A DNA stretch of 64,000 nt from Bacteroidota bacterium. GTDB lineage: Bacteria; Bacteroidota; Bacteroidia; Sphingobacteriales; Sphingobacteriaceae. Location: assembly GCA_013289045.1 (NCBI GenBank), contig JABDAU010000007.1:908-64907 (forward strand), written 5' to 3'. A program made the translations under genes and the position numbers. Below, in pieces: positions 1-64,000 of the stretch; the stretch's first letter is position 1, and every line of letters starts with the position of its first letter. The notes beneath the pieces are model-generated. The model was given only the letters and a program-made list of their open reading frames with translations, was not told where the DNA came from and searched no databases.

Positions 1-77
1 AGCTTAAAATTTTACATCCGGCAACCTTTGTTCCGTCAGCCTGGCGCAATGGGGCGGCAGGTAAAAAACAAGAGTTT

Positions 78-608
78 ATGTTATTTAAACATTTCACCTG
101 GCAGCAGTTTTTGGTCGCTGCGCTCATCCTGAGCAGTATCTGGTATTTGGTGGTGGTACCGCTGGTCTACGGCAAGCGGTTAAAGGAATTGTTCGATGGA
201 AAAAGGACTGGCCCGGAAATAACGCCCCTGCGCCGTGAATGGGAAGAAGAGCTGGAGGGCGGCCCGGAAGCGGATGAGGAGGATGACCTGATGGGTAAAC
301 CGAAATTGCCCGAAGGCGTTTCGCGGCTCAGCATGGGTATGTTCGGTTTCGCGCCGGATTTGAGTGATGAAAACCGTCAAAGGCAGCAAACCCTGGTACC
401 GGATGCGATTGAGGAGATCAAAAGCATCTTCCTTATCCTCGACAAGGAGCAGGGGACGAAGGAAGATTTTATTTCACTATTCGCGCTGGTTAAGACGAAG
501 TACGCCGCGATCCGTGGAACGGTGAATGAGCGCGCGCTCAATGACTATATCCGGGAGAACGCTTTGTTCCCGATCTCGGATGAAGAATTAACAAACCTCT
601 GGCAATAA
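78..608 (+). CDS. Tra-operon membrane protein upstream of TraE
   Basis: Protein of 176 aa with one N-terminal membrane segment (about residues 11-30) followed by an acidic, charged cytoplasmic-type tail. I do not recognise a named domain. It sits 17 bp upstream of traE in the same direction, so it is probably an accessory protein of the mating apparatus. The chosen ATG gives a compact start just before the membrane segment; however the frame is open to the left edge of the window, so a longer upstream start cannot be excluded. Function is inferred from position only. Confidence 0.7.
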   Translation: MLFKHFTWQQFLVAALILSSIWYLVVVPLVYGKRLKELFDGKRTGPEITPLRREWEEELEGGPEADEEDDLMGKPKLPEGVSRLSMGMFGFAPDLSDENRQRQQTLVPDAIEEIKSIFLILDKEQGTKEDFISLFALVKTKYAAIRGTVNERALNDYIRENALFPISDEELTNLWQ

Positions 609-625
609 CCCCTAATACGATCAAA

Positions 626-1006
626 ATGAAATTTATAAAAGCTATTAACCGGCCGCTGAAAGCATGGGCAAACGCTTACCGCGCGGTGCCGGCGGCGCAA
701 AAGCGTATCGCGCTGACCAAATCACTGATGCTGGTTGCCGCGTTGCTGACCTTTAATTATGGGTTCGCCCAGGATGGGAACAACGGGATCAACTCGGCCA
801 CTACACAGGTCAAAAGTTATTTTGACAGCGGCTGTAATTTGATGTACGCGATAGGCGCCGTTGTCGGTATCATCGGTGCGATCAAGGTATTTAATAAATG
901 GAACGCGGGTGAACCGGATACGAACAAGGTAGCGGCGGCCTGGTTTGGTTCCTGCGTGTTTCTGGTGGTGGTTGCAACCGTTCTCAAATCTTTTTTTGGC
1001 TTATGA
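626..1006 (+). CDS. traE: Conjugative transposon protein TraE (DUF4134 family)
   Basis: Small 126-aa membrane protein with a basic N-terminus, a first hydrophobic segment at about residues 31-48 ending in a signal-peptide-like site (GFAQD), and two further hydrophobic segments (about 73-88 and 104-124). Size, topology and place directly upstream of traF/traG match the CTnDOT TraE family, small inner-membrane subunits of the Bacteroidetes type IV secretion channel. Its stop overlaps the ATG of the next gene (ATGA), indicating translational coupling. Confidence 0.85.
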   Translation: MKFIKAINRPLKAWANAYRAVPAAQKRIALTKSLMLVAALLTFNYGFAQDGNNGINSATTQVKSYFDSGCNLMYAIGAVVGIIGAIKVFNKWNAGEPDTNKVAAAWFGSCVFLVVVATVLKSFFGL

Positions 1007-1554
1007 AGAAGCTGGTCATCGAGCACGTCAAAGCGCCGCTACACCGCTACACGTTTTCGGTGCGCCCCGTGAGGGAATGGGTGGAAAAGCGATGCGAAGG
1101 ACGGGTATTGAACCTTTTCGCTGGTCGGACCAGGCTGGCAGTAGCTGAAGTGCGGAACGATCTCGATACCGGTATGCCTGCAGATTATCACCTGGATGCG
1201 TTGTCGCTTTTAAGGAGTTGGCAGGATGGTTTGTTTCAAACGGTGCTCCTCGATCCGCCATATGCTTATCGTAAAAGCATGGAGCTGTACAAAGGTATTA
1301 TTTGCAGTCCTTTCCGCCAGCTTAAAGATGAAGTGCCAAAAGTGTTGGAGCCGGGCGGGGTGGTGATCACCTTCGGCTATCACTCGGTAGCAATGGGTAA
1401 AAGTCGTGGTTTTGAACCAGAGCGGATAGCGGTGTTTTGTCATGGCGGCGCTATCCACGATACCATCGCAACAGTTGAACGCTATAATCTTCAACGCAGT
1501 GTGACTAATGGTGTAACATTTAGTAACCAAGAATATGAGTATTTATCAAGTTAA
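1003..1554 (+). CDS. DNA methyltransferase-like protein embedded in the tra operon
   Basis: 183-aa protein with the two hallmarks of an amino-methylating DNA methyltransferase: an AdoMet-binding motif I-like stretch (LNLFAGRT, about residues 31-38) and a catalytic DPPY motif at residues 84-87. It would transfer a methyl group from AdoMet to adenine N6 or cytosine N4. No target-recognition domain or restriction partner is visible, so it looks like an orphan enzyme. It overlaps traE by 4 bp and traF by 20 bp and must be co-expressed with them. A role in protecting or marking the transferred DNA is inference. Confidence 0.7.
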   Translation: MKKLVIEHVKAPLHRYTFSVRPVREWVEKRCEGRVLNLFAGRTRLAVAEVRNDLDTGMPADYHLDALSLLRSWQDGLFQTVLLDPPYAYRKSMELYKGIICSPFRQLKDEVPKVLEPGGVVITFGYHSVAMGKSRGFEPERIAVFCHGGAIHDTIATVERYNLQRSVTNGVTFSNQEYEYLSS

Positions 1555-1936
1555 TAAAGGCGTATCCAGGCCTATCGTTTTCAAAGGACTGAAAGCGCAG
1601 TATATCGCTTACCTGGCCATTGGCCTGGTGGTGTTGCTGATCGGTTTTGCAGTTCTCTACATCTGCGGGTTATCGCTTTGGGTGATCCTGCCGCTGGTGC
1701 TGGGGATAGGTTCAGGTTTGTTTTATGGGGTGTTTAAACTCAGCCACCGTTTTGGCGAACACGGCCTGTCGAAACATTTCGCGAAGAAAAACCTGCCGGA
1801 CTTTATCAGTTTGCGTTCACGGAAATTATTTATCCATCTGAAAACTAAACGCAACGATCTTTTGCGTATCGCTGAAAATCAAATTAATTCACAAAAAAAG
1901 AATGCAGGAGGGGCAGGTCATGCAGATCAACATTGA
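1535..1936 (+). CDS. traF: Conjugative transposon protein TraF (DUF4133 family)
   Basis: 133-aa protein with the DUF4133 signature: N-terminal YQVNKGVSRPIVFKGLKAQY, then two adjacent membrane segments (about residues 27-46 and 50-66) and a basic cytoplasmic tail. TraF is a small inner-membrane protein of the Bacteroidetes conjugation channel, comparable to VirB3. It starts inside the methyltransferase gene and its 3' end overlaps traG by 17 bp. Confidence 0.88.
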   Translation: MSIYQVNKGVSRPIVFKGLKAQYIAYLAIGLVVLLIGFAVLYICGLSLWVILPLVLGIGSGLFYGVFKLSHRFGEHGLSKHFAKKNLPDFISLRSRKLFIHLKTKRNDLLRIAENQINSQKKNAGGAGHADQH

Positions 1937-4385
1937 AAATTTATTGCCCCTGACCAAAGTGGAGAATGGGGCGATCCTGTCGGCGCAGGGGGATATTACC
2001 ATCGCTTTTGAAGTGGTTCTGCCGGAAATATTTACGCTGTCGGACAGGGATTATGAGGGTTATCATCAGGCCTGGGTGAAAGCGATCCGTTTGCTGCCGA
2101 TGGGTTCTGTTTTTCATAAACAGGACTGGTGGCTGGAAAGCGGTTACCGGGCGGATTTTGAAAAGGCGGGTAAGGATTTTCTGTCAAGGGCAAGCGAACG
2201 GTTTTTTAATGAAAGGGAGTGCCTGGATCATCATTGTTATATCTTCCTGACGCAAAAGCCGAAAGACCGGAAATTGTCTTCATCGGCTTACAGCAATGTC
2301 CTGCGGAAAAGTATCGTACCGCAGCAAACGGTGAACGCGGTTTTGTTCAAAGACTTTTTGGATTGTGCCGGGCAGTTTGAAAGGGTGTTATCAGATAGCG
2401 GTTTTGTCCGTTTGTTTCGTTTAGGTGATGATGAATTGGCGGGAACGCGGGAAAAGGCGGGTATCATTGAACGTTACCTGACGCTACGCGGTAAAAAAGA
2501 ACTGCCTTTGTTGCAGGATATTCACCTGAAAGAGGAGATCAGGATCGGTAAAAACCATTGTGAGTTGTATACGCTGGCCGATGCGGAGGATCTGCCGGGG
2601 CTTTGCGGTTCAAGGATCAATTATGATAAGTATTCGACGGACCGAACGAAGTTTTCGGTGGGGTTTGCCTCGCCTTTGGGCAGCTTATTGCCCTGCAACC
2701 ATATCCTGAACCAGTATGTCTTTATTGAAGACGGACAGCAAACGATCAAAAAGCTGGAAGCGAAAAAACTGCGGTTACAGTCTTTGTCGGGTTACTCCAG
2801 GGAAAATGCGATCTCGCGGGATGCGGTGAACGATTTTTTGAACGAGGCGATAGGTGAGCAAAGATTGCCCGTCAAAGCGCATTTTAACGTGCTGTGCTGG
2901 TCGGATGATCCGGCACGGGTGCGTGATCTGAAGAACCTGGTCGGTTCGGCGATGGCGCAGCTGGATGCGACCTGTAAACAGGAAACGGCTGCGGCAGCAC
3001 AGATATGGTTTGCAGGAATGCCGGGTAATGAAGCGGATTTTCCGATGAACGATACGTTCGATACGTTTATCGAGCAGTCGGCCTGTTTCTTTAACCTGGA
3101 AAGTAATTACCGGGACAGCATTTCGCCGTTTGGGATACGGCTGGGCGACCGTTTGACCGGCAAGCCGGTGCATGTGGATATTTCGGATGAGCCGATGCAA
3201 TTAGGGTTTACCACGAATCGGAACAAGTTCATTTTGGGGCCGTCCGGCTCGGGCAAGTCCTTTTATACTAACCACCTGGTTCGCAGTTACTACGAGCAGG
3301 GCGCGCACGTGGTATTGGTGGATGTAGGCCATAGCTATAAAGGCCTTTGTGATTTGGTAGGCGGTTATTACTTCACTTATTCGGAAACCGCCCCGATCCG
3401 GTTCAATCCTTTTTACCTGACAGACGGGGATATATTGGATACGGAGAAAAAGGAAAGTATCAAAACGCTATTGCTGGCGCTCTGGAAGAAAGATGATGAG
3501 CCCTATAAGCGTTCCGAATACGTGGCGATCTCCAATGCGCTGACCGGTTACTTTGAACACCTGGGCCAGCACCCGGATATCTTCCCTTGCTTCAACACTT
3601 TTTATGAATACCTGATGGAGGTGTATTTGCAGGTGCTGGCGGATGGCAAGGTAAAAGAGCGGGATTTTGACGTGTCAAATTTCCTGTATGTCCTCAATCC
3701 TTATTACCGTGGCGGTGAATTTGATTATTTGCTGAACGCGACGGAAAACCTGGACCTGCTGCATGAACGCTTTATCGTGTTTGAGATCGACGCGGTGAAG
3801 GATCATCCTATCCTGTTCCCGGTGGTGACGCTCATCCTGATGGAAATGTTTATCAGCAAGATGCGAAAGCTGAAGGGGGTACGAAAGGTGATCCTTATCG
3901 AAGAATGCTGGAAGGCCATTGCAAAGGAAGGTATGGCCGAGTACTTGCGCTATTTGTTCAAGACCGTTCGTAAATTTTTTGGTGAGGCGATCGTCGTTAC
4001 ACAGGAGGTAGAGGATATCATTTCCTCACCGATCGTTAAGCAGGCCATCATCAATAACTCCGATTGTAAAATACTGCTCGACCAGTCGAAATACCAGAAC
4101 AAGTTTGACGCGATACAAGAGTTGTTGGGATTGACCGATAAGGAAAAGGCGCAGATCCTTTCCATGAACCGTGCTAATGACCCGAAACGCAAATACAAGG
4201 AGGTGTTTATCTCGCTGGGCGGCCAATACTCCAAAGTTTACCGGACGGAGGTGAGTTTGATGGAATACCTGGCTTATACAACCGAGGAGAGCGAGAAGGT
4301 CAGGGTACAGCAATACGCAAAAAAATATGGCAGCATCGCCAAAGGTATCGCGATGCTGGCGCAGGAGTTAACTAACAAAAATTGA
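1920..4385 (+). CDS. traG: TraG conjugation ATPase (VirB4-like)
   Basis: The VirB4-type ATPase that powers assembly of and transport through the type IV secretion channel at the inner membrane. The Walker A motif GPSGSGKS lies at about residues 440-447 (this start), and the Walker B-like VILIEECWKA with the following KTVRKFFGEAIVVTQ stretch is typical of VirB4/TraG proteins. At 821 aa it is full length. I chose the ATG at 1920 over an in-frame ATG at 1902 because a strong Shine-Dalgarno (AGGAGG, 1906-1911) sits 8 nt before it, unusual in this phylum and persuasive. It overlaps traF by 17 bp. Confidence 0.93.
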   Translation: MQINIENLLPLTKVENGAILSAQGDITIAFEVVLPEIFTLSDRDYEGYHQAWVKAIRLLPMGSVFHKQDWWLESGYRADFEKAGKDFLSRASERFFNERECLDHHCYIFLTQKPKDRKLSSSAYSNVLRKSIVPQQTVNAVLFKDFLDCAGQFERVLSDSGFVRLFRLGDDELAGTREKAGIIERYLTLRGKKELPLLQDIHLKEEIRIGKNHCELYTLADAEDLPGLCGSRINYDKYSTDRTKFSVGFASPLGSLLPCNHILNQYVFIEDGQQTIKKLEAKKLRLQSLSGYSRENAISRDAVNDFLNEAIGEQRLPVKAHFNVLCWSDDPARVRDLKNLVGSAMAQLDATCKQETAAAAQIWFAGMPGNEADFPMNDTFDTFIEQSACFFNLESNYRDSISPFGIRLGDRLTGKPVHVDISDEPMQLGFTTNRNKFILGPSGSGKSFYTNHLVRSYYEQGAHVVLVDVGHSYKGLCDLVGGYYFTYSETAPIRFNPFYLTDGDILDTEKKESIKTLLLALWKKDDEPYKRSEYVAISNALTGYFEHLGQHPDIFPCFNTFYEYLMEVYLQVLADGKVKERDFDVSNFLYVLNPYYRGGEFDYLLNATENLDLLHERFIVFEIDAVKDHPILFPVVTLILMEMFISKMRKLKGVRKVILIEECWKAIAKEGMAEYLRYLFKTVRKFFGEAIVVTQEVEDIISSPIVKQAIINNSDCKILLDQSKYQNKFDAIQELLGLTDKEKAQILSMNRANDPKRKYKEVFISLGGQYSKVYRTEVSLMEYLAYTTEESEKVRVQQYAKKYGSIAKGIAMLAQELTNKN

Positions 4386-4390
4386 TACTT

Positions 4391-4771
4391 ATGAAAATTA
4401 AATTTGGATTTTTTATGCTTTTTGGCATGGTATTCATAATGGCCTGTCAAGACCGGAAAAGTGCCAAGGTGCAACAGTTCATTGATGGTATTTATGTAAA
4501 CCATGCGCAGGGGGATTACGCTATTGCAGACGACACGATCACTTTTACGTATGAAGATGAAAGGCTGTATATCATTACCCGGAATACAGGTTACCAGGCC
4601 ATACGAGACGGTAAGCTGATACCGCGAAAATTCAAACGGCAAAGGTACGAGGGGAGATATGATCCCCAGAACCGGGTGCTGAATGAAACGACAACCGGCA
4701 GGGTATTTCATTTTGACCCGGAGAAGGGCGTGATGCTGCTGAAGCAGGCGGTTTATCGAAAACTGAACTAA
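4391..4771 (+). CDS. Small lipoprotein in the tra operon
   Basis: 126-aa protein with a lipoprotein signal peptide (hydrophobic core then FIMACQDR, Cys at about residue 19). The mature part is polar and beta-rich looking, with no domain I recognise. It follows traG with only a few bases between them and precedes the TraI-like genes, so it is likely an envelope accessory factor of the mating apparatus. An in-frame TTG lies 9 bp upstream; the ATG is preferred. Confidence 0.7.
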   Translation: MKIKFGFFMLFGMVFIMACQDRKSAKVQQFIDGIYVNHAQGDYAIADDTITFTYEDERLYIITRNTGYQAIRDGKLIPRKFKRQRYEGRYDPQNRVLNETTTGRVFHFDPEKGVMLLKQAVYRKLN

Positions 4772-4883
4772 TTAAATTATTTACTACACAAGATGAGCGT
4801 GCTGTGGGACAGCGCTAAAGGAGAGGGTATTGTGTCAAACCGAGCGAAGCGAGCTCTTGAATACGGCTAAAATCAAATTATTA

Positions 4884-5585
4884 ATGAAAAACTTATTAAA
4901 AATCATGAAAAAGTATATGGTCATTCTGCCCATATCGTCGGTGACGGTTTTTGTGGCGCTGCCGGAGGGTGCGAACGCGCAGTTCATCGTGGGTTCGGTG
5001 CTGAATGAAACGGTGGGCCGCGTGATCAAGGCCATCGACCTGGAGGTGCAGCGGATGCAGAACCAGACGATCTGGTTGCAGAATGCGCAGAAAACGCTGG
5101 AGAACCAGCTATCGCAGACGAAGTTGGGCGAAATATCGGATTGGTCAAAGAAACAGCAGACGTTGTTCAGCAGCTATTACAACGAGTTATGGCAGATCAA
5201 AACGGCGATTGCCTATTATTCGCGGTTAGCTGACCTGACACAGAAGCAGGTACAATTGGTGAGCTCCTATAACCAGGCCTGGGATCTGTTGAAGAATGAC
5301 CAGCATTTCTCGCCGGAGGAATTGAGCTATATGGAAAACGTTTATTCCGGGATTTTGCAGGAAAGCATCAAGGATCTCGACCAGATTTTGGCGGTCGTCC
5401 ATGCGAACAAAACGCAGATGCCGGATGCGAAACGGCTGGAACTGGTGAACAAGGCGGCGGATTACATGGACAGTAATTACAATGACCTGCAACAGTTTAC
5501 TAATCAGAACGAAATGCTCAGTATCCAGCGGGCGGAGGATGAAAATGAAGTATTAACCTTAAAACAGTATTATGGAATTGAGTGA
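4884..5585 (+). CDS. TraI-like secreted conjugation protein, copy 1
   Basis: About 233 aa with a signal peptide ending near GANAQ, then a helical, coiled-coil-rich mature region. The C-terminus (SIQRAEDENEVLTLKQYYG) is shared with the two proteins encoded next to it, which marks them as paralogues. Position between traG and traJ and the export signal match the TraI (DUF4141-type) proteins of CTnDOT-like elements, thought to be periplasmic components of the channel. Alternative ATG starts at 4884 and 4905 both leave a signal peptide; an upstream TTG at 4830 is unlikely. It overlaps the next gene by 14 bp. Confidence 0.7.
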   Translation: MKNLLKIMKKYMVILPISSVTVFVALPEGANAQFIVGSVLNETVGRVIKAIDLEVQRMQNQTIWLQNAQKTLENQLSQTKLGEISDWSKKQQTLFSSYYNELWQIKTAIAYYSRLADLTQKQVQLVSSYNQAWDLLKNDQHFSPEELSYMENVYSGILQESIKDLDQILAVVHANKTQMPDAKRLELVNKAADYMDSNYNDLQQFTNQNEMLSIQRAEDENEVLTLKQYYGIE

Positions 5586-6258
5586 GGTAAAAGTTAAAAG
5601 GCGAAAGGTAAAAGGTTTGCTTATCGCCTTTTTGGGTTCTTGTTTCTTAATTCTTGTTTCTGCGAATGGAAGTTCTGCGCAATCGTTCTCTTTTGCTGAC
5701 TTGTTTGGGCAAGGGAGCAAGGAAATGAAGAATATGGTGGCGCAGATCGAGGCACTGAATGCTTTTCAAAGTTCGGTGATGAAGGGTTACCAGGAGATGA
5801 AAAGCGACTGGTCTGCTATTGAAAACTGGAAGGACGGCGAATACGCTTTTCACCTGGGCTATTATAATTCGCTGAGCCAGGTAAAGACGGTAGTGGCGCA
5901 GTCTGTCAGTCAGAGCGATATTCAGGCGCAGCAGCAAAGTATCATCGACCAGTTTAACGCGCTGAAAGGGTTGAATGGTTTGACAGCGGATGAGCAACCC
6001 TATATTTCGGCGGTACAGCAAACGGTGTTGGCGGAGTGCAGTAAGGCGATCAGCGATCTGCAAAATGTGGTGACGCCAGGTAAGCTGATCATGTCGGATG
6101 ATGAGCGGATGAAACGTATTGCCAAAGATGCGGACGAAGTAAAGGATCAATATGCGTTCACCTCGCATTTCTGTACGCAGGTACGAATGCTGGCGGCGCA
6201 GCGAACGCTTGAAAATAACGAGGTACAAAACTTAAAACCACTGTATGGAACGGATTAA
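5572..6258 (+). CDS. TraI-like secreted conjugation protein, copy 2
   Basis: 228 aa. A very basic N-terminus is followed by a hydrophobic core and a signal-peptidase-like site (GSSAQ, about residue 37), then a helical mature domain. The end (AAQRTLENNEVQNLKPLYG) matches the C-termini of the neighbouring copies. It overlaps the genes on both sides by 14 bp, so the three are translated as a unit. Family assignment rests on position, export signal and the shared C-terminal motif; function beyond an envelope conjugation component is not visible. Confidence 0.68.
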   Translation: MELSEVKVKRRKVKGLLIAFLGSCFLILVSANGSSAQSFSFADLFGQGSKEMKNMVAQIEALNAFQSSVMKGYQEMKSDWSAIENWKDGEYAFHLGYYNSLSQVKTVVAQSVSQSDIQAQQQSIIDQFNALKGLNGLTADEQPYISAVQQTVLAECSKAISDLQNVVTPGKLIMSDDERMKRIAKDADEVKDQYAFTSHFCTQVRMLAAQRTLENNEVQNLKPLYGTD

Positions 6259-6913
6259 GGTGAAGGGCAAAAGCTTTAAGGTAAAAGCTTTTGTTTCCGG
6301 ATTATTCTGCTTTGCCCTTTGTGTGTTAAGCTGTCAGCCTGTAAAAGCGCAATCGACCGCCCAGGATATCCAGCAGCTGGTGTATGATATCGAGAAACTG
6401 ACGCAGTTCAAGGCTATCCTTGGGGATATGGAAACGGGCTACACGATCTTAACGCAGGGTTATAACGAGGTGAAGGATATTTCGGAAGGGAATTTTAACC
6501 TGCATTCGGCTTTTTTGAACAGTTTGATGCAGGTCAGCCCGACGGTCCGGCAATATGGGCGTATCGCGGATATCCTGTCGGAGCAGGCAGAGATCGTTTC
6601 GGAGGCAAAATCGGCTTATAGTTTGGCGAATAGCAGCGGCCACTTTAGCGCTACGGAACTGATCTATTTGAACGATGTGTTCAGCCATTTGCTTTCGCAG
6701 AGTGTGGACAACCTGACCAATTTGGCGAATGTGGTCACTGCGGGAACGTTACGAATGAGCGATGCCGACCGTTTGCAGGCGATTGACCATCTCTACGAAG
6801 ATACGAATGGTAAGCTTTCTTTTTTGCGGCATTTTGATACGGAAGTGCAGTTGTTATCGATTCAGCGGCAAAAGGAGCAGAATGATGTGAACACTTTGAG
6901 TAAAATCTTTTAA
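6245..6913 (+). CDS. TraI-like secreted conjugation protein, copy 3
   Basis: 222 aa with a signal peptide (site near PVKAQ, about residue 37) and a helical mature region ending in LLSIQRQKEQNDVNTLSKIF, the same C-terminal pattern as copies 1 and 2. It lies only 3 bp upstream of traJ. Three tandem paralogues in the traG-traJ interval is more than the single traI of classical CTnDOT; they may form a hetero-oligomer or reflect duplication. Confidence 0.68.
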   Translation: MERIKVKGKSFKVKAFVSGLFCFALCVLSCQPVKAQSTAQDIQQLVYDIEKLTQFKAILGDMETGYTILTQGYNEVKDISEGNFNLHSAFLNSLMQVSPTVRQYGRIADILSEQAEIVSEAKSAYSLANSSGHFSATELIYLNDVFSHLLSQSVDNLTNLANVVTAGTLRMSDADRLQAIDHLYEDTNGKLSFLRHFDTEVQLLSIQRQKEQNDVNTLSKIF

Positions 6914-6916
6914 GGC

Positions 6917-8092
6917 ATGGGTATGAAAAAGAAATTATTTTTTGTTGGTTTTGGACTGTTACTGGTGAGTGCTACTGCCACGCAGGCGAACGCACAGGAT
7001 ATTACCAGCAGCCTGCAGGGGATGCAGCCGGTGCTGGAGAATGTGTATAGCCAGATGATGCCGATGTGTTCGAGCCTGATCGGTGCGGCGCAGGGGATCG
7101 CAGGGTTCGCGGCCTTATGGTATATCGCAGCGAGGGTTTGGAAACATATCGCCAGGGCGGAACCTATTGATTTTTATCCTTTGCTGCGGCCTTTCGCTTT
7201 GGGGATGTGTATCCTGTTGTTCCCGGAAGTGATTGGCCTGATGAACGGGGTGATGCAACCGATCGTGTCAACGACCCAGGGAATGGTGACGAACTCGAAT
7301 AACGCCATTGCTTTGCTGTTGCAGCAAAAACAGAATGCGATCAAAAATTCGGCAGATTACCAGATGTATGTCGGCGATGACGGGAATGGCGACCGGGACA
7401 AGTGGTACAAGTACACGCACCCTGATGATCCGAATGACCAGAACGAGGGGACGTTTTCCAGTTTGGGTAACGATGTGAAATTCTGGATGGACAAACAGGC
7501 CTATAATTTTAAGAACGATATCAAGGAATGGATGTCGGAGATATTGCAGGTGTTGTACGCGGCGGCAATCTTGTGTATCAATACGATACGGACGTTCTAC
7601 CTGATCGTGCTGGCGATATTGGGGCCATTGGTATTCGGTTTCGCGGTGTTTGACGGATTGCAGCATACGCTGGTGCAATGGATATCCCGGTATATAAATA
7701 TCTTTTTATGGCTGCCCATCGCGAACATCTTCGGCTCGATCATCGGGCAGGTGCAGCAGCAGATGATCAAACTGGATATCAACCAGATCCAAAGCAGCGG
7801 CGATACTTTTTTTTCGTCCACGGATACCTGTTACCTGATCTTTTTATGCATTGGAATTGTCGGCTATTTCTCTGTGCCAAGCGTGGCCAATTATGTGATC
7901 CATGCGCACGGCGGCAATGGTTTGCTCAACAATGTGAACAGGGTAACGCAGAGTGTGACGAATACGACGATCAGTACCGCGACCCATATGGCGGGTGCGG
8001 CACCGGAACGTTTCGGGCAGGCGATCAGTGGGGGCAGCGGCAATAACAATGGTGATAATGCTTATCAAAAATCAAGACTGGAGGGTAAGTGA
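6917..8092 (+). CDS. traJ: TraJ polytopic conjugation protein (VirB6-like)
   Basis: 391-aa polytopic membrane protein. The N-terminus has a signal-like segment (ending QANAQ), then hydrophobic segments at about residues 55-75, 90-115, and a cluster from about 205 to 320, with a long polar loop between. This is the layout of TraJ in Bacteroidetes conjugative transposons, the VirB6-type inner-membrane channel subunit. The C-terminus is Gly/Asn/Thr rich. The stop overlaps the start of traK (ATGA). An ATG two codons downstream is an equally possible start. Confidence 0.85.
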   Translation: MGMKKKLFFVGFGLLLVSATATQANAQDITSSLQGMQPVLENVYSQMMPMCSSLIGAAQGIAGFAALWYIAARVWKHIARAEPIDFYPLLRPFALGMCILLFPEVIGLMNGVMQPIVSTTQGMVTNSNNAIALLLQQKQNAIKNSADYQMYVGDDGNGDRDKWYKYTHPDDPNDQNEGTFSSLGNDVKFWMDKQAYNFKNDIKEWMSEILQVLYAAAILCINTIRTFYLIVLAILGPLVFGFAVFDGLQHTLVQWISRYINIFLWLPIANIFGSIIGQVQQQMIKLDINQIQSSGDTFFSSTDTCYLIFLCIGIVGYFSVPSVANYVIHAHGGNGLLNNVNRVTQSVTNTTISTATHMAGAAPERFGQAISGGSGNNNGDNAYQKSRLEGK

Positions 8093-8718
8093 TGTTTCAG
8101 CATTTTAAAAATATCGATACGGCTTTTAAACATGTGCGGCTGTTTAGTTTTTTACTTATCGCCGGAAGTGTGCTGATGGTATGCTTTTGCATTTATAAAA
8201 GCTATGAATTGGTGGACCGGGCGCAGAACCGGGTGCATATCCTGTACAACGGCAAGGTAATGGAGGCGTTCGCGTCGGATCGGAAAACTAACCTGCCGGT
8301 GGAGCTGCGCGATCATATCAAGACGTTCCATGAGGACTTTTTTACGCTGGTGCCGGATGATAAGCAGATCCAGGAGAACATTACGAAAGCGCTCTATTTG
8401 GCGGATGGCAGCGCGAAAACGGCTTATGATAATTTACAGGAAGCCGGGTATTTCAATAACCTGGTTTCGGCCAATATCAACCAGCAGGTGACGGTGGACA
8501 GTATCCGGCTGGAGTTGGGTAGCTACCCCTATGCTTTTACCTGTTTTGCCACGGAGAAACTGATCAGGACAACCAGTACGGTAACGCGCAAACTGGTGAC
8601 GCAGGGAAAGGTGATCGACCTGAAAAGCGAAAGCGACCATAACCCGCATGGCTTTTTAATCCAGGGTTGGGAGATCCTGCAAAATAATGATGTCACCACA
8701 AAAAGCGAGCAGCCATGA
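8089..8718 (+). CDS. traK: TraK conjugation protein (VirB8-like)
   Basis: 209-aa bitopic protein with a short cytoplasmic N-terminus, one membrane segment (about residues 18-38) and a periplasmic domain of VirB8 type, including the early stretch KNIDTAFKHVRLFS and the region around TSTVTRKLVTQG. TraK bridges inner and outer parts of the secretion channel. It overlaps traJ and the next gene by 4 bp each. Confidence 0.88.
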   Translation: MMFQHFKNIDTAFKHVRLFSFLLIAGSVLMVCFCIYKSYELVDRAQNRVHILYNGKVMEAFASDRKTNLPVELRDHIKTFHEDFFTLVPDDKQIQENITKALYLADGSAKTAYDNLQEAGYFNNLVSANINQQVTVDSIRLELGSYPYAFTCFATEKLIRTTSTVTRKLVTQGKVIDLKSESDHNPHGFLIQGWEILQNNDVTTKSEQP

Positions 8719-8942
8719 GACTAAGGTTTTGGAATGAGTTAAGAAAAAGCGGTGCAGATCAGGGGGCCAGGCTTTTCGGTCAGTTTGGTGAGTTTATCGA
8801 ACAGCTTCAGCGTAGAGCGGCGGATTACCTGGCGCGTAAAACGCAATACTGGAACAAGGGTTCCTGGATCATCGCGCTGGCGATTTTCTGCCTGTTGTTT
8901 GGCGGCTGTTGTTTCTGGCTGATCTTAAAGGCGGTGTTATGA
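8715..8942 (+). CDS. traL: TraL-like small membrane protein
   Basis: 75-aa protein with a charged N-terminal half and a single C-terminal membrane segment (about residues 51-72, Cys/Phe rich). Its place immediately after traK, its size and its topology fit TraL of CTnDOT-type elements. Sequence conservation in TraL is weak, so the symbol rests largely on synteny. It overlaps both neighbours by 4 bp. Confidence 0.65.
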   Translation: MRLRFWNELRKSGADQGARLFGQFGEFIEQLQRRAADYLARKTQYWNKGSWIIALAIFCLLFGGCCFWLILKAVL

Positions 8943-9997
8943 ATGCTGAGGTGAATCGTGCGGAGCAGTTGTGGTACAACTGGGAGGAAAGGCAACGGCA
9001 ACTGCAAGGTATACCGGGACTGGCCGGTGAAGGGGCTATGGCCATCAAATGGCAGCAATATGATTTCCTGCGGCAGGGATTGTACCGGATAGGGGCTGAT
9101 CCAACTGAAAAGGAGGTTTTGTTTATGAAAGTAATCGGGGCCTTTACGGAAAAGCTGCAAAGACAATTGTATCCTAACCCGCTGGCGCGTTTGCTGCACC
9201 GGTTAAAAGCGATTGTTTATGACAGGCCCATGCACCTGCGGAAGTTTTCGGCGCAGCGGGAAGCTAACCTGACGATGCTGAAAGGGCAGTTGAAGGCGTT
9301 GGGTTTTTTGGCGATCAATGGCCGGCTGGAAAATTACCTGGATTATGAAACCAGCAGGGTTGGTATTCCGCTGACGCAGCAGCTGAATGGAGAAACCCGG
9401 CTGGATATCTTGCTGAAACTGGAAAGCGACGGTTTAGGGGCTTACCGTTTTACGCAGTATGAAGCTACTTTGCTTAGGCATGGTGAACATGGGCGGTCGT
9501 GGCAATTTGATGCGAAAGACGGGATGACTGTACTGGAAGCGGCTAACTTGCTGGATGGCCGACCGGTCAGGAAAGGTGTGGAAATAGCCGACGGCCGCTC
9601 GCAAGCGAAGTGGCTGCAACTGGATTTTGCGGGTAAGGATGAACGACCGGTGTTGCAGGAGTTTCATCCGGGTTACGCTTATGAACTGAAAGATGAGTTG
9701 CTGAAGCTGGGTATGCAAACGGCGATTGCAGGTTTAAGTAAAAGCGATACCGTCAGAAGCTTGGAAGCCGGAAATGTGGCGATGATACGATTTGGAGACA
9801 AAGGAACTTTTTACCTGCATGCCAATCCGGCCGGGCAGGGCCTCAGCCTTTTTGACAGGGATAAAAAGCCGCTGGAATTGGCGCAACTGCTGAAAGCGGC
9901 CAGGCAATACAATTTCAGCCAGCCCCAAATAATGCAGGTGGTCAAAATGCACGACAGAGGAAAAGTGGCGGATCAGTCCCAGGGGATCGGTAGGTAA
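8939..9997 (+). CDS. Tra-operon accessory protein with DUF3945-like domain
   Basis: 352 aa from the ATG at 8939, which overlaps the TraL stop (ATGA) and is preferred to an upstream start at 8909 that would lie inside traL. The N-terminal 100 residues are helical. From about residue 110 (LKGQLKALGF) there is a domain with the pattern 'Y.F..Y.A.L... W.F... T..EA.NLL.GR.V', which recurs in the 425-aa protein downstream of traM. No catalytic motif or export signal is seen, so it is probably cytoplasmic. Domains of this kind are common in Bacteroidetes mobile elements without a defined function. Confidence 0.65.
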   Translation: MNAEVNRAEQLWYNWEERQRQLQGIPGLAGEGAMAIKWQQYDFLRQGLYRIGADPTEKEVLFMKVIGAFTEKLQRQLYPNPLARLLHRLKAIVYDRPMHLRKFSAQREANLTMLKGQLKALGFLAINGRLENYLDYETSRVGIPLTQQLNGETRLDILLKLESDGLGAYRFTQYEATLLRHGEHGRSWQFDAKDGMTVLEAANLLDGRPVRKGVEIADGRSQAKWLQLDFAGKDERPVLQEFHPGYAYELKDELLKLGMQTAIAGLSKSDTVRSLEAGNVAMIRFGDKGTFYLHANPAGQGLSLFDRDKKPLELAQLLKAARQYNFSQPQIMQVVKMHDRGKVADQSQGIGR

Positions 9998-10009
9998 GCA
10001 TTGGTAAAA

Positions 10010-11125
10010 ATGATGTTCAATTTAAAAAAACAAGATATGACAACACAGGAAAAACGAAAACAGAAATTATGGTTGTTTTTGCCGCTGCTGATTTTGCCTT
10101 TTTTAGCGCTGGCTTTTTACGTACTGGGCGGCGGCAAGAGTGACGTAACAGGTGTGGGCGGCAATGCTGCCGGTTTAGGGATCAACACGGCTTTGCCGGG
10201 CGCAAAGCTGCAAAGGGACAGTAAAACGGATAAGCTCAGTTTGTATGACCGGGCACAAAGAGACAGCGCGGCAGACCGGTCACATTCTGCGGCCGGAGCT
10301 TTTGCCGCTTTAGGCTGGGATACGGCCGGTTTACGTAAGCCAACGGCTGGCGTCCCGGCTTTGAACAGCGCAGCGGTGAGCGAAGCGCAGATCAAAACGA
10401 AGCTGGCGGAAATTAACGCGCAGATCCATGCCCCGCAGCCGGCGACACAACCGGTTTTGAGCTCACAGCAGCAAGATGCGCAGGCGGCACAAATGGCGCG
10501 GCTGGAAGCGGTGATCAGACAAAAGGAGCAGGGCGGCGCGCCCAGCCCGGAAATGCAGCAGCTAAATACCATGCTGGATAAGATACAACAGATCCAAAAT
10601 CCCGGTTTGGTACAGGAGAGGTTAAAAAAGGAGGCGGCTACGGATAAGGTGAAACCGGACAGCGCTTTTAAGGCGATACCGGCATTGATCGACGGTAACC
10701 AGAAAGTATTGAACGGCGGGGTGGTGCGGCTGAAGCTAAAGGACAGCATCACGATAAAGGGTATCCGTTACCCTGCCGGGCAGCTGCTTTCAGGTTCCTG
10801 TACGGTAACCAATCAGCGGCTGTTACTGGAGATCCATAATGTCCGGATGGGAACTTCGATCATCCCGGTGAACCTGACCGTGTTTTCGCTGGATGGTATG
10901 GCGGGCATCCCGGCGCCGGAGGCGGAATTGGGTGAGGCTGCCGGGGATGGCGCGAACGGGGCGTTAGAAAATATGCAGTTCCTGTCGGCGGACTATTCAG
11001 TAGGGACGCAGGCAGCGACGGCGGGGATTTCGGCGGCAAAAGGGCTGTTGGGCAGGAAAGTGCGCCGTATCCGGGTAAAGCTGCATGGAGGCCAAACGGT
11101 ATTGTTGAGGGTCAACAGGTCTTAA
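10010..11125 (+). CDS. traM: TraM conjugation protein (VirB10-like)
   Basis: About 371 aa. A short cytoplasmic N-terminus, one membrane segment (about residues 20-40), a long Ala/Gln-rich linker, then the conserved TraM C-terminal domain from about residue 215 (IPALIDGNQKVLNGGVVRLK ... LSGSCTVTNQRLLLEI ... SIIPVNLTVFSLDGMAGIP). TraM plays the VirB10 role, spanning the periplasm to the outer-membrane core. A TTG at 10001 and an ATG at 10037 are alternative starts. Confidence 0.9.
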   Translation: MMFNLKKQDMTTQEKRKQKLWLFLPLLILPFLALAFYVLGGGKSDVTGVGGNAAGLGINTALPGAKLQRDSKTDKLSLYDRAQRDSAADRSHSAAGAFAALGWDTAGLRKPTAGVPALNSAAVSEAQIKTKLAEINAQIHAPQPATQPVLSSQQQDAQAAQMARLEAVIRQKEQGGAPSPEMQQLNTMLDKIQQIQNPGLVQERLKKEAATDKVKPDSAFKAIPALIDGNQKVLNGGVVRLKLKDSITIKGIRYPAGQLLSGSCTVTNQRLLLEIHNVRMGTSIIPVNLTVFSLDGMAGIPAPEAELGEAAGDGANGALENMQFLSADYSVGTQAATAGISAAKGLLGRKVRRIRVKLHGGQTVLLRVNRS

Positions 11126-11127
11126 TC

Positions 11128-12405
11128 ATGTACCTGGAAACTAAATATGCGCAGGTAATTGTCGGTATGCTGGAAGATGCGCAGGATATCGGTATGTGTC
11201 ACGTAGTGCTGCAATTGCAGGGGAAGGAAAGGGGATTGGAGCCGAACGACATCCTTTTTTTTGATACGGCGGGTGCGGCGCTTGAATATTTAGACGATAT
11301 CGACGACCGCAATCATTACCTGCCCGGAGATACTGAATTCCCGGTTTACTATATGCACGTGGACAGGCTGCTGGAAGGAATCAAAGAACAAAATCAATTA
11401 ATCATAAACGAAGTTGGTATGAATTACAACAATCTGGAGAACTTAAAAGGAGAACTTACCAAGCTGGGCTTTGGTAAAAAAGTGATCGAAGAGATGCAAA
11501 AGCAGATGGAAAAGGGTGTACCCGAATTTACGGTGTATGACCGGGTAATGGGTACGGCCAAACAGGTCGACCTGACGCTGCATTTTAAGCAGTCCGGCCA
11601 GTCTGAAAATTATTATTTTAATAAGTTCAACGTGGCGCTGAATAACGGGAAACCGCTGGAAGAAGGGCAGAAGTATAGGGTAATCAGCCCTAATTTGCAG
11701 GAGCCGGGTAAAAACCTGGTGCGCTCGTTTGAAAATGTGACCGAAGCCATCGCTTATTTCAAGGAACAAAAAGGCGATAGTAAACTAGTAGTAGGTAAGG
11801 ATGCAGCGCATTCGACAGAGTTGGCGCGTATGGAAAAAGGCAGCGTGAATTATGTGGAAAAGGATTTTGCCTATCCCTACAAACACCCGGCACGGACGCA
11901 GACGTTTTTTGTGGAGCGCGGAAAAGGGTTTTCGGCCGAGCAGGCGGTAAACCTCATCCAGGGGCGCGCGGTTTACCGTGATGATTTGGTAAGCACTGCG
12001 GGACAATACAAGGCCTGGGTGAAGCTGGATATGGACACGGCTAAAGACCGTTACCAGAATTATACCACGCTGCAATACCATGTACCTACCTACGGGTTTG
12101 AACTCGAAAAAGTGCTGGATAAGTACGGTATCAAGGAACTGGACAATGATAAAAAGCGCGGTACTTTGATCCATAGCCTGCAGAATGGTAACCGGCCATT
12201 GGTAACGGTGACCAAAGAGGGCCAGGAAACCAGGCTGGCGATGGAGGTGCAGCCACGCTACAGCCAGCTGAATTTCTTCCGTGAGCAGGACGGTAAGCCG
12301 GAAAAACGTGAGCAGTTCCTGAAAGAGCAGCAGCAGGGTAAGAAAATGGAAGTAGCCAAAGGTAAGGGCCAGGCCAAGCAACAGGCGCAGGGTATGGAGG
12401 TATAA
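11128..12405 (+). CDS. Tra-operon accessory protein with DUF3945-like repeats
   Basis: 425 aa, only 2 bp after traM. The first ~95 residues form a separate segment; from about residue 106 (LKGELTKLGF) come two related blocks with the pattern 'YYFNKF.VAL' and 'NLIQGRAVY.. YKAWVKLD', resembling the domain of the 352-aa protein upstream of traM. The tail is Lys/Gln rich. No TraN-like (VirB9/DUF4138) protein is present here, where CTnDOT has one. It may act on element DNA or regulate transfer, but nothing in the sequence proves this. Confidence 0.65.
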   Translation: MYLETKYAQVIVGMLEDAQDIGMCHVVLQLQGKERGLEPNDILFFDTAGAALEYLDDIDDRNHYLPGDTEFPVYYMHVDRLLEGIKEQNQLIINEVGMNYNNLENLKGELTKLGFGKKVIEEMQKQMEKGVPEFTVYDRVMGTAKQVDLTLHFKQSGQSENYYFNKFNVALNNGKPLEEGQKYRVISPNLQEPGKNLVRSFENVTEAIAYFKEQKGDSKLVVGKDAAHSTELARMEKGSVNYVEKDFAYPYKHPARTQTFFVERGKGFSAEQAVNLIQGRAVYRDDLVSTAGQYKAWVKLDMDTAKDRYQNYTTLQYHVPTYGFELEKVLDKYGIKELDNDKKRGTLIHSLQNGNRPLVTVTKEGQETRLAMEVQPRYSQLNFFREQDGKPEKREQFLKEQQQGKKMEVAKGKGQAKQQAQGMEV

Positions 12406-12473
12406 GGTCTTTGACTATATTTGCCGCCTTATTTAAAAAACGAACCGATAGTATTCATTTAAAAATTAACAAG

Positions 12474-12653
12474 ATGGACAAGATTCAGGAATTGAAAGCA
12501 TTAGTGGAGACCGCCGAAAAGGAGGGGGCAGCTTTTTATGGCAAAGGCAATAAAGCTGCCGGTACGCGTTTGCGTAACGCTTTACAACAGATAAAGGTTG
12601 TTGCGACTGATTTGCGTAAGGATGTGACGGCAAAAAAGAATGCGACTAAATAA
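12474..12653 (+). CDS. Histone H1-like (Hc1-type) protein
   Basis: 59-aa basic protein starting MDKIQELKALVETAEKEG, with AGTRLRNALQQIK in the middle and a Lys-rich end. This is the pattern of the short histone H1-like proteins of Bacteroidetes (related to chlamydial Hc1), which bind DNA non-specifically. I use the ATG at 12474; the upstream extension of the frame is not protein-like. It is the last gene before a strong terminator and closes the conjugation operon. Confidence 0.8.
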   Translation: MDKIQELKALVETAEKEGAAFYGKGNKAAGTRLRNALQQIKVVATDLRKDVTAKKNATK

Positions 12654-12674
12654 GTATTAAAATTATAATTAGAT

Positions 12675-12704
12675 AGCCCGGTGCCAAATTCACCGGGCTT
12701 TTTT
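12675..12704 (+). terminator. Rho-independent terminator ending the tra operon
   Basis: Perfect 9-bp stem AGCCCGGTG / CACCGGGCT with a 7-nt loop, followed by a T-rich run. It lies 21 bp downstream of the histone-like gene. Confidence 0.9.
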
Positions 12705-12844
12705 ATTTCTGTTACTTACGCAACTCACTAAACCTTATTATCATGATCCCAAACTATGAAGAGAAAACTTATAAAATTACAACGCAATTAACTGTATAAG
12801 CAATCCGCTGACGACTACAATTCATATTTTAGAAGGAATTTGAG

Positions 12845-14095
12845 TCAGTCCAACAACAAATTGTCATCGTCGTCCGTTAAATTCATTTGAATATTTTCGC
12901 TACCGGCAATACCTTCAATCGAACCCTGGATATGCGCAGCATTAAGCAGTACCTTTTCAAGTTGCTTTTCCCGGGATTTCCAGAGTCTTTCCATCGTATC
13001 ACGTTCGCGCTGAATAGAAAGGCGCATACTCATAAATCCTTCGCGGATAGCTTTCCATTGTTCGGCGAATTCTTTACTGGTTAGATAATCATATAATAAG
13101 TGCATTTTATCGCCCTTATTTTCCTGGTTTCGCATCATGTTTGCCAACTTAATGATACTGTCGCGTAATACATAGGCAACGGCTTTCACTTCTTCGAAGG
13201 AGCATATCCATACACCTTCCAGTTCGCCGAAACAATCCATGCCTTTAGGATAGCATTGGGTCACGATGACTGCAACATCAACGCCAATGCTGCGCATATC
13301 ACGTTTCAGTTTTTCTATCCAGTCCATTGAAAAATCTTTCGTACGCTTACTCTCGTAAATAATCCGTCCGCATTCCTGGCCAAAAGAATTTCTTACGGTT
13401 TGAATACAATCTGCGCCACGTACACCTTTTCCGACTTCTTCAACTTTATCGAATGGGAAAAATCCCCTTAATAATTCTTCTAATATCAATTCCTGAACCT
13501 CACCTTGCAGTTGCATGGAGCCTTGTTCGGCTTTGCGCTTCATTTCGTCCACTAGTTTTTTCTGGTCTTCCAGTTGCTTTTCGAGTTCCCGCTGCCTGAG
13601 CTGATATTCCGTATCCTTTAAAGAAAACTTTTCAGCTTCCTGTTTCCTGATTTGTTCAGAAAGTTCGTTCCGTTGTTCTTGTAGTTTCCGTTGTAATTGT
13701 AGTTGTAATTCTTCTTCACGTTGTTTCAGCTGTTCTTCACGTTGTAGAAACTCCAGTTCTTTTTGCCGTGATATTTTTAACTTCTCATTGGCGTTATCAG
13801 CGTTTTTTTGTAGCAGCTGCAATTGGTTTTCAAAGTCGTTACCTATGGACTTGCGTAAATTTTCTTCTATCGCAGATTGTAGCTGATTTTTCTCTTGTTG
13901 CAGCCGTTGTTCAAAGGCGCGTACCTGTTGTTGTTCTTTTTCAGTAAACTCGTCAAGTTTCTTCTTATATTCCTGTTCTTTTTGCTGTGTGTATTGTTGC
14001 ATCTGATTTCTCAGTTGCTTTTTGTATTCCTCGTTCATCACCTCCTCCATGGGAAATGAATGGCCGCAGCTCGGACATTTTACTTCAGTTGCCAT
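12845..14095 (-). CDS. DUF2130 coiled-coil protein
   Basis: 416 aa. N-terminal CPSC zinc-ribbon half (Cys7, Cys10), a long Gln/Glu-rich coiled coil (about residues 25-195), then the DUF2130 domain with a nuclease-like strand pattern (GRIIYESKRTKDF, Glu and Lys suitable for a PD-(D/E)xK-type site) and SIGVDVAVIVTQCYPKGMD. The family is conserved but poorly characterised and has been linked to nucleases and genomic defence regions. It is 21 bp downstream of the RloC-like ATPase gene and likely co-transcribed with it. Confidence 0.8.
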   Translation of the reverse strand: MATEVKCPSCGHSFPMEEVMNEEYKKQLRNQMQQYTQQKEQEYKKKLDEFTEKEQQQVRAFEQRLQQEKNQLQSAIEENLRKSIGNDFENQLQLLQKNADNANEKLKISRQKELEFLQREEQLKQREEELQLQLQRKLQEQRNELSEQIRKQEAEKFSLKDTEYQLRQRELEKQLEDQKKLVDEMKRKAEQGSMQLQGEVQELILEELLRGFFPFDKVEEVGKGVRGADCIQTVRNSFGQECGRIIYESKRTKDFSMDWIEKLKRDMRSIGVDVAVIVTQCYPKGMDCFGELEGVWICSFEEVKAVAYVLRDSIIKLANMMRNQENKGDKMHLLYDYLTSKEFAEQWKAIREGFMSMRLSIQRERDTMERLWKSREKQLEKVLLNAAHIQGSIEGIAGSENIQMNLTDDDDNLLLD

Positions 14096-14116
14096 TGTTT
14101 AAAATTCAGTTATAGT

Positions 14117-16330
14117 TTAAGCCACATTGGTTCCCATCATCATATTATAATGTTCTTTATGGTTCATGTGCTCGAATATTTTCTCGAAAACTTGAAAATA
14201 ACGCGCTGAGATGTCATTTTGATGTTCTATAAAAAGGTCGTCGGGAATGCTGTGTGAACCGTCATTGATCCAACATAGCAATGAACGGCATATTTCCTGT
14301 TCTTCATTGTTGGTGAATTTTTGTATAAGATCATCATCACCGTATTTGCCTAATATCTTGAAATAATTTTCAATAATACGCCGCATTGTATTTTGTACAG
14401 TCAAACTGGAATTTTTCTCCTTGTTTTTAAGTTCGGACCATAACAATTCATATGAGTTTTGTATGGGGTTATCCATACCACAGGATTGTATACTGGTTAT
14501 GTTTTTGTTTTTTCTTAACATCCAAAAAGCAGTATCCTTGCAAACTTTTGTACGTCCATCGATGAAAGAAACTTCTTTATGAAAATATACATTATGGGTG
14601 AGCAAGATCAATTGCTTAATATTCCCTTCTCCCTTTTTTATCTTTTTTATAATTTCCTTAACTAAGGAGCTGACCACAAATAAAATATTACTATCAAGGC
14701 TGGAAATAGGGTCGTCAATTACTAAAATTCGCTCCTCTGAGATATTGGTTTCGGTAATACTACCTTTTGTTAACTGCAGAAAATATAGGAACGTTATAAA
14801 GGTAATTTCACCTTCACTCATGGTTGCCTCTGCGACGGTGCCGTCTTCTCTTTGAATTTGATATTTATTGGGTTCGGATTTGGAAGTTACTATGGAGAAG
14901 TTTCGGAAACCATATGATGCCAGTGTATTGTTGATCTGATCTATGGAAGGCTGTATACTGGTTAGCGCTTTACTCAAGTCCTTTATTTCCTGATTAAGGG
15001 CATTGTGATCAGTAGATATTTTTTTAACAAGTGTTTCTACACCGTCAATTCCTTTTTGCCGGTTGTCCTGATCGTTGTTAAAGTTTTGGATGGTCAACTT
15101 ATGATCATCCACTAAATACTTCCATACGTTTTTGATAAGGGCCTGTTTTTCTTTGGCAAAATTGTTTACTATATTATTATGCGTCAGGATGGCCGTATTG
15201 GCATCATTTATTAATGCAGAGAGATTGTCCAACTGTTCAGTTACCGAAACCAGGGTGATACTACGGCTTGGTTCTTTAATTTTATTATTCAGCAGTTCCT
15301 GATTGGAGATGATTTGGCTTACAAATGTTTTTAGATATGCTGAAAATGTTTCGGTATTTAATTTTGTCCCCGTATTTGATTTTTCCGTAGCTTCAATTTG
15401 GTGAAGGATGCCCGACAGATTACTCGCTAAGTTGTTGTATTCAGCGGACAATGATTTGATGAGGCCGGTATCGTTTACAAATGATTCATCAAAATAACTT
15501 TCCAGTTGATTTTTAAAATCAGCTGTTATTGTTTTACCCTGACAGAATGGACAGGTTTCATCTTTTTCCTGGATATATTTCTGACCCTCATTCACCCAGT
15601 CATTAATATTTAACCGCTGGATCATTTTGGCTATATCTACATCTCCTTTGCCAACTACTTTCTTTTGCCATATTCCATCGCTTTCGATTTCAACCAAACG
15701 TGCGAAATCAATGGTTGATATTGCTATCATCGAAATGGGGGGTATGCCAAATATGGTCTTTGCCTTTACAACCAAGCTATCATAGGTAGGTATGGCAACA
15801 GTGTTTGTTTTAAATTCAGAGATGATTTTTGCTTTGAAATTTTCTTTCGTCATGAAACCGCTGAAAGCTTCTTTAAATTCGGTTTCATGTTTTTTATAGA
15901 TTTCGACCCAAACGGTTTCTTTAAATTCAGCTTCTTTTTCCAGTTTTTCCTGTTTCAATTTTTCAAGCGTTTCACTTTTCTTTGTCCAGTCATCTTTCAA
16001 TACGCGACGATCTGCAATTTTTTGCTCAACCAATTCTGCCTGTTCTTTAGTGGCCTGTCCTAAAGTAAAAACGCCATCCATTCTGCCTTTGCCAAAATTA
16101 CTGTCGCGGAAATCTTTATTATACACTAAAGTCTTTAGTGGAAGGTTACTATTCCACAAAAGCGTACAGGTATTAAAGGGTGCTTCTTTCGGAGAGGCCA
16201 GAAATTTGGTTAACGTTGTCTTCCCGCTGCCATTTACTCCATATAAGAAATTGATTTTCTTAAGGCCTTCAATCCGTACGCCCGTATTATCGTAGGTCGC
16301 TATATCTTTGATTTGTAAAGAGGTTATCAT
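14117..16330 (-). CDS. RloC/PrrC-like AAA ATPase, candidate anticodon nuclease
   Basis: 737 aa. Walker A GVNGSGKTT at 31-39, long coiled-coil middle with a zinc-hook-like CPFC at 260-263, ABC-type Walker B RILVIDDPISSLD around Asp539-Asp540. In the C-terminal part there is an RxxxE element (Arg650, Glu654) and His693 in NDGSHS, resembling the Arg-Glu-His catalytic triad of PrrC/RloC anticodon nucleases. Such proteins (AAA_13 family) cleave tRNA on phage or DNA-damage signals and abort infection. The triad spacing (39 residues between Glu and His) is my reading, not a proof of nuclease activity. The upstream gap to the HEPN-motif gene is 123 bp. Confidence 0.82.
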   Translation of the reverse strand: MITSLQIKDIATYDNTGVRIEGLKKINFLYGVNGSGKTTLTKFLASPKEAPFNTCTLLWNSNLPLKTLVYNKDFRDSNFGKGRMDGVFTLGQATKEQAELVEQKIADRRVLKDDWTKKSETLEKLKQEKLEKEAEFKETVWVEIYKKHETEFKEAFSGFMTKENFKAKIISEFKTNTVAIPTYDSLVVKAKTIFGIPPISMIAISTIDFARLVEIESDGIWQKKVVGKGDVDIAKMIQRLNINDWVNEGQKYIQEKDETCPFCQGKTITADFKNQLESYFDESFVNDTGLIKSLSAEYNNLASNLSGILHQIEATEKSNTGTKLNTETFSAYLKTFVSQIISNQELLNNKIKEPSRSITLVSVTEQLDNLSALINDANTAILTHNNIVNNFAKEKQALIKNVWKYLVDDHKLTIQNFNNDQDNRQKGIDGVETLVKKISTDHNALNQEIKDLSKALTSIQPSIDQINNTLASYGFRNFSIVTSKSEPNKYQIQREDGTVAEATMSEGEITFITFLYFLQLTKGSITETNISEERILVIDDPISSLDSNILFVVSSLVKEIIKKIKKGEGNIKQLILLTHNVYFHKEVSFIDGRTKVCKDTAFWMLRKNKNITSIQSCGMDNPIQNSYELLWSELKNKEKNSSLTVQNTMRRIIENYFKILGKYGDDDLIQKFTNNEEQEICRSLLCWINDGSHSIPDDLFIEHQNDISARYFQVFEKIFEHMNHKEHYNMMMGTNVA

Positions 16331-16453
16331 GAATTCTCGTATTAAATAGGCTAATAATGGATAGTGAGGTGACGGGTAAGGTTAAATTTCTCAAATGTAT
16401 CAAATAAAGTGTAGCAGCGGATTGTATAGAGCTTCACATTCACACATTGCCTG

Positions 16454-17299
16454 TCATGCACCTGATGCGGGGCCTACAGCCAATTGGATTTTAAAAGGTC
16501 GAACGATTTGCTGTTTAATTTCATCTGGTAAAGGCAATTTTGAGATGAGTTCGTGTATAAACAGGATACCGGTGTAGGTTACGTCTTTAAACACGTCGGC
16601 ATCCAGGGCGATTTTTTCACCATCGGCAAAAGTTCGTGCCGCAGGCGTGTTCTGCATATAGAGCTGATCTCCGGTCAGACCTTGTTTCTTAATTTGTTTC
16701 GTTAAGCGTATGAGTTCGCCGTCTTTGCTGACAATCATACGCATCTCAATATATCGGAGTGAAAATGCGCTAGCTGCAATACCATTTTTATGAACCAGGC
16801 AGTTCCTGGTCTGATTGACTGACAGGATTTCGTCCCGGAGCGGCAATATGCCGCCAGTCATTTCCTCGATTGCATCGATCAGTTGTGGGAAATTCATTTT
16901 TGGGCCTTTGGTGTGGATATTTCTCATCTCAGTTTCAAATTCTTCCGGAGTTTTGATGGGTTGAACTGCGGTACGCTCCGTAAGTGCATGCAACCTGAGC
17001 AGGCTATAGGCTTCAATCAGGGATTGGGTCAATCCGACGATAAAATCCTCGAAAGACTTTCTAAAGATCCAGTCGGAAATATCATTGGGGGTAACATGAA
17101 TATTGCCCTGCTCGTTTTCGAAACCGATAGGCAAACCATCGGTTTCTAACGGAGGAAAGACATCCAATCCACTGTTCTTGCTTAGGTGATGAATAGTGGC
17201 CACCACATTGCTCACGCCTGAAATATGATGGATGAATTTGAGTATATTGGTCGTGTTGAACAGAATCTCTATTTTTCCGTCTTCTCTAACTTCGTACAT
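16454..17299 (-). CDS. Unknown protein with HEPN-type RNx3H motif
   Basis: 281 aa, no membrane segment or signal. The stretch LRDEILSVNQTRNCLVHKNG contains Arg165-Asn166 and His170, the R-x4-H signature of HEPN domains, placed at the end of a predicted helix as in HEPN RNases. The flanking residues (about 75-180) are helical. HEPN domains are ribonucleases or nucleotide-binding helices frequent in defence and toxin systems. It lies upstream of, and in the same direction as, the RloC-like gene, which supports a defence role by association. Whole-protein family is unknown to me. Confidence 0.6.
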   Translation of the reverse strand: MYEVREDGKIEILFNTTNILKFIHHISGVSNVVATIHHLSKNSGLDVFPPLETDGLPIGFENEQGNIHVTPNDISDWIFRKSFEDFIVGLTQSLIEAYSLLRLHALTERTAVQPIKTPEEFETEMRNIHTKGPKMNFPQLIDAIEEMTGGILPLRDEILSVNQTRNCLVHKNGIAASAFSLRYIEMRMIVSKDGELIRLTKQIKKQGLTGDQLYMQNTPAARTFADGEKIALDADVFKDVTYTGILFIHELISKLPLPDEIKQQIVRPFKIQLAVGPASGA

Positions 17300-17420
17300 A
17301 AGATTATTTTAATTTCTTGGTAAAAACTTTAGTAATATAAGCCTTAAATAAATAGGTTAAAGATACTACCCGGTAATTGTGAATGGTTTAACGAAAAATA
17401 TATCGGTCATTGGGCTGACA

Positions 17421-18806
17421 TCAATGGTCAATAGCCATTTTGTTTTGCAAGCTACCGATCTGCGCGAGAAAGCCGGCGAAAGCATCCATGGCCCCTTGTT
17501 TTGAGGTGGTAATGACTTCATAAACGCCGGTGTCTGAGGTGAGCATATATTCGGAATAGGCGCAGATGGGAATTTGGCGGTTATCATTGAAGCGACGATC
17601 GGGGCCGCCGTTTTTGTTGACATATTTCCAGGTATTACCGACGACAATCGCATCCCCGGCAAGGCCTTCCTCTTCGATAAAACGGGTGATTGAACTGGTA
17701 ATCTTCAAATTTTTATAAAATACAGCAGCAAAGGTGCTTCCGCGTTTGACCAGCAGCCGCTCGGGTAAGAAATAAAACTCCAGGTTGTTCAGTTTCAGAT
17801 AGGGGATAGATACGTTGGTGGTAAAATGGTTCAGTGGCGTTTGATTGGCGGAAATGCTTTGTACAGCTACTCGTTTGATCAGGTTGCCAGCGCCCCCATG
17901 TCGTTTCACGTCGTGTGTTTGTTGGGTATTCAAATACTGCCATATCCTTGCTGAACGGGAAAAGGCCGCGAAATGATCGGCGAATTGCCGGTAGACCTGT
18001 TTAAATTGCTCATTCATTTCGTAATGCAATTCCATAGCAAACCGCCGTTTGTCCTGCTGTTTTAGCCATTTGATCCAGAAGATAAATACGATGATCCCGG
18101 CAACCAGGATATAGCCGGCGTACGGATTGGTCAGGACGAGTTCACTATCAGTAACGGCATCGTGATGCACATGCTGTACTGCCGCATAGTGGCGATTGAT
18201 ATAGCCGACAGAATGATGAAAGGCTGCTTTTAGCCATTTACTGTCCGTTGAATCTGCCAGTAAAAATGTTTGATCAGATGCGGCTGATTTCAGTACCGGT
18301 GATTTCGGGCTGGGTGCCTTGCGGATATTGGCACCAATCGGCGAAGTAACCCTGACTAAGGTGCTATCGCTTGCCGGCTGCATAATGGTTGTTCGGTTGC
18401 TGAAGGCAGTGAATGCCAGGATCAATAAGAAAAGGATCAGCGGTAAAACGCCTAACGTGTTAACGCGGGGTGATTTTTGCGCCTTTTCGGTGAGTTCCCT
18501 GATAAAGTCCTTGGAATCGGTGTCGGTCAATTGATAGATATCCGCAGAGGCGATGTTGTGGCCTTCCTCAATACCGACTGGCAATGTTTGCGGGTTGAAT
18601 TGCGGTACAACATGGGGCTCCGAAGGATGCCTGCCGTCTATTCTGCGCCGGTAACTGATGCCGTGCGAACTCAGGTTGACATAGGTGCCCCTGGGGCCTA
18701 CATTGACCCTTGCACCTTTAACGCCAAAAGAATAACTGATGCCGCTTTTTGAAAAATTGACGCGGAAGGGGCCGGAGCCAAAAGATTTCCGATAAGACCA
18801 GGCCAT
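17421..18806 (-). CDS. DUF4236 / SH3b membrane protein
   Basis: 461 aa. Residues 1-60 are a DUF4236 domain (FGSGPFRVNFSKSGISYSFG ... GPRGTYVNLSSHGISYRRR). Two membrane segments follow (about 118-135 and 224-243); between them lies a bacterial SH3 domain (VTSPIGANIRKAPSPKSPVL ... SKWLKA), so this part is likely periplasmic. The cytoplasmic C-terminal domain (about 335-450) is beta-rich and unassigned. It is the last gene of a five-gene minus-strand operon with HNH and DUF4407 proteins. Function unknown; the layout suggests envelope sensing coupled to an intracellular domain. Confidence 0.75.
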   Translation of the reverse strand: MAWSYRKSFGSGPFRVNFSKSGISYSFGVKGARVNVGPRGTYVNLSSHGISYRRRIDGRHPSEPHVVPQFNPQTLPVGIEEGHNIASADIYQLTDTDSKDFIRELTEKAQKSPRVNTLGVLPLILFLLILAFTAFSNRTTIMQPASDSTLVRVTSPIGANIRKAPSPKSPVLKSAASDQTFLLADSTDSKWLKAAFHHSVGYINRHYAAVQHVHHDAVTDSELVLTNPYAGYILVAGIIVFIFWIKWLKQQDKRRFAMELHYEMNEQFKQVYRQFADHFAAFSRSARIWQYLNTQQTHDVKRHGGAGNLIKRVAVQSISANQTPLNHFTTNVSIPYLKLNNLEFYFLPERLLVKRGSTFAAVFYKNLKITSSITRFIEEEGLAGDAIVVGNTWKYVNKNGGPDRRFNDNRQIPICAYSEYMLTSDTGVYEVITTSKQGAMDAFAGFLAQIGSLQNKMAIDH

Positions 18807-18835
18807 AAGATTTAAGTTTAGCTATGGTGAATGAA

Positions 18836-19096
18836 TTAGTTGATCGTAAATCGCTTCCAGGGTATTCTCCCTGGGTCGATATTGGCCAGAAAGTTAACAA
18901 GGTCCTTTCGTCCCTGATAAGTTGGCCGGCCATTGTGGTCCTGCGCCATTAATACGATCGGCAGGCCCGGAAAATAGGGCTGAAAAGCTTTTCTCATTTT
19001 GTCACATTCCAGGCTATTGGTCAATACATGTGGTTTTACGATCACTATAGCGAACGTCACGTTCTGCTCTTTGATAATTGCTCCGTCTACTTGCAT
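18836..19096 (-). CDS. Small unknown protein in the DUF4407 operon
   Basis: 86 aa, no signal or membrane segment. It reads as a compact alpha/beta fold (VTFAIVIVKPHVL, then FPGLPIVLMAQDHNGRPTYQG). It is 22 bp after the DUF4407 gene and 29 bp before the DUF4236 gene, so it is part of the same transcript. No recognised family. Confidence 0.6.
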   Translation of the reverse strand: MQVDGAIIKEQNVTFAIVIVKPHVLTNSLECDKMRKAFQPYFPGLPIVLMAQDHNGRPTYQGRKDLVNFLANIDPGRIPWKRFTIN

Positions 19097-19118
19097 ATTA
19101 TTTTTTAGATTTTAAACT

Positions 19119-20117
19119 TTAAACTTCCGGTGTTTGCATTGCCAGTAATTTCAATTTGCGCTTCTGTAGTTCCATATGATGCTGTATGGTTGCGTCGTAA
19201 TCGGTTTCCCGGTGCGTGATTTTGTTGACCATGATAAATATCTCGATTCCTAACAAAAGCAAGGCCCACAAGGCCCAAACAAACAAGGCAGGTCCCGAAT
19301 CCCGCAGGATGTGATACATCAGCTGTAATTCGGAAAGAAATCCGCTGTTCGCCTTCGCCTCTTGTTCGACTTCATCCCGTAATTTCACGATACGGTTTTC
19401 CTGCGCAATTTTGATATCCCGCAATTCTTTGATTTGCTGATCCAGTGGCGCCAGCATGGACATCTTGGGATTTTGGATCGCATTAACCGTGTAAGCGGTC
19501 TTTCGTACCAGGTTTGTTTTGGTAATAGCAGTTTTGTTAGAATCAATCGTGGTGGTAGCGACCGGTACGGCATCATTCTGGCTGGTGACCACCTGGATGG
19601 TTGGGTTTTTATTGATTTCGTCAACTAATGCTTTACGCTCTGTTTCTTTTTTACTGATCGCGGTTTCGGTTTCGGTTGCTTGCGCTTTTAATTCGGCCTC
19701 TTTGGCCGGTAACAGCGAGTCGACCTGCGCATTCAGCTCGAATAACTGTTTATGCTTAATATCCTCCCTGAAAATGATCTGGTCAATGACGATGGAACCA
19801 ATAATGGCCATGATCACAGCTATAAACCCGCGTACCCAATATTTCGCGGTGCCGTGGGTGTCGGAGAGGATGATCTGTCTTTCGACTTGCAAAATGATCA
19901 CAACGAACAATGCGGCCCCCAGGCAGCTGTAATACCATTCTGCTGCGAGATACCTGCTGACAAAGGAATAACCAATAAAGGCCCATAAGATACAAATGAT
20001 CAGCAGCGCCGAAGTATATCGCTTGACTGCCCGCTGGGCGATTTCGCTGCAACCTTTTAGTACCTCGTATTTGTAGCCTGTGAGGAAGCAGCCAAATTTG
20101 ATCCACCGGTTTTCCAT
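19119..20117 (-). CDS. DUF4407 membrane protein
   Basis: 332 aa with the DUF4407 layout: membrane segments at about residues 34-52, 62-80 and 93-113, a long coiled-coil region (about 125-265, starting KHKQLFELNAQVDSLLPAKE), and a last membrane segment at about 275-295. It begins WIKFGCFLTGYKYEVLKGCS, a pattern conserved in the family. The biochemical role is unknown. It is flanked at 2 bp and 22 bp by its operon neighbours. Confidence 0.82.
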   Translation of the reverse strand: MENRWIKFGCFLTGYKYEVLKGCSEIAQRAVKRYTSALLIICILWAFIGYSFVSRYLAAEWYYSCLGAALFVVIILQVERQIILSDTHGTAKYWVRGFIAVIMAIIGSIVIDQIIFREDIKHKQLFELNAQVDSLLPAKEAELKAQATETETAISKKETERKALVDEINKNPTIQVVTSQNDAVPVATTTIDSNKTAITKTNLVRKTAYTVNAIQNPKMSMLAPLDQQIKELRDIKIAQENRIVKLRDEVEQEAKANSGFLSELQLMYHILRDSGPALFVWALWALLLLGIEIFIMVNKITHRETDYDATIQHHMELQKRKLKLLAMQTPEV

Positions 20118-20119
20118 GG

Positions 20120-20713
20120 TTAAAATTTCTTTGATAAGATATGATGATGGGAAATGGCCGCAAGGCCGTTTTTAAAACCGCGGGTATAACTGATCAGAAT
20201 GCCATTGCAATCGCCTGCGTTACGTTCCGTGTCGGTTTCGATCTCCTTTACTTTCGCGATGTGCCCCAAGGCGATCTTTTTTTTCATTTCCAGTTCTTCT
20301 ACCATATCGACCATGCCAGCGCGTCCGCGGGTGAGGATATGGTACTCTGTTTCCTGGACAAAGTCTTCGTAAAAAGTTTTTACCCTGTTTAGCGTTCGGA
20401 TCAATTCGTTTTTGAGCGCTTCCAGGTTTTGGTTCAGGTGGCTGGCATCAGGGTTGACCAGGGCATCATCATACCCTTTCGTTTCATGGCTCCGATCCAT
20501 AAAAGCATAGAGCACACCAATATTGTGTTCCAAAGGGGGCGGTACCGGTGCGCGCTCCGTAAAATGCCCGGGTTGTTGCGCAGGTGATGGCCCTGGTTCA
20601 ATAAAAACCCTTTCTTCGACGTCGGGCAGCGCTTGGCTGGTGTTGAATTGCTGTCCGTTAAGCGGCGGTGTTTGTGCGCCGTTCCTGTCATTACGCTTTG
20701 AAAAATCAAACAT
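20120..20713 (-). CDS. Unknown soluble protein in the DUF4407 operon
   Basis: 197 aa. A Pro/Gln-rich, probably disordered N-terminus (to about residue 65) is followed by a helical domain (about 85-190) with the segments LEALKNELIRTLNRVKTFY and ELEMKKKIALGHIAKVKEIE. No catalytic motif, signal or membrane segment. It lies 4 bp downstream of the HNH gene and 2 bp upstream of the DUF4407 gene. No family recognised. Confidence 0.6.
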   Translation of the reverse strand: MFDFSKRNDRNGAQTPPLNGQQFNTSQALPDVEERVFIEPGPSPAQQPGHFTERAPVPPPLEHNIGVLYAFMDRSHETKGYDDALVNPDASHLNQNLEALKNELIRTLNRVKTFYEDFVQETEYHILTRGRAGMVDMVEELEMKKKIALGHIAKVKEIETDTERNAGDCNGILISYTRGFKNGLAAISHHHILSKKF

Positions 20714-20717
20714 TTCG

Positions 20718-21098
20718 TTATATGATTATAATGGGTACTTTAAACTTGCTGTGTCCCCGTTGATGACAGCTTTTACAAACTGTGATCAACAGATGGTTAT
20801 CATAATCCCAGGGTACTTTGAATGCCTTTTCGCTTTTTACGTATTGGTATTGCCGGTGATGTACCTGTAGTTCGTCCGGACTTTGACAAATCACACAGCG
20901 TTCCTTGTCCCGTGCCATAATTTCGTTACGCTTGGACTTCCAGCGCGCATCGAACAATAAATTGCCATAAGAGCCATGCATGGGTACCTCTGCCGGGTGA
21001 TCACCTGTGCCGGGTTGCGCCGTTTCTTCATCGCGCCTGTAACGGCCGACGAGCTTTTTATCCTGGTCACGGCTGATGTCGTAACGGTTCATTTGCAT
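20718..21098 (-). CDS. HNH endonuclease-like protein
   Basis: 126 aa. The second half has the HNH layout: CVICQ (CxxC), VHHRQYQYVK with the HH pair, a Trp-Asp-Tyr-Asp segment before LLITVCKSCH (second CxxC plus His). The N-terminal half carries an ARWKSKRNEIMARD helix typical of HNH leader regions. HNH proteins are metal-dependent DNA nucleases; here it is the first gene of the operon with the DUF4407 and DUF4236 membrane proteins, so it could be the effector of that unit. Confidence 0.78.
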   Translation of the reverse strand: MQMNRYDISRDQDKKLVGRYRRDEETAQPGTGDHPAEVPMHGSYGNLLFDARWKSKRNEIMARDKERCVICQSPDELQVHHRQYQYVKSEKAFKVPWDYDNHLLITVCKSCHQRGHSKFKVPIIII

Positions 21099-21173
21099 AG
21101 GGTACTCATATTACATCAATTCATTGTTTTGATAGGCATGGCCATGATACTATGTGTTATTAAGTGATAAGGT

Positions 21174-21470
21174 TCAGGCCTGATTAGTCAGTAACCGTTC
21201 AGCCATTTCATGAGCATTCAAGATATGGCCGTTCCTCAATACCATGCGCTTTTTGCCATCCCGCGGGTCGTTAAATATATGGTGCTTACTGTTGCAGGTG
21301 CTCATCCGGTAATACAGTGCAGCCAGGCCTTTATAAAATCCTTGTGTTTTGGCGGTCTGGAAAACAAATTCGGAGCAACTCACACGAAACAGGCAATTTC
21401 GTCTTTTGCCTGCCGGTATGAGCAGCCGGTAAATCTTTATGGCCAGTATCAGTATCCACCTCATATTCAA
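21174..21470 (-). CDS. yidD: YidD-like membrane insertion factor
   Basis: 98 aa. It carries the YidD pattern: IKIYRLLIP, then CLFRVSCSEFVFQTAKTQGF and the glycine-led helix KGLAALYYRMSTC. YidD is a small peripheral inner-membrane protein that helps YidC insert membrane proteins. The C-terminal part differs from housekeeping YidD, and the context is an accessory region, so this is probably an extra, diverged copy. It overlaps the upstream gene by 4 bp. Confidence 0.75.
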   Translation of the reverse strand: MNMRWILILAIKIYRLLIPAGKRRNCLFRVSCSEFVFQTAKTQGFYKGLAALYYRMSTCNSKHHIFNDPRDGKKRMVLRNGHILNAHEMAERLLTNQA

Positions 21471-21700
21471 TGCCGGCTAAAGACAATCATTTGATAGGAT
21501 GCCATATAGCCGGGTTTGGCACCGATCCCAAAACAACCGGCGTCAGGCTGCACATAAGTGGAAACGCTTTCGAGCCGGATATAAGTCCAGCCTTCGTCTG
21601 TGTAATTGCTGATCAGTGTCTCTAATTGATTGGCAACGACGGATGTGGTTTCTTTTTTTTGATCTAAAGTCGCGGTAAAGGGTACTACTTTGTATTCCAT
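21467..21700 (-). CDS. DUF4177-like small protein
   Basis: 77 aa from the ATG at 21700 (MEYKVVPFTA); an ORF start at 21760 adds an implausible N-terminus that overlaps the next gene. The pattern 'EYKVVPF ... LETLISNYTDEGWTYIRLES' resembles DUF4177, small alpha/beta proteins of unknown function. Overlaps yidD by 4 bp. Confidence 0.65.
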   Translation of the reverse strand: MEYKVVPFTATLDQKKETTSVVANQLETLISNYTDEGWTYIRLESVSTYVQPDAGCFGIGAKPGYMASYQMIVFSRH

Positions 21701-21750
21701 AACTGATTTAATACGGTTGTGTATGCAATATTTTTTTACATGGCTAACGC

Positions 21751-22050
21751 TTATAACCATTCATAATTGATCAGATGAGCAAGGTTGTCCCTTACCGTTC
21801 CATCAGGATTTGATCTTAAATAACTGCCAGCGATCACTTCCACTTTTTCGCCATCCCGCCAAAAAGCAGCTTTATAATCCCACAGCCAGGTGATCGCGCT
21901 ATTGCCCGGTTGGCTTAATAGCCTTACCGCTTCTGCTTTTGTGGTCTTTACACCTCTTGTTACGCCGCCGTCCGGGTTAACGGTATGAAATGCATAGTGG
22001 GTGATCCCGCTGGAAGTCTTCCAGATACCTGAGATTTTATATTTTGCCAT
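21751..22050 (-). CDS. DUF3892 protein
   Basis: 99 aa. The start YKISGIWKTSSGITHYAFHT is characteristic of DUF3892, a small beta-rich family in Bacteroidetes with no known function; the segment AEAVRLLSQPGNSAITWLWD also fits. The palindrome at 22103-22120 lies 53 bp upstream of its start and is a likely operator. Confidence 0.8.
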   Translation of the reverse strand: MAKYKISGIWKTSSGITHYAFHTVNPDGGVTRGVKTTKAEAVRLLSQPGNSAITWLWDYKAAFWRDGEKVEVIAGSYLRSNPDGTVRDNLAHLINYEWL

Positions 22051-22102
22051 TGTTCTTCTTATTTAATGATAAGCCGAAATTAGCAGAAGGCGGACGTCGG
22101 TT

Positions 22103-22120
22103 TTTACGGGAAACCGTAAA
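22103..22120. promoter_or_regulatory. TTTACGG-N4-CCGTAAA palindrome (operator candidate 1)
   Basis: Perfect 7-bp inverted repeat, spacer GAAA. It sits about 53 bp upstream of the DUF3892 gene (minus strand) and 99 bp past the end of the next gene. A near-identical site occurs at 25924-25940 upstream of another accessory gene, with the LuxR-type two-component pair located between. Confidence 0.6.
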
Positions 22121-22153
22121 GTGGCGATGAAAAATATTGCGGTACTAAATTGT

Positions 22154-23014
22154 CTAATTGAGGATGTGATAGACATACTTTTTGAGTATGTAATCGGTCA
22201 TGGGTAATAATCGTTTGCTGGTATCTAAGGGGTCGGGGCCGTTCCCTGTAAAGAAGAAGATGTTTCCTTTGTCTTTCGCATAATAAACTTTCCGCACGGA
22301 ATATAAGGTCATGGTATCCGGCTTAGTAATCCGTTTAAAATCATTAACCAGTTGCCAGTTGATTTTTTCTGCGGAATTTGACTGATCATTTGATTCGACA
22401 GGTTTAAAATGGTCATCGTCCCAAATCATATAGCGTTCATGGCCGGTATAATGCTTGCGCCAGGGTTGGAATAAGAGAACGCCCACAATGGCCACAATTA
22501 AAATCGTAGCAGCAAATAGCATCGGCTTTTTGCTGCTTTTTTTTGTTTGGGGCGGTTCGTGCTGCGCAGCCGGATGGATTGGTGCAGCTATTTGGGGTGG
22601 TACAACAGGTTCAATGACGGGTGCATAAGTATTGGCCGGTATTCCGGCATTCGGAGGCACTGTTAAATTGGGGTGAAATGGACGCGGTTTATAATCGATC
22701 AGTAAAGCCAGCAGGTCAATGTTTCGCGGGTTAGTATCTATGGAACGGTCGCCGAGAAAATTGACCAATGGCCTGAACGGATCGGCTTTCATGATCGAAA
22801 AAGCCTTGTGATAAGCATTCACGTCCGGTTTCTGACCTACAAAAGAACGTAGTATCTGCTCGTCGTTAGCACTCAATCCCTGTTCGCAGATTTTTAAAAT
22901 CTCCGCTTTAATGTTGGCCGGCGTCGGTAAGAGCAATTCAGAAGGCAAGGATTGCGCCGCCAACCGCTCATCATAAGCGGCCATTACCGATTCTTTATAC
23001 GCAGACCAAAGCAT
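22154..23014 (-). CDS. Unknown single-pass membrane protein
   Basis: 286 aa. A soluble, helical N-terminal domain (about residues 1-110) is followed by a Pro-rich linker, a basic stretch (KKSSKKP), one membrane segment (about 169-186) and a C-terminal domain (about 187-286) that should lie outside the cytoplasm. That domain has a 'IFFFTGNGPDPLDTSKRLLP' stretch. No recognised family. It is transcribed away from the structured region at 23201-23316. Confidence 0.6.
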   Translation of the reverse strand: MLWSAYKESVMAAYDERLAAQSLPSELLLPTPANIKAEILKICEQGLSANDEQILRSFVGQKPDVNAYHKAFSIMKADPFRPLVNFLGDRSIDTNPRNIDLLALLIDYKPRPFHPNLTVPPNAGIPANTYAPVIEPVVPPQIAAPIHPAAQHEPPQTKKSSKKPMLFAATILIVAIVGVLLFQPWRKHYTGHERYMIWDDDHFKPVESNDQSNSAEKINWQLVNDFKRITKPDTMTLYSVRKVYYAKDKGNIFFFTGNGPDPLDTSKRLLPMTDYILKKYVYHILN

Positions 23015-23200
23015 TTTCAGAATTTTTTAAGGCTAAAGCTAAAACTTTTTTTGGAATTCCATCCGCATTTCCGGAATCGTAGCGGAAATACTGGAAATAC
23101 CGGAATAGGTTGGTAGTAAGCTGATTATGAGCCCTCATATTTGTCCCGGAATCGATTCGAACGGTTTCACGGGCAAAGAAAGCGGAGGCTTGTACTTGGC

Positions 23201-23316
23201 TTGGGAAGCGGATACCTGCTTCCGCGATCAATGCCCACACTTCCCAAAAAATGCAAGAGGCGCCTCTTGCGGCAGTCTACAGTTCCGCTCCGGGACAAGG
23301 TCCCGGCGGGCTGTAG
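23201..23316 (+). ncRNA. Candidate structured RNA / leader
   Basis: Three consecutive hairpins in 116 nt. (1) TTGGGAAG 23201-23208 pairs with CTTCCCAA 23240-23247, and inside it GGAAGC 23204-23209 can alternatively pair with GCTTCC 23218-23223, two mutually exclusive folds. (2) A perfect 18-nt palindrome GCAAGAGGCGCCTCTTGC 23253-23270. (3) CTACAG 23277-23282 with CTGTAG 23311-23316, enclosing CCGGGAC 23290-23296 / GTCCCGG 23300-23306. The last hairpin is followed by a T run and, 30 bp on, the start of a small lipoprotein gene. It may be a leader RNA, a standalone RNA or a palindromic repeat; strand is inferred from the downstream gene. Confidence 0.45.
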
Positions 23317-23346
23317 GATTTTTCAAACACTTAAAATTTTTTGACA

Positions 23347-23508
23347 ATGCTAAAAATCTTTTTAGCGCTATGGCTGGCTTGTGCCGGTCCCGCGCATCAT
23401 AATTCTGGTAATAATAACGATCACCACACCATCGTGCATGCTGACAGTGACCCAACAGGCGATAACGGCAATCCACCTCCGCCGCCACCTCCGCCACCAC
23501 ACCAGTAG
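23347..23508 (+). CDS. Small His/Asn/Pro-rich lipoprotein
   Basis: 53-aa ORF. MLKIFLALWLACAG is a lipoprotein signal with Cys12; the short mature part is rich in His, Asn and Asp and ends in nine prolines before HQ. It could bind metal, or be a wall- or envelope-spanning tag. No family recognised. It lies directly after the structured region and directly before a 17-bp hairpin, so it forms its own transcription unit. Confidence 0.5.
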   Translation: MLKIFLALWLACAGPAHHNSGNNNDHHTIVHADSDPTGDNGNPPPPPPPPPHQ

Positions 23509-23511
23509 TGT

Positions 23512-23549
23512 AAGAAAATAAGGCAAGCGTGAGCTTGCCTTATTTTCTT
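23512..23549 (+). terminator. Long perfect hairpin, probable bidirectional terminator
   Basis: Perfect 17-bp stem (AAGAAAATAAGGCAAGC and its complement) with loop GTGA. The A-rich and T-rich outer arms would serve termination in both directions. It lies 4 bp after the small lipoprotein gene and 31 bp before the TTG start of the kinase gene. Confidence 0.8.
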
Positions 23550-23579
23550 GTAATAAATTGTATTTTAGTAGCCATAACC

Positions 23580-25232
23580 TTGAAAAAATTATCACTGATA
23601 TGGCTGTTTTTGTTGCTGTTGTTGGCTGCCTGCCATGATAAGGCTGCCAAACAGCCGGTCGACCAGTGGGCGGATTACCGTAAGGCCTACAGCCTTCTTT
23701 CAAAAAACGATGACTCTGCGTTCTATTATTTTAACCGTGCCGCTACCAACACCAATGACAAGCAGCAAATCGCCTCAGCTTATCAGAGCATGGCCTTTAT
23801 TCAGACCAATGCGGGGGATAATTACGGCGCACAGGAAAGCCTGACGTTGTCACTGAAGGCTTTGGATGAACATAAGGCTGGCGACAGGGATTACCTGGCC
23901 CGAGATTATAACGGTTTAGGCATGAGCTATTCCAGTTTGGATGAATATGAACAGGCGCTTATCTATTACCGGCTTGCATTTCACTTTGCTAACGATTCGA
24001 CGTTAAAAGCTAACGTCTTGAATAATGAGGGGAATGCTTATAAAGATCTGAAAAACTATCCAGCTGCACTGACGAGTTTTGCGGCGGCTATCCGATTGAC
24101 AAATGACCATAGTGTTACTTATGCGCGTGTGCTGACCAACCAGGCGATTGCCAGATGGTTGGCGGATCAACATTATAATGCCGCGCCGGACTTGTTACGC
24201 TCACTAGCTATCCGGCTTGAGAAAAAGGATGTTGCCGGTGAAAATTCCAGCTATGCCCATTTGGCACAGTATTATATGACCAGCCAGCCGGATTCCGCAA
24301 TCCGCTATGCGCAAAAAATGCTGTCGGTAGTTGGCAAATTGCGTAATGGCGATGATCAATTGGACGCTTTGGGGAAATTAATCCTGCTTACACCCACGGG
24401 AGAAGCCAAGTCATATTTTAAACGGTATCAACAGGTGGAGGACAGCATCGAGACCAAACGTAATGCGGCTAAAAATCAATTTGCGGTCATCAGGTATAAT
24501 GTCGCAAAAGAAAAAGCGGAAAACTTGCTGCTACAGCGGAAAAGCACTGAAAGACGCTATCAACTACTCGTGGTTCTTTCGCTCGCGGCGCTGGTAGTAG
24601 CGGTCACAATTTGGTGGTACCGCAGGCGCAGGCAGCGTCTCCAACAGGAAGCTGAAAAGGAAATCCGTGAGAGCCGTCTACAATTGTCACAAAAAGTACA
24701 CGACCAGGTGGCTAACGGTATTTATAGTATCATGAGTGAGGTAGAACATAGTCAGGAACTTGATAAAACAACCTTGATCGATAAGTTAGACAGCGTTTAT
24801 GAGGTATCCAGGAATATTGCGCACGATGAGCCGGGAGCGGACGATGACTTTACCAAGCGGATCAACTCGCTGCTGAATGCTTTTAAAAGACCTGCGATCC
24901 GGCTGGCGGTTAGCGGAAACGAGCCGGAACTCTGGCAACTGGTCAGCAAAGATGTAAAACAGCAGTTGGAGCTTGTCCTGCAGGAATTGATGGTCAATAT
25001 GAGTAAGCACAGCCAGGCGACGTTAGCGCATATCAGTTTTGTGATGGAACAGGATTATCTGAAAATTGAATGCCGGGACAATGGGGTGGGCATGACCAAT
25101 CCTGATAAATCCGGTAAGGGGTTAAAGAATACGGTTTCCCGTATTAAACGGCTGAATGGCAGCGTTACATTTGAGACACAAGCTGCAACAGGTTTTGGCA
25201 TTTTTATTCACTTGCCGCTTGCTTTGTCATGA
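23580..25232 (+). CDS. TPR sensor histidine kinase (lipoprotein-like N-terminus)
   Basis: 550 aa from the TTG at 23580, which gives MKKLSLIWLFLLLLLAACHD, a clean lipoprotein signal. Tetratricopeptide repeats span about residues 30-285, a membrane segment lies at about 320-340, then a coiled coil, a NarL-type dimerisation helix with the phospho-acceptor His in LSQKVHDQVANGIY, and an HATPase domain (LQELMVNMSKHSQ, CRDNGVGM, GKGLKNTVSRI). It senses an unknown envelope signal. The stop overlaps the response regulator by 4 bp (ATGA), a classical two-component pair. Confidence 0.88.
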   Translation: MKKLSLIWLFLLLLLAACHDKAAKQPVDQWADYRKAYSLLSKNDDSAFYYFNRAATNTNDKQQIASAYQSMAFIQTNAGDNYGAQESLTLSLKALDEHKAGDRDYLARDYNGLGMSYSSLDEYEQALIYYRLAFHFANDSTLKANVLNNEGNAYKDLKNYPAALTSFAAAIRLTNDHSVTYARVLTNQAIARWLADQHYNAAPDLLRSLAIRLEKKDVAGENSSYAHLAQYYMTSQPDSAIRYAQKMLSVVGKLRNGDDQLDALGKLILLTPTGEAKSYFKRYQQVEDSIETKRNAAKNQFAVIRYNVAKEKAENLLLQRKSTERRYQLLVVLSLAALVVAVTIWWYRRRRQRLQQEAEKEIRESRLQLSQKVHDQVANGIYSIMSEVEHSQELDKTTLIDKLDSVYEVSRNIAHDEPGADDDFTKRINSLLNAFKRPAIRLAVSGNEPELWQLVSKDVKQQLELVLQELMVNMSKHSQATLAHISFVMEQDYLKIECRDNGVGMTNPDKSGKGLKNTVSRIKRLNGSVTFETQAATGFGIFIHLPLALS

Positions 25233-25897
25233 AATTTGAAAACATACTCGTCACTGAAGACCAGGGCGTGGCGAACCGTTCGCTGCGTATTACGCTGGAA
25301 GAATTAGAACTTCCGCGACCTCACCACGCTTATTATTGTGATCATGCCTTAACGATGATCACGACCGCGTTGCGGGATGGTCGTCCTTATGATTTACTGG
25401 TCACCGATCTTTATTTTCAGGTGGATGGTACGACCAAACAATTACCGGATGGCGTGGGGCTGATCAAATCGGCCAGGCAGCTGCAACCTGATTTGAAAGT
25501 ATTGGTCTTTTCGTCAGAAAGCCGTCAGGCTGTTATCCGGCGCCTATATGATGAATTTAACATTGATGGTTTTATTGTCAAGGGCAGGGGTGATGCACAG
25601 GATTTAAAAAATGCTATTGAACAAATCGCCAAAAATAAGCGGTATTATCCCCGTGATTATCGTTCAACCGCTACACAGAATAATCTGCACACCTTTACTG
25701 CTTATGATAAAACGATCATCGGTTTGCTGGCGGAAGGATATGCGCAAAAGGATATCCCGGCCTGGCTGGACAGTCATGATGTATCACCCTCCGGTCTGAG
25801 CAGTGTAGAAAAACGCCTGAGCCTGATCAGGAACGCGATGAACTTTACAAAAAACGAACAGTTGGTTGCTTTTTGTAAGGAAATGGGAATCATTTAG
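25229..25897 (+). CDS. LuxR/NarL-family response regulator
   Basis: 222 aa. Receiver domain at about 1-130 (ILVTEDQG acidic pocket, phospho-acceptor Asp in LLVTDLYF, Ser in LVFSSES, Lys in FIVKGRG). The C-terminal part (about 155-222) has a helix-turn-helix shape (IIGLLAEGYAQKDIPAWLDS...SSVEKRLSLIRNAM) that follows the LuxR pattern but is diverged. It is translationally coupled to the kinase. The palindrome 27 bp after its stop, and its twin at 22103, are plausible binding sites. Confidence 0.85.
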   Translation: MKFENILVTEDQGVANRSLRITLEELELPRPHHAYYCDHALTMITTALRDGRPYDLLVTDLYFQVDGTTKQLPDGVGLIKSARQLQPDLKVLVFSSESRQAVIRRLYDEFNIDGFIVKGRGDAQDLKNAIEQIAKNKRYYPRDYRSTATQNNLHTFTAYDKTIIGLLAEGYAQKDIPAWLDSHDVSPSGLSSVEKRLSLIRNAMNFTKNEQLVAFCKEMGII

Positions 25898-25923
25898 CTA
25901 TAGTAGTAAGGAGAATTTCGCCA

Positions 25924-25940
25924 TTTACGGGAACCCGTAA
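25924..25940. promoter_or_regulatory. TTTACGG-N4-CCGTAA palindrome (operator candidate 2)
   Basis: TTTACGG and CCGTAA arms with spacer GAAC. It begins 27 bp after the response regulator stop and ends 47 bp before the ATG of the next gene. It differs from the 22103 site by one spacer base and the outermost base of one arm. Confidence 0.6.
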
Positions 25941-25987
25941 GATAACGCATTTTAGACTTACTATTTTGCAAGCATATATTGTTTGTT

Positions 25988-26215
25988 ATGGTAAGATATG
26001 CAAATTTAAATGGTGATTCGGGTGTGTCCAGTTATCAGATAGGTACTGATTATATTTGGGTTGGGTTTATAAAGACCACTGATGTTTATGAATATACCTA
26101 TGAAAGCGCGGGTGAAGCAAACGTGGAAATGATGAAGATACTGGCTATAAATGGCCGTGGTCTGTGCAGTTTTATTCAACGTAATGTCAGGAAAAGCTAT
26201 TCCCGAATATTATAA
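25988..26215 (+). CDS. KTSC-like small protein
   Basis: 75 aa from the ATG at 25988. The pattern 'YIWVGFIKTTDVYEYTYESA ... LAINGRGLCSFIQRNVRKSY' resembles the KTSC fold found in small proteins next to lysyl-tRNA synthetase-like or RNA-binding genes in other bacteria. Function unknown. It follows the second TTTACGG palindrome and is followed by the small cysteine protein gene. Confidence 0.6.
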   Translation: MVRYANLNGDSGVSSYQIGTDYIWVGFIKTTDVYEYTYESAGEANVEMMKILAINGRGLCSFIQRNVRKSYSRIL

Positions 26216-26259
26216 TAATCTGCTTAGCGTAGTAAATAATCAACTTAAACTTAATGACA

Positions 26260-26469
26260 ATGAAAACATTAATACTGTTTGCATTACTGACGATCGACAC
26301 CACACGAAATTCGTCGACTGTGGTTTTTGTTTGCAATAGTTCTAAGGCCAAGAAATATCATTTACACACCGATTGCAGGGGTTTGAGCAATTGCCAGCAC
26401 AAGATCATTAAGTTGAGCCTTGCAGACGCGCAGAAACGTGGCCTGACGCTTTGCAGTTGGGAGAAGTAA
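26260..26469 (+). CDS. Small cysteine protein with Ada-like metal-site pattern
   Basis: 69 aa. A weak export-like N-terminus (MKTLILFALLTI) is followed by VFVCNSSKAKKYHLHTDCRG, LSNCQHKI and a final GLTLCSWE. The four Cys and the His spacing recall the Ada-type zinc site seen in small Bacteroidetes proteins. It is 44 bp after the KTSC-like gene and ends just before a terminator. No function is established. Confidence 0.65.
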   Translation: MKTLILFALLTIDTTRNSSTVVFVCNSSKAKKYHLHTDCRGLSNCQHKIIKLSLADAQKRGLTLCSWEK

Positions 26470-26484
26470 ATAGTAGCTCATTTG

Positions 26485-26505
26485 AATGCCAGACGATCTG
26501 GCATT
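26485..26505. terminator. Convergent terminator hairpin
   Basis: Perfect 9-bp stem AATGCCAGA / TCTGGCATT with a 3-nt loop, between the convergent ends of the small cysteine protein gene and the membrane protein gene. Flanking A and T residues suit both directions. Confidence 0.75.
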
Positions 26506-26531
26506 ATTAAAAACAGCTTTTATACACGCAG

Positions 26532-27275
26532 TTATACATTTTTTGAATTTTGAAGATTAGCAACTGATTGCTCCATGTATTTAGATACCTCGAAATGAAA
26601 TTTTTTTATTGCGGATGGGACAATATCCAGAAGTAGATATGAAAAATAGAGAAGTAGTGCCAGTAGTAATAATATAAAAACAGATAAGGAAAATAATAGC
26701 CACCCAAAATAGGGTACAATAAAAAAATAAACTGTTATGCAAATGATGGATTTAATAACCAGATAAAAGTTTTTCTCGCAAACATTCCGCTGTTTTTTTA
26801 TCGTACCCTCCAGTTCAATCAACTGTTCCGGCGGAATATTGTTAACGATTTCATTATATAGTGCAAAAAAGTTTGTTTCATCAAATTCAATAGGACTTGA
26901 ATACAGAGGGTTAGTATTAATTTTATGAATTAATGTTTGAGAATCAGCCTGCTTAAACTCTAACTTGTAGATCCATTTTAAGAGCTTATTGGATTTGCGC
27001 ATGGTCATGAGGACAAACAGACAGTATGTTATACTTAACAAAGTATAATGAACTATCAAAAAAAGACAAAGCGGAACAAAAAAATATCCCTTAACCAAAA
27101 AATCAAGCATGCCTTTATAGTCGGTGATACTGATCCACTGATATTTGAAATAGAACTTTTCAAATAAAAATGAAGTGATGCTAACCGAAAATAATAAGTT
27201 TAATATGCGACGTGCCAATGGGTAAACGGGTTTACCGTCAAGGTATTCATTGATGATATTGAATGGTAGGTTCAT
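26532..27275 (-). CDS. Unknown four-TM membrane protein
   Basis: 247 aa, AT-rich. Hydrophobic segments at about residues 25-42, 63-92, 170-185 and 188-215 with a charged loop between the second and third (including IELEGTIKKQRN). No recognised family. It has an isolated promoter region shared with the divergent coiled-coil gene. Confidence 0.6.
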   Translation of the reverse strand: MNLPFNIINEYLDGKPVYPLARRILNLLFSVSITSFLFEKFYFKYQWISITDYKGMLDFLVKGYFFVPLCLFLIVHYTLLSITYCLFVLMTMRKSNKLLKWIYKLEFKQADSQTLIHKINTNPLYSSPIEFDETNFFALYNEIVNNIPPEQLIELEGTIKKQRNVCEKNFYLVIKSIICITVYFFIVPYFGWLLFSLSVFILLLLALLLYFSYLLLDIVPSAIKKFHFEVSKYMEQSVANLQNSKNV

Positions 27276-27398
27276 GCTTTATACGTTAGTTGCTTAATAA
27301 TTGTAGGTTAGTTGGTTTAGTATCGGACAAATGTAATACTAAAATTATTGGTATTTCTAATTTGTTGGTATCTTAGCTTAGTCCAAATTTTCAACACT

Positions 27399-27854
27399 AT
27401 GGGGATATATATTTCGGCCGCGATCAATGTCTTATTTATTATCGCTTTTATAATAGACCGTCTGTTTAGAATTCATTCACTGAAAGAATATAAGGATGCC
27501 AAAGAAGCGCAGATTGTAACTCTTAAGCAACAACTAGAAATCGCAAAAGAGAACAATGATTTGCAGATTTCAGAGATGCATAAAAAGCGGTATGAGAATG
27601 TAAAGATGATTTTAGACGAGCGTGAAGTAGAGATTATGGAAATGAAAGACACGCTTTTATCACTTCAACAGGATTTACAAAATGTAAGCAAAGATGCAGA
27701 GATGAAAAGTAAGCTCAATCAAAAATTATTAGAGGCATTGAACAAAACAGAGTTAAGTAAGCATCAATTGGAGGTGCAGCAAAAAGAGTTGGAAAATCGT
27801 TTAAAGGTTATCTATAATTTACCAGGACTGCCTCCGCCGGCCTATTTAGGGTAA
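27399..27854 (+). CDS. Membrane-anchored coiled-coil protein
   Basis: 151 aa from the ATG at 27399. One membrane segment at residues 3-20, then a nearly continuous coiled coil (about 30-135), ending NLPGLPPPAYLG. Its last 13 bp overlap the convergent transposase gene, so the C-terminus may have been altered by insertion. No family recognised. Confidence 0.55.
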   Translation: MGIYISAAINVLFIIAFIIDRLFRIHSLKEYKDAKEAQIVTLKQQLEIAKENNDLQISEMHKKRYENVKMILDEREVEIMEMKDTLLSLQQDLQNVSKDAEMKSKLNQKLLEALNKTELSKHQLEVQQKELENRLKVIYNLPGLPPPAYLG

Positions 27855-29413
27855 CGGACCCAGCCGTTTGCGCGGGGATCTTTACAATTGTTACTTTCGC
27901 TGAATCCGGGTTTGACGGTTTCTTTACCCCATAACTTGTTCCCGGCCCTTTTAGGATGTTGCTGGAAATATTTATTCCGTTGGCTGAAATGCTGGTCGAT
28001 GGCGGTTTTGCAATCCTCGACGGAGGCGTAGTCGCTGTTGTGGATGACAGCCTTGCACAGGCCGCTGAAGACGGATTCGATAACATTGAGGAATTGGGCC
28101 GAGCTGGGCAGTAACGCCATTTCCAGCGCCGGGTTTTTACCTAAAGCGGCCTGCCTATTGACCTGTTCGACATGGTCTTTAATCATGGTGGAGCAATGCC
28201 AGCTGACTGCATCGCCGGACAGGTAAAGTTTTCTGTTGTCGTGGTATTGTTCCAGTAACAGGTCGATGAGTTTGATAATTTCAACGGAGTTCTTTGCTTT
28301 GGAGTAGAAATGGGTGACCTGGTTGGTCGATAGCTCTACCGTAGCGGTGCAGATGAGATAGCCTTTACTTTTGGCGCGCTGCGGTACGATCTTTACTTCG
28401 CCCTCGGGCAGGAACTGCCAGCCCTGTTTCATTCGGATGGCGAATGGCCCCATTTCATCAAAGGAAAAGAACTTTTCATTAGGCTGGAGGCCAGCGAGGA
28501 TGTTTTGGATATGGGCCAGTTTTTCGCGGAATTTTGGGTCGGGGCTGGTAAGCGACAGCCGCGCTTTTTTAAACTTATAGCCTGCTTCCTTGAGGTATAG
28601 CGCTATGGTGGCCATGGATATAGGCTGCTGGTATTGGTTAGTGTAGGCAGTTGCGAGGTCTTCCAGCCGCCAGGTCGGGCGGTTAAAGCCATGTAATTTG
28701 GGTGACTCGTGGATAAGTTTAAATACGCCTTCCTTTTTTGCTTTGACCTGGTCTTTGACGGCTTCGGGTATTTTGGGTGGTACGGTCAGGCCGGCAATAC
28801 CATAGGTGTTGAAGGCGGTAATCCAGCCCTTGATGGTGTAGTGGTTGGCGTCGGTTTTTTGTTCAAGTTGCGCCAGGTACATGCCGGCCTCGGCACCCAG
28901 TATCACGACCGCTTTTTTCCATTTGTCATGATCGTTACGCTGGCGCCATTGTTTGAGGATGATACGGTCGGCTTCGCTGATAGGTGCCAGTTCGATTTTA
29001 TCAAATACCTGGATATTGTGCTCCTTGCGCCAGTTCCGGTAAATTTTACGGAAGCCTTCCCATTGGTAGCCGTTTGGATAAAGCTGACGGTAGGCTTCAT
29101 AGACGGGCTGCTGCATGGAAGATTTTGCTGTCTTTAATATTTTAGGTAGAGAGGCGATCAGTTCTTTATATTCCGATTTGTCCCGCGAATACTTTTTCCG
29201 TAGGGTGGGTGGATTGAAAATGCGGAAGTCTTTGCATTTCTTTAAACGGCCTGGGTGCCGTTTTTCATAAGCAGTAAAGAGTTCGCTGTAACGAGCGACG
29301 GTGGTGGCGGCGATCCCGCTCTGCCGGCTGAACACATTCAAACCACATGGTTTGGTCAGAAACCAGTCACGGATCTGTGCGATTGCTTTATTACGCAAAA
29401 ACTTGCCCATCAA
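27842..29413 (-). mobile_element. IS630-like transposase with long N-terminal region
   Basis: 523 aa, much longer than the 340-360 aa usual for IS630. The catalytic core has the D-D-E pattern: Asp in FFSFDEMGPFAIRMKQGWQF, Asp in LYLSGDAVSWH, Glu in FLNVIESVFSGL. An HTH-bearing region (TIKGWITAFNTYGIAGL) precedes it, and a further ~150 residues at the N-terminus include another HTH-like segment (FSRQSGIAATTVARYSEL). I could not find convincing terminal inverted repeats or a target duplication, so activity is uncertain; the frame is intact. Confidence 0.8.
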
Positions 29414-29459
29414 TGCCCCCTTATATAAAGTTAGCGCTGATGGGCTGGTATATGCAAAT

Positions 29460-30557
29460 TTAATTGATCGGTTTGAGCAGCCTATCCCAGCGGATCTTGT
29501 GGAAAAGGTCTTTGGTGGAATCGGTGCTGAAAAAGGTGATCATGGCCTTGCCGATGATATGATCTTCAGGTACGTAACCCCAAAAACGGGAATCGAGCGA
29601 GTTATGGCGGTTGTCGCCCATCATCCAGTAGTAGTTCATTTTGAAGGTATAACTGTCGGCTTTTTTACCGTTGATGAGGATGGTGTTCCCCTGAGTCTCT
29701 ACTTTATTGTTTTCGTATTTCTCAATGGCCTGGCGGTAAAGGATTAGGGCGGAGTCATTAAGCTTTATAGTCATGCCCTTTTTGGGGATTTGCAAAGGGC
29801 CGAAGTTATCTTGGTTCCATTTAAAACGCGGGTTAAAGGGAAAAACATCGGCTTCATACTGCCCAGCTGAGGCAACATAGGGGGTAATACTTTTGATATT
29901 GCTGTAACTTTTTAACGTAGCGACGTTATCTACCGGGATGATCATTTCGTAAGTATTGGGTGCCGGGGAATTGATGGTTTCGATATTGAGATCGGTAAAG
30001 ATCTGCGGATTGAGTTCCTGACCAGCGGTGACGACTAGGTAGGAAGTTTGCTGTTTGGGTGCGTTTGGGTTGGCTTTGCCATTGATATACACCTGCCCGC
30101 CCACGATGGTCACGACATCACCAGGCGTGGCCTGGCAGCGTTTGATCAGTGTGGTGCGCTGGTCTACCGGTATATTTTGATCGACCTCGCTGGGTTTATT
30201 GAAGACCACGATATCGCCTTTTTTGATCTCGCCGAAGCCTGGTAGACGGAAGTAAGGCAATTGCCAAAAACTTAGATACGTTTTTACGCCATGTATTTCC
30301 GGTTCGGTAAACGGTATAGATAATGGCGTAATGGGCATGCGTGCGCCATAACTAAACTTGCTTACAAAAAGATAATCGCCTGTCATTTCGGTGCCTTCCA
30401 TTGAACCTGAAGGAATAGCATATGCGGAGAACAATAAACCGCGAATGATAGTGGCTGCCACGACTGCAAATATCAAGGCATCCACCCATTCACGGGCTTT
30501 TGATTTTTTTGGTTTTTCGGCCTTTGCTTTCTTTTTAAAAATCCGGATGTTTTTCAT
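29460..30557 (-). CDS. lepB: Signal peptidase I
   Basis: 365 aa. Membrane anchor at about residues 25-45, catalytic Ser in AIPSGSME, general-base Lys in TTLIKRCQATPGD, and the GDNRHNSLDSR box near the C-terminus. It cleaves signal peptides of exported proteins at the outer face of the inner membrane. A long insertion (about 175-300) is common in Bacteroidetes forms. Its position between a transposase and a secreted-peptidase operon suggests an accessory copy. Confidence 0.93.
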   Translation of the reverse strand: MKNIRIFKKKAKAEKPKKSKAREWVDALIFAVVAATIIRGLLFSAYAIPSGSMEGTEMTGDYLFVSKFSYGARMPITPLSIPFTEPEIHGVKTYLSFWQLPYFRLPGFGEIKKGDIVVFNKPSEVDQNIPVDQRTTLIKRCQATPGDVVTIVGGQVYINGKANPNAPKQQTSYLVVTAGQELNPQIFTDLNIETINSPAPNTYEMIIPVDNVATLKSYSNIKSITPYVASAGQYEADVFPFNPRFKWNQDNFGPLQIPKKGMTIKLNDSALILYRQAIEKYENNKVETQGNTILINGKKADSYTFKMNYYWMMGDNRHNSLDSRFWGYVPEDHIIGKAMITFFSTDSTKDLFHKIRWDRLLKPIN

Positions 30558-30674
30558 GAAAACAGGTTTTACCTGTTTAGAGTTTATCGAGGCAAGTTTG
30601 TTACAGGACTTTTTTGGTATTTTTATTATGGCTTAAAAAGTTTATATTAGCATTAAATCTAATCTTATCTTAAC

Positions 30675-30926
30675 ATGGCTGATTTAAACCGCAACCAGGT
30701 AAAAGCAATTGTTGTAAAAAGTTTATCATCAATTGCTGATCTTCCCACTCACGTAGAAGCAGCAACATTGAAAATGTTGAACGATACGGAGAAAAAAACA
30801 TTTTTAAATACGCTAAAAGCAAATCTTAATGCCTCTCCTTATTACCTGGACGATGGTTCGACAAGCCATACAATGTATTATGATGTGGACCTTACTATGA
30901 GTTCAATTGCTCAATTAAAAAAATAA
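30675..30926 (+). CDS. Small unknown protein
   Basis: 83 aa, starting MADLNRNQVKAIVVKSLSSI, helical for the first two thirds and ending in a polar tail with SPYYLDDGSTSHTMYYDVDL. No signal peptide. It is separated by about 90 bp from the peptidase operon and may have its own promoter. No family recognised. Confidence 0.5.
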   Translation: MADLNRNQVKAIVVKSLSSIADLPTHVEAATLKMLNDTEKKTFLNTLKANLNASPYYLDDGSTSHTMYYDVDLTMSSIAQLKK

Positions 30927-31015
30927 AGCGGACTTATTTGTTTTTTTAGAAATATTACCCGTAAATTTATGACAGTCAATGATTTGTAATATTGACTGGT
31001 TGCCTATATCTTATT

Positions 31016-32821
31016 ATGATGTCTTTTTTAGTAAAATTCCCCCTTATTTTACTTACTTCTCTGATATTCCTCGGAAAAGGAGCATTCGCGCAATACCATG
31101 TCATACAGGTTATCGGGCATATCCAGGATAAAAAGAAAAACCCTATAAAGGTCGGTTCCACTTTCAATTCAAGTTCAAAGCTCGTTTTTACTTCGCCCAA
31201 CGACACCTTGCGGGCATTAGATGAGAACGGTGAGGTAAGGATACTGACGTCTCCGGTTCCGAAGAATGAGGGGGTGGAACAGAGATTTAAAAAATTTAAA
31301 GGAAGTATCAAGGATTTTATCAATAAGAGAATAACCGCGCTGCAATCGGGCGAATCCCCCTTCGCCGATCATTTTACAGAATCGCTGATCACGCTCCATT
31401 CCTTTCCAACGCTACCTGTCATCGACACGCTGCCAAACAATAACAAGCAGATCATTGCGGACAGTAACAGGTATGGGATTGATACCCTGCTTTATCCAGT
31501 AGCAAAGGGGAAATTTATTTTACAGGGGATCGTTGATGGCAAGATCCAGCAATCGCAAATGCTACGGGCCACCGGCAACATTCTTCATATCAATTATAAT
31601 GATTTCCTTTCTCTACGACACGGCGCGACCTCACAGACCTATGAAGTGATCTATCAGCCCCAAAAGGGGAGTCCGGTTAAAATTTTGCCGGATGTACATC
31701 CGAATTTTGATGTAGCCGGTGAAACGCCCGCAATGATCTATGAGTTCGTTAAGGACAGAGCCAATAAGACCAGTAAAGAAAGCCTTTACAAAGAGGTTTA
31801 TAATACCGTCAGCATCGCTTTCGGGAAACCATTCGATCTCGATTTTCAGCGTGAGTTTGACCTGCAATACAGCCAGGTCAAACAGGCCAAGCCACCCGTC
31901 CAGATAACAAGCGTTTATTCAAAAATTCAAATAGGGACCGCTACTGTCTCACAGGCGGCCAAACTGGCTCAACTCGGCAATTTTAAAGATATTCAGCAAT
32001 CAGGGATCATCGGAGTTCGGAAATTTGCCCCGGAACCCGGCTTTCAGGGGCAAACCAACACCTGTACGGCCTGGGCATGTGCTTATGCCGCTTTTTGTAT
32101 CAATTACAACGACCACGGTTCAACCACATTCCCTGCTATTCTGGAGGATAACTACTTTTATAACCTGCATTCTTTCTCTCCTGAATTTGTTTTCAAAGGG
32201 GTAGATTCTGTTGACGATATTTGTTCAATCAATACGCCCGGCATCAATATCGGTTCGGCTTTGGATTTTATGAGCAGATCCGGTGTGATCAAGAAAACCA
32301 ATACGGATTTTGTTTGCCCGAACAAATACTCGGATGATCAGAAACGAATTGCGCTGGGCTTCCGGGTATATAAAGCGCGGCAGCTTTTTGGCTATAGCCG
32401 GGACCCGCTGACCGATATTGATATCCTACTAATCAAGCAGGCGATCATGGCAAACAAACCGGTGATCATCTCCATGTTCCTGCCCCAGGCTGTCATTGGA
32501 AGTACTAGCTTCGACAGTCTGAAACTAGCGCATTCAACGGCAACCTGGTTGCCTAACAGTTATGAACGGGATATCAACCGGCATGACGTTACGCATAACC
32601 TGAGCCATGCCATGTGCATCACGGGCTTTGATAATGATCCCCAAAGACAATGTTTCGAAGTGCTGAACAGCTATGGAAAGGATTGGGGCTGTGGCGGCTA
32701 TTTTTATATCCGTTATGAGGATTTTAAAATATTCGGAATTGAGGCTTATGTGATCGATAACCAGAATGATGCTGCGTTTATTAGTTATAATAGCTTCAGT
32801 GGATCAGCATACGCACCTTAG
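31016..32821 (+). CDS. Secreted papain-like (C1 family) cysteine peptidase
   Basis: 601 aa from the ATG at 31016. Signal peptide ending near GKGAFAQ. A ~330-residue N-terminal region of unknown fold precedes a papain-type catalytic domain: Gln and Cys350 in GQTNTCTAWA, His531 in LSHAMCITGFDND, Asn551 in VLNSYGKDWGCGG. It should cleave proteins in the periplasm or outside the cell. It is the first gene of a three-gene operon with a large outer-membrane-like protein and a repeat lipoprotein. Confidence 0.83.
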   Translation: MMSFLVKFPLILLTSLIFLGKGAFAQYHVIQVIGHIQDKKKNPIKVGSTFNSSSKLVFTSPNDTLRALDENGEVRILTSPVPKNEGVEQRFKKFKGSIKDFINKRITALQSGESPFADHFTESLITLHSFPTLPVIDTLPNNNKQIIADSNRYGIDTLLYPVAKGKFILQGIVDGKIQQSQMLRATGNILHINYNDFLSLRHGATSQTYEVIYQPQKGSPVKILPDVHPNFDVAGETPAMIYEFVKDRANKTSKESLYKEVYNTVSIAFGKPFDLDFQREFDLQYSQVKQAKPPVQITSVYSKIQIGTATVSQAAKLAQLGNFKDIQQSGIIGVRKFAPEPGFQGQTNTCTAWACAYAAFCINYNDHGSTTFPAILEDNYFYNLHSFSPEFVFKGVDSVDDICSINTPGINIGSALDFMSRSGVIKKTNTDFVCPNKYSDDQKRIALGFRVYKARQLFGYSRDPLTDIDILLIKQAIMANKPVIISMFLPQAVIGSTSFDSLKLAHSTATWLPNSYERDINRHDVTHNLSHAMCITGFDNDPQRQCFEVLNSYGKDWGCGGYFYIRYEDFKIFGIEAYVIDNQNDAAFISYNSFSGSAYAP

Positions 32822-32853
32822 GTACCAGCAGCTCAAAATCAACCTCCAACCAT

Positions 32854-35274
32854 ATGACACATTTTTACAAGAGCCTATTTTTTCTTTTTCTGCTCAGTTG
32901 TTGCCTGCTCCCTGAAGCGAAGGCGCAGCAAAAATTTCTGATCCGGTTCAACGAAAAGGGTCAGATCATCGACTCATTGCCTTCGCTGGTCACTACGAAA
33001 GACCAGGTTCGCTTTGAGGTAGTGTCCAGTAAGGAATCAACGGATAAGAGTATCCTCGATGCTTACCTGAATTACATTCAGTACCTGAAAAATGTGGACG
33101 CACGAGATAAGAAAGATAAAAATGCCTATAAATTATTAGAGGATGCCGGCCTTAAATCAGAAGGAATACAATTAACATTGTTGGTCACACTCCGGGCGGA
33201 AATAGCACAGGTATTACTCGACTTTTTAAACGATCCGGTGAATGCCAAGGTGATCCAGTCGGAACGTTCGGTCAGTGATGACCGGGCGCTATTAAATAAG
33301 TTTGTAGGTGATTCTACGCTTCCGGACAAAGACAAACGAACGCATTTTTATATTCCCCCTGTTTCCGGTTTTGTCGGCAATGCCTATATGGTTCGCTACG
33401 GGTTTAAAAAAGGTTACAATCCTAATGAGAACTGGTATCCCTGTCCTGACAGTATCAATTTAATACCATACAAGGGGCAATGCTGTTTATTTAAATCGTT
33501 GGCAACCCCGGATGATTATGAGAATTTCCAGACTTACAAGTTTAAAACGGCATTTACCAATGCGTTCAAGTTGCGGCTGCCTAATAAAAACCTGTTGGCA
33601 TATAACCTGCAGGTGGATGCTTTACAAAAGGCTAAGGCTTTCCTTACGGGGATAGACTATGAAACTTTTACCAAGCTGATCACGGATGGGTTTGCGACAT
33701 TATCTTCACACGATACCGACTATAATAATTTGAAAGGATGGCTGCTGGCCAAATATACCGGCAGCATGGATTTGGCCTCTTTCGATAAAACGGTCAAAAT
33801 CATCAAGCCCGAAAAGATCAAAGCAGTTACTGATGCGATCACGACTATTTCCGGTAATATGCTAAAATCAGAAGGCCCTGATAAAACCCTGGCCTTCCTT
33901 TTTGCGATCAGTTGGATGAACCAGGGAAAGTCGCTCACCGCGAATCCTGTTTCGCCAGGCACCAAGCCGGATATCAAGGATGAAAGTGACAAATTAACCG
34001 CCCAGATCAAGGTTTTGACACAGCAGGAGAGCGAACTCAACGACCGTTTAGGGTTTGTACAAAATGCTTCCAAAGCTACGACCGTGGCTTGTTGCGATCT
34101 AAAGGTGCTGGATGGGATCGATAAGCGCTACCAAAAATTCCAGGCGCAAAAGGATACGATCGATAAAAATGTCACCGCCCTCCAAAAGCAACTGGATGAG
34201 CTGAATAAGAAGCCCGGCGTTTTCACGAAAAATCAGCTATATCTGGAACATCAGTTTTTGAGGGATTCGCTGCTTTATGCTGGTACACTGGTTGTCAACC
34301 CGTGGCAGGATTCAGTATGTCATCCGAATTTGCCGGGTTACAATTATGTGCGGAACCATAATATACTCAATGACGCAAACCATTTTGACCTGCACAAAGT
34401 GCCCCGTATAAATGAACTGCAACAGATGAAGTTGTTGGCTATCAATGCCGCTAAAGACGCAAAATACACGCTGACAACGACTTATTCTGACCTCACCACA
34501 CTTGATTTTTTCTCACAAGACCTGGATTTTGCCAGCAATAAAGCGGTAAATAATCCGGGGAAAGCCGAAGTAGACGCAACCAGTCTGAACGGTTTGTATG
34601 CGAGCTACCAACAGATGATGAAATATGCTGACCTATTTAAAAATAATGTCATCGCAACTCATCTTCAGGAAAAGGAAGACAGCACAGCTGATTATGTCAC
34701 CCGGCCGATCGCTCATGGTGAATCAGACGTTCCGGGGAAATTGACGACCTATACGGTCAAGGATCCCGCAACCGGGAAAAATGTCAATAGTGAAGGGTTG
34801 ACGTTTAGCTATGGATACGATCGTTTGATGCGGTTCGGTTTTAAGGCAGGGATCGCCTATAGCTGGTTGTCCCGGCGGACGTATACGATCAACACAACCG
34901 CCAACACCGCGACCTATACCGATAGTTATGCAGGTTTAGCGCCGGCGATCGGGGTGCAGGTGTTTTTTGATAAACTTGACATGCAAAGCCAGCGTTTTCT
35001 TCCCGACAGCTACCATCCTTTCTTCTATGTAGGCTATATGTTCCATGATACACCCGCGAACAATTTTCTGTTCGGTGGTGGGCTCGAACTGATCAGCGGC
35101 GTGTCGGCTATTGTCGGGGCCCATCTTGGCAAGACCCAGGGCCTGACGCTGGAACAGGGCAATCTGTTGGAAAAGGACCATTACAAATTCGCACCTTTTG
35201 TCTCCTTGTCTGTCGGTATCGAAGCCTTCAAAACCATTTTTAGTTCATCAACACTCACTGACCCATTAAAATAA
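32854..35274 (+). CDS. Large secreted protein with probable outer-membrane C-terminus
   Basis: 806 aa with a signal peptide (site near EAKAQQ). The central region is helical with a coiled coil at about 375-455. The last ~150 residues alternate polar and aromatic residues in strand-like stretches (LTFSYGYDRLMRFGFKAGIA, HPFFYVGYMFHD, FLFGGGLELISGVSAIVGAH) as in a small outer-membrane barrel. It starts 32 bp after the peptidase gene. Partner or substrate of the peptidase is an inference from the operon. Confidence 0.65.
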   Translation: MTHFYKSLFFLFLLSCCLLPEAKAQQKFLIRFNEKGQIIDSLPSLVTTKDQVRFEVVSSKESTDKSILDAYLNYIQYLKNVDARDKKDKNAYKLLEDAGLKSEGIQLTLLVTLRAEIAQVLLDFLNDPVNAKVIQSERSVSDDRALLNKFVGDSTLPDKDKRTHFYIPPVSGFVGNAYMVRYGFKKGYNPNENWYPCPDSINLIPYKGQCCLFKSLATPDDYENFQTYKFKTAFTNAFKLRLPNKNLLAYNLQVDALQKAKAFLTGIDYETFTKLITDGFATLSSHDTDYNNLKGWLLAKYTGSMDLASFDKTVKIIKPEKIKAVTDAITTISGNMLKSEGPDKTLAFLFAISWMNQGKSLTANPVSPGTKPDIKDESDKLTAQIKVLTQQESELNDRLGFVQNASKATTVACCDLKVLDGIDKRYQKFQAQKDTIDKNVTALQKQLDELNKKPGVFTKNQLYLEHQFLRDSLLYAGTLVVNPWQDSVCHPNLPGYNYVRNHNILNDANHFDLHKVPRINELQQMKLLAINAAKDAKYTLTTTYSDLTTLDFFSQDLDFASNKAVNNPGKAEVDATSLNGLYASYQQMMKYADLFKNNVIATHLQEKEDSTADYVTRPIAHGESDVPGKLTTYTVKDPATGKNVNSEGLTFSYGYDRLMRFGFKAGIAYSWLSRRTYTINTTANTATYTDSYAGLAPAIGVQVFFDKLDMQSQRFLPDSYHPFFYVGYMFHDTPANNFLFGGGLELISGVSAIVGAHLGKTQGLTLEQGNLLEKDHYKFAPFVSLSVGIEAFKTIFSSSTLTDPLK

Positions 35275-35279
35275 TTACG

Positions 35280-36599
35280 ATGAAAAACAGCTATTTCTTT
35301 TTGGCGATACTACTGGTCATGGCCTTATGCCTGGAATTGAATTGCAAAAAGGCCGACCAGGTCTTCAACGGTTCAGCGAGAGTGCGTGGGTTGGTGGAAT
35401 TTCAGAATTACCTGACGGGAACACAGGATACAGCAAAGACAGCGGTGCTGACACTGACCCGAACTGATGATTCAGGGACCCCATATGTGCAGACGTTGAC
35501 CAACGGTACATTTGACATTCAAAGTTTAAACAAAGGTTCTTATAGTATCAGTGTACAGTTCGATTATAAGCAACCAGGGTTTGCGAAGACCGACCACTAT
35601 ACCGGCACGATGCCGTTTAGCTTAAGTAAAAATGAGTTTAAAGACCAGGTGGTTGTGCTGATCAGTTTGTCGACGACAGGGGGTGCCACGCTGCAGGTTA
35701 CCGTGCAAGACAGTACCGGTGCGGTAGTCAGCAACGCACAGGTGGCCCTTTACACCGATCCTAAAGTGTTAGCGGCAAACCGAGGAACGACCAACGGCAG
35801 CCTGGCCACTGTCTCCACTAATATTTCTGGTAAGGCTATTTTCGGCAACTTACAAACCGGTACTTATTACATCAGCGCCAATGTCGCTGCGGGTAACCAG
35901 TTGCTTAGCAACGCCACCACGGACCAGGTAAAAAAGCAGGTGCTATCCGCCTCACTGCTTGATACCGTTACAGTAACGGTAAAGCCTAACGGTGCCAGCC
36001 TTCAATTTACGGTGACCGATGCCACAGGGGCAGCAGTTAATAACGCTAATGTATACCTGTATACCGATAAGACTGTTTTGGCTAAATACCGGGAAACCGC
36101 TTTGGGAAGTGTTAAGTTGGGTGTGACCAACAGCTCGGGGGTGGTGGTCTTTAATGGATTGTCCAACACCAACTATTATGCTTCGGCTTATCTAGTGATC
36201 GATGCCGGGGATACTTTGTCTAACCGAAACAATGATACCCTTGCCTATAAGCCTTCGGCTAATAATAATGTGATTAAGCTGGCTGAATATGTAAGCCCCT
36301 CGTTCACGGTAACTGTGGTTGATGTAGGTATGGCTAACCTCAGCGGTGTAAATGTCAGCCTTTATACGGATCATAGCTTATTGGACAAATATCGTGGCAC
36401 CACCATCGGTAGTGTAGTCACCGGCGTAACGGATGCCAATGGTAGGGTGACGTTCAGCAATGTCTCGCCCGTCAGCTATTTCATTAGTGCTTATAAGGTC
36501 ATCGGAACCGATACCCTGTCCAATAAAGCCAATGACGCAATGCCTTTCAAGGTTTTGCCGAATATGGCAAACACTGATCGGGTTACGGTCAGTCAATAA
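35280..36599 (+). CDS. Lipoprotein with three ~110-aa Ig/carboxypeptidase-regulatory-like repeats
   Basis: 439 aa. A lipoprotein-type signal (LCLELNCKKAD). An N-terminal domain (about 30-130) is followed by three tandem repeats starting near TLQVTVQDSTGAVVSNAQVA, SLQFTVTDATGAAVNNANVY and SFTVTVVDVGMANLSGVNVS, each with LYTD...L....RGT..GS and YYISA or YFISA motifs. Such beta-sandwich repeats usually act as surface stalks or adhesins. It lies 5 bp after the barrel-like gene and ends before a strong terminator. Confidence 0.78.
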   Translation: MKNSYFFLAILLVMALCLELNCKKADQVFNGSARVRGLVEFQNYLTGTQDTAKTAVLTLTRTDDSGTPYVQTLTNGTFDIQSLNKGSYSISVQFDYKQPGFAKTDHYTGTMPFSLSKNEFKDQVVVLISLSTTGGATLQVTVQDSTGAVVSNAQVALYTDPKVLAANRGTTNGSLATVSTNISGKAIFGNLQTGTYYISANVAAGNQLLSNATTDQVKKQVLSASLLDTVTVTVKPNGASLQFTVTDATGAAVNNANVYLYTDKTVLAKYRETALGSVKLGVTNSSGVVVFNGLSNTNYYASAYLVIDAGDTLSNRNNDTLAYKPSANNNVIKLAEYVSPSFTVTVVDVGMANLSGVNVSLYTDHSLLDKYRGTTIGSVVTGVTDANGRVTFSNVSPVSYFISAYKVIGTDTLSNKANDAMPFKVLPNMANTDRVTVSQ

Positions 36600-36603
36600 A
36601 ATG

Positions 36604-36633
36604 ATGGGCAAGCCGTTTAAGCTTGCCCATTTT
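36604..36633 (+). terminator. Terminator of the peptidase operon
   Basis: Perfect 10-bp stem ATGGGCAAGC / GCTTGCCCAT, 7-nt loop, then TTTTG. It lies 5 bp after the lipoprotein stop. Confidence 0.88.
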
Positions 36634-36844
36634 GTATAAAAAGAAGTTAGGCAAATTGAAATTCTCTTCCTAAATTGCGTGTGCCGCTTTTCCTAACCAC
36701 CATCACACATGAATGATATGTTATTTATTTACCTGTAGGACTATGATAATTTCAAGCCTTTTTCCACTTCTTTCAGCGCGGAGTTTGTCATTGTTTTTGA
36801 AAATAATAAGCGGATAATTTTAAAAAAGAAGAACTATTTCCGAC

Positions 36845-37291
36845 AGATATGGGGGCACCATTGTGCATGCCAACGTGATCGTCGGTGAAAACGAGGTGGG
36901 TAAAACGACGCTGTGCGCACACTGGCTGCAATTGTCGGCGAAGAATCCGGTAATGATTACAACAATGCTTGCATTACTTACTGGTTTACCAATTGGATTT
37001 TGAAACGCTGCCGGCGATTAACCGCCTCCGGTGGAATAGCTATGTTGAAGCCATTTTAGGGCATGGGATGAATGTTTGCACTATCGTGAATCAAGACGAC
37101 AAATATCTGGAAAAATCCATCAACATTATGCACCCTTTTTAGAATTCAATGTTTTGGATGTCTATTCCAGTCATGACCGGTCGCCGATCATCGACATTTC
37201 GCAATCTAATAAAGTGATGGAAGATGTCGAAGAACACCATCGCGTTATGGATCACCGTTCTGTTTTTTCTTTAAATGGCAAACCAAGCTAA
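36845..37291 (+). pseudogene. Decayed P-loop ATPase gene
   Basis: Protein-like sequence survives in pieces in three frames. First HANVIVGENEVGKTTLCAHW, with a Walker A-like GENEVGKTT; then, after a frameshift near 36970, ETLPAINRLRWNSYVEAI and TIVNQDDKYLEKS up to a stop at 37139-37141; then, after another shift, FLEFNVLDVYSSHDRSP and MEDVEEHHRVMDH to 37291. I read this as one gene broken by at least two frameshifts. Upstream, 36634-36844 shows nothing further. The family cannot be named beyond a P-loop NTPase. Confidence 0.5.
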
Positions 37292-37355
37292 AGATAGTAG
37301 ATTTGTTCCCAAATTATCGCATGTGCATTCTTCATATCTCCACAGTCCTTTGTGC

Positions 37356-37745
37356 TTATGGTAGCTGTTTGTGTCGATAGCAGATCATCCAGCCTTCGTT
37401 TTCTAACGGGCACCAACCGTAATCAAAACAAAATCGCCACAACATATCATTTTCCTGCCATATGCTGGTGAAAAACCGGCTATCAATACCAATCTCTTCG
37501 ATTGTGCCGTGTTGAAAAAAGCTGCTTTCATATTTTAAGGATGGGTCCGGCCCATGCTTTTTTAAAATCTCGTAGTTCTTCCTGATGATCCGGAATATTT
37601 CCGGGAAACTGTCATAACCAGCGGTATGGGCTCGCTGTCTTTGAGCGCGGTTAAAGGTATTCCGGCAAGTGTCATTGCAAAAGCGTTTGTCGCTACGGCC
37701 ATACAGCTGCTTGCCACAGTGCGCACAATGGTTTACTGTTTCCAT
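37356..37745 (-). CDS. Zinc-ribbon protein
   Basis: 129 aa. The N-terminal CAHCGKQLYGRSDKRFCNDTCR has two CxxC/CxxxC pairs of a small zinc ribbon followed by FNRAQRQR. The remainder is helical, then aromatic-rich (WRFCFDYGWCPLENEGWMIC). This is a common small Bacteroidetes family with no known function; nucleic-acid binding is plausible from the ribbon. Confidence 0.7.
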   Translation of the reverse strand: METVNHCAHCGKQLYGRSDKRFCNDTCRNTFNRAQRQRAHTAGYDSFPEIFRIIRKNYEILKKHGPDPSLKYESSFFQHGTIEEIGIDSRFFTSIWQENDMLWRFCFDYGWCPLENEGWMICYRHKQLP

Positions 37746-37894
37746 GATTTTCGACTGTATTGGTTATCAGTGCTATAAACGATTTGATCGGGTAAATTAT
37801 TTTAAGATCGGCTAATGATCATTCGCATCGGGTAAAATGATTTTGTACCGAATGATTCCTTTCGCGATGACCAGTTTTGCGGAAAACGAAAGCG

Positions 37895-38527
37895 ATGGAA
37901 ACAAAAGACAATAACACAAACGGGAGAAGACAGACAGAACGGGGTAGGGCTTCCGAACCAAAAGTGCTGGCTACCGAAAGCTTTTCGCATTATGCGAAGA
38001 CTTACTTTTTCGACCTGATGGAGGCCAATAACGGCAGTATGTATATCAAGATCGCGCGAAGCGATAAGCAGCTGGATGATACTTACCAAAAGCAGGAAGT
38101 AATAGTGTTCGAGGAAAATTTTCAATTCCTGCTGGAGGCGATGCGTGACCTGTTTGCCACGGCGGAATACCAGCTAAAGGCGAAAGGGCAGGCGATACAG
38201 CGTGTCGGCGTAGCCGGTGGTATCAAGGGCTGGGATGCGGAGCGGCGGCCGCGGGAAAAAATGCTGGCGGGCGGACCGGAAGCGGTATCGGATGCGGAGT
38301 TGCTGGCGATCCTGATCGGGTCGGGGTCTATCCACGAGAGTGCCGTGGCGCTGGCGGCGCGGATATTGGCTGGCGTGGACTACAGCCTATTAGGTTTAGC
38401 CAGGATGACGGTGATGGAATTATGCGCTTTCCACGGCATGGGACATGCCAAATCGTTGACGATCATGGCGGCGATGGAACTGGCTAAACGTTACCAGGAA
38501 TCTTTATTGTTATTAGGCCTGAAGTAG
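37895..38527 (+). CDS. PUR (DUF3276)-RadC N-terminal domain fusion
   Basis: 210 aa from the ATG at 37895. Residues about 30-95 form a DUF3276/PUR-type single-strand nucleic-acid-binding domain (YFFDLMEANNGSMYIKIARS ... VIVFEENFQFLLEAM). Residues about 110-205 are the RadC N-terminal helix-hairpin-helix region (GWDAERRPREKMLAGG, SDAELLAILIGSGS, LCAFHGMGHAKSLTIMAAME). The JAB/MPN metal-binding domain that normally follows in RadC is absent; the gene stops after LLLLGLK. It is therefore a DNA-binding fusion without the putative enzyme part. Confidence 0.75.
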   Translation: METKDNNTNGRRQTERGRASEPKVLATESFSHYAKTYFFDLMEANNGSMYIKIARSDKQLDDTYQKQEVIVFEENFQFLLEAMRDLFATAEYQLKAKGQAIQRVGVAGGIKGWDAERRPREKMLAGGPEAVSDAELLAILIGSGSIHESAVALAARILAGVDYSLLGLARMTVMELCAFHGMGHAKSLTIMAAMELAKRYQESLLLLGLK

Positions 38528-38742
38528 GACTGGTTGGGAGGGAGGACAGCCGTTCCAGCCGCGCCGCTGCGCTTTGCCGCTTCACGGTGGTTTGGAGGAA
38601 CATCGCCTCAAGTCCTCGCTCCTTCGGCGCGCTCGTTCCTCGCGGCCTTGTTGCTCCGGGCTTTCGGTGATGATCCCGGCTGTTGTTCAAGCCCTTTTAG
38701 CTCCCTTTAATTTACCTCACTGGCTTTTTCGCAAGCAAATTT

Positions 38743-38868
38743 CTGAACGGCGGGCAGCCTGTCAAGACCGGGCCCTGCGGGTTTGCTGGAAAAAAATCTC
38801 CACCCTCGCTGACGCTCGGGTCGTATTTTTTTCCGCAAAGTCTTGCCCGGTCTGTCCGCCGTGTTCAG
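38743..38868. repeat. 126-bp imperfect palindrome
   Basis: Nested inverted arms: CTGAAC 38743-38748 / GTTCAG 38863-38868; GGCGG 38749-38753 / CCGCC 38856-38860; AGACCGGGC 38765-38773 / GCCCGGTCT 38845-38853; TTTGC plus GGAAAAAAAT 38782-38797 / ATTTTTTTCCGCAAA 38825-38839 with one bulged T. The centre carries CTCGCTGACGCTCGGG. The whole interval 38528-39052 has no convincing gene and is GC-rich; an oriT, a recombination site or a structured RNA are possible. Confidence 0.6.
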
Positions 38869-39052
38869 GTGAGGGTGCTTACAAAAAGCCACCGAGGCGT
38901 ATGCCGAGGTGGTGGATGAAAAGCATGAGGGTTATGAACACACAAAAAGGCAAGCGGGCGAGAGCGCCACCGGGCGGACGGGAAATACAGACCGCCGACC
39001 GTCACAAGGAGTTAAAGAAATAACAAGTATTAACATTTTAAAATTAAAAATC

Positions 39053-39628
39053 GTGGAAACCAAAGTAAAAGAAAACGGAACTGCTAAGACAGCAGCAAAT
39101 AATACTACCAAATCAGGTAATGGCTTGAACAATAACAAAATGCCCGTAAGTACGGCATTTAATGACCCTGCGAAAAAGGATGAAGCCAAAGCGGGTGAGG
39201 CGAAAACCGAACCGGCTAAAAGTACACCCGCTGCCGAGCCTGCGAAAGCCGAACCGGCAAAAGCGGAAGCTGCCACCCCTGCGCAGGAGCCGAGCAAAAA
39301 GGAGATAAAGGAGAATTTTGCTGTACAGCAGGCGCGCAAATTGGAAGAGACCGAAAAAATAGTGGAGCAATTGGGTAAGAAAATCGCCCAAAAGAAAAAG
39401 CTGCACACGACCATCGGCAATTTAGATGAGTTTGTTTTGGCGCAAAATGACGATGATGATATGGCGAGTGACAGCCGTTTCAGCCGTTGCGAGTTGGCGA
39501 TTACCGATGATAACGGTAAGGAGTTCGTGACCCGCAACCCTTATATCATCGCTTATGTTGCGCACGAAGTGAAACAACTTTGCATTGATAAACTGGCAGA
39601 GGTGGAAGCCACTATCGTTATCCCTTAA
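39053..39628 (+). CDS. Ala/Pro/Glu/Lys-rich ICE accessory protein
   Basis: 191 aa from a GTG at 39053; the longer ORF upstream runs through the palindrome region and has unnatural composition. Residues 1-85 are low complexity with repeated EPAKAEPAKAEA-type units. A coiled coil follows (about 85-125), then a compact C-terminal domain (LHTTIGNLDEFVLAQNDDDD ... EFVTRNPYIIAYVAHEVKQL). No family recognised. It precedes a group of small genes and a DUF932 gene and ends before a hairpin. Confidence 0.6.
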   Translation: METKVKENGTAKTAANNTTKSGNGLNNNKMPVSTAFNDPAKKDEAKAGEAKTEPAKSTPAAEPAKAEPAKAEAATPAQEPSKKEIKENFAVQQARKLEETEKIVEQLGKKIAQKKKLHTTIGNLDEFVLAQNDDDDMASDSRFSRCELAITDDNGKEFVTRNPYIIAYVAHEVKQLCIDKLAEVEATIVIP

Positions 39629-39635
39629 CGTAAAT

Positions 39636-39667
39636 AACGCCCTGTGTATGCGCATGCACAGGGCGTT
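39636..39667 (+). terminator. Terminator hairpin
   Basis: Perfect 11-bp stem AACGCCCTGTG / CACAGGGCGTT with a 10-nt loop, 7 bp after the preceding stop codon, followed by TTG. Confidence 0.75.
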
Positions 39668-39686
39668 TGCAATAATCATTAAAGTT

Positions 39687-39815
39687 ATGATACAGCTATT
39701 TATAGAATTGACCGACCAAATTTTTTGGGAGGGATATGCCGAGCAACTGGCGAGAAATAACCCCGCAGCTTTTCAAATGGAGCTGGCGGAATTTACGGAA
39801 TGCTATAACTTTTAA
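39687..39815 (+). CDS. Small unknown protein (42 aa)
   Basis: Starts MIQLFIELTDQIFWEGYAEQ and ends ELAEFTECYNF; amphipathic helical throughout. It begins 19 bp after the terminator and is followed after 4 bp by the next small gene. No family recognised; coding status rests on composition and tight spacing. Confidence 0.4.
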   Translation: MIQLFIELTDQIFWEGYAEQLARNNPAAFQMELAEFTECYNF

Positions 39816-39819
39816 AATC

Positions 39820-39984
39820 ATGAAAAAGCGATTATACCTCACTATCGGGGTAGAGATAGAAACAACATTGCCACTTGGCGATGCAGCAGACGAATTACAA
39901 ACCGAAACAGATTATACGATTGGAAGTACACCCAATATCAAGGTATTGGAAACTGAGATTGTTGACTGTTACGCAATCTCTTAA
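39820..39984 (+). CDS. Small protein, paralogue pair member 1
   Basis: 54 aa from the ATG at 39820 (MKKRLYLTIGVEIETTLPLG). It shares with the next protein the pattern 'V.I.T... DA..E.Q....TI..TPN', ending in VDCYAIS. No signal, membrane segment or known domain. It lies 4 bp upstream of its paralogue. Confidence 0.5.
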   Translation: MKKRLYLTIGVEIETTLPLGDAADELQTETDYTIGSTPNIKVLETEIVDCYAIS

Positions 39985-39988
39985 TGCT

Positions 39989-40156
39989 ATGTATACAACC
40001 GTCATGGTATTGGTCAAACTGACCATACAAACCAAACACACAAGACCGGAAGATGCATTAACCGAAATACAGGAAAAGGCAAAATGCACCATTACGAATA
40101 CCCCAAACGTGACCATTCACGAATTGGCATTTATGGACTATAAACTAAAAAAATAG
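39989..40156 (+). CDS. Small protein, paralogue pair member 2
   Basis: 55 aa from the ATG at 39989 (MYTTVMVLVKLTIQTKHTRP). The stretch EDALTEIQEKAKCTITNTPN parallels AADELQTETDYTIGSTPN of the preceding gene, so the two look like a tandem duplication. It lies 6 bp upstream of the DUF932 gene. Confidence 0.5.
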   Translation: MYTTVMVLVKLTIQTKHTRPEDALTEIQEKAKCTITNTPNVTIHELAFMDYKLKK

Positions 40157-40162
40157 AACATC

Positions 40163-41167
40163 ATGGAAACGAACAATCAGTATATCAAGCCAAAAGTTTG
40201 GCAGATTTTAGGAAAGACGATTACCAAATGCAAATCGAGCGCAGAGGCGATACAGGAGGCGGGTTTGGATTTTACGGTGTACAAGCACCCGAATTTGCAT
40301 GCGCTGCCGAGCGGTAACAATATTGTATCGGACAATAGCTTCTTTACCTTTCGCAGCGATACCGAGGCGGTTTTAGGCGATAAAATCGGAAAGGATTATA
40401 AGGTCGTACAAAATGTCGATGTTTTCGCCTTTTTTGACAGCATCGTACAAAATTACGGAGGTATCCATTATGAGAGTGCAGGAAGTTTAGGTTATGGGGC
40501 GATAACCTACATCACCGCCAAACTGCCCGAACACATCAAGGTGGGACGGTCGGACTTAATCGACCAATATTTATTCCTGAGCTCAACCCATGACGGGACG
40601 GGCAGCATTACGATTGCGTTTACGCCTGTGCGAATCTATTGCACCAATACGTTAAACGCCGCCCTGAAAAATTGCAGCAATTTTATTAAGATACGCCACA
40701 CCGCCAGCGCCGATGAAAAGCTGAAAGAGGCGCATAAAATGTTGGGGCTGACCAATCAGTTAAGCACCGAACTGGAAGCGATTTTTAACCGTTGGTCGCG
40801 CATTCGCATCACCGACCCCGAACTCAAACGGTTAATACAATTAGCCATGTCTCCGAATAAAGAGACCGATGAGTTACTACGAAAAGGCAAGGAAAGCGAG
40901 TTAAGCAGCCAGTTTAACAATACGGTTTCGGCAGTTTTGGATTATTCGCTGACCAGCCCAAGCCAGCAGGAAAATACTACTAAAGGCACACTGTTCGGTT
41001 TTTATAACAGCGTGACGGGATATTACCAAAATGTCAAGGGTTACCGGGACGACGAGGCAAAATTTAAATCCATTATGAGCGGGACAGGTTTACAGCACAA
41101 CCAAAGCGCATTCGACCTGTGTAATGACTTTGCCAGGCACGGTAACGACCTGTTGAAACTGAATTGA
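40163..41167 (+). CDS. DUF932 phage/plasmid-type protein
   Basis: 334 aa. The DUF932 pattern is clear: SDNSFFTFRSDTEAVLGDKIGKDYKVVQN near residue 55-85, SAGSLGYGAITYITAKLPEH, and FTPVRIYCTNTLNAAL. The family is frequent in phages, plasmids and conjugative elements, with no proven function. No enzyme motif is visible. It is followed by a hairpin at 41173-41194. Confidence 0.85.
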   Translation: METNNQYIKPKVWQILGKTITKCKSSAEAIQEAGLDFTVYKHPNLHALPSGNNIVSDNSFFTFRSDTEAVLGDKIGKDYKVVQNVDVFAFFDSIVQNYGGIHYESAGSLGYGAITYITAKLPEHIKVGRSDLIDQYLFLSSTHDGTGSITIAFTPVRIYCTNTLNAALKNCSNFIKIRHTASADEKLKEAHKMLGLTNQLSTELEAIFNRWSRIRITDPELKRLIQLAMSPNKETDELLRKGKESELSSQFNNTVSAVLDYSLTSPSQQENTTKGTLFGFYNSVTGYYQNVKGYRDDEAKFKSIMSGTGLQHNQSAFDLCNDFARHGNDLLKLN

Positions 41168-41172
41168 ATATC

Positions 41173-41194
41173 AAGCGGGGAGCAATCCCCGCTT
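41173..41194 (+). terminator. Hairpin after the DUF932 gene
   Basis: Perfect 9-bp stem AAGCGGGGA / TCCCCGCTT with loop GCAA, 5 bp after the DUF932 stop and followed by TAAATTTT. It separates DUF932 from the next ATG at 41209 and could attenuate transcription of the small genes. Confidence 0.75.
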
Positions 41195-41208
41195 TAAATT
41201 TTAAGCAA

Positions 41209-41475
41209 ATGAAAAAACATCTTGTAGTTGATATTATAGAGGTCAAGCCCCACCCGGTGGAAAGGGCAACCAATTTCGATATACGAATTGAAAAAGCGGA
41301 AGCTGAACGTTTGTTGCGGAATTTCGGCGGACGCCTGCCGTTTGATATTATGTGTAAGGAGTATGGCGAAAATGACGGGGATTGGGTGGGCTTATCGCCC
41401 GAAGACCTCGACGAAGAAACTGGTTTATTAAGTGAGGAATATAAAACCTTTGAATTATGGTTTCCTAAAAATTGA
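41209..41475 (+). CDS. Small unknown protein (88 aa)
   Basis: From the ATG at 41209, MKKHLVVDIIEVKPHPVERA; a TTG at 41164 would overlap the hairpin and is rejected. An acidic alpha/beta protein with CKEYGENDGDWVGLSPEDLD and a final FELWFPKN. No family recognised. Followed 4 bp later by another small ORF. Confidence 0.55.
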   Translation: MKKHLVVDIIEVKPHPVERATNFDIRIEKAEAERLLRNFGGRLPFDIMCKEYGENDGDWVGLSPEDLDEETGLLSEEYKTFELWFPKN

Positions 41476-41479
41476 ATTT

Positions 41480-41629
41480 ATGAATTTTTTAGTAATTGAA
41501 TGTCATGGTGGTGCGGAGTACGCCATCATTTGCACGGATGGAGATAGCAATAATTTGGTGTTTGAGGAACAAGAGGCCGCAGAAGCTGAGGCAGCAGATT
41601 GTCAGGACGGGAGGGTGGTAGAAATATAG
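41480..41629 (+). CDS. Small unknown protein (49 aa)
   Basis: MNFLVIECHGGAEYAIICTD then an acidic, Ala/Glu-rich tail ending GRVVEI. It looks like a short beta-hairpin plus helix protein of the kind often seen in mobile elements. No family recognised; ends 15 bp before a perfect 12-bp hairpin. Confidence 0.5.
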   Translation: MNFLVIECHGGAEYAIICTDGDSNNLVFEEQEAAEAEAADCQDGRVVEI

Positions 41630-41644
41630 CCCGAAAGCCCGGTC

Positions 41645-41671
41645 GCGCGCTGCTGCATAGCAGCAGCGCGC
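41645..41671. terminator. Perfect 12-bp GC-rich hairpin
   Basis: GCGCGCTGCTGC / GCAGCAGCGCGC with a 3-nt ATA loop, 15 bp after the preceding stop codon. There is no T run, so it could act as a transcription block with little U tail or as an RNA stabiliser. Confidence 0.6.
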
Positions 41672-42049
41672 GTTAAATCTACTGAAAATTTTAATAAAAA
41701 ATATTTTTGATTGTGACAACATTTTTAAGTGGTAAAAATTCGACCACTTCGGCTTTTCTACTGGTGATAAACCACTAAACGAAATAAGGGAAAAGAGGCA
41801 GTTAAAAAAAATAATTACTTCGATATTTCCTATTTCTAAATAACTTTTAAATCTTCTTTTTTATAAAGTTAATAGGCGGGATGAGTTATTATTAATTTGT
41901 TTTTTTATTTTTTTTATTTTATGTTTGAAAGAATGCTGCTTTTTATTAAACCTTGATTTTCAAACCTTTAAAAACTATTATAATGTAGAAACTTTTTATT
42001 ATTTGCACCTTTTATCGCTTAACCTAAACTTTATAACAACCTATTCCTA
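41672..42049. other. AT-rich gene-free interval upstream of the STAND operon
   Basis: No plausible gene on either strand. The last 250 bp are strongly AT-rich with runs of T and A, and must contain the promoter of the six-gene operon starting at 42050. I could not assign a convincing TAnnTTTG element. Confidence 0.5.
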
Positions 42050-43009
42050 ATGGATTTTTTCTCTTTTAGCCAGTATCATTTCGATCAGGCCAATTTTGAA
42101 TATAAAGCCTTGTCGGCAAATGTCAAAGAAGCAGCCTATATCAGCGGTCCGATCATTGATCCTAACCAGTTTATTTTATTCCAAATCAGTGACGGCGAGG
42201 ACAAGCGACTATTGACGACAAGCGAGGTTCTGCCAACTCTAAAAGGAGACGATATCGCGCCTGACGTAAATTTACAAATAGACTTTGATGCATTTAAGGT
42301 TAGTAGCCAGGAAGATATTGATGCCTCTACCAAAGCAACGCTTCAATTAATCGTTGGTCAGGAAGAAGAACTGGGGCCCTTGGATAAATTGTTTTATTGT
42401 ATCAACGGTGGACTCAACTTATTTGATAATATTAAAGGAGATAAAGCCAGCCCGGAAAGCTTTAAACAATCCACTAACGCTGCTATGGGTAAAAAAGCGA
42501 TAGCAATGCCTGGTGGCGTGGGGCAGATTGCCCTGAAAGTACTTAAGCACCAAGAGCCTGCTTGGTGGCAACAAGTATTTTCCTTTTTAAATAGCCGTTC
42601 GGGGCAGGAACTCATGTCTCTTGTTGGTTTTGGTGGCATTACGGCTAGTGCAGTGCAAACAATCAACGGTATGATTAACCAACTTTTCCCTAATAAACCG
42701 GAGGTGCTTTTTGAAAGTGCACCCATTCGTGTAGCTTTCAGTCAGCGGGGGAGGGATAGTCTGAGTGGCGGCCTCAATTCTAATCTCGTCAGTTGCCTTA
42801 ATCCCGGGTTTTGGATTATGGCACGATTGGCAGATTATAAAGATATACTTGATGCCAAACCGATCTACTATGGAGGCTATGGTATGTTGGCACCTGATGG
42901 AATGGATTTACCTGTAGCTCTGAGCACGGAAAACCCATTTTTTAATATAACATATGCAATTCTGCGCGTGCGTATGAAAGCAACTGATTTAAAACAAAAT
43001 TTTTTATAA
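42050..43009 (+). CDS. Unknown first gene of the STAND/EAD operon
   Basis: 319 aa, no signal peptide. It starts MDFFSFSQYHFDQANFEYKA. A moderately hydrophobic Gly-containing stretch at about residues 190-220 (LMSLVGFGGITASAVQTING) could be a membrane-active helix pair but is not a clear transmembrane segment. No recognised family. It ends 1 bp before the EAD-trypsin gene, so it belongs to the same unit; sensor, scaffold or effector are all open. Confidence 0.65.
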   Translation: MDFFSFSQYHFDQANFEYKALSANVKEAAYISGPIIDPNQFILFQISDGEDKRLLTTSEVLPTLKGDDIAPDVNLQIDFDAFKVSSQEDIDASTKATLQLIVGQEEELGPLDKLFYCINGGLNLFDNIKGDKASPESFKQSTNAAMGKKAIAMPGGVGQIALKVLKHQEPAWWQQVFSFLNSRSGQELMSLVGFGGITASAVQTINGMINQLFPNKPEVLFESAPIRVAFSQRGRDSLSGGLNSNLVSCLNPGFWIMARLADYKDILDAKPIYYGGYGMLAPDGMDLPVALSTENPFFNITYAILRVRMKATDLKQNFL

Positions 43010-43010
43010 T

Positions 43011-44021
43011 ATGATAAAATGGGACAAGCGAACGACCCAATTACGGGATGCACTTGCAATGCTGATACCACTTTCCGGTATGGCGATGGCGATGTTGGAA
43101 GAAGCAAATATTGACTTTATCATGATTAATTTTGATGGTGGCCCATTGGTTATGTGGACGAATATCCTTCGCTATTGCAATGCAACTGAAAGTACCGATC
43201 ATTTGGTGGACATCGTTTTGGGCCATTTCCCAGGTAACCCTTACCTCTTAGCTTTTAAGGAGCAGGGATTACAAGACTATAGTTTGGGACCCAATATCAG
43301 GAGGATCAATTGGAAAGCAGGTTTGGAGCCTGATACCAAAGAAAAAATTACAGGCGCAAAAAGTACATTATTACCCATTAGCTTTTTGGAAACTGGATTG
43401 AGAATTGCCCGAGCGGTATGCCGCGTATCTGTACCAACTGAAAATGCAATAGAGTTAGGATCTGGTTTTCTTATTGACAATAACCTTATGATCACTAATA
43501 ACCATGTACTGCCAGATAAAGAGAGGGCACGGTTGGCTACTCTTTCCTTTGATTACGAGTTGGGTGAGAACAGATTGCCCCGGAAAGAGACAACTTACAA
43601 ACTTGACCCTGATCACATCTTTGAAACCGATATTGATGCGGATTTTACAGTTGTAAGTGTTAACAGTGGCGATGCTAATCTCAAATTTGGAAGTATTTTA
43701 TTAAAACCTGTTAATGTAAAAAAAGGGGATTTCGTCAATATTGTCCAGCATCCAGGAGGGGGATATAAACAAATCGGTCTGTATCATAACGTAGTCAGCT
43801 ATGCGAATGATGATATTATCCAATATCTTACGGATACCGAACCCGGTTCTTCGGGTTCTCCCGTATTCAATTCGGATTGGGCGGTCGTAGCTCTGCATCA
43901 CAGTGGTGGCATGTTAGTCGAACCGGGTCTGCCTTACCGCCTACTTCGCAATGAAGGCATTAACATCAACAAGATTATTAACCTTATCAACAAGCTTGGA
44001 TTAAATGACGCTACCCAATAA
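43011..44021 (+). CDS. EAD1-like domain fused to a trypsin-like serine protease
   Basis: 336 aa. Residues about 8-82 resemble effector-associated domain 1 (QLRDALAMLIP, then MLEEANIDF, ending HFPGNPYLLAF). EADs are helical adaptor domains that recruit effectors to STAND receptors by like-like contact. Residues about 130-320 are a trypsin-fold protease with triad His165 (ITNNHVLPD), Asp211 (DADFTVVSV) and Ser281 (PGSSGSPVF). No signal peptide, so cytoplasmic. It overlaps the SIR2-like gene by 17 bp. The protease would cleave host or phage proteins once activated. Confidence 0.82.
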   Translation: MIKWDKRTTQLRDALAMLIPLSGMAMAMLEEANIDFIMINFDGGPLVMWTNILRYCNATESTDHLVDIVLGHFPGNPYLLAFKEQGLQDYSLGPNIRRINWKAGLEPDTKEKITGAKSTLLPISFLETGLRIARAVCRVSVPTENAIELGSGFLIDNNLMITNNHVLPDKERARLATLSFDYELGENRLPRKETTYKLDPDHIFETDIDADFTVVSVNSGDANLKFGSILLKPVNVKKGDFVNIVQHPGGGYKQIGLYHNVVSYANDDIIQYLTDTEPGSSGSPVFNSDWAVVALHHSGGMLVEPGLPYRLLRNEGININKIINLINKLGLNDATQ

Positions 44022-45111
44022 AATTAAATATGCACTAATCGATCTTGGGAGTCGATTAATCAGAGAACAGGGCACGTTGCGCGCAATTTTGGATGAAGCC
44101 GGCATCGACTATAGTGATATCGAGTTGGAAGGCTCTATGAAGGCAGTCTGGAATAATTTAGTTTCGGCGCTATCGTTCGATCAGGTCGAATCCTTGCTGT
44201 TCGTTTTGACTGAGAGATATCCGGGTAACACCGATATTAGTGCCTTTGTTGAAAATCTTGACAGAGGTAATATAGTCAATTTAATGGCGCACCTCGTGGA
44301 TATTATTAAAGCAAAAGAATGTGTGCTTTTTCTTGGCCCATGGTTTTTGACCTGCTTAGAGGAACAGATGCAATATCCTTTTTACAAGTATTTTTCAGGT
44401 AAACTGGCAGATAAACTAACACAAAATCATATCTATTATGACCATGCCCAGCGCAGAAACCTCAGCTATATTATTGACCGTTACGAAACCAAAGAGCGGT
44501 TTGCTACAGTCGATACTCAAAATGAAGCGCTTACGGCATATCGAGAAGGCCGCCCATCCGACATTTTCTATAGACAGGTTTTTTCACTCAAATTTCCACT
44601 CATAATCAATACCAATCCGGATATGATATTGCCAGATTTATTTGGGAATAACTGCCATTTTGATTATTACGATATTACTAATAACCCGGATGAACGTAAT
44701 ATCCAATCACAAATGCTTTCCAGTTCGGAGGATAATAAAACAATTGTTTATAATATTTACGGGTCTTTTAAAAATCAGCGTTCGGTTTTGTTAACAGAAA
44801 AAGATGCTGTAAATTTTACAAAGAAAATTTATAGTAGTCAGGAAGGAATTCCTGATGCTTTAAAGTCAATCATACGTGAGCGCTATGGAATTTTTCTTGG
44901 CTTTGATTTCCGGGAATGGCATTTTAAGATATTGTTTGATGTACTGGATTTGAAAAACAAACCTGGCAATTATTGTTTTGTCGAAACGTATATGAACGTT
45001 ATGGAACACGATCAGGAGTATTACGAGCGATATTACCACATGACATTTATCAAGAATGATATTTTGAAAATGTTTGATCAACTAAAACAGAAGGCTTATG
45101 GCAACAGTTAA
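44005..45111 (+). CDS. EAD1-like domain fused to a SIR2-like domain
   Basis: 368 aa. Residues about 5-82 are the same adaptor type as in the previous gene (ALIDLGSRLI, ILDEAGIDYSDI, RYPGNTDISAF). The rest is SIR2-like: glycine motif VLFLGPWFLT (107-115), LIINTNPDMILPD with Asn204, IVYNIYGSF at 247-255, and YGIFLGFDFREW for the final Rossmann strand. Canonical SIR2 has His in LHGS; here Tyr252 takes that place, so NAD hydrolysis may be lost or may use other residues. It overlaps the STAND gene by 14 bp. Confidence 0.8.
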   Translation: MTLPNKIKYALIDLGSRLIREQGTLRAILDEAGIDYSDIELEGSMKAVWNNLVSALSFDQVESLLFVLTERYPGNTDISAFVENLDRGNIVNLMAHLVDIIKAKECVLFLGPWFLTCLEEQMQYPFYKYFSGKLADKLTQNHIYYDHAQRRNLSYIIDRYETKERFATVDTQNEALTAYREGRPSDIFYRQVFSLKFPLIINTNPDMILPDLFGNNCHFDYYDITNNPDERNIQSQMLSSSEDNKTIVYNIYGSFKNQRSVLLTEKDAVNFTKKIYSSQEGIPDALKSIIRERYGIFLGFDFREWHFKILFDVLDLKNKPGNYCFVETYMNVMEHDQEYYERYYHMTFIKNDILKMFDQLKQKAYGNS

Positions 45112-48100
45112 ACGCGGAGAGCCCCGTGATCGCTATCCCGGCTTGCGTTCATTTACAAAGCATGATGCCGATCTTTTTTTTGGGCGAGATAGGCAACTTT
45201 CCGCCTTTACACAAATGGTCATAAATAACAGGGTGAGCGTAGTCTTCGGCACCTCGGGAGTGGGTAAAAGTTCTCTGTTGAACACTGTATTTGAAAAGGA
45301 AAAGGCGCTGACCAAATTTATGCCGGTGATGATTCGCCTAACAGCCGCGCATTTGCCAGCGACGTTTACTCCAAATCAATCTCCAAACGTACAAATCATA
45401 AGGAAAAACCTGGATAGCGAATTAAGTACGCGGAAAGACGGCATGCCAGCCAAAGGTATTTTATTTAATCAGCAACAGCCTGGTCTTTGGGAGTATGTAA
45501 AATTAGCTGATCTTAAACTTAAAAGCACTTCCCCTGAACGAACATTGGTATTGGTTTTCGACCAGTTCGAAGAATTTTTTTATCATTTTCATGATGACCA
45601 ACTAAACTTTTTCGCACAGCTTGCTGAAGTCTGTCACGAAGCACCTCCTGTACGTATTTTGGATTGGATTGGCAAAATCCGAGATACGGATAGAACCGAC
45701 CAGCAGTTAGATTGGTATACCCAGCCCGATATCCGTATAGTATTTTCCATCCGTGCAGATAAACTTTCGCTACTTAATACCGTTAGCGCATATGTTCCGC
45801 AAATTCTTTACAATCGCCTCGAATTGAAGCCATTTACAGTAGAAAACGCAAGACAGGCTATCATTCGTCCAGCGGCATTGTCCAACGAAGACCTTCGTTA
45901 TACATCACCGCCTATCCAAATTGCTGACATCGTAATTGAGCGAATCCTCAAGGACTTGAGTAATCCCGCCGGAGAAATTGAGGGTAGTTTTTTACAAATC
46001 GTATGTTATTATATTGAAACGCAGGTAAAGACACTCTTAACCGAGCGATTAGACCGAGATGCAATTCTACCTGACCTTCGAGCTACATTTCTTTTTGGCC
46101 AAGAAGAATACGATCAAGAAATAAATATTGATACCATACTTGATCAATTTTATACTGACCAAATAAACCAGTTGAAGGACCCGGAACTAATACTACTAAC
46201 ACGAAAGGCCATAGAGGATAATCTCACAGATGCCGGTAAACGCACCAATTTGCTTCCCAGTCAGTTTGAACCGGAGTTAGATAACAATAGTCAATTGATT
46301 GAATATCTTCTTAATGCTAGACTTATCCGCACAGAGGCGACCCTACGTGGGATTACTTATGAACTTAGCCATGACAAATTAATTATTCCTGTTGAAAAAG
46401 CTAAGCGTATCCGCCAAGAACATGAAGCATTTAGAGAACAGACCCGACAACTTCAATTGGAGACGCAGCAAAAGGAACATGAACTAGAAGTTAAACGCGC
46501 CGAGTTGGAAAAAGAGGCTGAACTGAAGCGACTTGCGGAAGAAGAGCGTGAGAAAGCAAAGAAACAGGCGCAACTTGCCGAACAAAGCAAACAGCATGCG
46601 ATCGCTGCGGAAAAAATTGCTTTACGCGCCAAAGTACGCGCAGAGCAGTGGCGTCGAGTGTTGCTTTTTATTACGTGCTTCAGCTTCATTTTATGTGCTG
46701 TCGTGGGCTATATTTCAGCACTTTCCAGTATGGCAAAAAATGACAATCTCAATTATCAGGCTGAAGATTTTTATAATCAAAACAATCATTATTTTGCTTT
46801 CAAGATTTGGCAGACTTTTTTGAGCGATGCTTGGTTTGGTAAAAAGGATAGTATTCGTAAGATACTCAATACGAGGACCTTCTACGATATTTCTGGTGGG
46901 GAAAATATACGACAGTTCAATAACGGGCGATTTGCCGTTCATTACAAGGATAATAGTATCCTACTTTGGCGTCCCAGTAATAGCCTGAGTGAACTTTATG
47001 TTACTGAGTTGCCTGATACCAGCGGCAGTGGCGTCAGGAGCGCGGAAAATATGATTGTGTCTGATAATCAACGCTATATCGCCTATCGGAGCGCTACAAA
47101 CGGTGAAATATATGTTTATGATGATCAAATCCACAAAACCATTTCAATACCCGGTTCAAAGCTGGCCACTTTAAGCGATAATCCGCAGATACATAAAAGA
47201 AATGAGAATATCCAAGACTTTAAAATGGACTTTCTGCGAGATAACAGTTTTATAGCATATATTAATGCATCAGGAGAAATACTTATATATAACCTCAAAA
47301 CCCATCAAAAACTTCCACAACTAACTGCGGTAGACGCTAGACATGAGTATTTTGGAACAGACATCAGAAATATGTTTTTTATTTCTACGGATGAACATAC
47401 GATAGCAATCAAAAGCCCACTTTCCGAAACACTTTTGCTATATGCGGTCGATGGCGTACAAGCTAAATTGTTAAAATCTATAAACCATATTCGCCAGGTT
47501 TATCAGTCCGAAGGGGGAGACTCATTACTATATAAAAACGACTATAACGATTTATATTACGCGCCATTTTCGACACGGCTGGACACTGATGCTGACCTCA
47601 TTCAGTCTAATGTTGTCGACTTACTTTTATCGCCGGATCACAGCAAGGCGCTCATCCTAAAAAACTCCAAAGAACTAAGTGTATATGATTTTAGCACACA
47701 TACTATTAACTTAAAGATACATGGTAAAAAGTTGTTAAATCGGCTTACGACTATATCCAGAATAGTCAAACTACCTGTAAATAAAAGGATGGCGAAAAAG
47801 ATTGTTTTAGCCAAAAGCATTCCTAAGTTGAACAAAATTGTTAGATGGGCCAACCGAAGCGATCGTTTTACCTTCAAAAGCACCAGTGGAATCGTTTTTG
47901 AGATAGACTTAACTAAAGGCCAATCCTATTTTCTTTTTGATGAGCAAAATAATTTTGGTGCCCTCACGACTGCGGAAGGCTACGATTATGTGCTTTCTCC
48001 AGATGGCCGAAAATGTGCATTTATTGGAGTCGACGGAGATCTCCACGTTGTCCTGACCACTGGCGATACGGCGCAAAAGGTTACTGGAGCACGTCTCAAT

Positions 48101-48466
48101 ATGGTCAAGCGACGTAGTTCTGCTTATGCCACCCTATATAATTTGGATGGTGTTATAAGGTTTGACCAACAAAGCGACCATCTTGCAGTGATCACTAATT
48201 TTGATATCAACCGGAATGATCTTAATATTTATAACTTTAATACGCAAAAGTTTGAACATCCCCCTTTTGAAGCTACTTCGATAGGCACAATTTTTACAGA
48301 CCGTTATATACAACTAATCAACGAATTCGGAAATACTGACGGTATCATGTTCTTCAATGGTCAACGAAGGACTTTCGACTATTATGCCAAATTGTATCCC
48401 GCATTTTCCAATGACCTGAAATCTAGGTTTTCCAACGACATTTTAAAATACCCTGGTACCCGATGA
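45098..48466 (+). CDS. Membrane-anchored STAND NTPase (nSTAND1-type) with C-terminal repeat domain
   Basis: 1122 aa. After RYPGLRSFTKHDADLFFGRD comes Walker A GTSGVGKS at 51-58, Walker B LVLVFDQFEEFF with Asp155, then a helical extension with the conserved ELSHDKLIIPVEKAK. A charged coiled coil (about 430-515) leads to one membrane segment (about 522-543). The remaining ~570 residues are beta-rich and may form a propeller-like sensor outside or at the membrane. STAND NTPases are signal-activated switches that oligomerise and trigger effectors. No EAD is present in this protein. It shares overlaps of 14 and 4 bp with its neighbours. Confidence 0.82.
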   Translation: MATVKRGEPRDRYPGLRSFTKHDADLFFGRDRQLSAFTQMVINNRVSVVFGTSGVGKSSLLNTVFEKEKALTKFMPVMIRLTAAHLPATFTPNQSPNVQIIRKNLDSELSTRKDGMPAKGILFNQQQPGLWEYVKLADLKLKSTSPERTLVLVFDQFEEFFYHFHDDQLNFFAQLAEVCHEAPPVRILDWIGKIRDTDRTDQQLDWYTQPDIRIVFSIRADKLSLLNTVSAYVPQILYNRLELKPFTVENARQAIIRPAALSNEDLRYTSPPIQIADIVIERILKDLSNPAGEIEGSFLQIVCYYIETQVKTLLTERLDRDAILPDLRATFLFGQEEYDQEINIDTILDQFYTDQINQLKDPELILLTRKAIEDNLTDAGKRTNLLPSQFEPELDNNSQLIEYLLNARLIRTEATLRGITYELSHDKLIIPVEKAKRIRQEHEAFREQTRQLQLETQQKEHELEVKRAELEKEAELKRLAEEEREKAKKQAQLAEQSKQHAIAAEKIALRAKVRAEQWRRVLLFITCFSFILCAVVGYISALSSMAKNDNLNYQAEDFYNQNNHYFAFKIWQTFLSDAWFGKKDSIRKILNTRTFYDISGGENIRQFNNGRFAVHYKDNSILLWRPSNSLSELYVTELPDTSGSGVRSAENMIVSDNQRYIAYRSATNGEIYVYDDQIHKTISIPGSKLATLSDNPQIHKRNENIQDFKMDFLRDNSFIAYINASGEILIYNLKTHQKLPQLTAVDARHEYFGTDIRNMFFISTDEHTIAIKSPLSETLLLYAVDGVQAKLLKSINHIRQVYQSEGGDSLLYKNDYNDLYYAPFSTRLDTDADLIQSNVVDLLLSPDHSKALILKNSKELSVYDFSTHTINLKIHGKKLLNRLTTISRIVKLPVNKRMAKKIVLAKSIPKLNKIVRWANRSDRFTFKSTSGIVFEIDLTKGQSYFLFDEQNNFGALTTAEGYDYVLSPDGRKCAFIGVDGDLHVVLTTGDTAQKVTGARLNMVKRRSSAYATLYNLDGVIRFDQQSDHLAVITNFDINRNDLNIYNFNTQKFEHPPFEATSIGTIFTDRYIQLINEFGNTDGIMFFNGQRRTFDYYAKLYPAFSNDLKSRFSNDILKYPGTR

Positions 48467-49074
48467 GTAAAACGCCCAAAATAAACCTTTACCTTTTTAT
48501 ACTGATTGCCCTGACTATTCTCATTTCCGCAAATTGGCATAACCTGACTTCTTTGAACAGCATGGCGGCAAGGCCGTGGGTACAAGTCACAATCTATTTT
48601 CTATTTACATTTTTAATTTTTTTAAGTGCAAAACGTGTTGTTGCCGGCGAGAGTCACAGTTTTAAAAAAGGGAGTAATGAGCTCCAGGATTTTTTTTATA
48701 GCTGGTATCGTGCAGATGGAAAAATTTCCATATTTTGTTCTGATTTTAAATGGATCGAACATGATCCGGATAAACGTGTACTGACGGCATTATGCAGTAA
48801 AAGGCATGAGGCTTCGGTTTTTATTAAAAATATACAACACCCGCTGGTGCAAATTTTGCGGGAGAATGATGTGCAAATTTATCAGGTGTATCCGGACATG
48901 CATTGTAATTTTCGTTTCTCAATAAATGAACATAATGGGCAAGACAAAATCATTCTTCGCTCCGTATCTTCACGTAAACAAGTTAGTTTTATCGAGACGG
49001 ATTCCTCTAGAGATCCCCATCTGATAAATCTCGCAAAAGATTTGTTATTTTATTGTAGCCAATCCGCCAAATGA
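48463..49074 (+). CDS. Two-TM protein of the STAND operon
   Basis: 203 aa. Two membrane segments (about residues 8-25 and 41-59) and a cytoplasmic C-terminal domain. The pattern ADGKISIFCSDFKWI, an ALCSKRHEASVFI helix, then LVQILRENDVQIYQV and a RFSINE strand weakly recalls phospholipase D-like folds, but no HxK motif is visible. It overlaps both neighbours by 4 bp. Function unknown; an effector or anchor at the membrane is the simplest guess. Confidence 0.65.
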   Translation: MSKTPKINLYLFILIALTILISANWHNLTSLNSMAARPWVQVTIYFLFTFLIFLSAKRVVAGESHSFKKGSNELQDFFYSWYRADGKISIFCSDFKWIEHDPDKRVLTALCSKRHEASVFIKNIQHPLVQILRENDVQIYQVYPDMHCNFRFSINEHNGQDKIILRSVSSRKQVSFIETDSSRDPHLINLAKDLLFYCSQSAK

Positions 49075-49787
49075 ACAACATCTTTTATACTATAGCAAAT
49101 GAATGGGGGCAAAATGCGGAAAATAGGCATAAGGAATTATTAAGCGGCAGCGACCAGAGTTATTATAGTCAGATTATTCCCCATACATTTCAATACCTTA
49201 ATTCTGTTTCGTCGTTTGGAATGGAAATTTTGGACGTTGGTTGTGGTTTAGGGTATATAACTGGAAGTGCGCATCAAGCTGGATATCGAATCACTGGATT
49301 AGACATGTCTAGTGATTGTCTTTACTATGCTAGAAAACAATTTTCTGAGATTAATTTTATAGAGGCTAACCTGTTATCTTACCAAAATGCGACATCAAAG
49401 CAATATGATATCTGCTTAGCTATAATGATGTTTCATAATAGCCCTGACTTGTCGGCAAATCTTTCAGCGTTGTTTCAATTATTAAAGCCAGGTGGCTTTG
49501 CTTTTATAGGCATACCACATCCGCGTAATTGGATTAAAAAATTTGACTACATCGATTATTATACTCCATCAGATAGACCAGAACACTTGTATAAGGTTCC
49601 ATTTAAAATTAAAAATGGCATCGTACATCCTGCTAAAATATCCTATTTTCACCGTACTATTGAAACTTATTTACAACAAATCAATCTTTCAGGCTTGCGT
49701 ATTGAATGTATACACGAAAAAGGGGGATCTTTAACACAAAACGCCGATTTGCTTTTCTTCCATCTAAAAAAAGCTGATATACTTTGA
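49071..49787 (+). CDS. Class I SAM-dependent methyltransferase of the STAND operon
   Basis: 238 aa. AdoMet motif I EILDVGCGLGYITG (about 52-65), acidic residue at the end of strand 2 (ITGLDMS), and the post-catalytic LLKPGGFAFIGIPHP. The family methylates small molecules or proteins; the substrate is not readable from sequence. It is the last gene of the operon and its start overlaps the two-TM gene by 4 bp, so it was co-inherited with the NTPase. Confidence 0.82.
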   Translation: MNNIFYTIANEWGQNAENRHKELLSGSDQSYYSQIIPHTFQYLNSVSSFGMEILDVGCGLGYITGSAHQAGYRITGLDMSSDCLYYARKQFSEINFIEANLLSYQNATSKQYDICLAIMMFHNSPDLSANLSALFQLLKPGGFAFIGIPHPRNWIKKFDYIDYYTPSDRPEHLYKVPFKIKNGIVHPAKISYFHRTIETYLQQINLSGLRIECIHEKGGSLTQNADLLFFHLKKADIL

Positions 49788-49840
49788 TATAGCAGCTTAT
49801 AATAATAAATTATTCGCTGAAATAAATAAAGTACGACACA

Positions 49841-49852
49841 GGGCTCGAACCC
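49841..49852 (-). other. tRNA T-arm-like scar (candidate att fragment)
   Basis: On the minus strand this reads GGGTTCGAGCCC followed by TGTGTCG, like the T arm and 3' end of a tRNA. No matching acceptor or anticodon arm is present, so it is not a tRNA gene. Such 3' tRNA fragments mark integration sites of mobile elements. Confidence 0.3.
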
Positions 49853-49971
49853 AAATGTGTTATTGATAATGTAATTGGTTTGCGATCTTATTAACCATCT
49901 TCTCCAAAATTTGCAATATTTTTAAGCGTGGTCATTAATTGATGTGTAAACCACCCGGCCTCGCACCCGTT

Positions 49972-50001
49972 AAGCCTTTCATGAAAATGGGAGGCTTTTT
50001 T
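49972..50001 (+). terminator. Rho-independent terminator
   Basis: Stem AAGCCTTTCAT / ATGGGAGGCTT (11 pairs including three G-T) with a GAAA loop, followed by a T run. It lies about 185 bp after the methyltransferase gene and may end the STAND operon. Confidence 0.75.
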
Positions 50002-50572
50002 ATTGCCTGATTCAATGCATTATAAGCTTGCGCAATACTAAGTTTTTAACTTGGTATTGAATATCGCAAAAATTTAAATTTCTGTTTACCAGTTGTTTAT
50101 GCCTGTTTTGTTAGTTCGAGCCCCATCACTTACCTTCACGGGGTGATTTTTATCGAATACTATATTTTTTTATTTAACTAATTGTGTATCTGATAATTGT
50201 GATATTTGTTTGGTTCGATGTCGACGTTGGAAAACAAAATTCGCAGCATATGATGAACTCACATGCTTTTTGAGGGATTTGGGAAACATTAATTATTCAT
50301 TTATTTCCTTTCATTCAACAATATACTTAAAGTAATCGCCGCATTATCAATTAATAATAACAGGAGCGTAAGCCCTTGCTTCTCCCTTTCATAGTATCGT
50401 TATTAAAAATCAGTCATTTTTTAGTAATTTATTGATTATAAGATGATTATGATTTGGCAACTGTTTTGCCTTTCCAGCCCAAAAGGCGGCTTGGGCAAGT
50501 TGTATAAATGTTCAACACTCATGGTTATTCATTCTGCCAGCGCTTTTTAAAGTTTATTAAAACATTTATGCT
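50002..50572. other. Gene-free interval at the element/chromosome junction
   Basis: No plausible ORF on either strand. It includes a second T-arm-like sequence, GTTCGAGCCCC at 50114-50124 on the plus strand, followed by a partial stem-loop ending GGGGTGATTTTT. The rest is AT-rich. It separates the accessory operon from the redox gene cluster. Confidence 0.4.
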
Positions 50573-50881
50573 ATGACCAATTGCCAAACTAAAGCAGAAG
50601 TGATCATTCACCTTCAGGAGAGGGGTTACGACAATGATTTTATTCTAAAAAACGAGAGTGTTCTTTGTGTGCAGCAAAATGAGCTGATTAATCCGGATGG
50701 ATTCGAGATCACAGAGACCTACCGTTTTGACGGGCAGCCTCGTCCCAACGATAATTTTGTAATATATGCCATCAGGGAGATTAATTCTGGTATAAAAGGG
50801 ATATTGATGGCATCCTATGTTACGTTGACCAGCGGCATGTCAATCCATTTGTGGTCAAAGCTGGCTGCTTATCTCAAATAA
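50573..50881 (+). CDS. Small conserved protein (102 aa)
   Basis: Starts MTNCQTKAEVIIHLQERGYD and contains LINPDGFEITETYRFDGQPR and IYAIREINSGIKGILMASYV. It resembles a short conserved Bacteroidetes family often mislabelled as a PRPP-synthetase fragment; no enzyme motif is visible. It lies just upstream of the double TGTGA dyad and the OsmC gene. Confidence 0.65.
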   Translation: MTNCQTKAEVIIHLQERGYDNDFILKNESVLCVQQNELINPDGFEITETYRFDGQPRPNDNFVIYAIREINSGIKGILMASYVTLTSGMSIHLWSKLAAYLK

Positions 50882-50919
50882 AAATCAAACGCGCCGGAAG
50901 CGTATTCCACCATTGAAAA

Positions 50920-50933
50920 GTGACCTACATCAC
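50920..50933. promoter_or_regulatory. Crp/Fnr-type dyad, distal, osmC promoter
   Basis: GTGA-CCTACA-TCAC, matching the Crp/Fnr half-site spacing. Its centre is 37 bp upstream of the centre of the proximal site. Together the two sites form a long inverted repeat (GTGACCTACATCACAT and its complement). Confidence 0.65.
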
Positions 50934-50955
50934 ATAAACGTTGCCCTTCACTGAA

Positions 50956-50971
50956 TGTGATGTAGGTCACA
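50956..50971. promoter_or_regulatory. Crp/Fnr-type dyad, proximal, osmC promoter
   Basis: TGTGA-TGTAGG-TCACA, a perfect Crp-type consensus. Its centre lies 37.5 bp upstream of the G of a TTTG -7-like element (50998-51001), which places it near -43, the position of a class II activator site. Confidence 0.72.
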
Positions 50972-51037
50972 CAGATGCGTGAATTTTCCTCCGGTAATTT
51001 GTCATACAATTTAAAAATCAAATAAAAAAACAACACC

Positions 51038-51457
51038 ATGAAACGTACAGCAAAAGCACATTGGAATGGCAGCCTCAAAGAAGGTAAAGGAGAAATATCT
51101 TCTCAAAGCACCGTCCTTAATCAAACACCTTATTCGTTTAAAACACGGTTCGAGTCAGGTATCGGTACCAATCCCGAAGAGTTGATAGCCTCGGCACACG
51201 CAGGCTGTTTTACCATGTCGGTAAGTGCTGCCCTGGGGCAGTCAGGCTTCACAGCCAACGACTTGAATACCGATGCCACGCTGGAAGTGGATCTGGTAAA
51301 CCTGATGATCACCGGTATTCATCTGGAATTGACAGCATCATTGATCGACGGGGTATCAGCTGAGCTTTTCCAGCAAATCGCAGAAGGCGCCAAAGCCAAT
51401 TGTATTGTAACCAAAGCGCTAAGTGTGCCCATTACTTTAAGTGTTTTATACCAATAA
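51038..51457 (+). CDS. OsmC family peroxiredoxin-like protein, copy 1
   Basis: 139 aa. OsmC/Ohr fold with the redox cysteines in [10 protein letters not shown] and KANCIVTKAL, and the N-terminal [18 protein letters not shown]. These enzymes reduce organic hydroperoxides in the cytoplasm. It has a close paralogue at 61899. The promoter carries two Crp/Fnr-type dyads; a hairpin follows the gene. Confidence 0.9.
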   Translation: MKRTAKAHWNGSLKEGKGEISSQSTVLNQTPYSFKTRFESGIGTNPEELIASAHAGCFTMSVSAALGQSGFTANDLNTDATLEVDLVNLMITGIHLELTASLIDGVSAELFQQIAEGAKANCIVTKALSVPITLSVLYQ

Positions 51458-51470
51458 TAACGCGAATTAA

Positions 51471-51502
51471 TACCAGGTAGTTACAAATTCAACTACTTGG
51501 TA
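51471..51502. terminator. Hairpin after osmC copy 1
   Basis: Stem TACCAGGTAGTT / AACTACTTGGTA (12 pairs, one G-T) with an 8-nt loop, 13 bp after the stop codon. It is followed by AAAGAAT rather than a T run. Confidence 0.6.
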
Positions 51503-51551
51503 AAGAATGGCAGAAGATAGAAACTATATGTGCACCTGAAATGGAAATGGC

Positions 51552-52475
51552 ATGAAGCATCAATTTTTTAACATGAAAATGGAATCGGAAATGACATTCA
51601 GAAATCCCGTAAATGGAGAATTGGGCTTCAGAATAATGTATTTTGAAGATGATAAACATTTTAAGGAAGTTCAAAGGCTTCCCTTCTTTTCTATTATCCT
51701 CATATCAGAAGGAGACGGTACATTAAAAGCCGACTTTACTGATTATCGAATTTCAAAAAGGGCGCTATTATTCTTTTCGCCCTACCAGCCATTTATGATC
51801 AATGGCGCCGCGCTAAAAGGAGTGATGATTAATTTTCATCCCGATTTCTTCTGTATTTTCAGGCATCAAAACGAGGTTGCTTCCGACGGTATACTTTTTA
51901 ATAACTCAAATAACCCGCCCTTTTTCATTATACCCGAAAATGAAAGTGCTTCGATTTGCGGTATAATAGAGCATATAGCAGCCGAAATGTCAATTGCCGG
52001 TCTTGCTCAGCACGACCTCCTGATCGCATACCTTAAAATATTATTGATCAGGGCTATCCGAATAAAGTTTTTAAAAGAGACAGTGGCCATACCGTTCGAT
52101 CCGAGCCCAACTGAGGCTGTCCTTTTACGCCAGCTTACAAGAATGATAGAGCTGCATTACAAGACGAAACATAGCGGGGGTGAGTATGCAGAACTATTGA
52201 ATATACCGGCAAAAAGACTCGGTAGGATCGTCAAAAATCATTTCCAAAAGACCCTGACTGAAATAATAGCCGAAAGGATCATTATGGAAGCTAAAAGGCA
52301 GTTGAACTTCACATCCGGTACCTTAAGAGAAATTGGTTACGACCTGGGTTTTAGTGATGAATATCACTTCAGCAGGTATTTTAAAAACAAGATGAAGATT
52401 TCGCCCCAGTCATTTAGAAATTTATTAAGGAACACCCATGATCGGTTATTGGTGCCGGCCCAATTGCAAGATTGA
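51552..52475 (+). CDS. AraC family transcriptional regulator
   Basis: 307 aa. A cupin-like N-terminal sensory domain (about 20-160) and a C-terminal AraC-type double HTH (about 205-300): ELLNIPAKRLGRIVKNHFQK, then LREIGYDLGFSDEYHFSRYF and KISPQSFR. It probably controls the nearby hydrolase and reductase genes in response to an unknown ligand. Confidence 0.9.
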   Translation: MKHQFFNMKMESEMTFRNPVNGELGFRIMYFEDDKHFKEVQRLPFFSIILISEGDGTLKADFTDYRISKRALLFFSPYQPFMINGAALKGVMINFHPDFFCIFRHQNEVASDGILFNNSNNPPFFIIPENESASICGIIEHIAAEMSIAGLAQHDLLIAYLKILLIRAIRIKFLKETVAIPFDPSPTEAVLLRQLTRMIELHYKTKHSGGEYAELLNIPAKRLGRIVKNHFQKTLTEIIAERIIMEAKRQLNFTSGTLREIGYDLGFSDEYHFSRYFKNKMKISPQSFRNLLRNTHDRLLVPAQLQD

Positions 52476-52645
52476 ATTTACAGGTCGGGGTCATTTTTAA
52501 GTAATCACCTGAGAAGAGCTGTCATAGCGTAGTCAGGACACCAATTCTAAGGAAAATCGTCCATCATTTTGGGATGTTTAGCCATTAAAACGGTCATTTT
52601 TTACGAATAATTTAGTCCAATATTAATCCATAGAAAAACAAAAAA

Positions 52646-53437
52646 ATGAAAACAAGATCCATTAAAATCGGCGTGTTAAATAAATTTTTAATCGCAGCAT
52701 TCGTTATTGTCAGCAGCCTGCTGATAAGAGTTAGCCAGGTATCAGCTCAAACTGCTCCTATAAAAAACATCGTGATCGTGCATGGCGCATTTCAGGATGG
52801 TTCAGGGTGGAAGGCTGTTTACAACATACTTACAAAAAAAGGTTATCATGTAACCATCGTTCAAAATCCTCTGACCTCATTAAACGATGATGTTGAAGTG
52901 ACTAACCGCATACTTGATCAACAGGATGGGCCGGTAGTACTGGTAGGCCATTCATGGGCTGGTGTAGTAATTACCCAGGCAGGTGTACATCCCAGGGTTG
53001 CCTCATTAGTTTATGTGGCCGCTTTTGAGCCGGATAAGGGCGAAACCGCAAATTCATGGTCACAGACTCAGGCAAAAGCACCTTCAATGCGTGTTACAGC
53101 AGATCCAAAAGGGGTTGTTTTTTTTGACAGAACAACCTTCCATGAAGGTTACTGCGCCGATCTTCCTAAGGCTTTGGCAGATTTCATGAACGCTTCACAG
53201 CAGCCTATTGTAGGATCATGCTTTGGTACCACTGTAACCGAAGTGGCCTGGAAAACAAAGCCAAGTTACGGGATAGTGGCTACTGAAGATCATGCCATCA
53301 ACCCGATAATAGAGCGTAATATGTATAAAAAAGCAAATACTAAGATCACCGAGATTAAAGGTAGCCATGCTGTGTTTATTTCGCAGCCTGAAGCAGTTGC
53401 GGCAGTGATTATCAAGGCCTCGTATGCAAAGCACTAA
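52646..53437 (+). CDS. Exported alpha/beta hydrolase
   Basis: 263 aa with a signal peptide (site near SQVSAQ). Catalytic Ser in the nucleophile elbow VGHSWAG, oxyanion region IVIVHGAFQDGSGW, and the C-terminal His in KGSHAVFI. This matches the salicylate-esterase-like hydrolases. Substrate unknown; the enzyme should be periplasmic. Confidence 0.85.
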   Translation: MKTRSIKIGVLNKFLIAAFVIVSSLLIRVSQVSAQTAPIKNIVIVHGAFQDGSGWKAVYNILTKKGYHVTIVQNPLTSLNDDVEVTNRILDQQDGPVVLVGHSWAGVVITQAGVHPRVASLVYVAAFEPDKGETANSWSQTQAKAPSMRVTADPKGVVFFDRTTFHEGYCADLPKALADFMNASQQPIVGSCFGTTVTEVAWKTKPSYGIVATEDHAINPIIERNMYKKANTKITEIKGSHAVFISQPEAVAAVIIKASYAKH

Positions 53438-53460
53438 CCAAACTTATTCTGACTAGATCA

Positions 53461-53495
53461 AATGCCCGATATCCCTTTTACCGGAATCGGGCATT
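53461..53495. terminator. Hairpin between hydrolase and msrA
   Basis: Perfect 10-bp stem AATGCCCGAT / ATCGGGCATT with a 15-nt loop, 23 bp after the hydrolase stop. Confidence 0.65.
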
Positions 53496-53644
53496 GATTG
53501 TAACAGGCAACTGATTATGGGCTTTGTAATATTGTTTTCCAATTATTACAAGGCTTTATCTTCTATCAAATCACCTCATTATTAATCAAAATCTCGAATA
53601 GACCAAAGCAGATGTCTGTTTGATTTTTAAACTATCAACTTCTT

Positions 53645-54301
53645 ATGAAAAGGTTCTTTTTATTTGGCATCGGAGTTTTATTATTTGCCGGTGTCGCCAA
53701 TGCACAAATAGCAGGTGGTAGTAAAGATTTTACCTCATTGCCAAAACCTGCTCCGGGAGAAAAAGTAGCCACTTTTGGCGGAGGCTGTTTTTGGAGTATG
53801 AGCGAGGCTATGTCTGAGCTAAAGGGTGTAAACAAGGTAATATCGGGTTATGCTGGCGGAACAACTAAGAATCCGACTTATGACCAGGTAGCATCACTTA
53901 CTACCGGGCACGCTGAATGCTCACTAGTTTATTATGATCCAAAGGTGATCAGTTTTGAGACGATAGCCCGGGCATTCTTTTTTGCACATGATCCTACGGA
54001 GCTTAACCGGCAGGGCCCTGATGTGGGTACCGATTATCGTTCGATCGCCTTTTACCGGACCCCTGAAGAGAAAAATATCATAATGGGTTTGATAAAAGAG
54101 ATCAACAAATCAAAGCATTACTCCAAAGCGATAGTTACACAGGTTGTTCCGTTTATTGCATTCTATCCCGCCGAAAATTATCACCAGGGGTATTACCGGC
54201 TCAATCCGGGTTCAACTTATATTATGCAGGTCTCAAAACCCAAAGTGATGAAATTCAGAAAAGCTATGCACGGGGAATTAAAGCCGGAGTTCCAAAAATA
54301 A
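53645..54301 (+). CDS. msrA: Peptide methionine sulfoxide reductase MsrA (exported)
   Basis: 218 aa. Signal peptide ending near GVANAQ, then the MsrA catalytic motif FGGGCFWSMSEA with Cys48, the YAGGTTKNPTYDQV segment and HAECSLVYYDP, AENYHQGYYRLNPG. It reduces methionine-S-sulfoxide in proteins. The export signal places it in the periplasm. It is close to the MsrP-like/cytochrome b pair, suggesting envelope protein repair. Confidence 0.93.
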   Translation: MKRFFLFGIGVLLFAGVANAQIAGGSKDFTSLPKPAPGEKVATFGGGCFWSMSEAMSELKGVNKVISGYAGGTTKNPTYDQVASLTTGHAECSLVYYDPKVISFETIARAFFFAHDPTELNRQGPDVGTDYRSIAFYRTPEEKNIIMGLIKEINKSKHYSKAIVTQVVPFIAFYPAENYHQGYYRLNPGSTYIMQVSKPKVMKFRKAMHGELKPEFQK

Positions 54302-54386
54302 TATTCGTTACATAAATAACTTAACAGGACTTATTTAAATCCATTACAAATGAAAAAAAACAAATAGGATATTTAGGATTGCGGTA

Positions 54387-55313
54387 ATGCTTATTGCATC
54401 TACCTTAAGCTATCACACCTCATTTTCAAGAAATATTATTGCTCAGACTGCGATAACTAACGGTACAAAACCAGCATTGCCGCCCAAAGGTTTTTCCAGC
54501 CAATATGCAATTGTAAACGGCGTAAAGATACATTATGTGATCGGCGGACATGGAACACCACTTATGCTGGTACATGGATTCCCGCAAAATTGGTATATGT
54601 GGAATAGGTTACTTCCCGAACTGTCAAAACATTTCACCGTAATTGCTCCGGATTTGCGTGGTGTTGGAGAGTCCGGTAAACCACAAGGTGGTTATGACAA
54701 AAAAAATATGGCTATCGACCTGCACGAACTTGCAAAAAAGCTTGGTTATAAGAAGATTGATATAGCCGGGCATGATATCGGTATGATGGTTGCCTATGCT
54801 TATGCAGCGCAATTTCCTAACGAGGTTAATAAACTCGCCTTACTGGATGCACTAATACCCGGCGTGGAACCGGTTTGGAGCCAGGTTAAAGCCCAGGCCT
54901 GGTGGTTTGGATTTTTTACTCAGCCACATTCGAGCGAAGTTGCAGAGGGAAGAATGAATTTATTTTTGGAAGATTTTTTTCCGGCTGTAAGTTTCGTGCA
55001 GAACTCATTTACTACCAGGGAAAAAGCTGAATTTACCCGGGCGTATTCGGTAAAAGGTGCAACGAGAGCTTCGTTTCTTTGGTTTGTATTTGAGCAAGAC
55101 ATTAAAGACAACGAGGAATTTCGAAAAAATAAGTTGGCGATGCCTGTATTGGCAATGGGATCAGACCATTTTGCACCCTTTTTGGGAGCACATGTCCGTT
55201 TGGTTGCTTCCAATGTAAAAGATTGTACAATTACAGGTTCGGGGCATTGGATTGTTCAGGAACGAACTGAGCAGGTACAAAAAGGGCTGTTGGAGTTTTT
55301 CATGGAAAGGTAA
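54387..55313 (+). CDS. Alpha/beta hydrolase (dehalogenase/epoxide hydrolase-like), signal peptide frameshifted
   Basis: 308 aa as an intact frame. Nucleophile Asp in IAGHDIGMMV, HGFPQNWYMW oxyanion segment, DLRGVGESGKP, and final His in GSGHWIVQE. The in-frame ATG at 54387 gives a poor signal with no basic start. An ATG at 54350 followed by eight A residues would give MKKTNRIFRIAVMLIA and a complete signal peptide if the run had seven A, so the start is frameshifted by one base. The catalytic part is unaffected. Confidence 0.8.
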   Translation: MLIASTLSYHTSFSRNIIAQTAITNGTKPALPPKGFSSQYAIVNGVKIHYVIGGHGTPLMLVHGFPQNWYMWNRLLPELSKHFTVIAPDLRGVGESGKPQGGYDKKNMAIDLHELAKKLGYKKIDIAGHDIGMMVAYAYAAQFPNEVNKLALLDALIPGVEPVWSQVKAQAWWFGFFTQPHSSEVAEGRMNLFLEDFFPAVSFVQNSFTTREKAEFTRAYSVKGATRASFLWFVFEQDIKDNEEFRKNKLAMPVLAMGSDHFAPFLGAHVRLVASNVKDCTITGSGHWIVQERTEQVQKGLLEFFMER

Positions 55314-55352
55314 GTTGCATTACAAGCTCAGCGGTGATAAACGAACGGCCAA

Positions 55353-56060
55353 ATGAAAGTCATTAAAGAAAAACATCCGCTGGTAATGAGATGGACGCAC
55401 TGGGTAAATTTCCCTATCCTGGCCATTATGATCTGGAGTGGAATGCTGATCTATTGGGCAAATGATGAATATTCCATCACCATATTCGGGCATACTTTTG
55501 TCCGCTTCTTTCCCGATTGGTATTATCATCTGCTTCACATACCCCAGCGCCTGGCTGAAGGAATGGCGTTCCATTTTCTGTTTATGTGGTTTTTTGCATT
55601 AAACGGATTTTTCTACGTTTTGTACACGATCATCTCTGGCGAGTGGCGGCAATTGGTGCCCAACCGTCATTCGTTCAGAGAGGCCTTCCTTGTAGTGTTG
55701 CATGATCTTCACATCCGCAAAACCGCGCCGCCGCAGGATAAATACAATGCAGCCCAGCGCATTGCCTACACCGCCATCATTATCATGGGGTTTGGTTCGC
55801 TGCTTACAGGCCTGGCTATTTATAAACCTGTTCAGTTTAATTGGCTGTGTTGGGCGTTCGGCGGTTATCATTTAGCCCGGATATGGCATTTTGCATTGAC
55901 CATCGGTTATGTTTTATTTTTCCTGATACATATTACGCAGGTTATTCTTGCCGGGTGGAACAATTTCAGATCGGTGATTTCCGGATTTGAGATAATGAAC
56001 GAGGAACCCGAACCCATCATAGAAATTAAACCGTCAGATGATGAAAAACCTATTCAGTAA
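55353..56060 (+). CDS. Cytochrome b561-type membrane subunit
   Basis: 235 aa with four to five membrane segments and conserved histidines (HPLVMRWTHWVNFPIL, FHFLFMWFFALNG, ARIWHFALTIG, LIHITQVILAGW) that would ligate two b hemes. It is the electron-donating membrane partner for a molybdoenzyme. It overlaps the downstream MsrP-like gene by 23 bp, a strong sign of a two-subunit complex. Confidence 0.87.
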   Translation: MKVIKEKHPLVMRWTHWVNFPILAIMIWSGMLIYWANDEYSITIFGHTFVRFFPDWYYHLLHIPQRLAEGMAFHFLFMWFFALNGFFYVLYTIISGEWRQLVPNRHSFREAFLVVLHDLHIRKTAPPQDKYNAAQRIAYTAIIIMGFGSLLTGLAIYKPVQFNWLCWAFGGYHLARIWHFALTIGYVLFFLIHITQVILAGWNNFRSVISGFEIMNEEPEPIIEIKPSDDEKPIQ

Positions 56061-56838
56061 AAAAAATAAGGCCCCCAAAAACCCGCTTACTGTTGAGCAA
56101 AAGATCAAGCGCAGAAATTTTATCTCGTTTGCTGTTTTTGGCGCTTATGCTGCCGGTGCTTATGGCGGCTGGCGATGGTTATATAAATCACCCGGTGAAA
56201 CTCCGGGCATAACTGCCGGCGCCCGTAAGCCGCTGCGTAGGGCACTCAACAAAACCGAGCTGTTCTTCAGAAGGTTGACCTTTAACGAAAATCACCTGGT
56301 GAAAACTTACCCCCGTTCAATGGCGGCCAAAAAAATAAGACATAACAGCGACATTGGCTCGGAAGGTGTAATGCCGCCCGAATACTGGAAACTTCAGGTA
56401 AAAAAGATCTCGGGCGAAACTTTGCAGATCACGCTGGATGAATTGATGACATTGCCAAGAACAGGTATCACCTATGATTTTAAATGCGTTGAGGGCTGGG
56501 ACCAGATATCGCATTGGGAAGGGGTGAGTTTCCGTGATTTTATGACCCACTTTAAACTGGAAGCCGAATCAAAGATGGACTATGCAGGCATGGAAACTCC
56601 CGATAAGCAATACTACGTAGGGATTGACATGCCAAGCGCCATGCATCCGCAAACATTACTGGCCTACCAGATGAACGATGAATTATTGAATGGTAACCAC
56701 GGGCAACCTCTCCGCCTGATCATCCCGGTGAAGTACGGCATCAAAAACCTGAAACGTATCGGAACGATCACCTTTAGCAACAGCCGTCCGCGCGATTACT
56801 GGGCTGAGCAGGGATACGATTATTATTCAGGATTATAA
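56038..56838 (+). CDS. MsrP-like molybdopterin oxidoreductase
   Basis: 266 aa. The N-terminus has a twin-arginine-like KRRNFIS followed by a hydrophobic stretch, so it is probably exported or anchored. Sulfite-oxidase fold with the Mo-ligand Cys150 in DFKCVEGWDQ, plus PPEYWKLQV and PLRLIIPVKYGIKNLKRI. It is paired with a cytochrome b gene as MsrP is with MsrQ. Methionine sulfoxide repair in the envelope is inferred from fold, export and the nearby MsrA. Confidence 0.82.
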   Translation: MMKNLFSKKNKAPKNPLTVEQKIKRRNFISFAVFGAYAAGAYGGWRWLYKSPGETPGITAGARKPLRRALNKTELFFRRLTFNENHLVKTYPRSMAAKKIRHNSDIGSEGVMPPEYWKLQVKKISGETLQITLDELMTLPRTGITYDFKCVEGWDQISHWEGVSFRDFMTHFKLEAESKMDYAGMETPDKQYYVGIDMPSAMHPQTLLAYQMNDELLNGNHGQPLRLIIPVKYGIKNLKRIGTITFSNSRPRDYWAEQGYDYYSGL

Positions 56839-57066
56839 CTGTAGCGGATTAGTAATCTGCGGAGCAGAACACAATATCTGCGGCTAAATGAAAAAGACCT
56901 GTAGGCTTAATTTGATAACGGTATATCATATAATTTAGCGACATATCAATTTTCTAATTAGTCCTAAAAATGTCTAAGTCATTGATCCCGAATAGGTAAG
57001 CTGCTGGCATAAAAGTAGGTTACCGAATAACACAGAAATCAAATATTAATTAAAATCAATTTTACT

Positions 57067-57906
57067 ATGAACCAATCTATTAAAACCAGCCATCCTGAAT
57101 ATATCGAGGTGGCGGAAAATGTTCGCCTCCATGTTACCGATGTTGGCAATGGCAGGCCTGTAGTACTTATTCACGGTTTCCCGCTAAGTGATGAAATGTA
57201 TGAATATCAATATAGCGCACTTGCCAGGGCCGGATTCAGGGCTATTGGGATCACCATGAGGGGTTTCGGTCATTCAGACAAACCCGGCGAAGGATATAGC
57301 TATGACACCTATGCCGACGATATTAAGGCTGTCCTGGAACAACTTGATTTGGAAAATGTAGTGCTTGGCGGCTTTTCAATGGGAGGCGCCATTGCGATAC
57401 ATTACATGGCCCGGCATCACGCAGCACATGTAAGCAAACTGGCATTGTTCGCCGCTGCTGCCCCTTGCTGGACGAGACAGCCGGACTTTGAATATAGCTA
57501 TTTTACCAAAGATGATATCAGCGGGCTTGTTGCACTCGCCGGCGTTAACCGTCCTGCTCTTTATGAAGAGTTCGGTAAACTGTTTACAGCAACGAGTACT
57601 TCTGTTACTGAGGGTATCGGTGCGTGGCTGGGTAGTATAAATTTTCAGGCTTCTGGCTTTGCCGTGCAGCAAATACTTGCCGTTCTTCGTGATGCGGACG
57701 AAAGAGAAAGCTTAAAAACCATAAAAGTGGAAACCTTAATTCTGCAGGGCCGGGAGGATAAGATAGTGAGCTATGAACTTGCCGAACAGCTTCATAAAGC
57801 TATTCGTAATTCAAAACTTGTTACCTTCGAAAACAGCGGTCATGCATTATTTGTAGAAGAACTTGGTAAGTTTAATAGCGAACTCATAGAATTTGCAAGT
57901 AACTAA
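57067..57906 (+). CDS. Alpha/beta hydrolase
   Basis: 279 aa, no signal peptide. Catalytic Ser in GGFSMGGAIA, oxyanion segment VVLIHGFPLSDEMYEYQ, TMRGFGHSDKPG, and His in ENSGHALFVEE. It resembles cofactor-free haloperoxidase/esterase proteins. It precedes the Crp/Fnr gene by about 130 bp. Substrate unknown. Confidence 0.87.
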   Translation: MNQSIKTSHPEYIEVAENVRLHVTDVGNGRPVVLIHGFPLSDEMYEYQYSALARAGFRAIGITMRGFGHSDKPGEGYSYDTYADDIKAVLEQLDLENVVLGGFSMGGAIAIHYMARHHAAHVSKLALFAAAAPCWTRQPDFEYSYFTKDDISGLVALAGVNRPALYEEFGKLFTATSTSVTEGIGAWLGSINFQASGFAVQQILAVLRDADERESLKTIKVETLILQGREDKIVSYELAEQLHKAIRNSKLVTFENSGHALFVEELGKFNSELIEFASN

Positions 57907-58039
57907 GATCTGACTATAATGCGTTGACTACAATGGTCATAGGAAGTCCAGGGGGGCTTTGCTGTGGCCATTTTGTTTGCGTAAAATAAAACGTCAAAAA
58001 GTCAATTATTATCGTTTTGCCCTTAACTTAGTATATACA

Positions 58040-58612
58040 ATGGAAGCCAAAGAAATATTAAAAACCCATGTTGCTAAACTTGCTTCGCTGACCGACGACC
58101 AGTTCGAATACTTCTTTTCGTTTTTTAAAAAACAGCATTTTAAAAAGGGGCAGGCGATCATCAGCGAGGGCGATGCGGTCGATTGCGAATATTTTGTGAT
58201 TTCGGGCTGCCTGAAATCTTTTTTTATCAATGATGACCTGAAAATGTTCATCCTTCAGTTTGCCATGCCAACCTGGTGGGCCTCCGACTATAATGCTTTG
58301 TACAATCATACCCGCGCTACTATTAGCGTTGACTGCATCAGCGACACCGAAGTGCTTTGCCTTAGCAATGCCGACAGGGAAAAACTGTGCAGCGAACTTC
58401 ATCAGGCAGAGCATTTTTTCCGCTGGCGAACCAATAAAGGCTATGTCGCCGCTAATAAAAGACTGCTGTCTTTTATGAACAACAATGTAAAATGCCGGTA
58501 TGAAGAGCTTTTAAAACTATACCCGGAACTTTATAATATAGTGCCAAAAACACTAATTGCCGCCTACCTTGGTGTGTCCAGGGAGACGCTAAGCCGGTTA
58601 CATCAAGCGTAA
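58040..58612 (+). CDS. Crp/Fnr family transcriptional regulator
   Basis: 190 aa from the ATG at 58040. Cyclic-nucleotide-binding-type beta barrel (about 20-115: KGQAIISEGDAVDCEYFVIS), then a dimerisation helix and a C-terminal HTH (ELYNIVPKTLIAAYLGVSRETLSRL). The family often recognises TGTGA-N6-TCACA dyads, and two such dyads start 2 bp after its stop codon. I infer that it regulates the yceI and osmC promoters. No Fe-S cysteine cluster of Fnr type is visible. Confidence 0.85.
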   Translation: MEAKEILKTHVAKLASLTDDQFEYFFSFFKKQHFKKGQAIISEGDAVDCEYFVISGCLKSFFINDDLKMFILQFAMPTWWASDYNALYNHTRATISVDCISDTEVLCLSNADREKLCSELHQAEHFFRWRTNKGYVAANKRLLSFMNNNVKCRYEELLKLYPELYNIVPKTLIAAYLGVSRETLSRLHQA

Positions 58613-58614
58613 GA

Positions 58615-58630
58615 TGTGATCTGCATCACA
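58615..58630. promoter_or_regulatory. Crp/Fnr-type dyad, distal, yceI promoter
   Basis: TGTGA-TCTGCA-TCACA, full consensus, beginning 2 bp after the Crp/Fnr stop codon. Its centre is 37 bp from the proximal site, the same distance as at the osmC promoter. Confidence 0.7.
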
Positions 58631-58651
58631 TAATATGCGTGCTTTTCTGAA

Positions 58652-58667
58652 TGTGATGTAGGTCACA
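58652..58667. promoter_or_regulatory. Crp/Fnr-type dyad, proximal, yceI promoter
   Basis: TGTGA-TGTAGG-TCACA, identical to the proximal site at the osmC promoter. The centre is 37.5 bp upstream of the G of a TTTG -7-like element (58694-58697), again the same distance. Confidence 0.72.
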
Positions 58668-58722
58668 CAGCTACCCGGAATTTCCTACCCACCTTTGTTT
58701 TGTTATTCAAAACATAAAGAAA

Positions 58723-59241
58723 ATGGAAAATCAAAAATTTAAAATCGTAGCTACCCAAAGTAACATTGACTGGGTGGGCAAAAAGGTAACCGGTGCACAC
58801 AATGGTACCATAGCAGTTAAGGAAGGTGAACTCGTTTTAAACGACGGTAACCTTGCCGGCGGTAAATTTATCATCGATACTACTTCCATCAAAATACTGG
58901 ATATAACCGACCCGGCAACTAATGCGCAATTCTTCGGTCACCTGGCATCTGATGATTTCTTCTCTGTTGAAAAATACCCCGAGGCAACTTTGGAGATCAC
59001 AGCTGTTTCAGGTAAACATATCGAAGGGGACCTTACTATTAAAGGCATTACCCACCCGGCAGAATTTGATGCAGCAGTTAATATTAACGGCGATGTATTA
59101 ATTGCGACCGGCAAGCTGGTGATCGACCGTACCAAATACGGTATGAAATTCCGCTCAGGTAATTACTTTAAAGATTTGGGCGATACCCTGATCTATAATG
59201 AATTTGAACTCAATATAAGTATAACCGCTAAAGCCGCTTAA
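58723..59241 (+). CDS. YceI family protein
   Basis: 172 aa, no signal peptide. YceI lipocalin-like pattern: DWVGKKVTGAHNGTI, FIIDTTSIKILD, GHLASDDFFSVEKYPEATLE, GDLTIKGITHPAEFDA, DRTKYGMKFRSG. These proteins bind isoprenoid-type lipids and are induced by stress. It is the first gene after the double dyad promoter and probably leads an operon reaching at least to 60226. Confidence 0.92.
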   Translation: MENQKFKIVATQSNIDWVGKKVTGAHNGTIAVKEGELVLNDGNLAGGKFIIDTTSIKILDITDPATNAQFFGHLASDDFFSVEKYPEATLEITAVSGKHIEGDLTIKGITHPAEFDAAVNINGDVLIATGKLVIDRTKYGMKFRSGNYFKDLGDTLIYNEFELNISITAKAA

Positions 59242-59270
59242 CAAGCCGTTTCAGCATAAATATTAAAACT

Positions 59271-59492
59271 ATGCCATACGTAAAAATAGAAGTAACCCGT
59301 GAAGGAGTCACCAGGGAACAAAAACAAGCCCTTATTAAAGGGGTAACTGACTTGCTGAGTGACGTATTAAACAAAGATCCTCAGCTAACCTATGTAGTGA
59401 TACAGGAATTTGACCTGGACGACTGGGGCCATAATGGAGAACAGGTATCTGTGCTAAGGGAAAAAGGTATAACCGCTGAAAGAAAGAAATAA
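59271..59492 (+). CDS. 4-oxalocrotonate tautomerase family protein
   Basis: 73 aa, MPYVKIEVTREGVTREQKQA: the Pro after the start Met is the catalytic amino-terminal proline of the family. Small cytoplasmic keto-enol tautomerases. Its stop overlaps the ATG of the SDR gene by 1 bp (TAATG), so the pair is coupled. Confidence 0.85.
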   Translation: MPYVKIEVTREGVTREQKQALIKGVTDLLSDVLNKDPQLTYVVIQEFDLDDWGHNGEQVSVLREKGITAERKK

Positions 59493-60226
59493 TGAAGAAG
59501 CAAACAATAATAGTTACAGGTGCCTCATCCGGCATCGGTAAAGAAATAGCCCGGCACTTTTTAGCAAAGGGCGACAATGTTGTGATCAATTCCTCAACTG
59601 CTGAAAAGCTGGAACAGGTTTACGAAGAACTTGGCGGAGGTGAAAACCTTGCCATGGTGGCCGGTAATGTATACGATAAAAATACCGGTGAACAGCTTTT
59701 GGCCGCCGCACTCGACAAATTCGGCTCGGCAGATGTGCTGGTGAACAATGCCGGCATATTTGAAACCAAGCCCTTCCTTGAGGTGGACGAAGCTTACCTC
59801 GATCGCTTTTTAAATACAAATCTGAAAGGTACTTATTTCACCACACAGGCCATTATTCCTCAAATGCTGAAGCAACATGACGGCGTAGTGATCAATATCG
59901 GTACACCTTTGGTCAATCACGGTCTTGGCGGAGTGCCCATCACTGCACAAATGGCATCAAAAGGAGCAGTACATGCACTTACTATACAACTGGCGGCAGA
60001 GTTTGGTAAGGATAATATCAGGGTAAATACGATTGCGCCCGGCACGATCCGTACGCCCATGCATGGTGATAATGCCGATCAAACTGCAGGTTTACACCTG
60101 CTGAACCGTGTTGGTGAGGTGGCGGATATTGCAGAAATGGTTTATACCGTTGCAAAAAGCTACTTTATTAATGGGGCCATTATTAATGTAGACGGTGGTT
60201 TGGGAGCAGGACACAATCTCAACTAA
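59492..60226 (+). CDS. SDR family oxidoreductase, copy 1
   Basis: 244 aa. Classical short-chain dehydrogenase with TGASSGIG cofactor motif, NNAG (VLVNNAGIFE), and C-terminal NGAIINVDGG. At the active site the usual Tyr-x-x-x-Lys is altered: the segment is ITAQMASKGAVHAL, with Met at the Tyr position, so catalysis may be impaired or different. NAD(P)-dependent, cytoplasmic. Confidence 0.88.
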   Translation: MKKQTIIVTGASSGIGKEIARHFLAKGDNVVINSSTAEKLEQVYEELGGGENLAMVAGNVYDKNTGEQLLAAALDKFGSADVLVNNAGIFETKPFLEVDEAYLDRFLNTNLKGTYFTTQAIIPQMLKQHDGVVINIGTPLVNHGLGGVPITAQMASKGAVHALTIQLAAEFGKDNIRVNTIAPGTIRTPMHGDNADQTAGLHLLNRVGEVADIAEMVYTVAKSYFINGAIINVDGGLGAGHNLN

Positions 60227-60227
60227 T

Positions 60228-60677
60228 ATGAAAACGCTTTTGTTGACCGCTTTTTTGTCCTGCACATTGCTGGTATCAAAAGCACAAAACTTAAATAAAA
60301 TGGAAACAAACCAGGATTCAACAGCAATCAGTCAGGCACTGGAAAGCTATTACTTCAAAGGTATTTATGAAGGTGATGTCAATTTACTGGGACAGATCTT
60401 CCATCCCGGTATTTTACTGTTCGGAGATGTGAAGGGACAACCTTATGCCAAAACCCTCGGGGAATATTTGGATGGCGTTGCTCACCGTCAAAGTCCGAAG
60501 GATTCCGGAAAGCCTTTTAAAGGGATGGTCATCTCCATCGATGTGGTGAACTCTATAGCTGTCGCAAAAGTGCATGTCAAAATGTACGATTTTAACTATG
60601 ACGAGTTTCTTTCCTTTCATAAGATCAGTGGCCATTGGCTGATCGTCAATAAAATGATCAGCGACGTTTCAGAATAA
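60228..60677 (+). CDS. NTF2-like (lumazine-binding type) secreted protein
   Basis: 149 aa from the ATG at 60228, with a signal peptide ending near VSKAQ. NTF2-like fold: ALESYYFKGIYEGDVNLLGQ, PKDSGKPFKGMVISIDVVNS, FLSFHKISGHWLIVNK. Such proteins bind small ligands or act as enzymes. It starts 1 bp after the SDR stop, hence same transcript. Confidence 0.8.
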   Translation: MKTLLLTAFLSCTLLVSKAQNLNKMETNQDSTAISQALESYYFKGIYEGDVNLLGQIFHPGILLFGDVKGQPYAKTLGEYLDGVAHRQSPKDSGKPFKGMVISIDVVNSIAVAKVHVKMYDFNYDEFLSFHKISGHWLIVNKMISDVSE

Positions 60678-60685
60678 ATTACAGT

Positions 60686-61774
60686 ATGATGTGGTATCAA
60701 ACAAAAGCATCTGAAATATTGGGTATTCAATACCCGATCCTGCAAGGGCCGTTCGGTGGTAACCTGTCTTCTGTTGAGTTGGTATCAACGGTGTCGAATG
60801 CCGGAGGGCTTGGGGGCTACGGCGCCTATACATTGAGCCCGCAGGAAATTATTGAAATAGATCAACGGATCAAAGCGGCAACCAATAAACCCTATAATGT
60901 CAACCTGTGGGTTTCCGATACGGATGCCGCAGACGGCACAGTTTCGGATGAACAGTTTAAACAGGCTCAAATTCTATTCAAGCCTTATTTTGACGAGCTG
61001 GGAATTGGGTTGCCCGAAAAACCGGCACCATTCAAATCCCGGTTTGAAAACCAGGTGGAAGTTATCCTGCATCAGAAACCGCCTGTATTCAGCTTTATGT
61101 TTGGTGTCCCATCCGCTGATGTTCTTGAACAATGCCGCAAATTGGGTATCAAAACTATCGGAGCGGCCACTACTTTAGATGAGGCCATCTATCTGGAAAA
61201 CGCCGGTGTTGACCTAATCATCGCATCAGGCTTTGAAGCAGGCGGGCATCGTCCATCATTCCTTGCACCAGCTGAATCGTCAACAATTGGAACGTTTGTA
61301 CTGGTCCAGCTGATCAAAGAGAAGGTAAAGACACCAGTCATAGCCGCAGGCGGTATCGCTAACGGAAAAGCTGTTGCCGCAGCATTAGTCCTTGGCGCGG
61401 ACGCCGTCCAGATCGGTACTGCATTCCTGGCAACAGACGAGTCGAACGCCACTGCCATTCACAAACAAATGCTCTTTTCGGATGCGGCTAAATATACAAC
61501 ACTCTCGCGGGCATTTACCGGGAGGCTGGGCAGGGGGATAACCAGCCGCATTGCAAACGAACTGGTAAACAAAGAAAAAGGGTTTCTCCCGTTCCCGCTT
61601 CAAACGCAGTTTATCTCGCATTTAAGAAAAGCCGCTATCGAGCAGGAAAAGTGGGATATGATCTTATTCTGGGGCGGCCAGATAGCTCCTGTACTGAAGC
61701 ACAAAAAAGCCGGCGAACTGATGATATCCATACTGGAAGAAACCACGGCCTGCTTTAACCAATTACGGGCCTGA
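60686..61774 (+). CDS. Nitronate monooxygenase
   Basis: 362 aa. FMN-dependent 2-nitropropane dioxygenase fold: GIQYPILQGPFGG at the start, VSNAGGLGGYG, SGFEAGGHRPSF with the likely catalytic His, PVIAAGGIANGKAVAAAL, and GADAVQIGTAFLATDES for FMN phosphate binding. It oxidises nitronates to carbonyl compounds and nitrite. It follows the NTF2-like gene by 8 bp. Confidence 0.92.
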   Translation: MMWYQTKASEILGIQYPILQGPFGGNLSSVELVSTVSNAGGLGGYGAYTLSPQEIIEIDQRIKAATNKPYNVNLWVSDTDAADGTVSDEQFKQAQILFKPYFDELGIGLPEKPAPFKSRFENQVEVILHQKPPVFSFMFGVPSADVLEQCRKLGIKTIGAATTLDEAIYLENAGVDLIIASGFEAGGHRPSFLAPAESSTIGTFVLVQLIKEKVKTPVIAAGGIANGKAVAAALVLGADAVQIGTAFLATDESNATAIHKQMLFSDAAKYTTLSRAFTGRLGRGITSRIANELVNKEKGFLPFPLQTQFISHLRKAAIEQEKWDMILFWGGQIAPVLKHKKAGELMISILEETTACFNQLRA

Positions 61775-61898
61775 GATAGCAAAAGCGATCTATTTTTAAC
61801 TCCGAAGGGAATTATTACAATACATGTACAGTGATTATAACCGTGCACCGGGTAACTATTTTTTAGAAACTAATTTTTTAACCAAACAAAAACAAAAA

Positions 61899-62318
61899 AT
61901 GAAACGCACAGCACAAGCACATTGGAGCGGTAGCCTGAAAGAAGGCAAAGGAGAGATATCCTCACAAAGCACCGTCCTTAACCAAACACCCTATTCTTTT
62001 AAAACACGGTTTGAATCCGGAATAGGTACTAATCCCGAAGAATTGATAGCCGCAGCACACGCAGGCTGTTTTACCATGTCGGTAGGCGCAACGCTTGAGC
62101 GGGCAGGTTTTTTAGCCAACGACCTGAACACCGAAGCCACGCTCGAAGTAGACCTGGTTAATCTGATGATCACCGGCATTCATCTGGATTTAAAAGCATC
62201 AGTTATTGACGGCGTATCGTTTGAAGCCTTTCAGCAAATTGCAGAGGGTGCTAAAGCCAATTGTATTGTATCCAAGGCACTGAATGTGCCCATTACTTTA
62301 AGTGTTACTTACCAATAA
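61899..62318 (+). CDS. OsmC family peroxiredoxin-like protein, copy 2
   Basis: 139 aa from the ATG at 61899; the upstream part of the frame is not conserved with copy 1. It is a close paralogue of the protein at 51038 over its whole length, with both redox cysteines ([10 protein letters not shown] and [10 protein letters not shown]). Unlike copy 1 it has no TGTGA dyads upstream, so regulation has diverged. It likely reduces organic hydroperoxides. Confidence 0.9.
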
Positions 62319-62363
62319 TATTGGTAGGTTCCTTTTTACCAGATACTATAAAAATATAATATC

Positions 62364-63203
62364 ATGAACATTTCAAAAGTATGGTATGTAACCGGGGCTT
62401 CCCAGGGATTGGGACTCACCCTCGTAAAAAAACTGCTCGAAAACGGCTACAGGGTTGCCGCAACCTCACGCGATGCACATACGCTGAGCCAGGCGGTCGG
62501 CTTGATAGACAAGGACCGTTTTCTTCCACTAGCTGTCGATCTGAACAACCTGGATTGCATTGATGAATCCATACAGCAAACGCTGGCTGCATTTGGGCGG
62601 ATAGACGTAGTGGTTAACAACGCGGGATATGGAATGACGGGAACATTGGAAGAAACACCGGAGCAGGATATCCGTAACATCTTCAATGTTAACGTGCTGG
62701 CAACAATGGATGTGGTAAAAAGCGTGCTACCGGTAATGCGCAGACAGCGATCAGGTTATATCATTAATATCGGCTCGGCAGCGGGTTTTGTGGGGGCTCC
62801 CGGCTGGTCGGTTTATTCGGCTACTAAAGCCGCCGTTGCTGCTTTTTCCGAAGTTATCGCGCTGGATGTAAAAGAGTTTGGAATTAAAGTTACGGTAGCA
62901 GAACCATCGGGCTTTCGGACAGGCTTTTTGACGAATAATTCGCTGGCACTCATCTCATCCAAAGTCGAAGGCTATGAAGCAGTTAAAAATACCCAAGACC
63001 GTTACCTTTCAGCGAATGGACAACAACCAGGCGACCCCGGCCGTGCATCTGAAATATTTATGGAATTAGCTGAAAGCCCCGAACCGCCGATGCACCTGTT
63101 TCTCGGAAACGATGCCTATAAACGCGCTTCAAAAAAACTATCCGAAATGTCCGCAGAATTGGAGCAATGGAAATCGATAACTATCGGGGCAGATTTCAAG
63201 TAA
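62364..63203 (+). CDS. SDR family oxidoreductase, copy 2
   Basis: 279 aa. TGASQGLG cofactor motif, VVNNAGYGMTG, catalytic Ser in INIGSAAGF and Tyr-x-x-x-Lys in VYSATKAAV, so the active site is complete. It is a classical NAD(P)-dependent enzyme of the cytoplasm. It begins 45 bp after the OsmC gene. Confidence 0.9.
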   Translation: MNISKVWYVTGASQGLGLTLVKKLLENGYRVAATSRDAHTLSQAVGLIDKDRFLPLAVDLNNLDCIDESIQQTLAAFGRIDVVVNNAGYGMTGTLEETPEQDIRNIFNVNVLATMDVVKSVLPVMRRQRSGYIINIGSAAGFVGAPGWSVYSATKAAVAAFSEVIALDVKEFGIKVTVAEPSGFRTGFLTNNSLALISSKVEGYEAVKNTQDRYLSANGQQPGDPGRASEIFMELAESPEPPMHLFLGNDAYKRASKKLSEMSAELEQWKSITIGADFK

Positions 63204-63711
63204 TATCCGTTTCCATGTCGCCTTTAATTGCCATTTTGAGTCAATGATTTTATTCTTCGAATTCTACGTTTGACTACCATTCAAATAAACGGGTGGGTTC
63301 TCCCGATCTGAAAGAACCTACCCGTTCAACATCATTAGAATATAGGTAGATAAAGAACAAATGTATAGGCAATACGTAGGGCCAGGAAATCAAGGACGAT
63401 TAATGCTTGTTCGATAGGAATAATTTCGCCATCTGCCCCTTATAATTTCTGTCTATATAAATAATCGGCAATTTCAAAGGCGGCCCTTTAGCATATTAGC
63501 AGCTGGTTATATTTTGATCTCCCCGGTCTTACAAGTTTTGTAGCAGCCAAGCCATATTGATAGACCTGTACTTTCATTATGATAGCTTTCGTTTTAGTTA
63601 AAAATACCATATCGTTGTTTGTGTTTTTTAACTATTTGATTATAAATAAGTTGCATATCGCCTTTTAGAGTTGGCATCCGCTTGGTGGTGTGCTCCTGGT
63701 CAGATAATCAT
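63204..63711. other. Gene-free interval with a possible gene remnant
   Basis: No intact gene. On the minus strand around 63340-63440 there is a short protein-like piece (ADGEIIPIEQALIVLDFLAL) bounded by stops, possibly a decayed C-terminal helix of a larger protein. The rest is AT-rich and should hold the promoter of the gene at 63712. Confidence 0.35.
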
Positions 63712-64000
63712 ATGGGAAAAGATATATGGACTTCAAGAAAGTGCCGCCTGGAGATTTTAAAGGATGAAATTCGAAAAGATGAGTTTCTTCAGGTTGAATT
63801 TAAAGAACAGGACAAAAAGTTCCGAAAGGCGCTGCTCTTTTGCGCCATTCTTGCTGGTTATAGTTATCTGGGGCTGACTATAACTACTATCAACAGTTAT
63901 TTAAACTCTGGTGGTAAACATATTGCTTATTTGGCCGCTATGCTGGCGTCCCTGGAGTTATTAGCCGGATTAATCACCTATTATGTTTGGAAAAGCAGCC
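63712..64000 (+). CDS. Partial membrane protein (runs off the window)
   Basis: The frame opens with MGKDIWTSRKCRLEILKDEI and is open to the end of the window, at least 96 aa. Two hydrophobic segments (about residues 42-60 and 72-92) follow a charged N-terminus. No family recognised from this part. Confidence 0.6.
   Translation, partial: MGKDIWTSRKCRLEILKDEIRKDEFLQVEFKEQDKKFRKALLFCAILAGYSYLGLTITTINSYLNSGGKHIAYLAAMLASLELLAGLITYYVWKSS

Follow-up and report, generated by a model that had tools for sequence, protein, structure and literature searches.

In a 64,000-nucleotide stretch of a Bacteroidota genome (hereinafter, the window), an osmC and a yceI promoter each contain two TGTGA-N6-TCACA dyads, and a gene for a 190-aa Crp/Fnr-type protein precedes one of the pairs (Table 1). 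This arrangement raises the question of whether the four dyads and the −7 elements downstream of them represent a single regulatory module and, if so, which protein reads it and to what effect. The geometry described in the earlier note was reproduced to the base: the dyad centres, at 50926.5 and 50963.5 in the osmC promoter and at 58622.5 and 58659.5 in the yceI promoter, are 37 bp apart in each, both proximal dyads read TGTGATGTAGGTCACA, the distance from the proximal centre to the G of TTTG (hereinafter, the ruler) is 37.5 bp in both promoters, and the Crp/Fnr gene ends (58612) 2 bp short of the distal yceI dyad (58615).

Table 1. Features of the osmC and yceI loci in the window; positions relative to transcription starts are predictions that follow the −7 box placement in the accessible part of PMC9723704.
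Feature	Position	Strand	Remarks
Distal dyad, osmC promoter	50919..50934	+	AGTGACCTACATCACA, 1 mismatch to the full dyad; predicted centre ~ −79.5
Proximal dyad, osmC promoter	50956..50971	+	predicted centre ~ −42.5; TTTG at +37.5
TTTG of −7 element, osmC promoter	50998..51001	+	predicted transcription start ~51006
osmC, OsmC family peroxiredoxin	51038..51457	+	TIGR03562
AraC-type regulator, after osmC	51552-52475	+	
Alpha/beta hydrolase, after the AraC-type regulator	52646-53437	+	
msrA, after the alpha/beta hydrolase	53645-54301	+	
Crp/Fnr-type regulator, 190 aa from its ATG	58040..58612	+	cNMP_binding domain; proposed binder of all four dyads
Distal dyad, yceI promoter	58615..58630	+	exact TGTGA-N6-TCACA
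Proximal dyad, yceI promoter	58652..58667	+	exact TGTGA-N6-TCACA
TTTG of −7 element, yceI promoter	58694..58697	+	predicted transcription start ~58702
yceI	58723..59241	+	YceI-like domain
Tautomerase	59271-59492	+	part of probable yceI operon
SDR, first	59492-60226	+	part of probable yceI operon
Lumazine_bd_2 protein	60231-60677	+	part of probable yceI operon
FabK-like protein	60686-61774	+	below FabK cut-off; part of probable yceI operon
Second osmC	61899-62318	+	part of probable yceI operon
SDR, second	62364-63203	+	part of probable yceI operon

In the assembly of the same genome (3.75 Mb, 63.5% complete), which was searched by pattern, there are 3 places with the exact TGTGA-N6-TCACA palindrome, all of them in the osmC and yceI promoters, and 2 with TGTGA-N2-TA-N2-TCAC-N27-TTTG, which are these two promoters. 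The shorter GTGA-N6-TCAC occurs in 44 places, compared to 20 for the reversed control; when followed by N27-TTTG, and without the central TA, it yields 3 exact matches, the third one on contig C24, and 22 matches with at most one mismatch (19 of them with one) compared to 8 for the reversed control. Given the match on contig C24 and the 19 one-mismatch matches, the regulon may extend beyond the two promoters. Within the 64-kb window alone, with two mismatches allowed, there is no excess of the motif (19 seen vs 23.8 expected), so that its significance derives from the exact occurrences, from their geometry and from the comparison with other genomes. In a phylum-wide draw of 395 genomes, which included few close genera, the oriented pair with TTTG was detected only in the genome that contains the window. 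The outcome that the earlier note had named as fatal to its claim, namely that the motif would turn up widely and without relation to promoters, was not observed.

The gene next to the yceI sites had been put forward as the candidate regulator, and its distribution among relatives argues for this assignment. Among 130 genomes of the genus, the site with TTTG at the ruler is present in 43/46 genomes that encode an ortholog of the Crp protein vs 4/84 genomes that do not (Fisher p ~5e-26, uncorrected for phylogeny). The three ortholog-positive genomes that lack the strict pattern (G224, G375 and G413) all contain a less stringent pair followed by TTTG at +37.5; in three of the four ortholog-negative genomes with the pattern, the site adjoins a Crp paralog, and one genome (G208) combines the pattern with no Crp match at E 1e-40. 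Pairs spaced by 36-38 bp were found in 26/31 ortholog-positive vs 0/64 ortholog-negative genomes (p ~1e-18, uncorrected for phylogeny), and pairs at any spacing of 22-52 bp in 29/31 vs 5/64; the pairs of G203 and G240 are spaced by 47 bp and have no TTTG at the ruler, and the negatives number 2/64 with these two genomes and 0/64 without them.

The same association is seen in loci that were chosen through the protein. GTGAN6TCAC-N27-TTTG is present, mostly before yceI, in 78 of the 79 loci for which similarity to the Crp/Fnr protein was the sole criterion (the best 79 among the loci of 221 confirmed relatives, with at least 75% identity), and the sole miss (L129) has, by eye, a 26-bp gap. Among 17 ortholog loci picked without regard to the site, 12 contain TTTG together with the pair (with one mismatch in two of the 12), and the other 5 have TTTG with only the proximal site; 11 of the 17 are contigs that are also among the 79, and 6 are new. 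In 9 of 98 ortholog entries, in overlapping sets, there is no site with TTTG within 1.5 kb downstream. The pair search yielded at least 75 places, listed for 66 of the 86 matching genomes, with an overlapping second pair in L102 counted together with the first; 16 of 58 pair-chosen loci recur among the 79, and given that the loci are kin by descent, the counts are not independent. Eleven places were left out, with spacings of 34 (G009), 23 (G032), 26 (G219), 47 (G203), 31 (G308), 47 (G240), 29 (G169), 27 (G223), 23 (G360), 23 (second of G254) and 22 bp (G097). Six of these, in short loci, were checked, and the ruler was found only in L020 (G032); the pair of L023 (G219) is located within an ORF, and its gap to TTTG is 26 bp. 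Judging from the comparative data, the dyad pair with TTTG is a real regulatory module, and the claim of one regulator with a common mechanism is in line with the ortholog tracking both the site with TTTG and the pair and with the recurrence of the ruler in other promoters.

The notion of a single reader of the motif has to be qualified for other genomes, where the same site and ruler adjoin genes for Crp paralogs whose recognition helix is identical. The same sites might then be read mainly by one or more of these paralogs, the adjacent gene being just one reader. A first look at the listed genus genomes indicated 5 to 45 Crp-like gene candidates in each, some of them unconfirmed; three paralogs of 190-196 bits share the SRETLSRL helix, same-helix paralogs are encoded in these genomes, and four Crp paralogs (L020, L218-L220) directly precede the same site with TTTG and a RidA gene. 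Nevertheless, the sites follow the 70-100% ortholog, with few sites (most of them next to a paralog) and no 36-38 bp pairs in the negative genomes, which makes this explanation improbable.

The protein itself has the expected architecture of a CRP/FNR superfamily member, to which we assign it on the basis of a domain match and a predicted structure. An N-terminal beta roll of the cNMP-binding type is recognized (PF00027, 2.1e-10), and residues 1-190 of the AlphaFold model (pLDDT 78) align with CRP/FNR structures with Z of 14-18. The Pfam search gave no HTH match; in the model, the final helices align, as a C-terminal helix-turn-helix, with CAP up to residue 189, and the protein stops right after its recognition helix. 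Model residue 190 corresponds to CAP residue 189 (1cgp, 1g6n; 190 in some entries), which puts R181, E182 and R186 on CAP R180, E181 and R185, residues that we take to have contact roles; all three are identical in 124/124 distinct orthologs, and the recognition helix is nearly invariant. Among solved structures, the best match by sequence (90 bits, 27% identity) and the top fold match (Z 18.4, rmsd 3.2, 147 aligned residues) is the Cytophaga hutchinsonii cyclic nucleotide binding regulatory protein (PDB 3dn7), which, to our knowledge, has no known function and in which the aligned recognition-helix segment is TPEYLSEI instead of SRETLSRL. No clear cAMP motif was seen in the sequences of the 124 orthologs: positions 92 and 93, which on our own reading of the sequence presumably match the cAMP phosphate-binding pair R82/S83 of CAP, are occupied by K (56), R (39), P (13), V (4), S (2), A (2) and others in the first case and by A in 124/124 in the second. 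The score against the NCBIfam CRP equivalog (PRK11753.1) is 20 bits vs a cut-off of 266. No dyad was found within 300 bp upstream of the crp gene in any of the 79 loci (0/79), so autoregulation lends no support to the link between regulator and site. Among the matches listed in a search of the open-access literature, no paper deals with the regulator or the motif or assigns them a function, and the accessible part of PMC8510549 contains nothing on the motif.

The exact geometry claimed for the module is retained in one part, the rigid 37.5 bp between the proximal site and the −7 element. The G of TTTG is located at exactly +37.5 in 44/44 yceI promoters with a pair and in 17/19 non-yceI pair promoters, which were found without requiring TTTG and include the osmC promoter of the window; by eye, the two misses have TTTT (L089) and TTCG (L099) at this position. 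In the 79 loci, the gap between site and TTTG is 27 bp for 89 distinct sites, followed by 64 bp (= 27+37) for 29 and 1 bp for 15, whereas neighbouring lengths vary (20-40 bp from TTTG to the start codon, 27-38 bp to the distal site). The ruler is also present in aldo/keto reductase, MFS and RidA promoters, for which it was part of the search pattern. Conservation of TAnn in the −7 box is no more than partial, and there is no conserved TTG at −33. Given that the accessible part of PMC9723704 places the sigma-A box TAnnTTTG of F. psychrophilum at −12 to −5, the centre of the proximal site is predicted at about −42.5, close to the −41.5 of class II CRP sites in E. coli as stated in the accessible text of PMC2859248.

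Since the proximal site occupies the place of a −33 element, its position alone would also be compatible with a repressor operator, at which the regulator blocks RNA polymerase until a signal frees the promoter. However, the rigid ruler and the weak core promoter (poor TAnn, no TTG at −33) suit an activator, and a repressor site has no need of an exact phase, so that repression appears even less probable than a different paralog as the reader. That the geometry reflects mere, unconstrained descent from one yceI promoter is hardly credible: most of the loci are orthologous crp-yceI regions, and the spacer bases common to the two promoters of the window (56-61%, where non-redundant promoters average 40-43%) indicate that one may derive from the other, but the ruler is kept in non-yceI pair promoters, in the aldo/keto reductase, MFS and RidA promoters (again with the ruler in the pattern), and amid variable neighbouring lengths.

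The other part of the claimed geometry, the 37-bp distance to the distal site, does not stand as a requirement, the distal site being dispensable and lineage-limited; it is present in 0/25 Flavobacterium loci. Over all cases the distal spacing is 36-38 bp, also 27 and 47-48 bp, with one case at 23 bp. In 99 promoters that remained after 75% clustering, part of which had been picked by the 22-52 bp pair search, exact distal sites are spaced by 27 (2 promoters), 36 (4), 37 (46), 38 (4), 47 (2), 48 (1) and 74 bp (1; a third site), with none elsewhere in 15-116 bp, and in the 79 protein-chosen loci by 27 (4), 36 (1), 37 (29) and 38 bp (3), with none other in 15-90 bp. These spacings are consistent with helical phase, with few cases other than 37 that perhaps represent two lineage events; the Crp paralog-site-RidA promoter of L020, with its second site at 23 bp, does not fit. 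The idea that, at 37 bp, the midpoint between the dimers has room for exactly one alpha-CTD was rejected because it leaves 27 and 47 bp unexplained. Tandem CRP sites in E. coli work best on the same DNA face. Face dependence of a single site is described in the accessible part of PMC2859248.

Taken together, we consider it likely that the locus encodes a local one-component stress switch, in which the 190-aa protein acts on the dyads for class II-like activation of detoxification genes. Under this scheme, which builds on sites, rulers, co-occurrence and recognition-helix residues that can be read directly in the genomes, the protein would bind as a dimer to the near-E. coli-CRP-consensus dyad AATGTGAT-nTAn-RTCAC, and the active dimer at about −42.5, in place of a −33 element, would directly activate the housekeeping RNA polymerase; activation in preference to repression is suggested by the position of the site. 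In many relatives from Mucilaginibacter, Pedobacter and Chitinophaga, a second dimer would sit 37 bp (3.5 helical turns) upstream, in the simplest case as an extra contact for the RNA polymerase alpha subunit or for higher occupancy. The output would be the yceI-tautomerase-SDR-npd-osmC-SDR operon, where npd (nitronate monooxygenase) is a label for the FabK-like protein, together with the osmC group. The genes from 59271 to 63203 are the probable remainder of the yceI operon, and most of this gene order is found again in relatives; the osmC-araC-hydrolase-msrA order recurs downstream of the site with TTTG in L222 and L229, its last three genes follow a pair in L081, and the four genes are presumably co-transcribed. 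The predicted targets look like a coherent detoxification set, and their kind suggests that the regulator senses electrophiles or organic peroxides, perhaps through C99 and C117, the invariant cysteines of the regulator.

The module resembles E. coli CRP class II in the TGTGA-N6-TCACA dyad, in the R-E-x3-R motif, which we take to be the recognition-helix residues of E. coli CRP, and in the predicted position of the site at about −42, and differs in the TAnnTTTG-type promoter, the protein end after the recognition helix, the lack of a clear cAMP motif and the local regulon. With class III and tandem promoters it shares a pair of CRP-type sites ahead of a single promoter, the difference being the commonest spacing of 37 bp (3.5 turns) and an upstream site predicted near −79.5, compared to a typical −93.5 for class III in the accessible part of PMC5957442. 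According to the available part of PMC6989115, Bacteroides thetaiotaomicron BT4338 (MalR/Cur), with the motif wwwTATGTTnTAnAACATAwww, is likewise a Bacteroidota CRP-superfamily activator, not thought to rely on cAMP, and has the nTAn dyad centre in common, but its half-site differs and it is a global carbohydrate regulator in contrast to the local detoxification switch proposed here. As a tentative and, in all its parts jointly, rather doubtful generalization, there might be a small wingless cAMP-independent Crp family in Bacteroidota that reads the E. coli CRP consensus, each member controlling the detoxification operon next to its gene (yceI/osmC, aldo/keto reductase, RidA) via a fixed class II ruler, with an electrophile or peroxide signal through C99/C117 and, in some lineages, a second dimer at half-integral phase (27, 37 and 47 bp; 2.5, 3.5 and 4.5 turns), on the opposite DNA face, unlike the usual same-face tandem.

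The natural variants in spacing (23, 27, 36-38 and 47-48 bp, or no distal site at all) bear on how a second CRP-type dimer aids a TAnnTTTG-type promoter. In several genera of Bacteroidota, the module connects one Crp-type regulator with a precisely defined site, a precise position in the promoter and a coherent group of stress genes, which makes the function of the regulator directly testable, and the evidence suggests a single local switch by which detoxification genes are turned on in the manner of E. coli CRP.

The geometry proposed in the earlier note is exact: the four TGTGA-N6-TCACA-type dyads before osmC and yceI form two tandem pairs with 37 bp between centers, and the G of a TTTG, part of a predicted -7 box, lies 37.5 bp past each proximal center. 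The claimed position of the regulator gene, which encodes a Crp/Fnr-type protein, next to the distal yceI dyad was also confirmed (see the table). Given that the source genome is 63.5% complete, all site counts in it are lower bounds: the exact palindrome was found only at three of the four dyads (the fourth has one mismatch), and the combination of a TA-centered proximal site and TTTG matched only the osmC and yceI promoters. Without the central TA, a third exact match appears, and allowing up to one mismatch gives 22 rows versus 8 for the control.

Features of the two promoters and of related loci
Feature	Sequence	Positions	Remark
102-aa protein	Window	50573-50881	Just upstream of osmC promoter; no Pfam match; homologs near the module in loci L060 and L113
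Distal osmC dyad	Window	50919-50934	
Proximal osmC dyad	Window	50956-50971	
Cytochrome b561-type and molybdopterin oxidoreductase pair	Window	55353-56838	Between the two promoters; presumably YedZY-like; msrA nearby
Regulator gene	Window	58040-58612	Ends 2 bp before distal yceI dyad
Distal yceI dyad	Window	58615-58630	
Proximal yceI dyad	Window	58652-58667	
Second osmC	Window	61899-62318	Within probable yceI operon; no matching site of its own
Tandem of three GTGA-N6-TCAC sites	L102 (genome G267)	8001-8088	37 bp between neighbors; TTTG 37.5 bp past the last
Intact pair promoter	L060 (genome G287)	12478-12528	Followed by an osmC reading that stops within a few codons (by eye), then hydrolase and msrA

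Across the order, two GTGA-N6-TCAC sites 22-52 bp apart occur in 86 of 400 genomes, compared to 12 of 400 (counted from rows) for the reversed control pattern. The 75 places listed come from 66 of the 86 genomes; for 64 of these the region was fetched or is part of the window, and the other 11, mostly with other spacings, were left out of the spacing counts. Among the 64, the spacing is 37 in 54, 36 in 5, 38 in 2, 47 in 2 and 48 in 1. In 44 of them, yceI directly follows the pair, mostly with a Crp gene close upstream, in the order crp - pair - yceI - tautomerase - SDR - npd (FabK-like) - SDR. All 44 have the G of TTTG at +37.5 relative to the proximal center, whereas the distal spacing varies (36-38, 47, 48). 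The same position holds in 17 of 19 pair promoters of other genes (osmC, SDR, AraC-type and unnamed); by eye, the two misses each differ by one letter there.

Loci chosen by the Crp protein are free of site selection. A search of named genomes yielded 221 confirmed relatives, and the best 79 loci (Mucilaginibacter, Pedobacter, Chitinophaga, Puia, Niastella, Flavobacterium, Dyadobacter, Olivibacter and others) were used. In 78 of these 79, exactly 27 bp separate GTGA-N6-TCAC from a downstream TTTG; the sole miss, L129, has a 26-bp gap. Over distinct sites in these loci, 89 gaps are of 27 bp, 29 of 64 bp (the distal site, 27+37), 15 of 1 bp and at most 11 of any other length. Pair spacings are 37 in 29 loci, 38 in 3, 36 in 1 and 27 in 4, with no other within 15-90 bp; the exact pair is absent from all 25 loci titled Flavobacterium and from many Pedobacter loci among the 79. 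No exact site was found within 300 bp upstream of the 79 crp genes. In a second, ortholog-chosen set of 17, the pair with the fixed TTTG distance is present in 12 (two with one mismatch) and only the proximal site with that distance in 5. Since 11 of these 17 and 16 of 58 pair-chosen loci share contigs with the 79, the counts are not additive.

Crp scores over 130 genomes of the genus (E 1e-40 or better) fall into two groups, 46 genomes at 306-431 bits (70-100% identity) and paralogs at 196 bits or less. Site plus TTTG occurs in 43 of the 46 ortholog-positive genomes versus 4 of the remaining 84. The 95 genomes common to both searches include 31 ortholog-positive ones, of which 26 have a pair of spacing 36-38, versus 0 of the 64 others (29 versus 2 including 47-48 bp; 29 versus 5 for any spacing of 22-52); none of these comparisons is corrected for kinship. 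Of the four ortholog-negative genomes with site plus TTTG, G316, G073 and G179 have the site directly after a Crp paralog gene or overlapping its end, with a RidA (L-PSP) gene downstream; in G208, a site stands some 200 bp upstream of an AraC-type gene, and this genome has no Crp match at E 1e-40. The three RidA-linked loci (L218, L219, L220), joined by L020 (genome G032), represent a sister module: a Crp paralog (159-179 bits) lies directly upstream of a site that TTTG again follows at 27 bp, and then comes a RidA/L-PSP gene (by Pfam for L218 and L220, by likeness for L219); L020 has a second site 23 bp away. The geometry thus belongs to a wider Crp group sharing the helix.

PF00027 is the only Pfam domain found in the 190-aa regulator. 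Its AlphaFold model (mean pLDDT 78, pTM 0.68; shallow input alignment of 39) matches CRP/FNR structures over the whole length (Z 14-18), and its final residue is aligned to CAP 189 in 1cgp and 1g6n, and to 190 in some entries, so the recognition helix is where the protein ends. In that register, three residues invariant in 124 of 124 distinct orthologs, R181, E182 and R186, fall on CAP R180, E181 and R185, the residues that read TGTGA. Recognition of the dyads by this protein is a strongly supported prediction. Among the same orthologs, C117 is present in 124, C99 in 123 and C57 in 116, and position 92 is variable; a thiol signal is a guess.

The promoter consensus has no conserved TTG, the -33 element, at the expected place. 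In a flavobacterial transcription start map, TAnnTTTG lies at -12 to -5 (PMC9723704), which would put the proximal center at about -42.5 and the distal one at about -79.5. The usual position of class II sites in E. coli is -41.5 (PMC2859248). Judging from site position, the simplest mechanism would be class II-like activation by the neighboring Crp protein from the proximal site; the distal dimer might, as a guess, be an optional helper. CRP-type class II activation is already known, as are non-cAMP CRP-superfamily regulators in Bacteroidota (BT4338, PMC6989115); no description of this regulator, its motif or its regulon was found among the open-access papers listed.

For the regulon, 13 second site plus TTTG places from ortholog-positive genomes were fetched along with the four exceptions. 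The 13 sites precede osmC (L222, L227, L229, L230), aldo/keto reductases (L223, L224, L226, L228, L232, L233), a Lumazine_bd_2 protein (L231) and an MFS transporter (L234); locus L225 did not extend far enough for a target to be read. Targets were named by Pfam for L222, L223, L231 and L234, and by likeness for the remaining osmC and reductase loci. Since the second osmC of the window lies in the probable yceI operon, both OsmC copies may be under pair promoters. From the family names, the target set looks like defense against peroxides, aldehydes and other electrophiles.
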